A stretch of 34,761 bases of DNA from Chitinophagaceae bacterium (lineage in GTDB: Bacteria > Bacteroidota > Bacteroidia > Chitinophagales > Chitinophagaceae). The notes under the pieces are model-generated. The model was given only the letters and a program-made list of their open reading frames with translations. It had not been told where the DNA came from and did not search any database. The position numbers and the translations under genes were made by a program. Of this stretch, positions 1 through 34,761 are shown in pieces. The stretch covers positions 1-34,761 of the forward strand of contig JAOAGO010000029.1 of the NCBI GenBank assembly GCA_026415715.1, given 5' to 3'. Numbering within the stretch: the stretch's first letter is position 1; each line of letters starts with the position of its first letter.

Positions 1-2
1 AT

Positions 3-734
3 GGTTCATCTAGTGGTGTATATGGCACAAATCTTAGTAATGTCAGCAGATTAAGATCAATAGGGGTACAGGGTGTTGCAAGTGGTTCAAATTATACTAA
101 TATGGGTGTAGGTGTGTGGGCCGAGGCTAATGGTACTGGTACGGCAGGGGTTAATAATTACTGGTTGTATGGTACAGCATCAAACGCTTCAGGACAAAAT
201 TATGCTGCCTGGTTAAATGGAAGGGTAAGGATTACGGATGGTACCGAGGGAGCGGGTAAAGTGTTAACCAGCGATGCAGCCGGAAATGCAAGCTGGCAAA
301 CTCTTTCGCCTAAAGTAAGTCTGAGAGTAGGCGGAACAAGCACAATAACTGTCCCTACTCACACATTTGTTGATATAGTTTGGAATTTTATAGAGTTTGA
401 AGAGGGCGGATTTAATTATAACCCTCTTACCGGTGAATACACAGTACCCGTGTCAGGTTTATATTTCATCTCAGCCAAATATGTTTGGGATACATTTTCA
501 AATAACACCGGACATCAAAATACTATAATTTTAGTCAATAATATTATGATGGAACTTGGAGCAAATGCTACAAGTAATACAAGCCTTTACATCAAAGGCG
601 AAGCAAGAGCTATTTTACAGTTAAATGCCGGCGATGTGATTAAGATTCAGGCTTATCAAACTACTGGCGCTAGTGCTTCAATCGGGAGTTTTCCTGCGCA
701 AGATAATAATTTTATAATATATCGCATTCATTAA
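3..734 (+). CDS. C1q-like domain surface protein, 5' truncated
   Basis: The reading frame is open from the left edge, so only the C-terminal 243 residues are present. The first part is rich in Gly, Ser, Asn and Thr, as in the repetitive stalk of Bacteroidota surface or fibre proteins. A GAGKVLTSDAAGNASWQ segment follows; this type of motif is common in such proteins just before a terminal domain. The last ~135 residues resemble a C1q/TNF-like jelly roll: hydrophobic strands around FNYNPLTGEYTVPVSGLYF and a typical aromatic ending (FIIYRIH). C1q-like domains form trimers and bind ligands; the ligand here is unknown. The gene lies 16 bp before the next one, so the two are probably co-transcribed. 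The domain call is by motif resemblance, not by search. Confidence 0.75.
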   Translation, partial: GSSSGVYGTNLSNVSRLRSIGVQGVASGSNYTNMGVGVWAEANGTGTAGVNNYWLYGTASNASGQNYAAWLNGRVRITDGTEGAGKVLTSDAAGNASWQTLSPKVSLRVGGTSTITVPTHTFVDIVWNFIEFEEGGFNYNPLTGEYTVPVSGLYFISAKYVWDTFSNNTGHQNTIILVNNIMMELGANATSNTSLYIKGEARAILQLNAGDVIKIQAYQTTGASASIGSFPAQDNNFIIYRIH

Positions 735-750
735 TTTAAATTAACTAAAT

Positions 751-1362
751 ATGAAAAAGAAAGTATTTTTTTGTATTTCTATAGCATTTATTTCTTCTCA
801 TTTAAGTACTATCGCACAGACTTCTACTGTGCCTGTCAATTCTTCTAATGAAAATAAACCCTTGCTCATTGAAGGATATAAGTTTCCAATGACGGCAAGC
901 GAATATATTGCTGCTCAGAAAGCTTACAATGAAAAAAAGTCTGTACAAGCCGTGCAGGTTAATTCTTTAGAAAAAAGACTGCCAAATGATCATAATGGTG
1001 TTAATTCAGCAGACCAACAAAAAGAACAAATGAATGAATTGCGTAAAAAAAATAATGGAAAAGAAATCCCGGATTTAAAACCTGCTACAGATCAGAACAT
1101 AAGCGAAAAGAAAAGTGAAAATGTTTCAAATAAACCTGCACAGCCACAGGTAAGAGAGAATAAAGCTTCCAAAGAGCAGGCGCCGGTTACCGCTTCTTCC
1201 AAGGAAGAAGACACTACCCCAAAAGTAAACCCGGTCAGCTTAATTTCTTTGCAAACAGATGAAAAGGCGAAAGTTAAAAACACGGAACCAAAACCTGCGG
1301 AACCTGCCCAGCAAAATTCAGGCGAACGCAGAAGAAGTGATTTGGGTAATAATAACCAGTAG
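751..1362 (+). CDS. secreted low-complexity protein of unknown function
   Basis: This 203-residue protein begins with a clear signal peptide (residues 1-23, MKKKVFF...STIAQ). A short ordered-looking stretch follows (about 35-60, including GYKFPMTASEYIAAQKAYNEKK), and then a long tail rich in Lys, Glu, Gln, Pro, Asn and Ser that is probably disordered. No catalytic motif is visible and I do not recognise a family. It sits 16 bp after the C1q-like protein gene and its stop codon lies inside a perfect inverted repeat, so it probably ends that transcription unit. The tail may act as a periplasmic linker or partner-binding segment, but that is a guess. Confidence 0.7.
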   Translation: MKKKVFFCISIAFISSHLSTIAQTSTVPVNSSNENKPLLIEGYKFPMTASEYIAAQKAYNEKKSVQAVQVNSLEKRLPNDHNGVNSADQQKEQMNELRKKNNGKEIPDLKPATDQNISEKKSENVSNKPAQPQVRENKASKEQAPVTASSKEEDTTPKVNPVSLISLQTDEKAKVKNTEPKPAEPAQQNSGERRRSDLGNNNQ

Positions 1363-1380
1363 TTTGATACCTACTGGTTA
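1353..1380 (+). terminator. perfect 10-bp hairpin across the stop codon
   Basis: TAACCAGTAG (1353-1362) and CTACTGGTTA (1371-1380) are exact reverse complements around an 8-base loop. The TAG stop codon of the preceding gene is the end of the left arm. No T tract follows directly, so it may stabilise the mRNA 3' end rather than terminate by itself; a better terminator lies about 100 bp further on. Confidence 0.5.
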
Positions 1381-1479
1381 ATGGTGATTACTACTTTTTG
1401 GCGGTAACTTCCTTTTTTTCCACAAAAAAGCAGGACGTGTAAACACCATCAGATTATTCGGGCATAAAAATAAAAATGA

Positions 1480-1519
1480 AACGAGGGCTGTCTAGTTAAG
1501 GGCGGCCTTCGTTATTTAT
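1480..1519 (+). terminator. intrinsic terminator after the C1q/secreted protein pair
   Basis: The arms AACGAGGGCTG (1480-1490) and CGGCCTTCGTT (1503-1513) form an 11-bp stem with two G-T pairs and a 12-base loop. A T-rich stretch (ATTTATT) follows. It is in the right place to end transcription of the genes at 3-1362. Confidence 0.6.
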
Positions 1520-1864
1520 TCTTAGCAAACGGGTACGCAATAAATTTAGGCAATGCATAATTTAAAAGATGTCATAAGGCCTGTTGCCAGCAGGTCCCCT
1601 TACATTATTTCCGTTTATTTACTCCCCCTGTCCGGATGATTTCTATTTAACAGAAGAAATGCCAGCGTTTATACATGCCTTGCTTTGACAAATGAATCTG
1701 GTGATGTCATTCCGGACTGCTGTCAATCTGCACAAAACCGGGAATTCGCTTTTTAACAATTCCAGGCCACTAAAGAGTATAATACAGGGCAGTGAAATCC
1801 GGCGGGGAAGATATAAGCCGTTACGTAATTTCAATTTTCAAACCGATAAGACCAGGCGCCATAA
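1520..1864. other. gene-free stretch between convergent genes
   Basis: No convincing gene is seen here. Short open frames exist on both strands (up to 75 codons) but have no recognisable family, no signal peptide and overlap one another. It lies between the plus-strand terminator near 1480 and the minus-strand terminator near 1865, so it is probably not transcribed much. Confidence 0.5.
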
Positions 1865-1892
1865 AAAAGAGAAGACTTTCGCCTTCTCTTTT
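1861..1892 (-). terminator. intrinsic terminator of the TPR protein gene
   Basis: AAAAGAGAAG (1865-1874) and CTTCTCTTTT (1883-1892) are exact complements with an 8-base loop. Read on the minus strand, the stem ends in a run of T, and it lies 23 bp beyond the stop codon of the minus-strand TPR gene. Confidence 0.75.
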
Positions 1893-1915
1893 AAACTTAT
1901 TTTTGAAAAAAGGGT

Positions 1916-2647
1916 TTAGCCTTTTGGTTTAGCTGCCGGTTTGGCCGGAGTTTTGGCGCCGCCTCCTTTCATCGCCTTTTCGCAGGCTTCCAGATTTTGC
2001 TTTGCACCGATAAAATTCGGAAAAAATTCAAGGGCTTTCTGAAAGTCGGCCTTTGCACCCGTGTAATTTTTGGCATCCATCTTTAAAACGCCTATTAGAT
2101 TGGAGGCAGCCGCATGTAAGGGAACCAGCTGCTGCGATCCGTCGTATGAAGTGAATACAACTCCTGTTTTTTTGCTGGTGGTATCGGCCAAAACAGCGCG
2201 GGCCGAATTTTCACATTCCAGTGTTCGCTTCAGTTGATATTGTCCTAACGCTAATTTATAGATATGGTATGGATTCCGGGTTTTCGGAACAACCTGTTCC
2301 CATAAGTTTACCGCCGTTTTGGGATCGCCCAGTTCGTCATAACATTCAGCGGCACGGGCTCTGGCTTCCATATTTTCCGGCTGCGCCTTGTACACTTCTT
2401 CAGCCAGTACCAGGGAGCTGACATAAGCCTTATTGTTGAAATAAAGCATGGATAACGTGTCGCGATAAGCCAAACTGCTGTCAATGGCAATATAGCCATG
2501 AAGCGCCTGAATGGCCGTTAAAATGTCATTGTACTTAATGGCATTATCATAGATTTTCAGATAATGCTTCTTCCAATCAGATGAATTTTGAGCATGTGAG
2601 CACACCATAAAAAGGCTCAAGGTTAATGGCAAAAACAATTTCTTCAT
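1916..2647 (-). CDS. secreted TPR-repeat protein
   Basis: This 243-residue protein starts at the ATG at 2647; a TTG six codons upstream is also in frame but would put charged residues before the signal peptide. Residues 1-19 (MKKLFLPLTLSLFMVCSHA) form a signal peptide. The rest is a series of helical pairs typical of tetratricopeptide repeats, e.g. AYVSSLVLAEEVYKAQPENM, ARARAAECYDELGDPKTAV and YTGAKADFQKALEFFPN. TPR arrays bind other proteins; the partner is unknown. The C-terminus is a Lys/Pro/Ala tail (AKTPAKPAAKPKG). It diverges from the next gene across only 50 bp, so the two may share a control region. Confidence 0.8.
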   Translation of the reverse strand: MKKLFLPLTLSLFMVCSHAQNSSDWKKHYLKIYDNAIKYNDILTAIQALHGYIAIDSSLAYRDTLSMLYFNNKAYVSSLVLAEEVYKAQPENMEARARAAECYDELGDPKTAVNLWEQVVPKTRNPYHIYKLALGQYQLKRTLECENSARAVLADTTSKKTGVVFTSYDGSQQLVPLHAAASNLIGVLKMDAKNYTGAKADFQKALEFFPNFIGAKQNLEACEKAMKGGGAKTPAKPAAKPKG

Positions 2648-2681
2648 AACGTGATTTTTTATCAAGCGGTAAAAATAATAA

Positions 2682-2689
2682 TAATTTTG
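2682..2689 (+). promoter_or_regulatory. Bacteroidota-type -7 box TAATTTTG
   Basis: TAATTTTG matches the TAnnTTTG -7 consensus of Bacteroidota primary promoters. It ends 8 bases before the ATG at 2698, so the mRNA would have almost no 5' leader. A T-rich stretch lies near the expected -33 position but is not an exact TTTG. Confidence 0.45.
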
Positions 2690-2697
2690 ACTTTGTT

Positions 2698-3672
2698 ATG
2701 CATTTATTTAAAATTTCGGGAAGAATATATTTTTTTGTAGCACTTTTCATTTTTGGGATTATACCCCAAAAAAACTATTCTCAGGAATCCGATTCGGCAG
2801 ATAATGCCCGGCTGGCCTCCATGATTACGCTTTCTGAAGTGGTTGTAAGGAATAATCTGAATGTGGCCCGTTTCATTGATCAGGTAAAAAAAGATACCAG
2901 TTTTTACAAAGCTTTCAGAAATCTGCGCATCATAGAATATTCTTCACTCAATGAAATCCGCATACTGGATAAAAAAGGAAATACAAAGGCCTCTCATTAC
3001 AGTAAAACGAGGCAACTGCGTGAAGGCGGATGCCGGACCATGCAGGTACTGGAAGAAAAAAACTCGGGTACCTTTTATGCATCAGACGGGAGCTATAAAT
3101 ACATGACCGCCGAAATGTATGCCGGCCTTTTTTTTACCAAAGGAAAAATCTGCGGTGAAAACAATATCGTAAAGGGTGTGAGTTTTTCTCCCCGCTCTCA
3201 GTCCGGAATGGCCCGGCATAAGGAACAACTGAAAATGCTCTTCTTTAATCCCGGCAAGAAAATTCCGGGAATACCTTTTATAGGAGATAAAATAGACATT
3301 TTCGATCCTGACCGGGCTGCACTTTATGATTTTCTGATAAATTATGATGAGTATGACGGAAAAAGCTGTTATCTGTTTACCATCAGGGCAAAAGAAAACC
3401 TGAGCGCCGGTGAAAAAAACAAAATTGTGATAGATGCCATGAAAACCTGGTTTGATGTTCAAACCATGGAAATTATGGCCCGAAGCTATGAAATGAGTTA
3501 TGATGCCGGCGTATATGATTTTGACGTACACATGGAAGTACAGATGACAAAATTTAACGGATTACTTCTTCCCAAACTGCTTCGGTATAAGGGAAACTGG
3601 AATGTGATAACCAAAAAAAGAGAAAGAGCAGAGTTCACAGCAACACTGTACGATTTTCGGACTGAACAGTAA
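2698..3672 (+). CDS. secreted protein of unknown function
   Basis: This is a 324-residue protein with an N-terminal signal peptide (about residues 1-29, ending KNYSQ). The mature part alternates short strands and loops with many aromatic residues (e.g. YDFLINYDEYDGKSCYLFTIRA and WFDVQTMEIMARSYEMSYDAGVYDFDVHMEVQ). This pattern resembles Bacteroidota periplasmic proteins with a lipoprotein-carrier-like half barrel, but no residue-level motif confirms it. No lipobox cysteine is present at the signal cleavage site. It is monocistronic: divergent from the TPR gene and convergent with the pseudouridine synthase. Confidence 0.75.
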   Translation: MHLFKISGRIYFFVALFIFGIIPQKNYSQESDSADNARLASMITLSEVVVRNNLNVARFIDQVKKDTSFYKAFRNLRIIEYSSLNEIRILDKKGNTKASHYSKTRQLREGGCRTMQVLEEKNSGTFYASDGSYKYMTAEMYAGLFFTKGKICGENNIVKGVSFSPRSQSGMARHKEQLKMLFFNPGKKIPGIPFIGDKIDIFDPDRAALYDFLINYDEYDGKSCYLFTIRAKENLSAGEKNKIVIDAMKTWFDVQTMEIMARSYEMSYDAGVYDFDVHMEVQMTKFNGLLLPKLLRYKGNWNVITKKRERAEFTATLYDFRTEQ

Positions 3673-3813
3673 ATTTTTTTAAGAAAAAAAACCGTTTCCG
3701 AAAACCAGGTTTTGTGGTTGAATATGACTCACAAGAAATTTCTGCGAATGTAATGTTTAATATTTCCTGATTCAGTTAATTTCCCGATTCAGATAATGTC
3801 GGCGGAATAATCT

Positions 3814-4860
3814 TCAGCGGTTTGAAATGTAGGCTCGCCATTTATCCAACAGTGCATTCATATCTTCGGGTAAAGGCGAATCGAAAAAAACATCTTTTCC
3901 GGTTTCGGGATGAACAAAACCCAAAGTTTTGGCATGCAATGCCTGACGAGGACAGATGGCAAAACAATTTTCTACAAACTGTTTATATTTTGCATAAACG
4001 GTTCCCTTAACAATTTTATTTCCTCCGTAGGTGTCGTCATTGAATAAAGGATGACCCAGAAATTTCATGTGCACACGAATCTGATGTGTTCTGCCGGTTT
4101 CCAAACGGCAGCGCACCAGGGTAACATAGCCGAAACGTTCAAGAACTTCATAATGTGTGATAGCTTCTTTACCCTGATTTCCCTCGGGATAAGCGTCAAA
4201 TATTTTACGAAAGCGAAGATGCCGTCCTATATGCGCTTTAATCGTGCCCGAATCATAAGGTAAATCACCCCAAACCAGCGCTATGTATTCTCTGCGTACC
4301 GTATGTTCTACAAATTGTCGGGCCATCTTTTGCATGGCCAGGTCGGATTTGGCTAAAACAAGTAACCCGCTGGTATTTTTGTCAATACGGTGCAGCAACC
4401 CGAAGCGCGGAAGCGACTCTTCAGTTACCTCCGGATTTTGTTTCTGAAGATAATAAGCGACGCCATTCAGTAACGTTCCCGAATAATTTCCGCAACCGGG
4501 ATGTACAACCATGCCGGCCGGTTTATTAATAATTAAAATATGCCGGTCTTCATATACAATCGGCAAGGGAATGTCTTCCGGAACAATCTCCGTTTCATCA
4601 GGGTGTATTTCTGAATAAAATACAATGGTATCTCCGGGTTTTACTTTATAATTCGGTCTGGTTTCTTTTTCGTTTACCAGAATCATTCCGGTATTCAATG
4701 CCTGCTGAATTTTGTTGCGTGAAGCATTTTCAATGCGTCCTGCAAGAAATTTGTCAATACGCAACGGTTGTTGTCCGGCATCCACCTTCAATATGAGCCG
4801 TTCATATAAATCTTCCGGTTGAGGTTTTTCGGTTATCGGAAGTTTTAGTTCAGCAGGCAT
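3814..4860 (-). CDS. RluA-family 23S rRNA pseudouridine synthase (RluD-like)
   Basis: The protein converts uridine to pseudouridine in RNA, most likely large-subunit rRNA. Residues ~33-80 form an S4 RNA-binding domain (LRIDKFLAGRIENASRNKIQQ). The catalytic motif HRIDKNTSGLLVLAK is at 157-171, with the nucleophile Asp160, and a GRTHQIRVHMKFLGHP motif follows. Both are diagnostic for the RluA/RluC/RluD group. With 348 residues and an S4 domain it is closest to RluD or RluC; the exact target uridines cannot be read from sequence. It begins at ATG 4860, only 4 bases after a TAATTTTG promoter box, and diverges from lipB. Confidence 0.93.
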   Translation of the reverse strand: MPAELKLPITEKPQPEDLYERLILKVDAGQQPLRIDKFLAGRIENASRNKIQQALNTGMILVNEKETRPNYKVKPGDTIVFYSEIHPDETEIVPEDIPLPIVYEDRHILIINKPAGMVVHPGCGNYSGTLLNGVAYYLQKQNPEVTEESLPRFGLLHRIDKNTSGLLVLAKSDLAMQKMARQFVEHTVRREYIALVWGDLPYDSGTIKAHIGRHLRFRKIFDAYPEGNQGKEAITHYEVLERFGYVTLVRCRLETGRTHQIRVHMKFLGHPLFNDDTYGGNKIVKGTVYAKYKQFVENCFAICPRQALHAKTLGFVHPETGKDVFFDSPLPEDMNALLDKWRAYISNR

Positions 4861-4864
4861 GGTA

Positions 4865-4872
4865 CAAAATTA
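4865..4872 (-). promoter_or_regulatory. -7 box TAATTTTG of the pseudouridine synthase gene
   Basis: On the minus strand this reads TAATTTTG, an exact TAnnTTTG match. Only 4 bases separate it from the ATG at 4860, which predicts transcription starting at or within a few bases of the start codon (a leaderless mRNA). Confidence 0.5.
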
Positions 4873-4916
4873 ATATGCCATTCGGGGTTTCTGATAGACC
4901 CGGCGCTTTTTATCAA

Positions 4917-4924
4917 TATTTTTG
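4917..4924 (+). promoter_or_regulatory. -7 box TATTTTTG of lipB
   Basis: TATTTTTG is an exact TAnnTTTG match 10 bases before the lipB ATG. It faces away from the rluD-like promoter 44 bases to the left, giving a compact divergent promoter pair. Confidence 0.5.
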
Positions 4925-4934
4925 TGTTTGATTT

Positions 4935-5681
4935 ATGGCAAAACAAAAAGTTATTTTCCGTGATTTGGGCCAGATGGATTATGAAAAGGCATGGCACTAT
5001 CAGGAAGAACTGTTGCGTAAAATTTTGCAAAAAAAAGCAAAATCATACCTACCCGAATATCTTACTTCGGCACCTTCTTCTCATAAATCTGAAAACCTGG
5101 AAACTCATTATTTATTGTTTGTGGAACATCCGCCCGTTTATACGCTGGGTAAAAGCGGAAACAAAAAACATCTTTTGCTGAATGAAAAAGAACTGGAAAA
5201 AAGAAACATTCAGTTTTTTCACACCAACCGCGGAGGAGACATTACTTTTCACGGGTACGGACAGTTGGTCGGGTATCCGATTTTGGATCTGGAACACTTC
5301 GGAACCGATATAGGGAGATATTTAAGAAATCTGGAAGAAGTCATCATCCTTACTTTGAAGGATTACGGGATTGAGGCAAAAAGGTCAAAGGGTGAAACCG
5401 GCGTTTGGATTGATCCGGACAAGCCGGGAAAAGAGCGAAAAATCTGTGCTATCGGCGTACGTTGCAGCCGCTGGGTTACCATGCACGGTTTTGCTTTGAA
5501 TGTGAATACGGATCTGCATTATTTTCAACATATCATCCCTTGCGGTATTCGCGACAAGAAAGTAACCTCAATGAAAGAGGAGCTTGGCCGGGATGTTTCT
5601 ATGGAAGAGGTAAAAGATAAAGTAAAACAAAATTTTGAAACCGTATTTGACACCGATTTAAAATCAGAATTCTTTTTCTAA
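4935..5681 (+). CDS. lipB: lipoyl(octanoyl) transferase LipB
   Basis: LipB moves the octanoyl group from acyl carrier protein to the lipoyl domains of 2-oxoacid dehydrogenases and GcvH in the cytosol, the first step of protein lipoylation. The family motifs are present: RGGDITFHGYGQLVGYP (99-115), KICAIGVR (169-176) with the conserved Lys169, and the catalytic cysteine in IPCGI (Cys203). At 248 residues it is slightly long, owing to an insertion at about residues 35-57. The gene has its own promoter-like box 10 bases upstream. Its 3' end overlaps the convergent gene at 5664 by 18 bp. No lipA is present in the window. Confidence 0.95.
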   Translation: MAKQKVIFRDLGQMDYEKAWHYQEELLRKILQKKAKSYLPEYLTSAPSSHKSENLETHYLLFVEHPPVYTLGKSGNKKHLLLNEKELEKRNIQFFHTNRGGDITFHGYGQLVGYPILDLEHFGTDIGRYLRNLEEVIILTLKDYGIEAKRSKGETGVWIDPDKPGKERKICAIGVRCSRWVTMHGFALNVNTDLHYFQHIIPCGIRDKKVTSMKEELGRDVSMEEVKDKVKQNFETVFDTDLKSEFFF

Positions 5682-6407
5682 ATAAAATTTATGCCGTTCT
5701 ATCAAAGCATCACCTTCAAATAATTCAAACTGAAACCAGCCGGAGCGGTAAAAATTCGTCTTGTCTAATTTAAACTCATGCACTTTCAAATTTTTTAATT
5801 CAAAAAGCAAGCCTTCGTCGTCATAAAACTTTATTACATATTTGTTAGTTTTTTGTTTGTCGGGTAATTTTATGCAAACATATCCGTCACTGCAGGTAAA
5901 AATATACAGCGAAGGAACGAAGCTGTCTCTGATTTTATTGTATGTAATAGGACTTAATTTTAATCCCGAATCAGAAAATTGTTGCAGCCGGTTAGGATTG
6001 ATCACGATAGGTTTTTCTTTATCTGTAAACTCACTAGCAAAATTGTATTTTACATTTACTTCAGCCGGAGCTTTTTTGGCCGCGCTGAAGATATAATTTC
6101 CGTCTTTAAAAACAATAAAAAGTCTGTAAAAAATCCTTCCGCCGGGAGATTTTGCATCCAGATAACCATTTTGCTGAGCAGCCGGATCAGCTACTGTTAA
6201 TATAGACCTGAAACCGGAAAGACTGTCCTTTGAACGTTGTATGATTATCTGGGACACATGCTCAAAGCGGTTTGTCCAACCGATGACATATCTGTTATTT
6301 CCTGCATTCCATAACGAAAAACTGGGTAGCGTATCCTGGCTTCTGGCTATTGAAACAATAAGACAGAATTGAAGAATAGTAATCAGTCTGCTTTTCAGAT
6401 AATTCAT
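5664..6407 (-). CDS. secreted protein with possible N-terminal Fn3-like domain
   Basis: This is a 247-residue protein with a signal peptide (1-24, ending SIARSQ). Residues ~25-105 have the spacing of a fibronectin type III-like sandwich: a Trp-rich strand, a strand with repeated Ile and Glu-Arg, and then GRIFYRLFIVFKDGNYIFS near the end. The C-terminal part is rich in strands ending in Lys and Phe. I recognise no enzyme motif. It lies 32 bp downstream of the PLP enzyme gene on the same strand, so the two may be co-transcribed, and its end overlaps lipB. Function is unknown; an envelope or gliding/secretion-associated role is only a guess. Confidence 0.7.
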   Translation of the reverse strand: MNYLKSRLITILQFCLIVSIARSQDTLPSFSLWNAGNNRYVIGWTNRFEHVSQIIIQRSKDSLSGFRSILTVADPAAQQNGYLDAKSPGGRIFYRLFIVFKDGNYIFSAAKKAPAEVNVKYNFASEFTDKEKPIVINPNRLQQFSDSGLKLSPITYNKIRDSFVPSLYIFTCSDGYVCIKLPDKQKTNKYVIKFYDDEGLLFELKNLKVHEFKLDKTNFYRSGWFQFELFEGDALIERHKFYLEKEF

Positions 6408-6439
6408 CTTAAATAAACTGATGTATTCACAAATAAATT

Positions 6440-7372
6440 TTATGCAATGAGCAAAGATAACGGGTTTGGCTGCCCTTTTTCAAAAATTAACTTTCCTTTA
6501 TCTAAAGAAAGATTACCGCACATACCTCCCGTATGAATTAAGAGTACATGACTGTGTTTGGGAAAGTAGTCTTGCTTAGCCAATTCAACGGCCGCATAAC
6601 ACAATTTCGCAGTATAAACAAAATCCGTAGGAATACCGGTATATTCATACCAGGAATTTATAAATGCAATCAGAGTATGGTTTTTTTTGGCGAAACCTCC
6701 TAAGTGAAATTCGTGCCGGATATCAAAACGGCAAGAGCTGTTTTTGCAGGTTATTTCTATCCATTTATTCAATGAGAAATTATTTTTTACGACGCTGATT
6801 CCCGTAATTTGTTGTGTGGGTCTTGCTGCACGCATCAGGCCCGCCAAAGTGGTTCCCGTGCCCGCTGCACAAAGAATATGAGTGTAGGGAGTTGCCTGAT
6901 CGGCATAATTCAGGATTTCTGATGCCCCCCTTATTCCGTTTTCATCACTTCCTCCTTTCGGAATGACATAAATTTTTTCAGTTTGCAGTTCAACCGGTAT
7001 TGCGGATAATTCAAAATCTTTTCCGGAAAGAAAAAACAGTTGCATGCCCAGCTTTTCTGCCAATTTCAAAATCGGGGAAAGCTGATGAGGTTTTTCTCCG
7101 CGGATAATACCTGCACAGGGCAAAGAAAATAACTGACATGCTGCTGCCGTAGCCAGAATATGATTTGACCAGGGGCCGCCGTAGGTAATTATTTTTTCCG
7201 CTTTTTTTTGTTCTGCTTCTGCTATAAAATATTTTAATTTAAACCATTTATTTCCCGAAATCAGCGGATGAATTTTATCCAATCTCAGCATGTAGGCTTT
7301 AATATTTTTTTTAAGAAAAACCGGATGAAGAATAGGGTCGGTTGTAATATTGTGTGGTTGCAAAAAATTCAT
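6440..7372 (-). CDS. PLP enzyme, ACC deaminase/D-cysteine desulfhydrase family
   Basis: This is a fold-type II PLP enzyme related to 1-aminocyclopropane-1-carboxylate deaminase and D-cysteine desulfhydrase. The PLP lysine motif is GNKWFKLKY (Lys45), the substrate loop is GGPWSNH (65-71, usually GGxQSNH), and the phosphate-binding loop is AGTGTTLAG. A terminal HTGG motif is present. At 310 residues it is a little shorter than well-studied ACC deaminases (~338). Such enzymes release ammonia and a ketoacid, plus sulfide in the case of D-cysteine. The Gln-to-Trp change in the substrate loop is likely the form found in Bacteroidota relatives, but the true substrate cannot be assigned from sequence. 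Confidence 0.85.
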   Translation of the reverse strand: MNFLQPHNITTDPILHPVFLKKNIKAYMLRLDKIHPLISGNKWFKLKYFIAEAEQKKAEKIITYGGPWSNHILATAAACQLFSLPCAGIIRGEKPHQLSPILKLAEKLGMQLFFLSGKDFELSAIPVELQTEKIYVIPKGGSDENGIRGASEILNYADQATPYTHILCAAGTGTTLAGLMRAARPTQQITGISVVKNNFSLNKWIEITCKNSSCRFDIRHEFHLGGFAKKNHTLIAFINSWYEYTGIPTDFVYTAKLCYAAVELAKQDYFPKHSHVLLIHTGGMCGNLSLDKGKLIFEKGQPNPLSLLIA

Positions 7373-7392
7373 CAGGCGTTTTAACTGTAATA

Positions 7393-7400
7393 CAAAATTA
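7393..7400 (-). promoter_or_regulatory. -7 box TAATTTTG of the PLP enzyme gene
   Basis: On the minus strand this reads TAATTTTG, an exact match to TAnnTTTG, 20 bases before the ATG at 7372. This would give a 5' leader of roughly 15 bases. A weaker, one-mismatch box (TATTTTCG, 7404-7411) faces the other way toward the nucleotidyltransferase gene. Confidence 0.5.
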
Positions 7401-7428
7401 ACCTATTTTCGCTCCCTAAATCTGATAC

Positions 7429-8328
7429 ATGAAGCAACCTCCTGCGCTTGTCATTCTGGCGGCCGGCATGGCTTCCCGGTACGGAAGCATGAAGCAAACT
7501 GAACATTTCGGACCTAACGGTGAGACAATCATAGATTATTCACTTTATGATGCTATACAGGCCGGCTTTGGAAAAGTGATTTTTGTTGTCAGGGAACAGT
7601 TTAAGGAAGAGTTCAGAAAACTTTTTGAAGAAAAACTGAAAGGTAAAATTCAATCAGTTTATGTTACGCAGGAATTGGATCGATTTATTAATGGTTATCC
7701 AGTTCCGCAACAACGAACAAAACCATGGGGTACGGCTCATGCCGTGTTATGCGCTCAGGAAGCTGCGGGAGACACGTTTGCCGTTATCAATGCCGATGAT
7801 TTTTATGGCAGAGATGCTTTTCTGAAATCCCTTCAATTTCTGAAAAACGAATGTTCACCGCAACGATATGCATTGATAGGCTACGAATTAAAAAATACAT
7901 TGTCAGAACATGGGGCAGTTAACCGCGGTATTTGTTTTCTCAATGCACAGGGCAGGCTCATTTCAATAGTAGAACGAATAAATATTTTGAAAGATGGAAA
8001 TGATGCACTTTGTGAAGACGGCAAAGAACCCTCGCGGCTTCCCATGAACACGAAAGTGTCTATGAATTTCTGGTGTTTTCATTCATCTTATTTTTCGCTT
8101 GCGCAAAAAATGTTTCATCATTTTCTGGAGCAGGAGTCCGGTAATCTGAAATCAGAGTTTTTTATACCCATAGTTGCGGATGCTTTTTTAAAAAACGGGG
8201 GAGTGATAGACGTATTACCTACGGCATCTGCCTGGTTTGGGGTAACGTATAGGGAAGATGCTTCGGCAGTAAGAGACAATATCCGCCAACTGGTAGAGGC
8301 CGGAGAATACCCTGAGAAATTATGGTAA
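7429..8328 (+). CDS. sugar-phosphate nucleotidyltransferase
   Basis: The protein belongs to the NTP transferase family that makes NDP-sugars from sugar 1-phosphates. The nucleotide-binding signature LAAGMASRYGSMKQ is at 10-23, GTAHAV at 101-106, and the metal-binding NADDFYG at 121-127. At 299 residues it matches single-domain pyrophosphorylases without a left-handed helix domain. The signature is looser than that of RmlA (GGxGTRL), so the sugar and nucleotide are not certain; a UTP-glucose-1-phosphate or similar activity is most likely. It is monocistronic, with a weak promoter-like box TATTTTCG 17 bases upstream, and converges with the protease gene. Confidence 0.85.
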   Translation: MKQPPALVILAAGMASRYGSMKQTEHFGPNGETIIDYSLYDAIQAGFGKVIFVVREQFKEEFRKLFEEKLKGKIQSVYVTQELDRFINGYPVPQQRTKPWGTAHAVLCAQEAAGDTFAVINADDFYGRDAFLKSLQFLKNECSPQRYALIGYELKNTLSEHGAVNRGICFLNAQGRLISIVERINILKDGNDALCEDGKEPSRLPMNTKVSMNFWCFHSSYFSLAQKMFHHFLEQESGNLKSEFFIPIVADAFLKNGGVIDVLPTASAWFGVTYREDASAVRDNIRQLVEAGEYPEKLW

Positions 8329-8357
8329 AACTGTTAGCAGGTTTTTGAAACTATCAG

Positions 8358-9461
8358 TTAATCTCCCTTTACCAAAAAAACAAAGGGTTGAATTTTTTTC
8401 ACCTGAAACTGACGACTTGCACCTTTTAAAACTGATTTTTCTGAGATTTTTAATGAAAATTTAGGATTTTCTTTTTTAAATTCATCTAATAAATGGAAGA
8501 TATACTTGGAACGAATGGCAAACACTACACCTTCGGCTTCAGTCTCTTTGTTGCTCAGTATCCCGATGATTTCTCCGTCTCGGTTGAAGACAGGCCCTCC
8601 ACTGTTTCCGCGGTTAGCGGAGATGCCCAGCTGGCAGGTCAGTGAGTCGTTGTTAAAACCGGTAAGGGCGCTAAGGTATCCTTCTGTATAAACAATTTCA
8701 TTACGGGGATAACCTAATGTAAATACTGGTTCAGCCAGTTCTGATTCAAGCCGCGAAAATCCATAGGGAATTTTTTGAGGCGGGGTAAATGCTTTGTCAT
8801 CCACTTTCAGAATAGCCAGATCTTTCTGTTCATCTTTGAATATAATTTTTGCCGAAAATTCTTCACCTTTATAATTTGACACAATTACGTTTTTAGATTT
8901 TCGGATAATATGGGCGTTGGTTATAATGAATCCCTTTTCATCAAGCAGAAAGCCTGTACCGCCCGATTTGTAGTGTATATTTTTAGAGGAAGCATTCAAC
9001 TGTTCACGGAGATTTTTTACTTCGGCTTTCTGGCTTTTTTGTTCCTTACGTATTTCGTCAAATTCTCGTTTTAAAAGTTGAATTTTTTGCTGTGGATTAG
9101 GCGAAAGGGCCGAAATTAAAGAAATGACGCCGAGGGTGGTTAAACCGGCAAAAACAGCGGCTATGGCAGCTACCCGACGATAGCGTTTCCACAGATAGAT
9201 AAATTTCGCTTTACCGGTTGAGTGCATTTCATGAATTTGACCTTGATCGGAAAGTTGCCAGTGAACTTCGTTGAGCAATGACTTTAGTTTTTTTCTGCCC
9301 GCAAAATGATGTAGTTCCTTCATAAAATAAGTATGCTCCACCACCTGCTGATCAATATCGGCATTGGTTTTGCGAAGCTGCTCAAATTGCACCCGTTCTG
9401 CAGGTGTCATTTCGCCCCTTATATATCTTTCAATGGCATCAATTAAATTATATTCACTCAT
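8358..9461 (-). CDS. anti-sigma-like membrane protein fused to a trypsin-like protease
   Basis: This 367-residue protein joins three parts. Residues 1-95 resemble the cytosolic domain of Bacteroidota anti-sigma factors (start MSEYNLIDAIERYIRGEMTP, typical of that group). Residues ~97-118 form one membrane helix after WKRYRR. A charged coiled coil covers ~122-157. From ~165 on there is a periplasmic trypsin-like (S1C/DegP type) protease with His184 (TNAH), Asp214 (KDLAIL) and Ser287 (GNSGGP), and no PDZ domain. The start chosen is the ATG at 9461, which overlaps the sigma factor stop in ATGAGTGA; an in-frame ATG at 9473 is the alternative. The overlap implies translational coupling. I infer that it holds the neighbouring sigma factor inactive and senses an envelope signal. 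Confidence 0.85.
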   Translation of the reverse strand: MSEYNLIDAIERYIRGEMTPAERVQFEQLRKTNADIDQQVVEHTYFMKELHHFAGRKKLKSLLNEVHWQLSDQGQIHEMHSTGKAKFIYLWKRYRRVAAIAAVFAGLTTLGVISLISALSPNPQQKIQLLKREFDEIRKEQKSQKAEVKNLREQLNASSKNIHYKSGGTGFLLDEKGFIITNAHIIRKSKNVIVSNYKGEEFSAKIIFKDEQKDLAILKVDDKAFTPPQKIPYGFSRLESELAEPVFTLGYPRNEIVYTEGYLSALTGFNNDSLTCQLGISANRGNSGGPVFNRDGEIIGILSNKETEAEGVVFAIRSKYIFHLLDEFKKENPKFSLKISEKSVLKGASRQFQVKKIQPFVFLVKGD

Positions 9462-10029
9462 CCCGGTTGCCATTTTTATAATTTTCAAAAAATATTTTTT
9501 TCAGTCTCACCAGACATTTGTATTTCTGATTTTTAGCGCTTTCGGCATTCGTATAACCGAATTTTTTTGCAATCATCTGCATATTCAGCTGATGTATGTA
9601 AAAGGCTTCAAGCAAACTTTTACACGGCTCTCCCAGACTCTGGAAGGCCTTTTCCATCAGCTCAAAATCGGCATCCCTTTGTTTTTGCAGTTCCAACTCA
9701 TCATCTACCTGAATCACGGGTTCTAAACTATCGCCGGTTGTATATTGCCTGTTCTGGACTTGCAGGCGTTTCAGCCACAAACGACGGGATACTGAATATA
9801 AAAAAGTTTTAATCTGACAGTTTAAATTCAGATTTCCTGACCGCAATTTTTCATAAAGAACTATAATGGCTTCCTGAAAAATATCCTTTGCATCATCGCT
9901 CGATCCGTTGTTATTGATTATCAGGCTCTGAATCGAATGAAAACTTTCCTTATATATAATTTCAACAGCTTTAGGGTTATGGTTTAATAATCCTTCTAAA
10001 AGAGCCTTTTCATCAAAACTTTGTTTCAC
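9454..10029 (-). CDS. ECF-type RNA polymerase sigma factor
   Basis: This 191-residue protein has the two-domain layout of group IV sigma factors. Region 2 covers about residues 15-85 (DAKDIFQEAIIVLYEKLRSG, the -10 recognition helix). Region 4 covers about 125-180 with a helix-turn-helix (LNMQMIAKKFGYTNAESAKNQKYKCLVRLKKIF region). The start is a GTG at 10029; no in-frame ATG exists until far into the protein. It overlaps the following anti-sigma/protease gene by 8 bp, the usual order for a sigma factor and its regulator. The upstream region holds an inverted GTAACCC/GGGTTAC pair that could serve in self-regulation. Confidence 0.92.
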   Translation of the reverse strand: MKQSFDEKALLEGLLNHNPKAVEIIYKESFHSIQSLIINNNGSSDDAKDIFQEAIIVLYEKLRSGNLNLNCQIKTFLYSVSRRLWLKRLQVQNRQYTTGDSLEPVIQVDDELELQKQRDADFELMEKAFQSLGEPCKSLLEAFYIHQLNMQMIAKKFGYTNAESAKNQKYKCLVRLKKIFFENYKNGNRDE

Positions 10030-10061
10030 TGTCTAACGTTTAATACTTATTTTAAAAAATT

Positions 10062-10105
10062 GTAACCCATTTTTCGAAAAAAAATTTTTTTGATAAGAGG
10101 GTTAC
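10062..10105. promoter_or_regulatory. GTAACCC...GGGTTAC inverted pair between divergent genes
   Basis: GTAACCC (10062-10068) and GGGTTAC (10099-10105) are exact inverted copies 30 bp apart, placed between the sigma factor gene (leftward) and the small lipoprotein gene (rightward). Read in the direction of each gene, both begin GGGTTAC followed by a run of T. This may be the -35 element recognised by the ECF factor, one copy per gene, or an operator. The AT-rich centre gives no further clue. Confidence 0.35.
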
Positions 10106-10163
10106 CTTTTTCAATTTCCGGAATTAATGCATGTAAATTCAAAAATCAAAAAAAATTAAGAAA

Positions 10164-10379
10164 ATGAAAAAACTATTTGCTATTGCATTTTTAGCTACGG
10201 CTTTGGTAGCTTGCGACAACAAGGGTAAAGAAAATCAAGGTGATCAACCTGCTGACACAACGCAGCAAACCCAGCCTGCTACCCCTCCTGCAGCCGATAC
10301 TGCCGCTCAGGCTCCTGCTGCTGACACAGCTGCTAAAGCTCCTGCTGCTGATACCACTAAAAAAGCAGAAAGCAAGTAA
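10164..10379 (+). CDS. small repeat lipoprotein
   Basis: This 71-residue protein has a signal peptide with lipobox LVAC (Cys17), so it should be lipid-anchored. The mature part is a low-complexity Pro/Ala/Asp/Thr/Gln chain with about 2.5 copies of a 9-residue unit (APAADTAAK/Q) and a Lys-rich end. It is probably disordered. It diverges from the ECF sigma factor gene, and a strong terminator follows. Small Ala/Pro-rich lipoproteins can act as envelope spacers or stress products; a link to the sigma factor is suggested only by position. Confidence 0.75.
   Translation: MKKLFAIAFLATALVACDNKGKENQGDQPADTTQQTQPATPPAADTAAQAPAADTAAKAPAADTTKKAESK
10287..10358 (+). repeat. 27-bp tandem repeat within the lipoprotein gene
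   Basis: About 2.5 degenerate 27-bp units encode AADTAAQAP / AADTAAKAP / AADT. Copies differ at wobble positions, so the repeat is not freshly duplicated, but the unit number could still vary between strains. Confidence 0.6.
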
Positions 10380-10409
10380 TTACGATTCCACCGGAATCTC
10401 AGGAAATTT

Positions 10410-10443
10410 AAAGTCCATCCATCCGGATGGCTTTATTTTTTTT
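10410..10443 (+). terminator. intrinsic terminator after the small lipoprotein
   Basis: AAAG-CCATC (10410-10419, one bulged T) pairs with GATGG-CTTT (10426-10434), followed by ATTTTTTTT. A second perfect 6-bp hairpin (GATTCC/GGAATC, 10384-10398) lies just upstream. Confidence 0.65.
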
Positions 10444-10469
10444 AATACTAAAACAAACGTTAGTGTTAT

Positions 10470-10510
10470 TTTTTAAATTTCTGATTCTGATTGTTTTTAA
10501 ATTTCTGATT
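10470..10510 (+). repeat. 17-bp direct repeat upstream of the Phe/Tyr leader
   Basis: TTTTTAAATTTCTGATT occurs exactly at 10470-10486 and 10494-10510, with a 24-bp period. A third partial copy (TTTAAATTT, 10516-10524) runs into the promoter box. It may be a regulator site or merely duplicated AT-rich DNA. Confidence 0.5.
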
Positions 10511-10517
10511 TTGCGTT

Positions 10518-10525
10518 TAAATTTG
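10518..10525 (+). promoter_or_regulatory. -7 box TAAATTTG of the pheA leader
   Basis: TAAATTTG is an exact TAnnTTTG match that ends 4 bases before the leader-peptide ATG at 10530. Transcription would then start at or next to the leader start codon. Confidence 0.5.
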
Positions 10526-10529
10526 TAAC

Positions 10530-10613
10530 ATGAATAATTATAAAGCATACCGGTTTTTTGGCTATTATTATTTTTTTGCCGCTAAAAGGCCGGGAATGCT
10601 ATCTGATAACTGA
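10530..10613 (+). CDS. Phe/Tyr leader peptide of the pheA attenuator
   Basis: A 27-codon frame starting at ATG 10530 encodes MNNYKAYRFFGYYYFF followed by AAKRPGMLSDN. Nine of 27 residues are Tyr (five) or Phe (four) and none is Trp. The run of aromatic codons lies at 10548-10577. It is directly followed by an antiterminator strand and a strong terminator, ahead of the genes for prephenate dehydratase, an aminotransferase and prephenate dehydrogenase. This is the classical arrangement of a ribosome-mediated attenuator, in which scarce charged tRNA-Phe or tRNA-Tyr stalls translation of the leader. The peptide itself is not expected to have a function. No Shine-Dalgarno sequence is seen. Confidence 0.88.
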   Translation: MNNYKAYRFFGYYYFFAAKRPGMLSDN

Positions 10614-10671
10614 ACGCAAGCAAAATGATATAAAACAGGTCCCGGTCTCAAAATTGACCGGGATTTTTTTT
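10550..10671 (+). promoter_or_regulatory. Phe/Tyr transcription attenuator
   Basis: Three mutually exclusive pairings can be drawn. Strand 1 (CCGG-TTTT-GGC, 10550-10562) pairs with strand 2 (GCC-AAAA-CCGG, 10578-10593). Strand 2 (GGCCGGGA, 10588-10595) pairs over 8 bases, one of them G-T, with strand 3 (TCCCGGTC, 10640-10647). Strand 3 pairs perfectly with strand 4 (GACCGGGA, 10656-10663), followed by eight T. A ribosome stalled on the Phe/Tyr codons would block strand 1, free strand 2 for the 2:3 antiterminator and allow read-through into pheA. Free translation would restore 1:2 and then the 3:4 terminator. The pairings are read from sequence; the mechanism is inferred from the known his, phe and trp attenuators of Proteobacteria. 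Confidence 0.82.
10640..10671 (+). terminator. attenuator terminator upstream of pheA
   Basis: TCCCGGTC (10640-10647) and GACCGGGA (10656-10663) are exact complements with an 8-base loop, followed by eight T (10664-10671). It lies between the leader peptide stop and pheA. Confidence 0.9.
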
Positions 10672-10714
10672 AATAAAATTTTACTGGTAAGTGAGTAAAT
10701 CAGAAAACAAGGAA

Positions 10715-11539
10715 ATGCGGTTTGCCATTCAGGGTTATGAAGGCAGCTTTCATCATTTGGCGGCTGAATATTTGTTAGGCAAACAAGTAAAGGTAATTCC
10801 CTGCGATACCTTCAGAGAGGTTGTGAAAACAGCTGCCGTAAAAAAATTATCCGACGGCGCCGTTATGGCTATTGAAAATTCCATAGCCGGAAGCATACTG
10901 TCAAATTATAACCTGTTACATAAAAGCAACCTGAAAATTGCCGGCGAGTTGTATTTGCAGATCAAACATCATTTGTTGGCCAATCCGGGGGTTCGAATAG
11001 AAGACATTCGCGAAGTGCATTCTCATACCATGGCGCTTCAGCAGTGTAATGATTTTTTGGAAAAATATCCGTGGAAGCTCGTAGAAACGGAAGATACGGC
11101 GCTCAGCGCCAGGCACATTCATCAGCATAAAAGTAAACATATTGCCGCCATAGCCGGAAAGCTGGCCGCAGAATTATACGGACTGAATATTCTGGTCGCC
11201 AACATTCATTCATCTAAGCATAATTATACGCGGTTTTTGTTGCTCCGCAGAGAAGAAGATGTTCGGATGCCTGATCAGGCAGACAAGGCTTCCGTGATGT
11301 TTCATACCAATCATACCCGTGGCAGTTTGGCAAAAGTGTTGGTACGGATAGCCAACCGGGGAATTAATCTTAGCAAGCTGCAAAGTTTTCCTATTCCGGG
11401 CACTGATTTTAAATATGCTTTTCATGCCGATCTGGAATTTGAAACACTGTCACAGTTTCATCGGGTAATTGAAGATATTAAGCCGGTAACGGAAAATATA
11501 AAAGTTTACGGTATATATAAAAAAGGATTATGGAAATAA
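10715..11539 (+). CDS. pheA: prephenate dehydratase with ACT domain
   Basis: The enzyme converts prephenate to phenylpyruvate, the committed step to phenylalanine. The catalytic domain shows ENSIAGS and NYTRF, matching the family ENSxxGS and TRF motifs. The C-terminal ACT domain (from about GSLAKVLVRIANRGINLSK) should bind Phe for feedback control, but the usual ESRP motif reads QSFP here. At 274 residues it is monofunctional; no chorismate mutase domain is attached, and that activity comes from the fusion protein at 13662. I chose ATG 10715 because family members begin directly before xxAIQG; a GTG at 10691 would add eight polar residues. It overlaps the next gene by 10 bp. Confidence 0.94.
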   Translation: MRFAIQGYEGSFHHLAAEYLLGKQVKVIPCDTFREVVKTAAVKKLSDGAVMAIENSIAGSILSNYNLLHKSNLKIAGELYLQIKHHLLANPGVRIEDIREVHSHTMALQQCNDFLEKYPWKLVETEDTALSARHIHQHKSKHIAAIAGKLAAELYGLNILVANIHSSKHNYTRFLLLRREEDVRMPDQADKASVMFHTNHTRGSLAKVLVRIANRGINLSKLQSFPIPGTDFKYAFHADLEFETLSQFHRVIEDIKPVTENIKVYGIYKKGLWK

Positions 11540-12681
11540 AAACGGCAGAACGAATTAACACGGTTCAGGAATATTATTTTTCTCAGAAACTGAGAGAACT
11601 GGAACGTTTGAAAAAAGAAGGAAAAAAAATTATTAACCTGGGCATCGGCAGTCCGGATTTACCTCCTCATCCGGATGTTATTAAGGTTTTGCAATCCGAA
11701 TCAGAAAAAAAAGATGTTCATGCCTACCAATCCTACCGTGGCGATTATCGTTTGCGTAGCGCCATTTCGGAATGGTATAAAAAATGGTATCATGTCAGTA
11801 TTGATCCCGAAACAGAAATTTTACCCCTGATTGGCAGCAAAGAAGGCCTTATGCATATTTGTATGGCTTATCTTAACCCCGGTGATGAAGCGCTGGTTCC
11901 CAATCCGGGTTATCCGACGTATGCCGCCGCTGTTCGGTTGGCAGGCGCCGGCGTGAGAGAATATCCTTTGAAACAAGAGAATCAATATTTCCCCGATTTG
12001 AATGCTTTGCGAAAACAGAAAACAAACAGGGTAAAGCTGATGTTTGTCAACTATCCGCACATGCCAACAGGAAGAACACCCGAAATGGAATTGTTTAAAG
12101 ACCTGATAGCATTCGCTTATGAAAACAATATTTTACTGGTACATGATAATCCGTACAGCTTTATTTTAAATGATTCACCCCTTAGCCTCCTGGCTGTAGA
12201 AGGTGCGATGGATGTGGCATTGGAATTGAATTCTTTAAGTAAAAGCCATAACATGGCCGGTTGGCGGGTAGGGATGCTTTGCGGCCGCGCCGACAGAATT
12301 GAAGCTGTTCTTCGCTTTAAGAGCAATATGGATAGCGGTATGTTTTTGCCGGTGCAATTGGCAGCGGCCAGGGCACTGAAATTAGATAAAAACTGGTATG
12401 ATGATTTAAACAGAATTTACCGGCAGCGACGGGAAGCCGTTTATGACATGCTCAACAAACTGAATTGTTTCTATGATAAGCAACAGGCCGGATTGTTTGT
12501 GTGGGCAAAAGTGCCCGAAGGTTATGACGACGGCTTTCGGTTTAGTGATGATTTATTGTATAAGAAAGATATTTTTATTACCCCGGGCGGAATTTTCGGA
12601 AGCGAAGGAAATCATTATATCCGTGTAAGCTTGTGTAGCCATAAGGAAATATGGGATGAAGTTTTGATGCGTTTATCTTAA
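11530..12681 (+). CDS. class I/II aminotransferase, probably aromatic
   Basis: This is a fold-type I PLP enzyme of 383 residues. The PLP lysine is Lys238 in SLSKSHNMAGWR, with HDNPYS (205-210) carrying the conserved Asp-x-x-Tyr of the cofactor pocket. NYPHMPTG (174-181) replaces the more usual NYPNNPTG, and PGYPTY is at 126-131. Lying between pheA and tyrA and overlapping pheA by 10 bp, it most likely transaminates phenylpyruvate and 4-hydroxyphenylpyruvate to Phe and Tyr. The sequence alone would also fit an aspartate or LL-diaminopimelate-type aminotransferase, so the substrate is inferred from context. Confidence 0.88.
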   Translation: MEIKTAERINTVQEYYFSQKLRELERLKKEGKKIINLGIGSPDLPPHPDVIKVLQSESEKKDVHAYQSYRGDYRLRSAISEWYKKWYHVSIDPETEILPLIGSKEGLMHICMAYLNPGDEALVPNPGYPTYAAAVRLAGAGVREYPLKQENQYFPDLNALRKQKTNRVKLMFVNYPHMPTGRTPEMELFKDLIAFAYENNILLVHDNPYSFILNDSPLSLLAVEGAMDVALELNSLSKSHNMAGWRVGMLCGRADRIEAVLRFKSNMDSGMFLPVQLAAARALKLDKNWYDDLNRIYRQRREAVYDMLNKLNCFYDKQQAGLFVWAKVPEGYDDGFRFSDDLLYKKDIFITPGGIFGSEGNHYIRVSLCSHKEIWDEVLMRLS

Positions 12682-12692
12682 AAGCATAAATC

Positions 12693-13544
12693 ATGATGAA
12701 CCGAAAAATTATTGCAATCGTCGGTACGGGTTTAATCGGAGGTTCGTTGGCGCTTCGGCTGCATGAAAAAAAATTAGCTTCAAAAATTATAGGAGTGGAG
12801 TCTGATCCGCTGCATGCAAAGAAGGCGATGGAGATGGAATTGGTAGATGAAATTTTGCCTCTGGAAGCAGCTATTTCCGTTTCTGATGTAATAATACTTT
12901 CTGTACCTGTTGATGCCATAATACAGCTTTTACCCCTTGTACTGAACCGGGTGAATCGTCAGATTGTAACCGATGTGGGTTCAACCAAATGGCATGCGAT
13001 ACAGACAGTAAAAGATCACCCCGGGCGGGGTCGTTATGTACCGGCCCATCCGATGTGGGGAACCGAATACAGCGGCCCTGAGGCAGTAGTTAAAGATGCT
13101 TTTGAAAATAAAGCGGTTGTAATGTGCAATAAAGAAGAAAGCGATGAAGATGCCTGGCAATGGGTGCATGATATGTACAAAAAAATCGGGATGCACATTG
13201 TGGAAATGGATGCCCGGTCTCATGATTTACATGCTGCTTATGTAAGCCATATTTCACACATTACTTCATTTGCTTTGGCAAATACCGTACTTCAAAAAGA
13301 AAAAGAAGAAAAGGCCATTTTTGAACTGGCCAGTGCCGGATTTGAAAGCACGGTACGGCTGGCCAAAAGTAATCCCCAAATGTGGGCGCCTATTTTTTTA
13401 CAAAATAAAAATTACATACTCGATGTGCTGGATGAACATCTGGTTCAATTGAATAGATTTCGTGAGGCTATTGAAAATGAAAATGAAGCCATGTTGCATC
13501 AGTTAATTTCTGAAGCAAACCTGATTAAAAAAATTATCCGTTAG
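12693..13544 (+). CDS. tyrA: prephenate dehydrogenase
   Basis: TyrA oxidatively decarboxylates prephenate to 4-hydroxyphenylpyruvate, the step to tyrosine. The Rossmann motif GTGLIGGS (11-18) binds the nicotinamide cofactor. DVGSTK and HPMWGTEYSGPEA are hallmarks of the prephenate/arogenate dehydrogenase family, with the conserved His of the substrate pocket. At 283 residues it has no ACT or chorismate mutase domain. It follows the aminotransferase by 11 bp and should be under the same Phe/Tyr attenuator. Two ATGs in tandem (12693 and 12696) make the exact start uncertain by one codon. Confidence 0.94.
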   Translation: MMNRKIIAIVGTGLIGGSLALRLHEKKLASKIIGVESDPLHAKKAMEMELVDEILPLEAAISVSDVIILSVPVDAIIQLLPLVLNRVNRQIVTDVGSTKWHAIQTVKDHPGRGRYVPAHPMWGTEYSGPEAVVKDAFENKAVVMCNKEESDEDAWQWVHDMYKKIGMHIVEMDARSHDLHAAYVSHISHITSFALANTVLQKEKEEKAIFELASAGFESTVRLAKSNPQMWAPIFLQNKNYILDVLDEHLVQLNRFREAIENENEAMLHQLISEANLIKKIIR

Positions 13545-13647
13545 CAATTATAACAAAGTACACGGATAAAGATTTTTTAAATAAAAATAAAAATCAAGTT
13601 TTATACAGGTGTAATTATTAAACGAAAATGAATCTCTTTTAAAAGTT

Positions 13648-13655
13648 TAATTTTG
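13648..13655 (+). promoter_or_regulatory. -7 box TAATTTTG of the DAHP synthase gene
   Basis: TAATTTTG is an exact TAnnTTTG match, 6 bases before the ATG at 13662, in a 117-bp gap after tyrA. It suggests that the chorismate genes have their own promoter in addition to read-through from pheA. Confidence 0.5.
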
Positions 13656-13661
13656 TAAAAT

Positions 13662-14747
13662 ATGAATGAAACGAAAACCGCAACCTCAGCTTTGTTAAAC
13701 GTTTGGCAAAAAAGACCGCTTATTATCAGCGGACCTTGTAGCGCCGAAACAGAACCTCAGGTGCTGGAAACGGCAAAGCAACTGGCACAAACAGGTAAAG
13801 TGGATATCTTGAGGGCCGGAATCTGGAAGCCGCGTACAAAGCCGGGTATGTTTGAAGGCGTTGGCGCCAAGGGTCTTCCCTGGTTGCAAAAAGCAAAACA
13901 GGAAACGGGATTACCTGTAACTGTGGAAGTGGGAACATCAAAACAGGTAGAAGATGCGTTGACTTTTGAAGTAGATGTTTTATGGATAGGTGCCCGAACT
14001 ACAGTTAACCCTTTCAGTGTACAGGAAGTGGCCGACGCTTTGCGGGGCGTGGATATTCCTGTATTGATTAAGAACCCCATTAACCCTGACCTGGAACTCT
14101 GGGCCGGAGCTGTAGAAAGAGTAGCCCGTGCCGGCATTAAACACATTGGGTTAATTCACAGGGGATTCAGTGCTTTCGGAGTAACGGATTACCGAAATGC
14201 TCCGATGTGGCACCTGGCTATTGAAATGAAGTTGCGTTATCCGGAACTGCTGTTTATAAATGACCCTTCTCATATTTGCGGGCGTCGGGATATTTTGCAG
14301 GAAACAATGCAGAAAGCTATTGACCTCGACTATGATGGTCTGATGGTAGAAAGCCATATTGATCCTGACAATGCCTGGAGTGATGCCCGGCAACAGATTA
14401 CTCCTCAGCGTTTTGCCGAAATTCTGAATCAACTGATCTGGAGAAAAGAAGATGTTGATTCGGCATCTTATCATGCCGCACTGGAAAAACTAAGACAGCA
14501 AATCAATCAGTTAGATGATGAACTGATCACCTTGTTAGGCAAGAGAATGAAGCTTGCCGAGCAAATCGGCCTGTATAAAAAAGAACATCAGATAACTATT
14601 CTGCAAACTGCCCGGTGGAATGAAATTATGAACAGGGCCCTTAAGCGAGGCGAAACACTGGGGCTGAGTAAGGAATTTATCACAAGGTATTTCGATGCGG
14701 TTCATATGGAAAGCATCAATCATCAGAAAAAAGTGATGGACGGATAA
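13662..14747 (+). CDS. bifunctional DAHP synthase / chorismate mutase
   Basis: The N-terminal ~265 residues are a KDO8P-synthase-like (type I beta) DAHP synthase: ISGPCSAE, LRAGIWKPRTKPGMFEGVG and FINDPSHICGRRD carry the metal- and phosphate-binding residues. It condenses phosphoenolpyruvate and erythrose 4-phosphate, the first step of the shikimate pathway. Residues ~270-358 are an AroQ chorismate mutase (KLRQQINQLDDELITLLGKRMKLAEQIG), which makes prephenate. The mutase domain is C-terminal; in related enzymes it acts as the allosteric sensor for prephenate or aromatic products. It supplies the mutase activity missing from pheA and tyrA. A promoter-like box lies directly upstream, and aroB follows after 30 bp. 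Confidence 0.95.
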   Translation: MNETKTATSALLNVWQKRPLIISGPCSAETEPQVLETAKQLAQTGKVDILRAGIWKPRTKPGMFEGVGAKGLPWLQKAKQETGLPVTVEVGTSKQVEDALTFEVDVLWIGARTTVNPFSVQEVADALRGVDIPVLIKNPINPDLELWAGAVERVARAGIKHIGLIHRGFSAFGVTDYRNAPMWHLAIEMKLRYPELLFINDPSHICGRRDILQETMQKAIDLDYDGLMVESHIDPDNAWSDARQQITPQRFAEILNQLIWRKEDVDSASYHAALEKLRQQINQLDDELITLLGKRMKLAEQIGLYKKEHQITILQTARWNEIMNRALKRGETLGLSKEFITRYFDAVHMESINHQKKVMDG

Positions 14748-14777
14748 TCAAATTATATCTGTTATTTTACAGTATTC

Positions 14778-15830
14778 ATGAGAGAGATTACGGTTCGCAT
14801 CAACAACAAAAACACGGCTTATTATTTTTCGGGGTCGTTTCAGCAATTAAAAAAAATAGTTAATCCCGGATATGCTGTTCTGATTACTGATACGAATGTA
14901 TATAAATCCCAACTCAAAATATTTAAAGGATGGAATACCATTGTGCTGAAACCCGGAGAAAAGTATAAAGTACAACAAACGGTTGACAGTATCATCAGCC
15001 AGCTGATTCGGATGAAAGCAGATCGCTCTATGACATTGATTGGCGTGGGAGGAGGCGTGATTACGGATATTACCGGTTATACCGCTTCCATTTACCTGCG
15101 TGGCGTTTCCTTTGGTTTTGTTCCTTCTTCTCTTCTGGCCATGGTAGATGCCGCAATCGGAGGCAAAAACGGGGTGAACGTGGGTGCGTATAAAAATATG
15201 GTGGGAATAATCCGCCAGCCGGATTTTATTTTATTTGACGTTTCGCTTTTAAAAAGCTTACCGGTAAAAGAATGGAGAAACGGCTTTGCCGAAGTAATTA
15301 AACATGCCTGCATAGCCGATAAAAAGATGTTCCGCTTTCTGGAGCAACGGAATCCGAATGTGTTGATGAAAGATCTTGCAGAACTGGAAATGTTGATTGA
15401 ACGTAATGTAATGCTTAAGACAAAGGTGGTGAAAAAGGATGAATTTGAGCGTAACATACGGCGACATCTGAATTTTGGCCATACCCTGGGGCATGCGCTT
15501 GAGCGACAGTTTGATATTTCACATGGAGAGGCCATTTCTGCCGGGATGGTCTTTGATGTGTATCTGTCTGAAAAACTCATGAACTTCGGCGATGTGAAAC
15601 GAATTTTGCAACTCCTGAAACAATATGATTTGTTGCTTTCTTTTTCGTTTCCTTTACGGAAAACCATGCAGCTCATATCAGGCGATAAGAAAAAAGAAAA
15701 ATCATTCATTCACTATGTATTGCTGAAAAACATCGGGAGTGCCGTAACATACCCTGTTTCATTACAGCAGTTGGAAAAACATCTCAAACTTTTTCTGCAA
15801 AAAAATGAAAGTATCCGTAAATCCTTCTGA
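14778..15830 (+). CDS. aroB: 3-dehydroquinate synthase
   Basis: AroB cyclises DAHP to 3-dehydroquinate with NAD and a divalent metal. The NAD-binding GVGGGVITDITGY is present, as is the active-site run SSLLAMVDAAIGGKNGVN. The metal ligands fall in FAEVIKHA and LNFGHTLGHALE. Length (350) is normal. It begins 30 bp after the DAHP synthase fusion and overlaps aroA by 26 bp, so the three are surely one transcript. The shikimate steps between this enzyme and aroA (dehydroquinase, shikimate dehydrogenase, shikimate kinase) are not in the window. Confidence 0.95.
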   Translation: MREITVRINNKNTAYYFSGSFQQLKKIVNPGYAVLITDTNVYKSQLKIFKGWNTIVLKPGEKYKVQQTVDSIISQLIRMKADRSMTLIGVGGGVITDITGYTASIYLRGVSFGFVPSSLLAMVDAAIGGKNGVNVGAYKNMVGIIRQPDFILFDVSLLKSLPVKEWRNGFAEVIKHACIADKKMFRFLEQRNPNVLMKDLAELEMLIERNVMLKTKVVKKDEFERNIRRHLNFGHTLGHALERQFDISHGEAISAGMVFDVYLSEKLMNFGDVKRILQLLKQYDLLLSFSFPLRKTMQLISGDKKKEKSFIHYVLLKNIGSAVTYPVSLQQLEKHLKLFLQKNESIRKSF

Positions 15831-17109
15831 ATTGAGGGGCATAATTCAGGCGCCGCCTTCAAAAAGTTGTATGCAACGGGCATGTGCCGCAGCTTTGCTA
15901 CGGAAGGGAGTAAGTTATATTTTCAATCCCGGGTATTCCGCAGATGATGAGGCTGCCATTAATATCATCCAAAAATTGGGCGCGGAAGTACATAAAGACC
16001 GTGACGGCCTTCGCATCATCTCGAACGGCATACAACCAAATCATGATGTGCTGGATTGCGGCGAAAGCGGGCTGAGCATCCGGATGTTTACACCTCTTGC
16101 TGCCCTCAGCGATCGGCGTATGACAATCACCGGATCCGGTAGCCTTACCCGAAGACCCATACATTTTTTTGAAGAAATTCTTCCCAAACTGAATGTTTAC
16201 ATACAAACACAGCAAGGGAAATTACCTCTTGTAGTGAAAGGCCCTCTGCAGGCAAAGAATATTGAAGTGGATGGTTCGCTGAGCTCTCAGTTTTTAACCG
16301 GTTTACTGATGGCTTATAGCATTTCGGATCGTAGGGAAGAAAATACCGTTATCAAAGTAAATAACCTGAAAAGCAAACCCTATATCAGTCTTACACTGGA
16401 AGTTATGCGGCATTTTGGACTTGCCGTTCCTGAAAACCGCGACTTTACTGAATTTGTATTTTCAAACAACAGGCCTCAGTCTGTTTCAGACCATCCGGTT
16501 GAATATGATGTGGAAGGCGACTGGAGCGGTGCAGCCTTTTTATTGGTAGCAGGCGCCATCAGGGGACATATTACGGTAAGGGGGTTGAATGTGATGTCGC
16601 ATCAGGCCGATAAAGCAATTGTAGAAGTATTGACGCAGGCACAGGCAGCCCTGGCCTACGAAAGAAAAAGTATAACTATTCATACTTCCGACCTGATTCC
16701 ATTTGGTTTTGATGCAACGGATTGCCCCGATTTATTTCCTCCTCTAGCCGTGCTGGCTTTACATTGTAAAGGAACCAGCCGGATTAAGGGAGTACACCGG
16801 CTGGAGCATAAAGAAAGCAACAGGACTTCAGCTCTTTTGAATGAATTGGGTAAAATGGGAGGCAGGTTGTATGTTAAAGATGACGAACTGATGATTGAAG
16901 GCGGCAACAGGCTCAGGGGCGCAGAGGTCCATTCGCATCATGACCATCGCATTGCCATGGCCTGTGCAGTGGCGGCATTAATAGCTGAAGGAACAACCAC
17001 AATTGATGGAGCGGAATCCGTGAAGAAATCCTATCCGCATTTTTTCAACGACCTGAAACAGCTCGGAGCTCATGTTCAGTTTCCGTCAGTGCTGAATTAT
17101 TTGAAATAA
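15805..17109 (+). CDS. aroA: 3-phosphoshikimate 1-carboxyvinyltransferase (EPSP synthase)
   Basis: The enzyme joins shikimate 3-phosphate and phosphoenolpyruvate. PPSKSCMQRACAAALL (17-32) corresponds to the usual SKS substrate loop, SLSSQFLTGLLMA to the second substrate site, and HHDHRIAMA to the conserved DHRMAM motif. The PEP loop reads CGESGLSIRMF, unlike the NAGTAMRP of E. coli or the NSGTTxR of other classes; this looks like a lineage form. At 434 residues it has full length. The ATG at 15805 lies inside aroB (26-bp overlap), a sign of translational coupling. Confidence 0.95.
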   Translation: MKVSVNPSELRGIIQAPPSKSCMQRACAAALLRKGVSYIFNPGYSADDEAAINIIQKLGAEVHKDRDGLRIISNGIQPNHDVLDCGESGLSIRMFTPLAALSDRRMTITGSGSLTRRPIHFFEEILPKLNVYIQTQQGKLPLVVKGPLQAKNIEVDGSLSSQFLTGLLMAYSISDRREENTVIKVNNLKSKPYISLTLEVMRHFGLAVPENRDFTEFVFSNNRPQSVSDHPVEYDVEGDWSGAAFLLVAGAIRGHITVRGLNVMSHQADKAIVEVLTQAQAALAYERKSITIHTSDLIPFGFDATDCPDLFPPLAVLALHCKGTSRIKGVHRLEHKESNRTSALLNELGKMGGRLYVKDDELMIEGGNRLRGAEVHSHHDHRIAMACAVAALIAEGTTTIDGAESVKKSYPHFFNDLKQLGAHVQFPSVLNYLK

Positions 17110-17139
17110 AAAAAGAAGCATAGCAAAGTCGTGCACCAT

Positions 17140-17189
17140 AAACTTTTAAAAGTTTTTAAATATTCAGCAAACGAAATCAGGTAATTTTA
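17140..17189 (+). promoter_or_regulatory. palindrome and weak -7 box before aroC
   Basis: The 93-bp gap between aroA and aroC holds a perfect 16-bp palindrome (AAACTTTTAAAAGTTT, 17140-17155) and TAATTTTA (17182-17189), one base away from TAnnTTTG, 13 bases before the aroC ATG. aroC may thus have a secondary promoter; AT-rich DNA makes chance matches likely. Confidence 0.25.
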
Positions 17190-17202
17190 AGAGATTTACG
17201 GT

Positions 17203-18204
17203 ATGAATTCATTTGGTCGTCTCTTCAGGGTTTCCGTTTTTGGAGAATCGCACGGCGAGGGCGTGGGGGTAGTGATTGACGGTTGCCCGGCAGGTCTCCC
17301 GTTAACGCAGAATGATTTTCTCGCCGACCTGGAAAGAAGAAAGGGCGGAATGCAAAAAGGGGCTACACCCAGAAAGGAAGATGATATACCTCAACTGAAA
17401 AGCGGAATTTTTAACGGTAAAACCACCGGATTTCCCATTATGATTTTTTTCGAAAATAAAAATGTACGCTCCCAGGATTATGAAAAACAAAGAAGTATTC
17501 CCCGGCCCGGACATGCAGATTGGGTAGCGCATCAGAAGTTCGGCGGTTATGAAGATTATCGCGGAAGCGGCCATTTCAGCGCCAGGCTAACGGTAGGGTT
17601 GGTGGCTGCCGGCGTTATTGCCAAAAAACTAATGCCGGAATTAAACATTGAAGCAAAACTGATTGAAGCCGGGGGTGAGAGGGATATTGAAAAAGGAATA
17701 CAAAAGGCCATTGAAGCCAAAGATTCGGTAGGAGGCATTGTGGAATGCAGGGTACAGAATTCTCCGGTAGGCCTTGGTGAGCCTTATTTTGATTCCGTTG
17801 AATCGGTGCTTTCGCATATTTTATTTTCCATACCTGCCGTTCGCGGTGTGGAGTTCGGAACCGGATTTGCCGCAGCCCGCATGTTTGGCAGCGAACACAA
17901 CGATGCTATTGTAGATATGTCAGGTAAAACCCGTACCAACCATGCCGGGGGTATCGTGGGAGGAATTACCAACGGAAATGAAATCCTTTTCCGCGTTGCA
18001 TTTAAACCCACGTCTTCAACGCCAAAAACACAGCATAGCCTGAACTGGGATAGCGGTAAAACAGAAGATTTTTCAGTAAAGGGACGACACGATTTATGTG
18101 TGGCCTTAAGAGCACCTGTTATTGTAGAGGCAGCTACAGCCATCACTTTGGCTGATTTCATGTTGTGTGCTCAAAAAATTTCACCGGTGTTAAACTGCGA
18201 ATAA
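17203..18204 (+). CDS. aroC: chorismate synthase
   Basis: AroC removes phosphate from EPSP to give chorismate, using reduced FMN. Family signatures are visible: GESHGEGVGVVIDGCPAG (14-31), DYRGSGHFSARLTVGLVAAG (the usual form is HFSARET), and GRHDLCVALRAPVIVEA near the C-terminus with the conserved Arg-His-Asp. At 333 residues it is somewhat shorter than the ~350-360 norm, mainly at the C-terminus. It closes the shikimate gene group and is convergent with the dipeptidase gene, with only 15 bp between stops. Confidence 0.94.
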   Translation: MNSFGRLFRVSVFGESHGEGVGVVIDGCPAGLPLTQNDFLADLERRKGGMQKGATPRKEDDIPQLKSGIFNGKTTGFPIMIFFENKNVRSQDYEKQRSIPRPGHADWVAHQKFGGYEDYRGSGHFSARLTVGLVAAGVIAKKLMPELNIEAKLIEAGGERDIEKGIQKAIEAKDSVGGIVECRVQNSPVGLGEPYFDSVESVLSHILFSIPAVRGVEFGTGFAAARMFGSEHNDAIVDMSGKTRTNHAGGIVGGITNGNEILFRVAFKPTSSTPKTQHSLNWDSGKTEDFSVKGRHDLCVALRAPVIVEAATAITLADFMLCAQKISPVLNCE

Positions 18205-18222
18205 CCGTAGAGATTTCGGTTA
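18202..18222. terminator. hairpin between convergent stops
   Basis: TAACCG (18202-18207) and CGGTTA (18217-18222) pair perfectly around a 9-base loop and span the stop codons of both convergent genes. There is no good T tract on either side, so it is at best a weak bidirectional terminator. Confidence 0.35.
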
Positions 18223-18933
18223 CGGATTTCGTTTCGCCCATTTTGCTAACTTTTGAAAGGAAATGTCCAGCAGTTCAAACCGCTCGCTTTCAGGCCAGGA
18301 ATAATGCCACCACTCCTCCTGATAAGCTCTGAATCCAAAATACTCCATTATATTTTTCAACAGGTTTCTGTTTTGAAGAATTTCCTCAGGTAATTGAGTA
18401 AAACTATGATGGGCGGAATCGCTGAAATGATCAAAACCGGTTCCCATATTCAGTTCTTGCCTGCTTTTCAGATGAATGATGGTTAAATCAACGGCGGTTC
18501 CTCGATTGTGATTGCTTCCTTTTACCGGATTTGCCACATATTTTTCATCCCTCACGGTTTCCCACATTTTTATCGTAACCGAATAAGGACGATAAGCATC
18601 AAAAATTTTAAGTCCCAAACCTTTTTTTCTCAGCGAGTCCTGAACCTGTTGCAGCGCTTCACATACCGGCTTTCTCAGAAATGTTTTTTTTAAGGATGAA
18701 GGATATAATCTTTTACCGGTAAAGTTGTTTTTTGTGGCATATTTTAAATCATATTCTATATCAGGAATTTTTGATTTCAATTCAACCATTTCTTTCACAG
18801 GGTCCTGCCTGACGGTACTCTGAAATGCCTTTTTGGTCTTTATAGCTTCGGGATCTGTAATTTCTAACCGCGAGGGTACTGAGGTTATATGATTTAATGC
18901 GGCGAATAAAAACGTAAAAAACGGATAAATCAT
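18220..18933 (-). CDS. D-alanyl-D-alanine dipeptidase (VanX/M15D family)
   Basis: This 237-residue zinc peptidase has a hydrophobic N-terminus (residues 1-20) that may be a signal peptide. The VanX-type site is complete: Arg115 (DAYRPYS), zinc ligands His142 and Asp149 in SNHNRGTAVDLT, and the ExxH motif with Glu207 and His210 in EEWWHYSW. Such enzymes hydrolyse D-Ala-D-Ala. Outside vancomycin-resistance clusters they usually serve in cell-wall recycling or use of the dipeptide. No vanH, vanA, vanR or vanS genes are nearby, so a resistance role is unlikely. An L,D-transpeptidase gene lies on the other side of the promoter region. Confidence 0.9.
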   Translation of the reverse strand: MIYPFFTFLFAALNHITSVPSRLEITDPEAIKTKKAFQSTVRQDPVKEMVELKSKIPDIEYDLKYATKNNFTGKRLYPSSLKKTFLRKPVCEALQQVQDSLRKKGLGLKIFDAYRPYSVTIKMWETVRDEKYVANPVKGSNHNRGTAVDLTIIHLKSRQELNMGTGFDHFSDSAHHSFTQLPEEILQNRNLLKNIMEYFGFRAYQEEWWHYSWPESERFELLDISFQKLAKWAKRNP

Positions 18934-19306
18934 AAACTACGGCTAATTAACATGAATAAAAAAAATTAATATTTTTGTTGTCGTTTATGTAAATTTCATA
19001 ACTTTAAGAAATGACAGAAAAAAACAGGACACTTTTTTTGAATACCTTTCCAACTTGAATTCTTGCTTGCTTTGCCATTAAAAAGAAAGTGTCTTTATTA
19101 CAAAAGAGGAAAGTCTGCACCAGTGAAAAATATTTGCAGCATAAACGATTTTTGATTTTCAATTTTATTGTTCGTCCCTATTCGTAAACAAGAAGTCCGG
19201 TTTTATGAATTTCCGTATGCAGGAAATTCTGTTTGATGCGGTAATCCCGTTTTCAATCCTAACGACAAACTTTTGTTAATACTGAATACACAGGGGATAG
19301 AGGTTT
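18934..19306. other. gene-free region with promoter-like and hairpin elements
   Basis: No protein gene is seen. On the plus strand there are two -7-like boxes (TATTTTTG, 18970-18977; TAACTTTA, 18999-19006, one mismatch). Next comes a long inverted repeat, GACACTTT (19028-19035) with AAAGTGTC (19086-19093), which extends by further A-T pairs around a loop of about 42 bases. Either the L,D-transpeptidase mRNA has a leader of about 290 bases or a small RNA is made here. No known RNA family was recognised. Confidence 0.35.
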
Positions 19307-20977
19307 ATGAATTACAATACCGTTTGTCTTCGCTTTTTTGTTTTCATTCTTTTCGGAGTAATGCTTATTATTTTCAGTTCTTGCCGGCGACATACTGAAT
19401 TTGAAAAGAAGGTGAGGGAACAGCTGGTAAAAAACATAAGAGATTTTCAACATTCAGTTAAAAATAAATCAGAACAAAAAACGAAAGATGCACTTTCATT
19501 TTATGCATTAACCGATTCAGTTTATTTACTGAATGACTATTTTCCTTTCTGGAGTCAAAACAATTCGAATTCGCCGCTTGCGGATTCTTTGTTTCATTTT
19601 ATACGAAGCAGTTACGGCTGGGGTTTGTTTCCTGAAGATTATCATTTTGCCGCTATCAGCCGGTTGCGTAACAGCATCATAACTGACTCTTCGGATAATC
19701 AAAGAATGAAATCTGATTTCAGCCTTTGGTCAAAAATGGATATTTTACTTACCGACGCCTTTATTACTCTTTGGCATCATATCAAATTGGGTCGTTTAGG
19801 CCGAGACAGTATTTCCATGAAAAAAGATTCAGTCATTCAGGCTTCTGAAATATTTTCCGTTTTGCGGAGTTTGAAAAAAACAGGCGAACTGACACCTTTT
19901 TTTCGTTCGCTGGAGCCTTCTCATTGGGGCTATCATGAATTGAAAAATTCCCTGAAATCTTTTTTAGCCAAAGCTGATTTAACTAAAAAGAGATATATTC
20001 CGGTGCGGGATTCACTTTTGCAGGTCCGTGCAGTTGAGCAACTGTTAAAAGATTCCGGTTTTCTAAACAAAAAAACCGGAAAGCCCGATTCGCTTACCAT
20101 GTCAAATGCCGTAAAGCAGCTGCAACGATCATTAGGATTGCCTCAGGACGGAAAAATGACCAGGGCTCTGGTAAACCGGTTAAATAATAATGACTATCAG
20201 AAATTTTTAAGTATAGCAATTACACTGGATAAATACAAACAATTACCTGACACTATGCCTCCTTTTTACTTATGGGTAAATGCAGCGTCAAATTATATGT
20301 ATATTATAGATAATGACAGTATTAATCTTGAGTCTAAGGTAATTTGTGGAAAACCCACTTCGCCCACGCCATCATTAAACAGCGCCATTTCATCCATTAT
20401 AACGTATCCGAAATGGATTCCGCCCGCCAGTATTGTAAGTCGTGAAATACTGCCCGCAGTAAGTCGAAATCCCGGTTATCTGAATCGCAGAGGTTTTGTT
20501 TTGTTAGACCGAAAAGGAAAACGCATCAACCCTTATGCCGTAAACTGGAAAAAATACAGCAAGGGCATTCCATACCGGATCGTTCAATTGGGCGGCGATG
20601 CCAACGCAATGGGAGCCATTAAATTTTATTTTGATAATGATTATGCCGTTTACCTTCATGACACAAATCAGAAATATTTATTTTCCCGGTCTAAACGGTC
20701 TCTAAGTCACGGTTGTGTGAGGGTTCAGGAATGGGAAAAATTAGCTTATTGGCTAATACGAAAAGACAGCCTCATGTTAAAATCTAAAACATCCCGGTCT
20801 GACTCACTTCAGGCCTGGTTAACACAAAAAAAATATAAGGAAATAAAAATAGAAAACCCCATTCCGGTTTTTATTCGTTATCTTTCATGTGAAGGAAAAA
20901 AGGGAACTGTCATATTTTATGAAGATTTATACGGCGAGGATGAAAAAATCAAAATAAAATATTTCTCCCGAAATTAA
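19307..20977 (+). CDS. L,D-transpeptidase lipoprotein (YcbB/LdtD-like)
   Basis: This enzyme likely makes 3-3 crosslinks in peptidoglycan. It starts with a lipoprotein signal peptide ending in FSSC (Cys26), so it should be membrane-anchored and periplasmic. A large N-terminal scaffold is followed by a peptidoglycan-binding helical motif (QLQRSLGLPQDGKMTRALV). The YkuD catalytic domain follows, with the active-site SHGCVR at 467-472 (Cys470) and an upstream His in VYLHDT. At 556 residues with the binding domain before the catalytic domain, it matches the YcbB type rather than small YkuD enzymes. The long upstream region may be an unusual 5' leader. Confidence 0.92.
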   Translation: MNYNTVCLRFFVFILFGVMLIIFSSCRRHTEFEKKVREQLVKNIRDFQHSVKNKSEQKTKDALSFYALTDSVYLLNDYFPFWSQNNSNSPLADSLFHFIRSSYGWGLFPEDYHFAAISRLRNSIITDSSDNQRMKSDFSLWSKMDILLTDAFITLWHHIKLGRLGRDSISMKKDSVIQASEIFSVLRSLKKTGELTPFFRSLEPSHWGYHELKNSLKSFLAKADLTKKRYIPVRDSLLQVRAVEQLLKDSGFLNKKTGKPDSLTMSNAVKQLQRSLGLPQDGKMTRALVNRLNNNDYQKFLSIAITLDKYKQLPDTMPPFYLWVNAASNYMYIIDNDSINLESKVICGKPTSPTPSLNSAISSIITYPKWIPPASIVSREILPAVSRNPGYLNRRGFVLLDRKGKRINPYAVNWKKYSKGIPYRIVQLGGDANAMGAIKFYFDNDYAVYLHDTNQKYLFSRSKRSLSHGCVRVQEWEKLAYWLIRKDSLMLKSKTSRSDSLQAWLTQKKYKEIKIENPIPVFIRYLSCEGKKGTVIFYEDLYGEDEKIKIKYFSRN

Positions 20978-21066
20978 AATGAAAGAGTTGAATGTAAGGC
21001 TGTTCTGTATTGATAAAATACCGATATTGTGAGAAAAATAATTTTTTTTGATATAAACTTAGCCGT

Positions 21067-21074
21067 TATTTTTG
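21067..21074 (+). promoter_or_regulatory. -7 box TATTTTTG of the OmpA gene
   Basis: TATTTTTG matches TAnnTTTG exactly, 26 bases before the ATG at 21101. A TTTG at 21047-21050 may be the -33 element, with a rather short 16-bp spacer. Confidence 0.5.
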
Positions 21075-21100
21075 TTACATAAAACCAAACAACTCGTAAT

Positions 21101-22423
21101 ATGAAGAAAATATTGACTGTAATTACTGCAGCCTTTATCATCCAATATACAGTTTACGGCCAGCATGATCAGGTGAGGCCTCCGGCAATAGGTGTTTCCT
21201 TTTATGTAAACGATTTTGTATCGGCTTCCCGAATCCGTTCCACTTCATTGGTTACCGTACTGGCAAACAAACAGATGGCAAAACTTCGGGAAATGGATCC
21301 CGGATTTTCAATTTCCTACTTCAAGGGCATAAGAAATCATGTTGATTATTCTGCAACCCTTAGCGGAGGTTTTCTTCGTTACCCCATGCCGAATAAATCT
21401 TTTTTTACCGATCGCTTATTGCTCGAGCTGAGTGGTAATGTTTTACTGAAAATGACTACCGAGCGGTACTGGGTGCAACCGTATCTTACCTTGGGCCTGG
21501 CTGCACATAAATACATGAATTATTACGGGGCCACCATGCCGTTGGGCGTGGGCGTCAAATTTAATGTATTTGATGAAGCACATTTATTTGTTCATTCCAA
21601 CTATCGTGTTCCCATTACAACTGAGACGGCCAACTATCATTTTCAGCACTCCGTCGGTGTAGCGGCGCCTTTACGAAAAAAACCTGATGCACCTAAGGTG
21701 TCTGACAAAGATAATGATGGCGTACCGGATAATATTGATGCTTGTCCTGATGTACCCGGGCCGGCGGCAACCCAGGGTTGTCCCGACAGAGACGGCGACG
21801 GCATTTTGGATAAAGATGATAATTGCCCGGATGTTAAAGGTGTAGCGAAATATAAAGGATGCCCGGTTCCCGATACCGACAAAGACGGGATTAATGATGA
21901 AGAAGATAAATGTCCGACGGTACCCGGTATAGCCCGTTATCAGGGTTGCCCGATACCCGACACCGACGGAGATGGATTAAATGATGAAAAAGATGATTGC
22001 GTAGATAAACCCGGTCCGGCTTCCAACAAAGGATGCCCTGAAATTCCAAAGGAAATTTTGAAGAGAGTAGAATTTGCAGCCAAGAATATATTATTTGCTA
22101 CCGGAACCGCCAAACTGCTGAGTAAATCATTCAAAGGATTAAATGATGTAGCTAGAATCATGAATGAAAATCCTGACATGAAGCTTTCCATAGAAGGCCA
22201 TACCGATAATATAGGAAAGGATGATTATAACCAACGGCTCAGCGAAAACAGAGCAGCCGCAGTAAGAAATTATCTGATCAGTAAAGGTGTTTCCGAAGAC
22301 AGAATTACATCTCAGGGATTCGGAGAAACTCGTCCCATTGCAACAAATAATACGCCTGCCGGCAGACAACAAAACCGTAGAGTGGAACTTAAATTAAGTT
22401 ATTATTCAAAAATAATCCAATAA
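21101..22423 (+). CDS. OmpA-family outer membrane protein with TSP3 repeats
   Basis: This 440-residue protein has a signal peptide (~1-20). Residues ~25-190 have the alternating strands of an outer-membrane beta barrel. Residues 202-312 hold five calcium-binding thrombospondin type 3 units (DKDNDGVPD, DRDGDGILD, DTDKDGIND, DTDGDGLND and spacers with Cys-Pro pairs). Residues ~325-435 form an OmpA peptidoglycan-binding domain with GHTDNIG (Asp369) and RLSENRA (Arg384), the pair that binds diaminopimelate. It should tie the outer membrane to the cell wall. It has its own promoter-like box and a strong terminator, as expected for an abundant protein. Confidence 0.93.
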   Translation: MKKILTVITAAFIIQYTVYGQHDQVRPPAIGVSFYVNDFVSASRIRSTSLVTVLANKQMAKLREMDPGFSISYFKGIRNHVDYSATLSGGFLRYPMPNKSFFTDRLLLELSGNVLLKMTTERYWVQPYLTLGLAAHKYMNYYGATMPLGVGVKFNVFDEAHLFVHSNYRVPITTETANYHFQHSVGVAAPLRKKPDAPKVSDKDNDGVPDNIDACPDVPGPAATQGCPDRDGDGILDKDDNCPDVKGVAKYKGCPVPDTDKDGINDEEDKCPTVPGIARYQGCPIPDTDGDGLNDEKDDCVDKPGPASNKGCPEIPKEILKRVEFAAKNILFATGTAKLLSKSFKGLNDVARIMNENPDMKLSIEGHTDNIGKDDYNQRLSENRAAAVRNYLISKGVSEDRITSQGFGETRPIATNNTPAGRQQNRRVELKLSYYSKIIQ

Positions 22424-22441
22424 CATTTTACCGGAATGTTC

Positions 22442-22478
22442 AAAAGGGCTGTTTGATACAAACGGCCCTTTTTGTTTT
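22442..22478 (+). terminator. strong intrinsic terminator after the OmpA gene
   Basis: A 14-bp stem (22442-22455 with 22459-22472, one G-T pair) around a 3-base loop ATA, with core AAAAGGGC/GCCCTTTT, is followed by TGTTTTATT. It separates the OmpA gene from fusA. Confidence 0.85.
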
Positions 22479-22527
22479 ATTATAGTTCAATTCATTAAAA
22501 ATAAATTCCCTTTTCGGTCTTTTTTCG

Positions 22528-22535
22528 TAACTTTG
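22528..22535 (+). promoter_or_regulatory. -7 box TAACTTTG of fusA
   Basis: TAACTTTG matches TAnnTTTG exactly and is followed by GCG. It lies 59 bases before the fusA ATG, downstream of the OmpA terminator. Confidence 0.6.
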
Positions 22536-22594
22536 CGCCTCAAATTTAAAATCAGAAACAAAACCTTTTTTAACTTATTGAAAATTAATACATC

Positions 22595-24739
22595 ATGCCA
22601 GATTTAAAGTATCAGCGGAATTTTGGTATTGCTGCTCACATTGATGCCGGAAAAACGACAACGACGGAAAGGATTCTTCGTTATACCGGTATGATTCATC
22701 GTATTGGCGAAGTACATGACGGAGCTGCCACTACGGACTGGATGGAACAGGAAAAAGAAAGAGGAATTACCATTACTTCGGCTGCTGTAAATTGCCGGTG
22801 GAATTTTCCCACTGAATTCGGTAAACCCACTCCGGAAACCAAACAATATTATTTTAACATAATTGATACACCGGGCCACGTGGATTTTACGGTTGAGGTA
22901 GAACGTTCCATGCGGGTATTGGATGGATTGATAGCCTTATTTTCTGCAGTGGATGGAGTAGAGCCTCAGTCCGAAACGGTATGGCGCCAGGCCAATCGTT
23001 ACCGTGTACCCCGAATTGGATTTGTCAATAAAATGGACAGGGCAGGTGCAGACTTCTTAAATGTAGTTAAGCAGGTAAGAGAAATGCTCGGCTCCAAAGC
23101 GGTGCCCCTACAGCTCCCCATCGGGGCCGAAGATGACTTTAAGGGAGTGGTTGACCTTATTAAAATGAAAGGCATTATCTGGCATATGGAAACGGAGGGA
23201 ATGACTTTTGATGTGATTGATATTCCGGCCGACATGATTGATGAAGCCAATGAATGGCGTGCAAAACTGATTGATGATATTGTTGAATATGACGACGCAT
23301 TGATGGAAAAGTATTTTGAAGACCCCAATAGCATCACCGAAGATGAAATACATGCCGTAATCCGCAAGGCCACTATCAATTTGGATATTGTTCCTATGCT
23401 TTGCGGTTCTTCATTCAAAAATAAAGGTGTTCAAACTGCTCTCGATGCTGTGTGCAGGTATTTACCCTCTCCAATAGACATTCCCGACGTTAAGGGAATA
23501 CATCCCGATACCGGAGAAGAAATTTTCAGGAAAGCTGATCCCAAAGAGCCTTTTGCCGCTCTGGCATTTAAAATTATGACCGATCCCTTTGTCGGCCGTC
23601 TGGCATTCTTTCGATGTTACAGCGGAAGACTTGAATCAGGCTCTTATGTACTGAATACCCGAACCGGTAAAAAGGAAAGGATCAGCCGGATTATGAAGAT
23701 GTTTGCCAACAAACAAAATCCGATTGATTATATTGAGGCGGGAGATATCGGAGCAGCAGTAGGATTCAAGGAAATCAAAACAGGAGATACGCTTTGCGAC
23801 GAAAACCATCCCATAGTATTGGAAAATATGTTTATACCCGAGCCGGTAATTTCCATTGCCGTTGAACCCAAAACACAGGCTGATGTGGACAAAATGGGTA
23901 TGGCCATTGCCAAGCTGCTGGAAGAAGATCCTACCCTGAGAGTAAAAACGGATGAGGAAACCGGACAAACCATATTGTCGGGCATGGGAGAGCTTCATCT
24001 GGAAATTATCGTAGACCGGATGAAGCGGGAGTTTAAGGTGGAAGTCAATCAGGGCGCTCCGCAGGTGGCTTACAAAGAAGCCTTCAAAAAAACAATTCAG
24101 CACAGAGAAATACTGAAAAAGCAAACGGGGGGTAGAGGTAAATATGCTGATATACATTTTGAAATCGGTCCGGCCGATGAAGAATGGCTTCAGCAAAATC
24201 CGGGCAAAAACTTTCAGTTTGTAAATGATATTTTCGGTGGCGCCATCCCCAAAGAATTCATTCCGGCTATTATGAAGGGATTTGAAAGCGCCATGAGTAA
24301 TGGTGTTTTGGCCAACTACCCGATGGCCAATATGAAGGTTAGGGTTTTTGATGGAAGTTACCATGAAGTGGATTCTGATTCCATGAGCTTTGAAATGTGT
24401 GCCAAAGCTGGCTTCCGCGAAGCGGCAAAAAAAGCAAATCCCATTTTGCTTGAGCCGATAATGAAAGTAGAAGTCGTAACGCCTGAACAATACATGGGAG
24501 ACGTTACAGGTGACCTGAATCGTCGCCGCGGTATGCTGGAAGGGATGGACAGCCGTGCCGGCGCTCAGGTTATTAAAGCCAAAGTGCCGTTAAGCGAAAT
24601 GTTTGGCTATGTAACACAGCTTCGGTCGCTGACATCGGGCCGTGCTTCTTCAACCATGGAATTTTCTCATTACGCTCCGGCTCCGGCTAATATTGCTGAG
24701 GAAGTGATTGCCAAAGTAAGAGGAAAAGTTTCAGCATAA
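22595..24739 (+). CDS. fusA: elongation factor G
   Basis: EF-G is the GTPase that moves tRNA and mRNA through the ribosome. The nucleotide-binding motifs are AHIDAGKT (14-21), the switch region [18 protein letters not shown] and NKMD. Domain IV and V sequences are intact up to the C-terminus ([16 protein letters not shown]). At 714 residues it has normal length. It stands alone, with its own promoter and terminator, rather than with rpsL, rpsG and tufA as in a str operon. It may be the only copy relocated, or a second copy; the window cannot tell. The sequence looks like a canonical, active EF-G and not a diverged fusA2-type paralog. Confidence 0.95.
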
Positions 24740-24775
24740 TAACGTCATTTCTCAAAAAATTATATTACTAAACCC

Positions 24776-24807
24776 GGCTATAATTTTAAAATTATAGCCT
24801 TTTTTTT
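24776..24807 (+). terminator. palindromic terminator after fusA
   Basis: Positions 24776-24799 form a perfect 24-bp palindrome (outer arms GGCTATAA/TTATAGCC), followed by eight T (24800-24807). Its symmetry should let it work in both directions to some extent. Confidence 0.85.
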
Positions 24808-25193
24808 ATCGTTTAATTACATGGTGAAGATGATGAATTTATTGGTGCAATGAAATTCTTATTCATCATGTTTTAGGTTTTGAATTCATCTTTAATTCAT
24901 GATTTGATATACCTTTAAATGAATTACTCATTTCAGAAAATGCAGCTTTGAAATATTGAACTTCAAATTCAAGTTTTGATACTTTAAACTTTTTCAGGTT
25001 GAGGGCAATACCATTTGTTTTTTTAGCAAAAGGATTGAACGGGTATTGGCTGAAAAATTCTTTCAGGTTGATATTGTCAAATGCAGGAACAAATATCTGT
25101 ATCAAGGATAAAAATAAATTCGGGCCCGATAATTGAGCTTTATTGAATTGAGATTTAAGGTTGCACCAATTATTTACCCTTTGCTCCTTCAAT
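24808..25193. other. AT-rich stretch between fusA and hppA
   Basis: A minus-strand frame stays open from inside the end of hppA through this stretch to 24866 (149 codons from a TTG at 25315). It has no ATG start, is Lys/Phe/Asn-rich, and resembles no family I know. It could be a decayed gene fragment or chance. Otherwise nothing is seen. Confidence 0.35.
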
Positions 25194-27407
25194 TCATCCT
25201 GATGTATATTGTACGGCAACGATTTGATTTGCCGGCAGAGATTGTCTTTGAAAAGAAGTTTTTTCCTTCTTTTCTTCAGTTTTATCTGAATATATCTGCG
25301 CCAGCGTAGGGGCAATAACCAAAGCTACAATAGACATCAGCTTAATTAAAATATTCATCGAGGGGCCGGATGTATCTTTAAACGGGTCGCCCACAGTGTC
25401 GCCGGTAACTGATGCTTTGTGTGGTTCGGATTTTTTATAAAAAACTTCTCCATTGATTTCAACGCCTTTTTCAAAGGATTTTTTTGCATTATCCCAGGCG
25501 CCTCCGGCATTGTTCTGAAACATTCCCATCAACACCCCGCTAACTGTAGCGCCGGCCAGAAAACCGCCCAGCGCTTCCGGACCCAGCAAAAATCCGATGA
25601 GTAAAGGTGAAATGATGGCAATACCTCCGGGCAGCATCATTTTTTTGATGGAAGCATTTGTAGATATGGCTACACATTTATCATATTCAGGTTTTCCGCT
25701 TCCGTCCATGATTCCCGGTATGGTTTTAAACTGTCTTCTCACTTCTTCCACCATACTCATGGCGGCCTGACCAACGGCTCTTATGGCCAGCGAAGAGAAT
25801 AATAGAGGAATCATTCCACCGACAAATAAAGAAGCTAAAACTTCTGCTTTATAGATATCAATATGATGATTGTCGGGCATAGCCACGCCTACAAAAGCGG
25901 CAAATAAGGCCAGAGCAGTTAGCGCTGCTGAAGCAATGGCAAACCCTTTTCCGGTGGCCGCCGTCGTGTTACCCACGGCATCCAGCACATCCGTTTTTTC
26001 ACGCACCTCTTTCGGCAATTCGCTCATTTCGGCAATGCCTCCCGCATTATCAGCAATCGGGCCGAAAGCATCAATGGCCAGTTGCATGGCCGTGGTCGCC
26101 ATCATGCCGGCTGCGGCAATAGCTACTCCGTACAATCCGGCACACTGATAAGACCCCCAAATGCCTGCAGCCAAAACTATCATGGGCAGAAAAGTAGATT
26201 CCATACCCACGGCTAATCCGCCAATGACGTTGGTGGCATGGCCGGTAGAAGATTGCCTTACAATAGAATTGACGGGACGTTTGCCCATGGCAGTGTAGTA
26301 TTCCGTTATCATACTCATTAATGTACCCACGGCAAGCCCAATGGCAATGGCAGCCAATACGCCCCATTTGGTAAATATCTGACCCCGAAGCATCATGGTA
26401 TCAGGCAGAATTAAATATACAAGTCCCACACAAGCCAGGGCGGTTAAAACAATGGAACCCCAGTTGCCCATATTTAAGGCCTTTTGCACATTGTCGGTAT
26501 TAATACCTGCTGCATCGCTGACTTTAACAAACCATGTCCCGACTATGGAAAACAGCACACCGATACCAGCAATCATCATAGGCAACAGTATCGGGGCCAG
26601 TCCGCCAAACTGGTCTTCAGACACGGTTTCCTGACCCAGTACCATGGTGGCCAGTACCGTAGCAACATACGAACCAAAAAGATCGGCGCCCATACCGGCC
26701 ACATCCCCTACATTATCACCTACATTATCTGCTATGGTAGCCGGATTTCGGGGATCATCTTCCGGAATTCCGGCTTCCACCTTCCCAACCAGGTCAGCAC
26801 CCACGTCAGCGGCTTTGGTATAAATACCTCCGCCCACACGGGCAAAAAGAGCAATCGATTCGGCGCCAAGGGAAAATCCGGTAAGCACTTCAATAGCTCT
26901 CAGCATTTCTTCGGAATTTACAGGCGCGCCAGCGGCAAAAATTTGCCGGAATACAATAAACAAACCACCTAATCCCAGAACGGCAAGTCCAGCAACACCA
27001 AGCCCCATTACAGATCCACCCGTGAACGATACGGAAAGCGCCTTACTGAGGCTGTTTCGTGCTGCATGGGCAGTACGCACATTTGCCTTGGTGGCTACTT
27101 TCATACCAATGTATCCGGCCGTAGCGCTGAAAACGGCACCGATGATAAATGCTATGGAAATGAGCCAGTGAGAATGCGGATTGGCTGATGCCATAAAGGC
27201 CAGCAGAATACTTACAATGACTACAAAATAGCCCAAAATTTTCCATTCGGCTTTCAGAAAAGCCATAGCGCCCTCGGCTATATAATTACTGATATTCTGC
27301 ATGCGCTCGGATCCCGCATCTTGTCGGGATACCCAGTGATATTTGGCCCAGGTATAGATGAGTCCGATAATCCCCATCAGAGGAACAAGATAAATCAGCT
27401 TATCCAT
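25194..27407 (-). CDS. hppA: membrane-bound ion-pumping pyrophosphatase
   Basis: This integral membrane enzyme couples hydrolysis of pyrophosphate to transport of H+ or Na+. It has about 16 membrane helices over 737 residues. The substrate site is complete: [40 protein letters not shown] and [17 protein letters not shown] carry the Asp/Lys residues binding magnesium pyrophosphate. In [10 protein letters not shown] the position that is Lys in potassium-independent enzymes is Ala, so it should require K+. Whether it pumps protons or sodium cannot be settled here. The last ~28 residues are an unusual polar tail ([14 protein letters not shown]...). It is convergent with fusA and has its own promoter-like box. 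Confidence 0.94.
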
Positions 27408-27479
27408 AATGATTTTTAGTTTCGGTTTTAGTCAATGGATTCTGCCAATATTTCCGAAGTTTCAGGCAGTTAAAGACGG

Positions 27480-27487
27480 CAAAGATA
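27480..27487 (-). promoter_or_regulatory. -7 box TATCTTTG of hppA
   Basis: On the minus strand this reads TATCTTTG, an exact TAnnTTTG match, 72 bases before the hppA ATG. Confidence 0.5.
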
Positions 27488-27940
27488 GGGCATGTGAAAT
27501 AATTTTAAACTTATTAATACCGGAGTTTTACCTTTTACTTTTTAATTTGAAGGGCATCCTGTAATTGTAGGAAGAACCAAAAAAATTGTTTTCCGGTGTA
27601 CTCTAATCAGGTTGAAAACAGAGCCGTTTTTTACTTCTGTTATCTCGTTAGCCATTCTTCATGGAAACAAATATTCTTTAAATTTAAAAGTAAAACAGGG
27701 TAAGCAATTCAAGTCAGTGCATTTCACTTTTCAGACCGGGTTTATCCATGCAAGTTCTTTTAAAAACAGAAAAAATTTTTAAAGCTTAAAGAGTTGAAAC
27801 TTTTCATAAATAACAGCTATTTTAAAATTTATCATAATCCCGTATCAGTAATAAATAAAAAATGTTTCCTTTGCAACTAAAAATTTTTTATAAAAATTTG
27901 TTTATCTAAAATTCATTTCTCAGTTTTGTATTTGAATATC
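27488..27940. other. gene-free region upstream of the trp leader
   Basis: This stretch of about 450 bp is AT-rich and has no supported protein gene. It should contain the trp promoter. Candidates are TTCCTTTG (27866-27873) and TGTATTTG (27927-27934), each one base from TAnnTTTG. The second would start transcription almost at the leader ATG. Confidence 0.4.
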
Positions 27941-27997
27941 ATGGTACGATTTTTAGGACATACTTGGCGTTGGCATACAACTCCGTTGGGGCTGTAA
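27941..27997 (+). CDS. trpL: Trp leader peptide of the trp attenuator
   Basis: An 18-codon frame encodes MVRFLGHTWRWHTTPLGL. Two Trp codons (27965-27967 and 27971-27973) flank one Arg, far above the expected frequency in so short a peptide. The frame ends just before the terminator hairpin that precedes trpE. The last three codons (TTG GGG CTG) contain the antiterminator strand, so a ribosome finishing the peptide would cover it. This is the standard logic of a ribosome-mediated trp attenuator. The peptide sequence is not similar to the enterobacterial TrpL; the assignment rests on position, Trp codons and RNA pairing. Confidence 0.88.
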   Translation: MVRFLGHTWRWHTTPLGL

Positions 27998-28052
27998 GTC
28001 AGCGTTTTTATTTATTATAAAACGATCAGCCCCGGTTATTCCGGGGTTTTTT
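27986..28052 (+). promoter_or_regulatory. Trp transcription attenuator
   Basis: GGGGCTG (27988-27994), inside the end of the leader gene, is the exact complement of CAGCCCC (28027-28033), extended by G-T pairs. That segment overlaps the 5' arm of the terminator (CCCCGG, 28030-28035), so the two structures exclude each other. A small competing hairpin GCTG/CAGC (27991-27994 with 28000-28003) can hide the antiterminator strand after the ribosome leaves. A ribosome stalled at the Trp codons would reach to about 27985 and leave GGGGCTG free, giving read-through. A ribosome at the stop codon would mask it, giving termination. Confidence 0.85.
28030..28052 (+). terminator. attenuator terminator upstream of trpE
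   Basis: CCCCGG (28030-28035) and CCGGGG (28041-28046) pair perfectly around TTATT, followed by six T (28047-28052). It ends 11 bases before the trpE ATG. Confidence 0.9.
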
Positions 28053-28063
28053 ATTATTTGGAT

Positions 28064-29488
28064 ATGAAAAAAATAGAAATAAAAACTGTAAGTAAAAAAA
28101 TGCCGGCCGACCTATTTACGCCTGTTGGCATTTATTTACGGTTGCGTGATCATTTCAGGGATACTGTTTTGCTGGAGAGCACAGATTATCATACCGCTGA
28201 AAACAGCTGGTCTTTTATCTGTATTAACGCTATCGGGGGTATAGAAATCATATCGCCGGAAACCATAGAGTTGAAATTTCCGGGTTTTCCGCCGGAAAAG
28301 CATGTACTGAATGAACGTAAGGCGGTTTATGAGATGTTATGGGATTATCTGAGCCGCTTTGACATTACGGAATCTCAAACTCCCGAATCTGCTTTTGCAC
28401 AAGGAGTATATGGTTATCTTTCATATGATGCTGTTCCATTCATTGAAACCATCCGTTTCAGAAATCGGAATCAAAACGAAGAAAGCGAAACTTCCATACC
28501 ACTGGCTCGTTACCGTTTGTATCAGTACATCATAGCCATAAATCATTTTAAGGACGAATTGTTTCTTATAGAAAACAGAATCCGGGGCGTGCAAAGTGAA
28601 ACAGACACCCTGGAATCGCTGATTAAGAGTCGAAATCTACCTCTCTATCCTTTTCGCCTGCAGGGAGAAGAATTGTCTGATATTTCGGATGACCGGTTTT
28701 GCGAAATGGTTAAAAAGGGGATCTCTTCCTGTTATCGCGGCGATGTATTTCAGATTGTGTTGAGTCGCCGTTTTCGCCGTCGCTTTACCGGTGATGAATT
28801 CAATGTGTACAGGGCATTACGGAGTATTAACCCTTCTCCTTATTTGTTTTATTTTGATTACGGAGATTACCGGCTAATGGGTTCTTCGCCCGAATCGCAG
28901 CTAATCATTCGGAATGGCGAAGCGGTGATTCATCCGATTGCCGGCACCTTTTCACGAACGGGAAATGATATGGAAGATAAAAAAGAGGCAGAAAGACTGT
29001 TGCGGGATCAGAAAGAGAATGCCGAACATGTGATGTTGGTTGACCTGGCCCGAAATGATTTGAGCCGTTTTTGTGAAGAAGTTCATGTTTCGGAGTACAG
29101 GCAGGTACATTTTTACTCTCATGTCATTCATCTGGTCAGCGAAGTAAAAGGCAGGTTGAAGCCCGGTTATAATCCGTTTGAAGTTTTATGCGGCTCTTTT
29201 CCGGCCGGAACGTTAAGCGGCGCTCCGAAATACAGGGCAATGGAACTGATAGATGAATATGAACCTGTTTCCAGAAGTTTTTACGGGGGCGCCATAGGTT
29301 TTACTGGTATGGATGGCCGTTGCAACCATGCCATAATGATCAGAACCTTTCTGAGTAAAAATAATTTTCTGACCTGTCAGGCCGGAGCCGGCGTGGTGGC
29401 GCTCAGCCGTCCCGAAAGTGAACTGCAGGAAGTCAATAATAAACTGGCCGCATTAAGAAAAGCCGTTGCACTTGCCGAAACACTATAA
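28064..29488 (+). CDS. trpE: anthranilate synthase component I
   Basis: TrpE turns chorismate into anthranilate, using ammonia from TrpG. The LLES motif at 37-40 is the tryptophan feedback site of this family. In the catalytic domain, PIAGT marks anthranilate synthase, whereas PabB enzymes have Lys at the middle position (PIKGT); the following bases of the motif (FSRTGND) differ from the common RPRG. EHVMLVDLARNDLSR and the C-terminal GRCNHAIMIRT region are as expected. Length is 474 residues from the ATG at 28064; a TTG two codons earlier is unlikely to be used. It is the first gene of the operon, under the Trp attenuator, and trpG follows after 9 bp. Confidence 0.95.
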   Translation: MKKIEIKTVSKKMPADLFTPVGIYLRLRDHFRDTVLLESTDYHTAENSWSFICINAIGGIEIISPETIELKFPGFPPEKHVLNERKAVYEMLWDYLSRFDITESQTPESAFAQGVYGYLSYDAVPFIETIRFRNRNQNEESETSIPLARYRLYQYIIAINHFKDELFLIENRIRGVQSETDTLESLIKSRNLPLYPFRLQGEELSDISDDRFCEMVKKGISSCYRGDVFQIVLSRRFRRRFTGDEFNVYRALRSINPSPYLFYFDYGDYRLMGSSPESQLIIRNGEAVIHPIAGTFSRTGNDMEDKKEAERLLRDQKENAEHVMLVDLARNDLSRFCEEVHVSEYRQVHFYSHVIHLVSEVKGRLKPGYNPFEVLCGSFPAGTLSGAPKYRAMELIDEYEPVSRSFYGGAIGFTGMDGRCNHAIMIRTFLSKNNFLTCQAGAGVVALSRPESELQEVNNKLAALRKAVALAETL

Positions 29489-29497
29489 TGTAAAAAA

Positions 29498-30091
29498 ATG
29501 AAAGTGGTAGTTATTGATAATTACGATTCGTTTACTTACAATCTGGTACACCTGGTCAGGCAAATTATTCATACCGAGCCGGACGTGTTTCGGAATGATG
29601 AAGTAAACCTGGAGAATTTACAGAGCTATGATAAAATATTGTTATCTCCGGGCCCCGGAATTCCGGAAGAAGCGGGATTGTTGTTGCCGATTATTCAGAA
29701 ATACGCTCCGACAAAATCTATACTGGGTGTGTGCCTGGGCCATCAGGCCATTGCACAGGTCTTCGGCGGGCAACTGCTGAACTTAAGTGATGTATATCAT
29801 GGGGTGGCTACGGATATCATCGTTGAATTGAGGGAGGGGCGTCCGGTTAGCAGTTTATTTTCAGGAATAACTTCCCCCTTTCCGGCCGGGCGTTATCACA
29901 GTTGGATCGTAAGCCGGGAACGTTTTCCGGATTCACTTGAAATAACGGCAACAGATTCACAGGGCCGCATCATGGCCTTACAACATAAAGTGTTTGATGT
30001 GCAGGGCGTACAGTTTCATCCGGAAAGTGTGCTTACGCCGGACGGAGAAATAATTATGAAAAACTGGCTGTTTCAAAAGGAGGTTGATTAA
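29498..30091 (+). CDS. trpG: anthranilate synthase component II (glutamine amidotransferase)
   Basis: This class I glutamine amidotransferase supplies ammonia to TrpE. The catalytic cysteine lies in GVCLGHQAIAQVFGG; the oxyanion loop is SPGPGIPEEAG; the His-Glu pair is in VQFHPESVLTP. At 197 residues it is a stand-alone subunit, not fused to TrpD as in some enterobacteria. Its position directly between trpE and trpD supports the Trp role, though in many bacteria the same subunit also serves PabB for folate synthesis. Confidence 0.95.
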   Translation: MKVVVIDNYDSFTYNLVHLVRQIIHTEPDVFRNDEVNLENLQSYDKILLSPGPGIPEEAGLLLPIIQKYAPTKSILGVCLGHQAIAQVFGGQLLNLSDVYHGVATDIIVELREGRPVSSLFSGITSPFPAGRYHSWIVSRERFPDSLEITATDSQGRIMALQHKVFDVQGVQFHPESVLTPDGEIIMKNWLFQKEVD

Positions 30092-30123
30092 ATCAAAAAT
30101 TCTTATTTCATCATTTGAATCTT

Positions 30124-31116
30124 ATGAAAAAAACATTAACAAGCTTATTTCAATACAAAACACTTTCGCGGGAAGAGGCAAAAAACATTTTGTTACAAAT
30201 TGCCGGCGGACAATTTTCGGAACATGAAGTAAGCGCATTTATAACCGTTTTTCTGATGCGAAGTATCACCATTGAAGAATTATTGGGATTCCGCGAGGCC
30301 CTGCTTCAACTTTGCATCAGGCCGGAATTAGGCGATGTGGAAACGCTGGATATCGTGGGTACAGGCGGCGATGGTAAAAATACATTTAACATTTCTACCC
30401 TGGCTTGTTTTATTGCTGCAGGGGCAGGACAGAAGGTGGCCAAGCACGGCAACTATGGAGCTACTTCAGTCAGCGGAGCCAGCAATGTAATGGAACAGTT
30501 GGGCTATCGCTTTTCCAACGACAGTGAAAAGCTGAAAAAAGAACTGGAACAAGCAAATATTTGTTTTCTGCATGCCCCCCTCTTTCATCCTGCACTGAAA
30601 GCCGTAGCCCCCATCCGGAAAAATCTGGGCATTCGAACCTTTTTCAATATGCTGGGACCGGTTGCCAACCCCTCCGGTCCGAAATGGCAACTTGTTGGTG
30701 TTTATAATCAGGAAATGGCCCGGATTTATACCTATCTTTTTCAACATTTGGAAAAACCCTTTACCATCATTCATACACTGGACGGATATGATGAAATTTC
30801 CCTTACGGCAGAAGCTAAAGTAATAACACAAACGGGTGAACGGGTGTACTCGCCTGAAGCACTGGGTAAAAGAATGGTTTTGTCATCTGATTTAAATGCC
30901 GGTACAACACCTGAAGAAGCCGCCTCTCTTTTTCTCAAAATCTTAAAAGGCGAAGGTACATGGGCGCAGAATGCCGTTGTGATTGCCAATGCGGCGATGG
31001 GACTGTTTTGTACGGGAAAGTATGCAAATTATGAAGAGGCCTATCATGCGGCGCTCACCAGCCTGGAAAGCGGTTCAGCCCTTCGTTGTTTTGAACAATT
31101 AATACAACTGCAATGA
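30124..31116 (+). CDS. trpD: anthranilate phosphoribosyltransferase
   Basis: TrpD joins anthranilate to phosphoribosyl pyrophosphate. GTGGDGKNTFNIST (79-92) is the PRPP-binding loop typical of the family, and KHGNYGATSVSGASNVMEQLG matches the anthranilate-binding region (usually KHGNRAxSSxSGSAD); the substitution of Arg by Tyr is noticeable. I chose the ATG at 30124; a TTG at 30115 would add three residues. Length from there is 330. The gene lies 32 bp after trpG and overlaps trpC by 4 bp (ATGA). Confidence 0.94.
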   Translation: MKKTLTSLFQYKTLSREEAKNILLQIAGGQFSEHEVSAFITVFLMRSITIEELLGFREALLQLCIRPELGDVETLDIVGTGGDGKNTFNISTLACFIAAGAGQKVAKHGNYGATSVSGASNVMEQLGYRFSNDSEKLKKELEQANICFLHAPLFHPALKAVAPIRKNLGIRTFFNMLGPVANPSGPKWQLVGVYNQEMARIYTYLFQHLEKPFTIIHTLDGYDEISLTAEAKVITQTGERVYSPEALGKRMVLSSDLNAGTTPEEAASLFLKILKGEGTWAQNAVVIANAAMGLFCTGKYANYEEAYHAALTSLESGSALRCFEQLIQLQ

Positions 31117-31928
31117 ACAATATTCTGGAACAAATCGTAAAGGAAAAAGAAAAAGAAGTTCGGCATTTGACGGACAAAAGGCTCCGTGAGATGCAGGAAA
31201 ATCAGACTTTATACTTTGATGCACCCTGCCGTTCGTTATCAGATGTTCTTAGAGAGGAAAACAGCCTTGGCATCATTGCGGAATTTAAAAGAAAAAGTCC
31301 AAGCAAAGGGTGGATGAAGCCTGCGGAACTGACACCCGATGAAATCGTTCGATGTTATTCCGAATATGCTGCCGCTATTTCCGTTCTTACGGACGAACCG
31401 TTTTTTGGCGGTTCATTGAGGGATTTACAGAGGGCCAGGGAATTAACCCGCACCCCCTTGCTGAGAAAGGATTTTATTATTGATGAAAGACAAATTATAG
31501 AAGCTAAGGCTTTTGGCGCAGATATAGTTTTGTTGATTGCCGCCATCCTTACGCCAAAGCAGGTGCGTGACTTTGCAAAACTTGCGGCTGAATTGGGGAT
31601 GCAAACATTACTGGAGATACATGAAGAAGAAGAGCTGGAACATTTTTGTGATGAAGTAACATTTGTCGGTATAAATAACAGAAACCTGAAAACATTTGAA
31701 GTAAATCCGGAACATTCCATCCGGCTCTTTAAAAAACTGCCTCCCGGAAAACCGGTAATAGCCGAAAGCGGCATACACGACACGGATACCCTTCTTCGTC
31801 TGAAAGCCTGCGGATTCAGCGGTTTTTTGATTGGAGAACGATTTATGAAGGCTGATAATCCCGCTGTGGCATTTCGGGAGTTCATTCAAACACTAATGAA
31901 TAACCAACAAATGAAACTGAAAAATTAA
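31113..31928 (+). CDS. trpC: indole-3-glycerol phosphate synthase
   Basis: TrpC closes the indole ring from carboxyphenylamino-deoxyribulose phosphate. The motif EFKRKSPSKGWM carries the catalytic lysine, LLRKDFIIDERQIIEAKAFGADIVLLIAAIL is the second conserved block, and GINNRNLKTFEVN and ESGIHDTDTL follow in barrel order. At 271 residues it is a monofunctional barrel, separate from TrpF, unlike the E. coli fusion. It starts within the trpD stop codon (ATGA). After it there is an unusual 140-bp gap in the operon. Confidence 0.95.
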   Translation: MNNILEQIVKEKEKEVRHLTDKRLREMQENQTLYFDAPCRSLSDVLREENSLGIIAEFKRKSPSKGWMKPAELTPDEIVRCYSEYAAAISVLTDEPFFGGSLRDLQRARELTRTPLLRKDFIIDERQIIEAKAFGADIVLLIAAILTPKQVRDFAKLAAELGMQTLLEIHEEEELEHFCDEVTFVGINNRNLKTFEVNPEHSIRLFKKLPPGKPVIAESGIHDTDTLLRLKACGFSGFLIGERFMKADNPAVAFREFIQTLMNNQQMKLKN

Positions 31929-32068
31929 TTTTCAGAAAATGACGATTTCAACAGACCTTTGATACGGATTTTGAAAGCAAGATGAAAGGGCAACAGATAA
32001 TTATGACTTTGATTGAGAAAGAGAATAAATTTTAGCCAAACAAATCAACAACACCACAATACCTGTTT

Positions 32069-32692
32069 ATGAACATCAAAGTTTGCGGAATAACACAGTG
32101 GAATCAACTGCTGATGCTGGATGATATGGAAGTGGAATTTGCCGGATTTATTTTTTATCCGCAATCTCCACGCTATGTAGAGGGTAAAATAGATAAAGAC
32201 GATTTGCGGGAAGCCGAACTGGAATTAAAACGAGTTGGCGTTTTTGTAGATGAGGATTTATCCGCCATTCTGGAAAAGATTGATGAATACGGACTGGATG
32301 TTGTGCAGCTGCACGGAAAAGAAAGTCCCGAGTACTGTGAAGCATTGATGAATGAGGCTGAGATTATAAAAGCGTTTCAGATAAGAGAGGGAGATGATGT
32401 AGATGAATTAGTGACTCCGTATGACGGAGTTTGCGATTACTATTTATTCGACGCCGGCGGCCATAAAACACCGGGCGGCACGGGCAGGTCTTTTAACTGG
32501 GAGATTCTGAAATATGCACGAATTGAAACCCCTTTTTTCCTGAGCGGAGGTATAGGGCCGGATGATGTAAAAAAAATCAAAGCATTTGAACATCCTGATT
32601 TTTTCGGGATAGATATTAACAGTTTATTCGAAACGGCTCCCGGCTATAAAGACATGAATCGTATTTCAGCATTTTTACAGGCATTAAGATGA
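32069..32692 (+). CDS. trpF: phosphoribosylanthranilate isomerase
   Basis: TrpF isomerises phosphoribosylanthranilate. KVCGIT (4-9) carries the general-base cysteine, VVQLHG is the next strand, and [22 protein letters not shown] carries the catalytic aspartate and phosphate site; [12 protein letters not shown] completes the barrel. Length (207) is normal. It follows trpC after 140 bp and overlaps trpB by 4 bp, so the second half of the operon (F-B-A) is tightly coupled. Confidence 0.95.
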
Positions 32693-33924
32693 TGGTAACA
32701 AAACCGGCACATTCGTATCGTTTTCCTGATGCCAGAGGATTTTACGGCGAATTTGGCGGCGCGTATATTCCTGAAATGTTGTACCGAAACGTAGAGGAAT
32801 TGCGAAGCCGCTATTTAGAAATTATGGAGGATGAAGACTTTCGTAGAATGTTTCGCCTTCTCCTCAGCGATTATGCAGGAAGGCCAACCCCCTTGTATCG
32901 GGCCGAACGATTGAGCCTGAAATACGGAGCCACCATTTTTCTGAAAAGGGAAGACCTGTGTCATACAGGGGCGCATAAAATCAATAATTGTATCGGTCAG
33001 ATTTTATTGGCAGAAAAACTGGGAAAAAAAAGAATTATAGCGGAAACCGGCGCCGGACAACATGGCGTAGCCACGGCTACGGTATGTGCTTTGAAGGGTC
33101 TGGAATGCGTGGTTTACATGGGTGCAAAAGATGTAGAAAGGCAGGCTCCGAATGTGGCCCGAATGAAAATGCTTGGCGCAAAAGTAGTGCCGGTTACCGG
33201 CGGCAGTCAAACTCTGAAAGATGCCACAAATGAAGCCATCCGCGATTGGATCAGTCATCCGGAAGATACGCATTATATCATCGGCAGCGTAGTAGGGCCA
33301 CATCCTTATCCCGATATGGTTGCCCGTTTTCAAAGTGTCATCAGCGAAGAAATGAAAATTCAGTTGCAGGAGCAAACAGGGCGTTCAAAACCTGATTATG
33401 TTATAGCCTGCGTGGGTGGCGGAAGCAATGCAGCCGGAGCTTTTTATCATTTTCTGGAAGAAGAGCAGGTAAAACTCATTGCCGTAGAAGCTGCCGGCGA
33501 AGGAATACACAGCGGGCGAAGCGCCGCTACAACGCAACTGGGAACAAAAGGAATTCTGCATGGCTCAAAAAGCCTGGTCATGCAAACTTCCGAAGGTCAG
33601 GTAGTAGAGCCGCACAGCATTTCGGCCGGACTGGATTATCCGGGCATAGGTCCTTTACATGCGCATTTATTTCAAACGGGCAGAGCACAGTTTCTTTATG
33701 CTACCGATGATGAGGCGTTGGCGGCTGCTTTTGAACTGGCAGAGCTGGAAGGCATAATTCCCGCACTGGAAACCGCACATGCACTGCATGCGTTGCGATT
33801 GCTTCATTTCCGGAAAGAAGATGTTGTGGTCATTTGTTTGAGCGGCCGCGGCGATAAAGACCTTGCCACATATATCCGGCATCTGGATAAGAAACAAACA
33901 GGTGAAACGATACGGAAAAGATAA
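32689..33924 (+). CDS. trpB: tryptophan synthase beta subunit
   Basis: TrpB condenses indole with serine using PLP. The PLP lysine is Lys97 in [23 protein letters not shown] holds the catalytic glutamate; GGGSNAAG binds the cofactor phosphate; SGRGDKDL is the C-terminal signature. This is the TrpB1 type that pairs with TrpA. At 411 residues it is slightly long because of the N- and C-terminal tails. It overlaps trpF (ATGA) and is followed by trpA after 15 bp. Confidence 0.96.
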
Positions 33925-33939
33925 TAACCCACATGGGCT

Positions 33940-34710
33940 ATGACACGATTAGAGTCTCTTTTTAACCGGAAGCAGAAGAATATTCTCAGCATTTATTTTA
34001 CGGCAGGTTTTCCGTATTTGACAGCAACCCGTGACATCATGCGGGCTTTGCAAAGCGGCGGAGCCGATTTGCTGGAACTGGGAATGCCCTACAGTGATCC
34101 GCTGGCTGACGGGCCTGTGATTCAGCACAGCAACAACGTGGCCCTGGCCAACGGAATGTCCATTCAGGTATTGTTTGATCAACTTGAATCTTTCCGAACG
34201 GAAATTGAAATGCCGGTCGTTTTGATGGGGTATCTTAATCCGGTGTTTCAATATGGTTTTGAAAAATTTTGCCGTGATGCATCTCAATTAGGCATTGATG
34301 GCCTTATTCTTCCTGACTTACCCGATGATGAATTTGAAAGCCATTACGGAAATATCATCAGAAATTACGGATTGCATTTTATTTTTTTGGTTACCCCCGA
34401 AACACCAGATGATAGAATAAAAAAATTAGACAACCTCAGCAGCGGATTTTTATACGCTGTTTCCTCTTCTTCCGTCACCGGCAGTTCTCTTAATGCTTCT
34501 CTTGACAACTATATGGAACGGCTGAAAAGATTGTGTTTGAAAAATCCTGTATTGGTGGGTTTCGGTATTAAAGACAGATCTTCTTTTCTCACGGCATGCC
34601 GTCATGCTCAGGGTGCAGTTATCGGAAGCGCTTTTATACGGGCTTTGTCGGAAGTCAATGATATTCATGCAGCCACCCGGCAATTTTTATCGTCAGTTTT
34701 GCAGGGTTAG
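33940..34710 (+). CDS. trpA: tryptophan synthase alpha subunit
   Basis: TrpA cleaves indole-3-glycerol phosphate and channels indole to TrpB. The catalytic residues Glu46 (LLELGMPYSDP) and Asp57 (PLADGPVIQ) are present, as is the loop LILPDLP. The phosphate-binding region follows (SSSVTGSS, where GxTG is more usual, and VGFGIKD). At 256 residues the length is normal. It is the last gene of the operon within the window; 51 bp remain to the edge. Confidence 0.95.
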   Translation: MTRLESLFNRKQKNILSIYFTAGFPYLTATRDIMRALQSGGADLLELGMPYSDPLADGPVIQHSNNVALANGMSIQVLFDQLESFRTEIEMPVVLMGYLNPVFQYGFEKFCRDASQLGIDGLILPDLPDDEFESHYGNIIRNYGLHFIFLVTPETPDDRIKKLDNLSSGFLYAVSSSSVTGSSLNASLDNYMERLKRLCLKNPVLVGFGIKDRSSFLTACRHAQGAVIGSAFIRALSEVNDIHAATRQFLSSVLQG

Positions 34711-34731
34711 TATATAGTAAGTTCAAGTCAT

Positions 34732-34757
34732 AAGTGCAATTTTTTTAAGTAGCACTT
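34732..34757. repeat. inverted repeat at the window edge
   Basis: AAGTGC (34732-34737) and GCACTT (34752-34757) flank a 14-base T-rich loop. It may be the start of the trp operon terminator, but the T tract is inside the loop and the window ends at once. Confidence 0.3.
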
Positions 34758-34761
34758 GATT

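Follow-up and report, generated by a model that had tools for sequence, protein, structure and literature searches.

A probable Phe- and Tyr-sensing leader-peptide attenuator before the pheA-aminotransferase-tyrA operon of a Chitinophagaceae bacterium and its counterparts in Bacteroidia

Directly upstream of a pheA-aminotransferase-tyrA gene group in a Chitinophagaceae genome (2.6 Mb in 96 contigs), a short open reading frame (ORF) crowded with Phe and Tyr codons is followed by an intrinsic terminator, which raises the question of whether translation of this ORF controls the genes behind it and, if so, to which of the two amino acids it responds. We addressed this in the window (i.e., the whole 34,761-nucleotide stretch of DNA that was analysed) and in related genomes. 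A Phe/Tyr leader-peptide attenuator, as had been proposed in a sequence-only reading of this DNA, emerges as the best explanation, given its recurrence, the controls, the covariation, and the codon content of the leaders: the element is very probably a ribosome-mediated transcription attenuator that senses both Phe and Tyr and controls pheA-aminotransferase-tyrA, and the aro genes that follow are probably under its control as well. The features of the locus are as follows.

10518..10525, + strand: -7 promoter box TAAATTTG (consensus TAnnTTTG), predicted transcription start at 10530
10530..10613, + strand: leader peptide ORF, ATG at 10530 and TGA at 10611-10613, reading MNNYKAYRFFGYYYFFAAKRPGMLSDN
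10544..10562, + strand: segment 1, 5' side of the 1:2 hairpin in the minimum-energy fold, weakly supported in relatives
10581..10600, + strand: segment 2, partner of segment 1 or, via GGCCGGGA (10588-10595), of segment 3 (antiterminator)
10637..10647, + strand: segment 3, terminator 5' arm and alternative partner of segment 2
10656..10672, + strand: segment 4 and U-tract, terminator 3' arm
10637..10672, + strand: intrinsic terminator, arms 10637-10647 and 10656-10666, loop 10648-10655, T-run to 10672
10691..11539, + strand: pheA, prephenate dehydratase (best family match, below the curated cut-off)
11530..12681, + strand: PLP-dependent aminotransferase (best matches LL-diaminopimelate/aspartate aminotransferase models, below cut-offs)
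12693..13544, + strand: tyrA, prephenate dehydrogenase (above the curated cut-off of NF006307)
13662..14747, + strand: aroF-CM, DAHP synthase-chorismate mutase fusion (below curated cut-offs)
14778..15830, + strand: aroB, 3-dehydroquinate synthase (above cut-off)
15805..17109, + strand: aroA, EPSP synthase
17203..18204, + strand: aroC, chorismate synthase

The leader, its helices, and the predicted transcription start

Re-reading of the ORF bore out the proposed leader at the proposed coordinates, with five Tyr, four Phe, and no Trp codons among its 27, and with the aromatic codons within codons 4-16. For pheA, alignment with relatives suggests that the conserved start may be ATG 10715 instead of 10691. 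On the 5' side of the leader, inspection by eye finds an Ala/Pro/Thr-rich small ORF that ends at 10379 and a second T-rich hairpin at about 10415-10443. At two related loci (L261 and L263), the 5' neighbour is instead an ORF with what we take, by eye, to be DEAD-box helicase motifs; the upstream neighbour varies, and the leader keeps its place before the operon.

The minimum-energy fold of positions 10525-10675 (-44.2 kcal/mol) is far more stable than 200 dinucleotide shuffles of the same stretch (-26.5 ± 3.4 kcal/mol, z = -5.1, with 0/200 as good) and comprises the 1:2 hairpin and the terminator. In this fold, the 1:2 helix is formed by 10550-10562 with 10581-10593, extended by 10544-10548 with 10596-10600; the sequence-only reading had the helix and its 5' strand right but had taken 10578-10593 as the partner. 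The competing antiterminator, for which it had named both strands correctly, pairs GGCCGGGA (10588-10595), inside the ORF, with UCCCGGUC (10640-10647) in the terminator 5' arm. When folded as free RNA with a ribosome stalled at codons 11-14 (stall points being set one base late) and with the RNA ending before the terminator 3' arm, the stretch 10578-10655 folds via GGCCGGGA:UCCCGGUC at -15.7 kcal/mol.

A promoter box that matches the TAnnTTTG found at -12 to -5 in Flavobacterium (PMC9723704) lies at 10518-10525, so that +1 is predicted to fall on the A of the leader ATG. When any early in-frame ATG is allowed, the box is found 11-18 nt 5' of the leader start codon in 74 of 98 Chitinophagaceae-like leaders, but before none of the 282 other ORFs of 150 aa or longer at these loci (a set that includes within-operon genes and chance ORFs). 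The commonest distance is 15 nt, which corresponds to a 5' UTR of about 3 nt. The box is seen at this distance in 4 of 12 leaders of family f18 and in 1 of 51 in the remaining groups together; where it is seen in other lineages, it is mostly 23-49 nt upstream. Leaders of Chitinophagaceae are thus predicted to start leaderless or near-leaderless. Elsewhere in the phylum, leaderless mRNAs make up only a small share, a reported 5.5% in F. psychrophilum (PMC9723704), and 5' UTRs shorter than 10 nt are reported for 3.7% in B. thetaiotaomicron (PMC7366714).

From the ORF and its alternative helices, together with the covariation, recurrence, and codon-gene link seen by comparison and described below, we infer the following course of transcription start, translation, stalling, termination, and read-through. 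Transcription would begin at the leader ATG or within a base or so of it, and the leader would be translated from a leaderless mRNA. When Phe and Tyr are plentiful, the ribosome would clear the aromatic run, cross segment 2, and leave at the stop codon, upon which segments 1:2 and 3:4 would pair and transcription would end at about 10672. If either tRNA-Phe or tRNA-Tyr runs low in its charged form, a ribosome stalled in the mixed run would cover segment 1, so that segment 2 could pair with segment 3 and block formation of the terminator; the operon would then be transcribed. Because Phe and Tyr codons lie in the same stretch, either shortage should suffice (an OR gate).

Recurrence and structural conservation in relatives

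We gathered 231 loci, weighted towards near relatives and towards families with PheA, of which 218 have enough, distinct upstream DNA; G020 and L032 (Chitinophagaceae bacterium Ww72), which share the same leader peptide, were dropped as duplicates, and nine loci in all were removed at this step. By a strict criterion (at least six Phe/Tyr in ten residues, followed by a terminator), leader and terminator are found in 161 of the 218 distinct pheA upstream regions (164/224 before closer duplicate removal), and in none of 672 dinucleotide shuffles, 316 upstream regions of other ORFs, or 218 antisense strands. Among the 57 regions below the strict criterion, 14 have an aromatic short ORF by a looser limit, which admits some false positives and which L074 passes in a longer, 500-nt stretch only, and 43 have neither. 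The presence of a leader and terminator before pheA is not due to chance. That the hairpin is an ordinary terminator of an upstream transcript, or a chance structure, with no regulatory role, could draw on the separate T-rich hairpin upstream, as terminators are evidently not rare here; given that the controls yield no case against 161 of 218 and that a -7 box of its own stands directly 5' of the leader, we regard this explanation as exceedingly improbable.

Loss of the frame or of its aromatic codons in close relatives, which the sequence-only reading had named as the observation that would speak against it, was looked for in the genus. A PheA match is present in 15 of 34 other same-genus genomes, and 14 of these 15 keep the frame, the aromatic run, and the terminator directly 5' of pheA; in the fifteenth (G021), the leader stands 5' of tyrA instead and has Tyr codons. 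As a side observation, 15 genomes of the genus, of 1.5-2.1 Mb, have no PheA match (G002, G003, G006, G007, G011, G013, G014, G016, G017, G022, G023, G025, G029, G033, and G034), which suggests that Phe synthesis was lost in a reduced-genome branch; four larger ones (G001, G005, G008, and G030) likewise have none.

Further afield, a short ORF with at least five Phe/Tyr in ten residues lies within 420 nt at 76 of the 77 named loci with enough upstream DNA (80 named loci in all). Besides the named loci, leaders with terminators by the strict criterion come from 11 families sampled within the class (f1, f12, f18, f19, f23, f25, f28, f29, f71, f82, and f116), and five families that belong to other classes of the phylum contribute one each (f36, f39, f48, f54, and f67); leader and terminator are also present at L133. 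Families without a match include, for instance, f3 (0/4), f81 (0/7), f84 (0/2), and f43 (0/2), and in f25 (Flavobacterium-like; 6 of 11 loci) and f31 (2 of 2 loci), an aromatic ORF is present and no terminator was recognised. A covariance model built from 40 Chitinophagaceae leaders matches 169 of 294 genomes of the family; on 77 relatives, it gives 25 matches, 23 of them before pheA and two (G001 and G021) not. L099, from a record titled Verrucomicrobiota bacterium Hm464_bin137, likewise has a PheA of Bacteroidota type (49% identity to the query), preceded by a leader rich in Phe and a terminator; the presence of this locus in a record named as another phylum points to transfer or misbinning.

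At 13 of the 161 loci, there are two separate leaders, each with its own terminator and both Phe/Tyr-rich: four in Chitinophaga, five in Hymenobacter or f29, one in a Bacteroidales MAG, and three in f18. In the Chitinophaga loci (L076, L079, L083, and L087), the first tandem leader has a Trp codon near the end of its aromatic run (FFWYQE or YFWFRK).

Covariation of the stems, proposed earlier as a check, was assessed in an alignment of 40 Chitinophagaceae leaders, five rows of which are visibly shifted in the terminator region; it is seen for the terminator and the antiterminator and weakly for the 1:2 helix. In the terminator, 16 cells are changed on both sides (0/500 shuffles), as are 4 pairs (31/500 shuffles); the antiterminator has 7 such pairs and 14 such cells (0/500 shuffles for each). 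The covariation scores are 0.236 for the terminator and 0.105 for the antiterminator, compared with at most 0.084 and 0.068, respectively, for slid versions; in raw counts, the margin of the antiterminator is modest, as slid versions reach up to 6 pairs and 10 cells. The antiterminator includes an inner stem, UUGUUGA:UCAACA, which accounts for an odd conserved stretch 5' of the terminator. For the 1:2 helix, which is paired in 84% of cells, 4 pairs (35/500 shuffles) and 6 cells (4/500 shuffles) are changed on both sides, and a slide of -2 yields more such changes (5 pairs and 10 cells). The 1:2 pairing had been proposed as the competing default; it is strong in the window fold but weakly supported by covariation in relatives.

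Pairing of segment 2 with segment 3 was examined in 178 leaders of the 164-locus set, in which duplicate removal was looser and which was also used for the peptide statistics and the swap tests. No more than 5 of 100 shuffles pair better in 144 leaders, and none does in 91; the remaining 34 pairings are no better than shuffles at the 5% level. In those 144, the median distance from the last aromatic codon to the start of segment 2 is 7 nt (quartiles 6-9); in 11 of them, segment 2 lies upstream instead. When leaders were swapped between loci, the own leader ranked in the best 5% for 28, and in the best 10% for 37, of the 61 loci whose arm is other than CCCGG; for the 103 loci with a CCCGG arm, which were ranked against the leaders belonging to the other group, the corresponding numbers are 57 and 71.

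These data bear on whether the small ORF might instead encode a functional aromatic small protein, with the terminator merely parting it from pheA. A short ORF that is long conserved and of biased composition would fit such a protein. However, the segment 2 motif CCGGG, which 89 of 164 leaders have, falls in each of the three reading frames (49, 11, and 29), which argues that it is the RNA, not the peptide, that is kept in this C-terminal part; moreover, the length of the peptide varies from 13 to 56 aa, its aromatic content changes with gene content, and terminator and antiterminator covary. We therefore consider a small-protein function very improbable.

Codon content and the genes behind the leader

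At least two Phe and at least two Tyr codons are found in 152 of 154 distinct leader peptides. Phe is the commoner codon, and the last aromatic codon is Phe in 107 of 153. One of the two exceptions, L102 (Labilibaculum), has 8 Phe and 0 Tyr codons and precedes a lone pheA with no pathway gene within 3.0 kb downstream. The other, L099, has 8 Phe codons and 1 Tyr codon and a DAHP synthase gene directly 3' of pheA; its contig ends 1.8 kb after pheA, so a tyrA may follow further on.

The opposite situation, a leader away from pheA, was found for both covariance-model matches of this kind, G001 before aminotransferase-tyrA and G021 before tyrA, both of which are Tyr-dominated. We also surveyed TyrA in 248 genomes of the order, to be compared with a PheA survey of an equal number drawn alike. 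An aromatic leader and terminator are present in 8 of 13 upstream regions of tyrA operons that lack pheA (one of these regions being only 506 bases long). In five genomes without a PheA match (by profile search for G183, G094, G122, and G268 and by single-sequence search for G001), the leader stands before tyrA or aminotransferase-tyrA, and its core has Tyr:Phe counts of 6:0 (G183), 4:1 (G094), 5:0 (G122), 4:0 (G268), and 5:2 (G001). A core with at most one Phe is thus seen in 4 of 5 pheA-less genomes and in 0 of 77 leaders of confirmed pheA+tyrA operons (Fisher 2.9e-6; because the loci are related, this and the other p-values are optimistic and indicative only). The five genomes represent five genera and three families; mixed-leader relatives were sampled for f1 and f18, and f21 is otherwise absent from the sample. 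With G021 included, there are six Tyr-rich leaders; in four of them, pairing to the terminator arm surpasses that of 98% of shuffles, and for G183 and G021, it lies at 6.5% and 5% (13 and 10 of 200 shuffles). One Trp codon lies in or beside the Tyr run of the Phe-free, Tyr-only leaders L304/L329 (G183), L307 (G122), and L312 (G268), an observation on three cases only; among all 153 leaders, 42 have a Trp codon, and Trp makes up 1.1% of leader residues.

The correspondence between codons and genes has its exceptions. Mixed leaders precede pheA-aroF-aroA-aroC in f23, where no tyrA was found in 4.1 kb, and are likewise present in f82 and in G249, with no tyrA found within about 4 kb downstream; across nine loci with pheA and no detected tyrA, the Tyr share is not different (p = 0.94). 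A rule by which Tyr codons occur only if tyrA is in the operon is ruled out by these mixed leaders, although a divergent tyrA may be missed, since the tyrA of three other class-level loci was matched only at E values of 1e-6 to 1e-8. In tyrA operons with pheA elsewhere in the genome, the leaders of G133, G156, and G176 are mixed and that of G021 is Tyr-only. With the exceptions of f23, f82, G249, G133, G156, and G176, the control codons appear to follow the amino acid that the operon makes, and we read the leader as carrying codons for whichever amino acids that genome needs the operon's genes to make. The earlier suggestion that the mixture of Tyr and Phe codons matches the genes that the leader precedes holds to the same extent, with operon and genome content taken together.

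Alternation of Phe and Tyr codons was considered as a designed feature and rejected as a general one: 766 switches are seen in 153 peptides compared with 647 ± 16 expected, yet the count is 60 versus 59.8 in 15 clusters at <50% identity.

It could be asked whether the attenuator is ribosome-mediated but senses Phe only, with the Tyr codons as bystanders. There is a precedent in the Phe-Tyr-Phe leader AroR of C. glutamicum, reported to respond to Phe and not to Tyr (PMC11802643), which means that the Tyr codons of a mixed leader may have no effect, and the preponderance of Phe, also as the last aromatic codon, would agree with this. A Phe-only sensor does not, on the other hand, account for two or more Tyr codons in all but two leaders, nor does it predict the Tyr-only or Tyr-dominated leaders of G021 and the five genomes in which no pheA was detected, and we judge it unlikely, though less so than the other alternatives. 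Control by another kind of RNA switch (a T-box, a riboswitch, or an attenuator bound by a protein), with the ORF incidental, would be compatible with the terminator and the alternative structure taken alone. Searches of the window and the loci of six relatives against Rfam (amino-acid leaders and T-box among the families) gave no match at the gathering threshold, the best sub-threshold match being Thr_leader at 21 bits of the 55 needed; in addition, Tyr-rich codons accompany the absence of pheA, and segment 2 mostly lies a narrow distance past the aromatic run. We consider such a switch very improbable. Membership in a family curated in Rfam is rejected on the same scores. We return to the Phe/Tyr attenuator: as the arrangement recurs in many relatives, the pathway is most likely switched on by ribosome stalling for either amino acid.

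Other short ORFs of this type were noticed in these genomes. In the window, a Trp leader, MVRFLGHTWRWHTTPLGL, lies at 27941-28056, 5' of trpE (ORF from 28058), with a terminator composed of AGCCCCGG-TTATT-CCGGGGTT followed by a T-run, and trpE-like loci of three relatives (L268, L269, and L270) have WWWHT leaders. His-rich short ORFs followed by terminators, e.g., MIKHTHNHHHFLLPTSRL, lie 5' of hisG in the genome itself and in three relatives (L272, L273, L274, and L275). With these His-rich leaders included, leader-peptide attenuators appear to be employed as a set in these genomes.

Relation to known attenuators

On balance, we favor the view that much of Bacteroidia has a home-grown attenuator family that acts as a Phe-or-Tyr OR gate, with codons rewritten when the pathway is cut (Tyr-only after loss of pheA, Phe-only before a lone pheA), a leaderless form in Chitinophagaceae, and two attenuators in series in several lineages. 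If this is true, RNA polymerase and the leading ribosome would stay close together in this phylum, which is reported to start translation without Shine-Dalgarno sequences, and a widespread Phe/Tyr attenuator would offer a natural test of transcription-translation coupling in Bacteroidia. The variants (mixed, Tyr-only, Phe-only, single, tandem, and predicted leaderless) may allow the rules of codon choice to be read, and for Bacteroidota they supply candidate native control parts that respond to amino acids.

Proteobacteria and Actinobacteria are the groups from which classical leader-peptide attenuation is best known. In the E. coli pheA attenuator, the leader peptide PheL is encoded by a short aromatic ORF followed by mutually exclusive helices and a terminator, and the same three elements precede the prephenate dehydratase gene here; unlike in E. 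coli, the leader mixes Tyr with Phe codons, an aminotransferase gene and tyrA belong to the operon as well, and the start is predicted to be leaderless. Regulation of E. coli pheA is reported to depend on Phe-charged tRNA (PMC11802643). In a survey from 2010, the authors stated that, to their knowledge, no such attenuation had been shown outside Proteobacteria and Actinobacteria before their own find in Firmicutes (PMC2965389).

Closer precedents exist. The AroR leader of C. glutamicum, located before aroF (PMC4046766, PMC11802643), resembles the present one in having Phe and Tyr codons 5' of an aromatic pathway gene; the cited texts name only Phe-Tyr-Phe and a response to Phe, whereas the window leader has 9 aromatic codons, stands before another gene in another phylum, and comes with evolutionary evidence for both amino acids. 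Within Bacteroidota, a putative attenuator before pheA>hisHb>aroAIbeta-aroQ>tyrA of B. thetaiotaomicron, i.e., in the same phylum and before the corresponding operon, appears in a table of 2005 that drew on a prediction database (PMC1173090, Table 7); the entry covers one Bacteroidetes genome and mentions neither a leader peptide nor codons. In the same species, short ORFs that resemble leader peptides have been noted (PMC7366714), and in 2021, leader-peptide attenuation was suggested from transcriptome mapping for amino-acid operons of F. psychrophilum, again the same phylum and mechanism, with the operons left unnamed in the main text (PMC9723704). The titles and abstracts that we searched, subscription papers and supplements aside, contain no description of a Phe/Tyr leader peptide in Bacteroidota. 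The sequence-only reading's view that this is not a standard described element needs qualifying in that the hints of 2005 and 2021 and AroR came before.

Two further systems share individual features. The transcript of the leaderless trpL attenuator of Sinorhizobium meliloti, according to its reported 5' end, begins at the leader ATG (PMC7298713), as is predicted here; trpL is a Trp leader from another phylum. The tandem loci recall Salmonella mgtCBR, where two short ORFs and attenuators in series respond to two different signals (PMC3641672), unlike the tandem leaders described here, both of which are Phe/Tyr-rich. The kind of mechanism is thus already known, with precedents in Bacteroidota and C. 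glutamicum; new here are its spread over 11 families of the class, a codon content that tracks the pathway (with exceptions), the predicted leaderless start, and the tandem forms at 13 loci.
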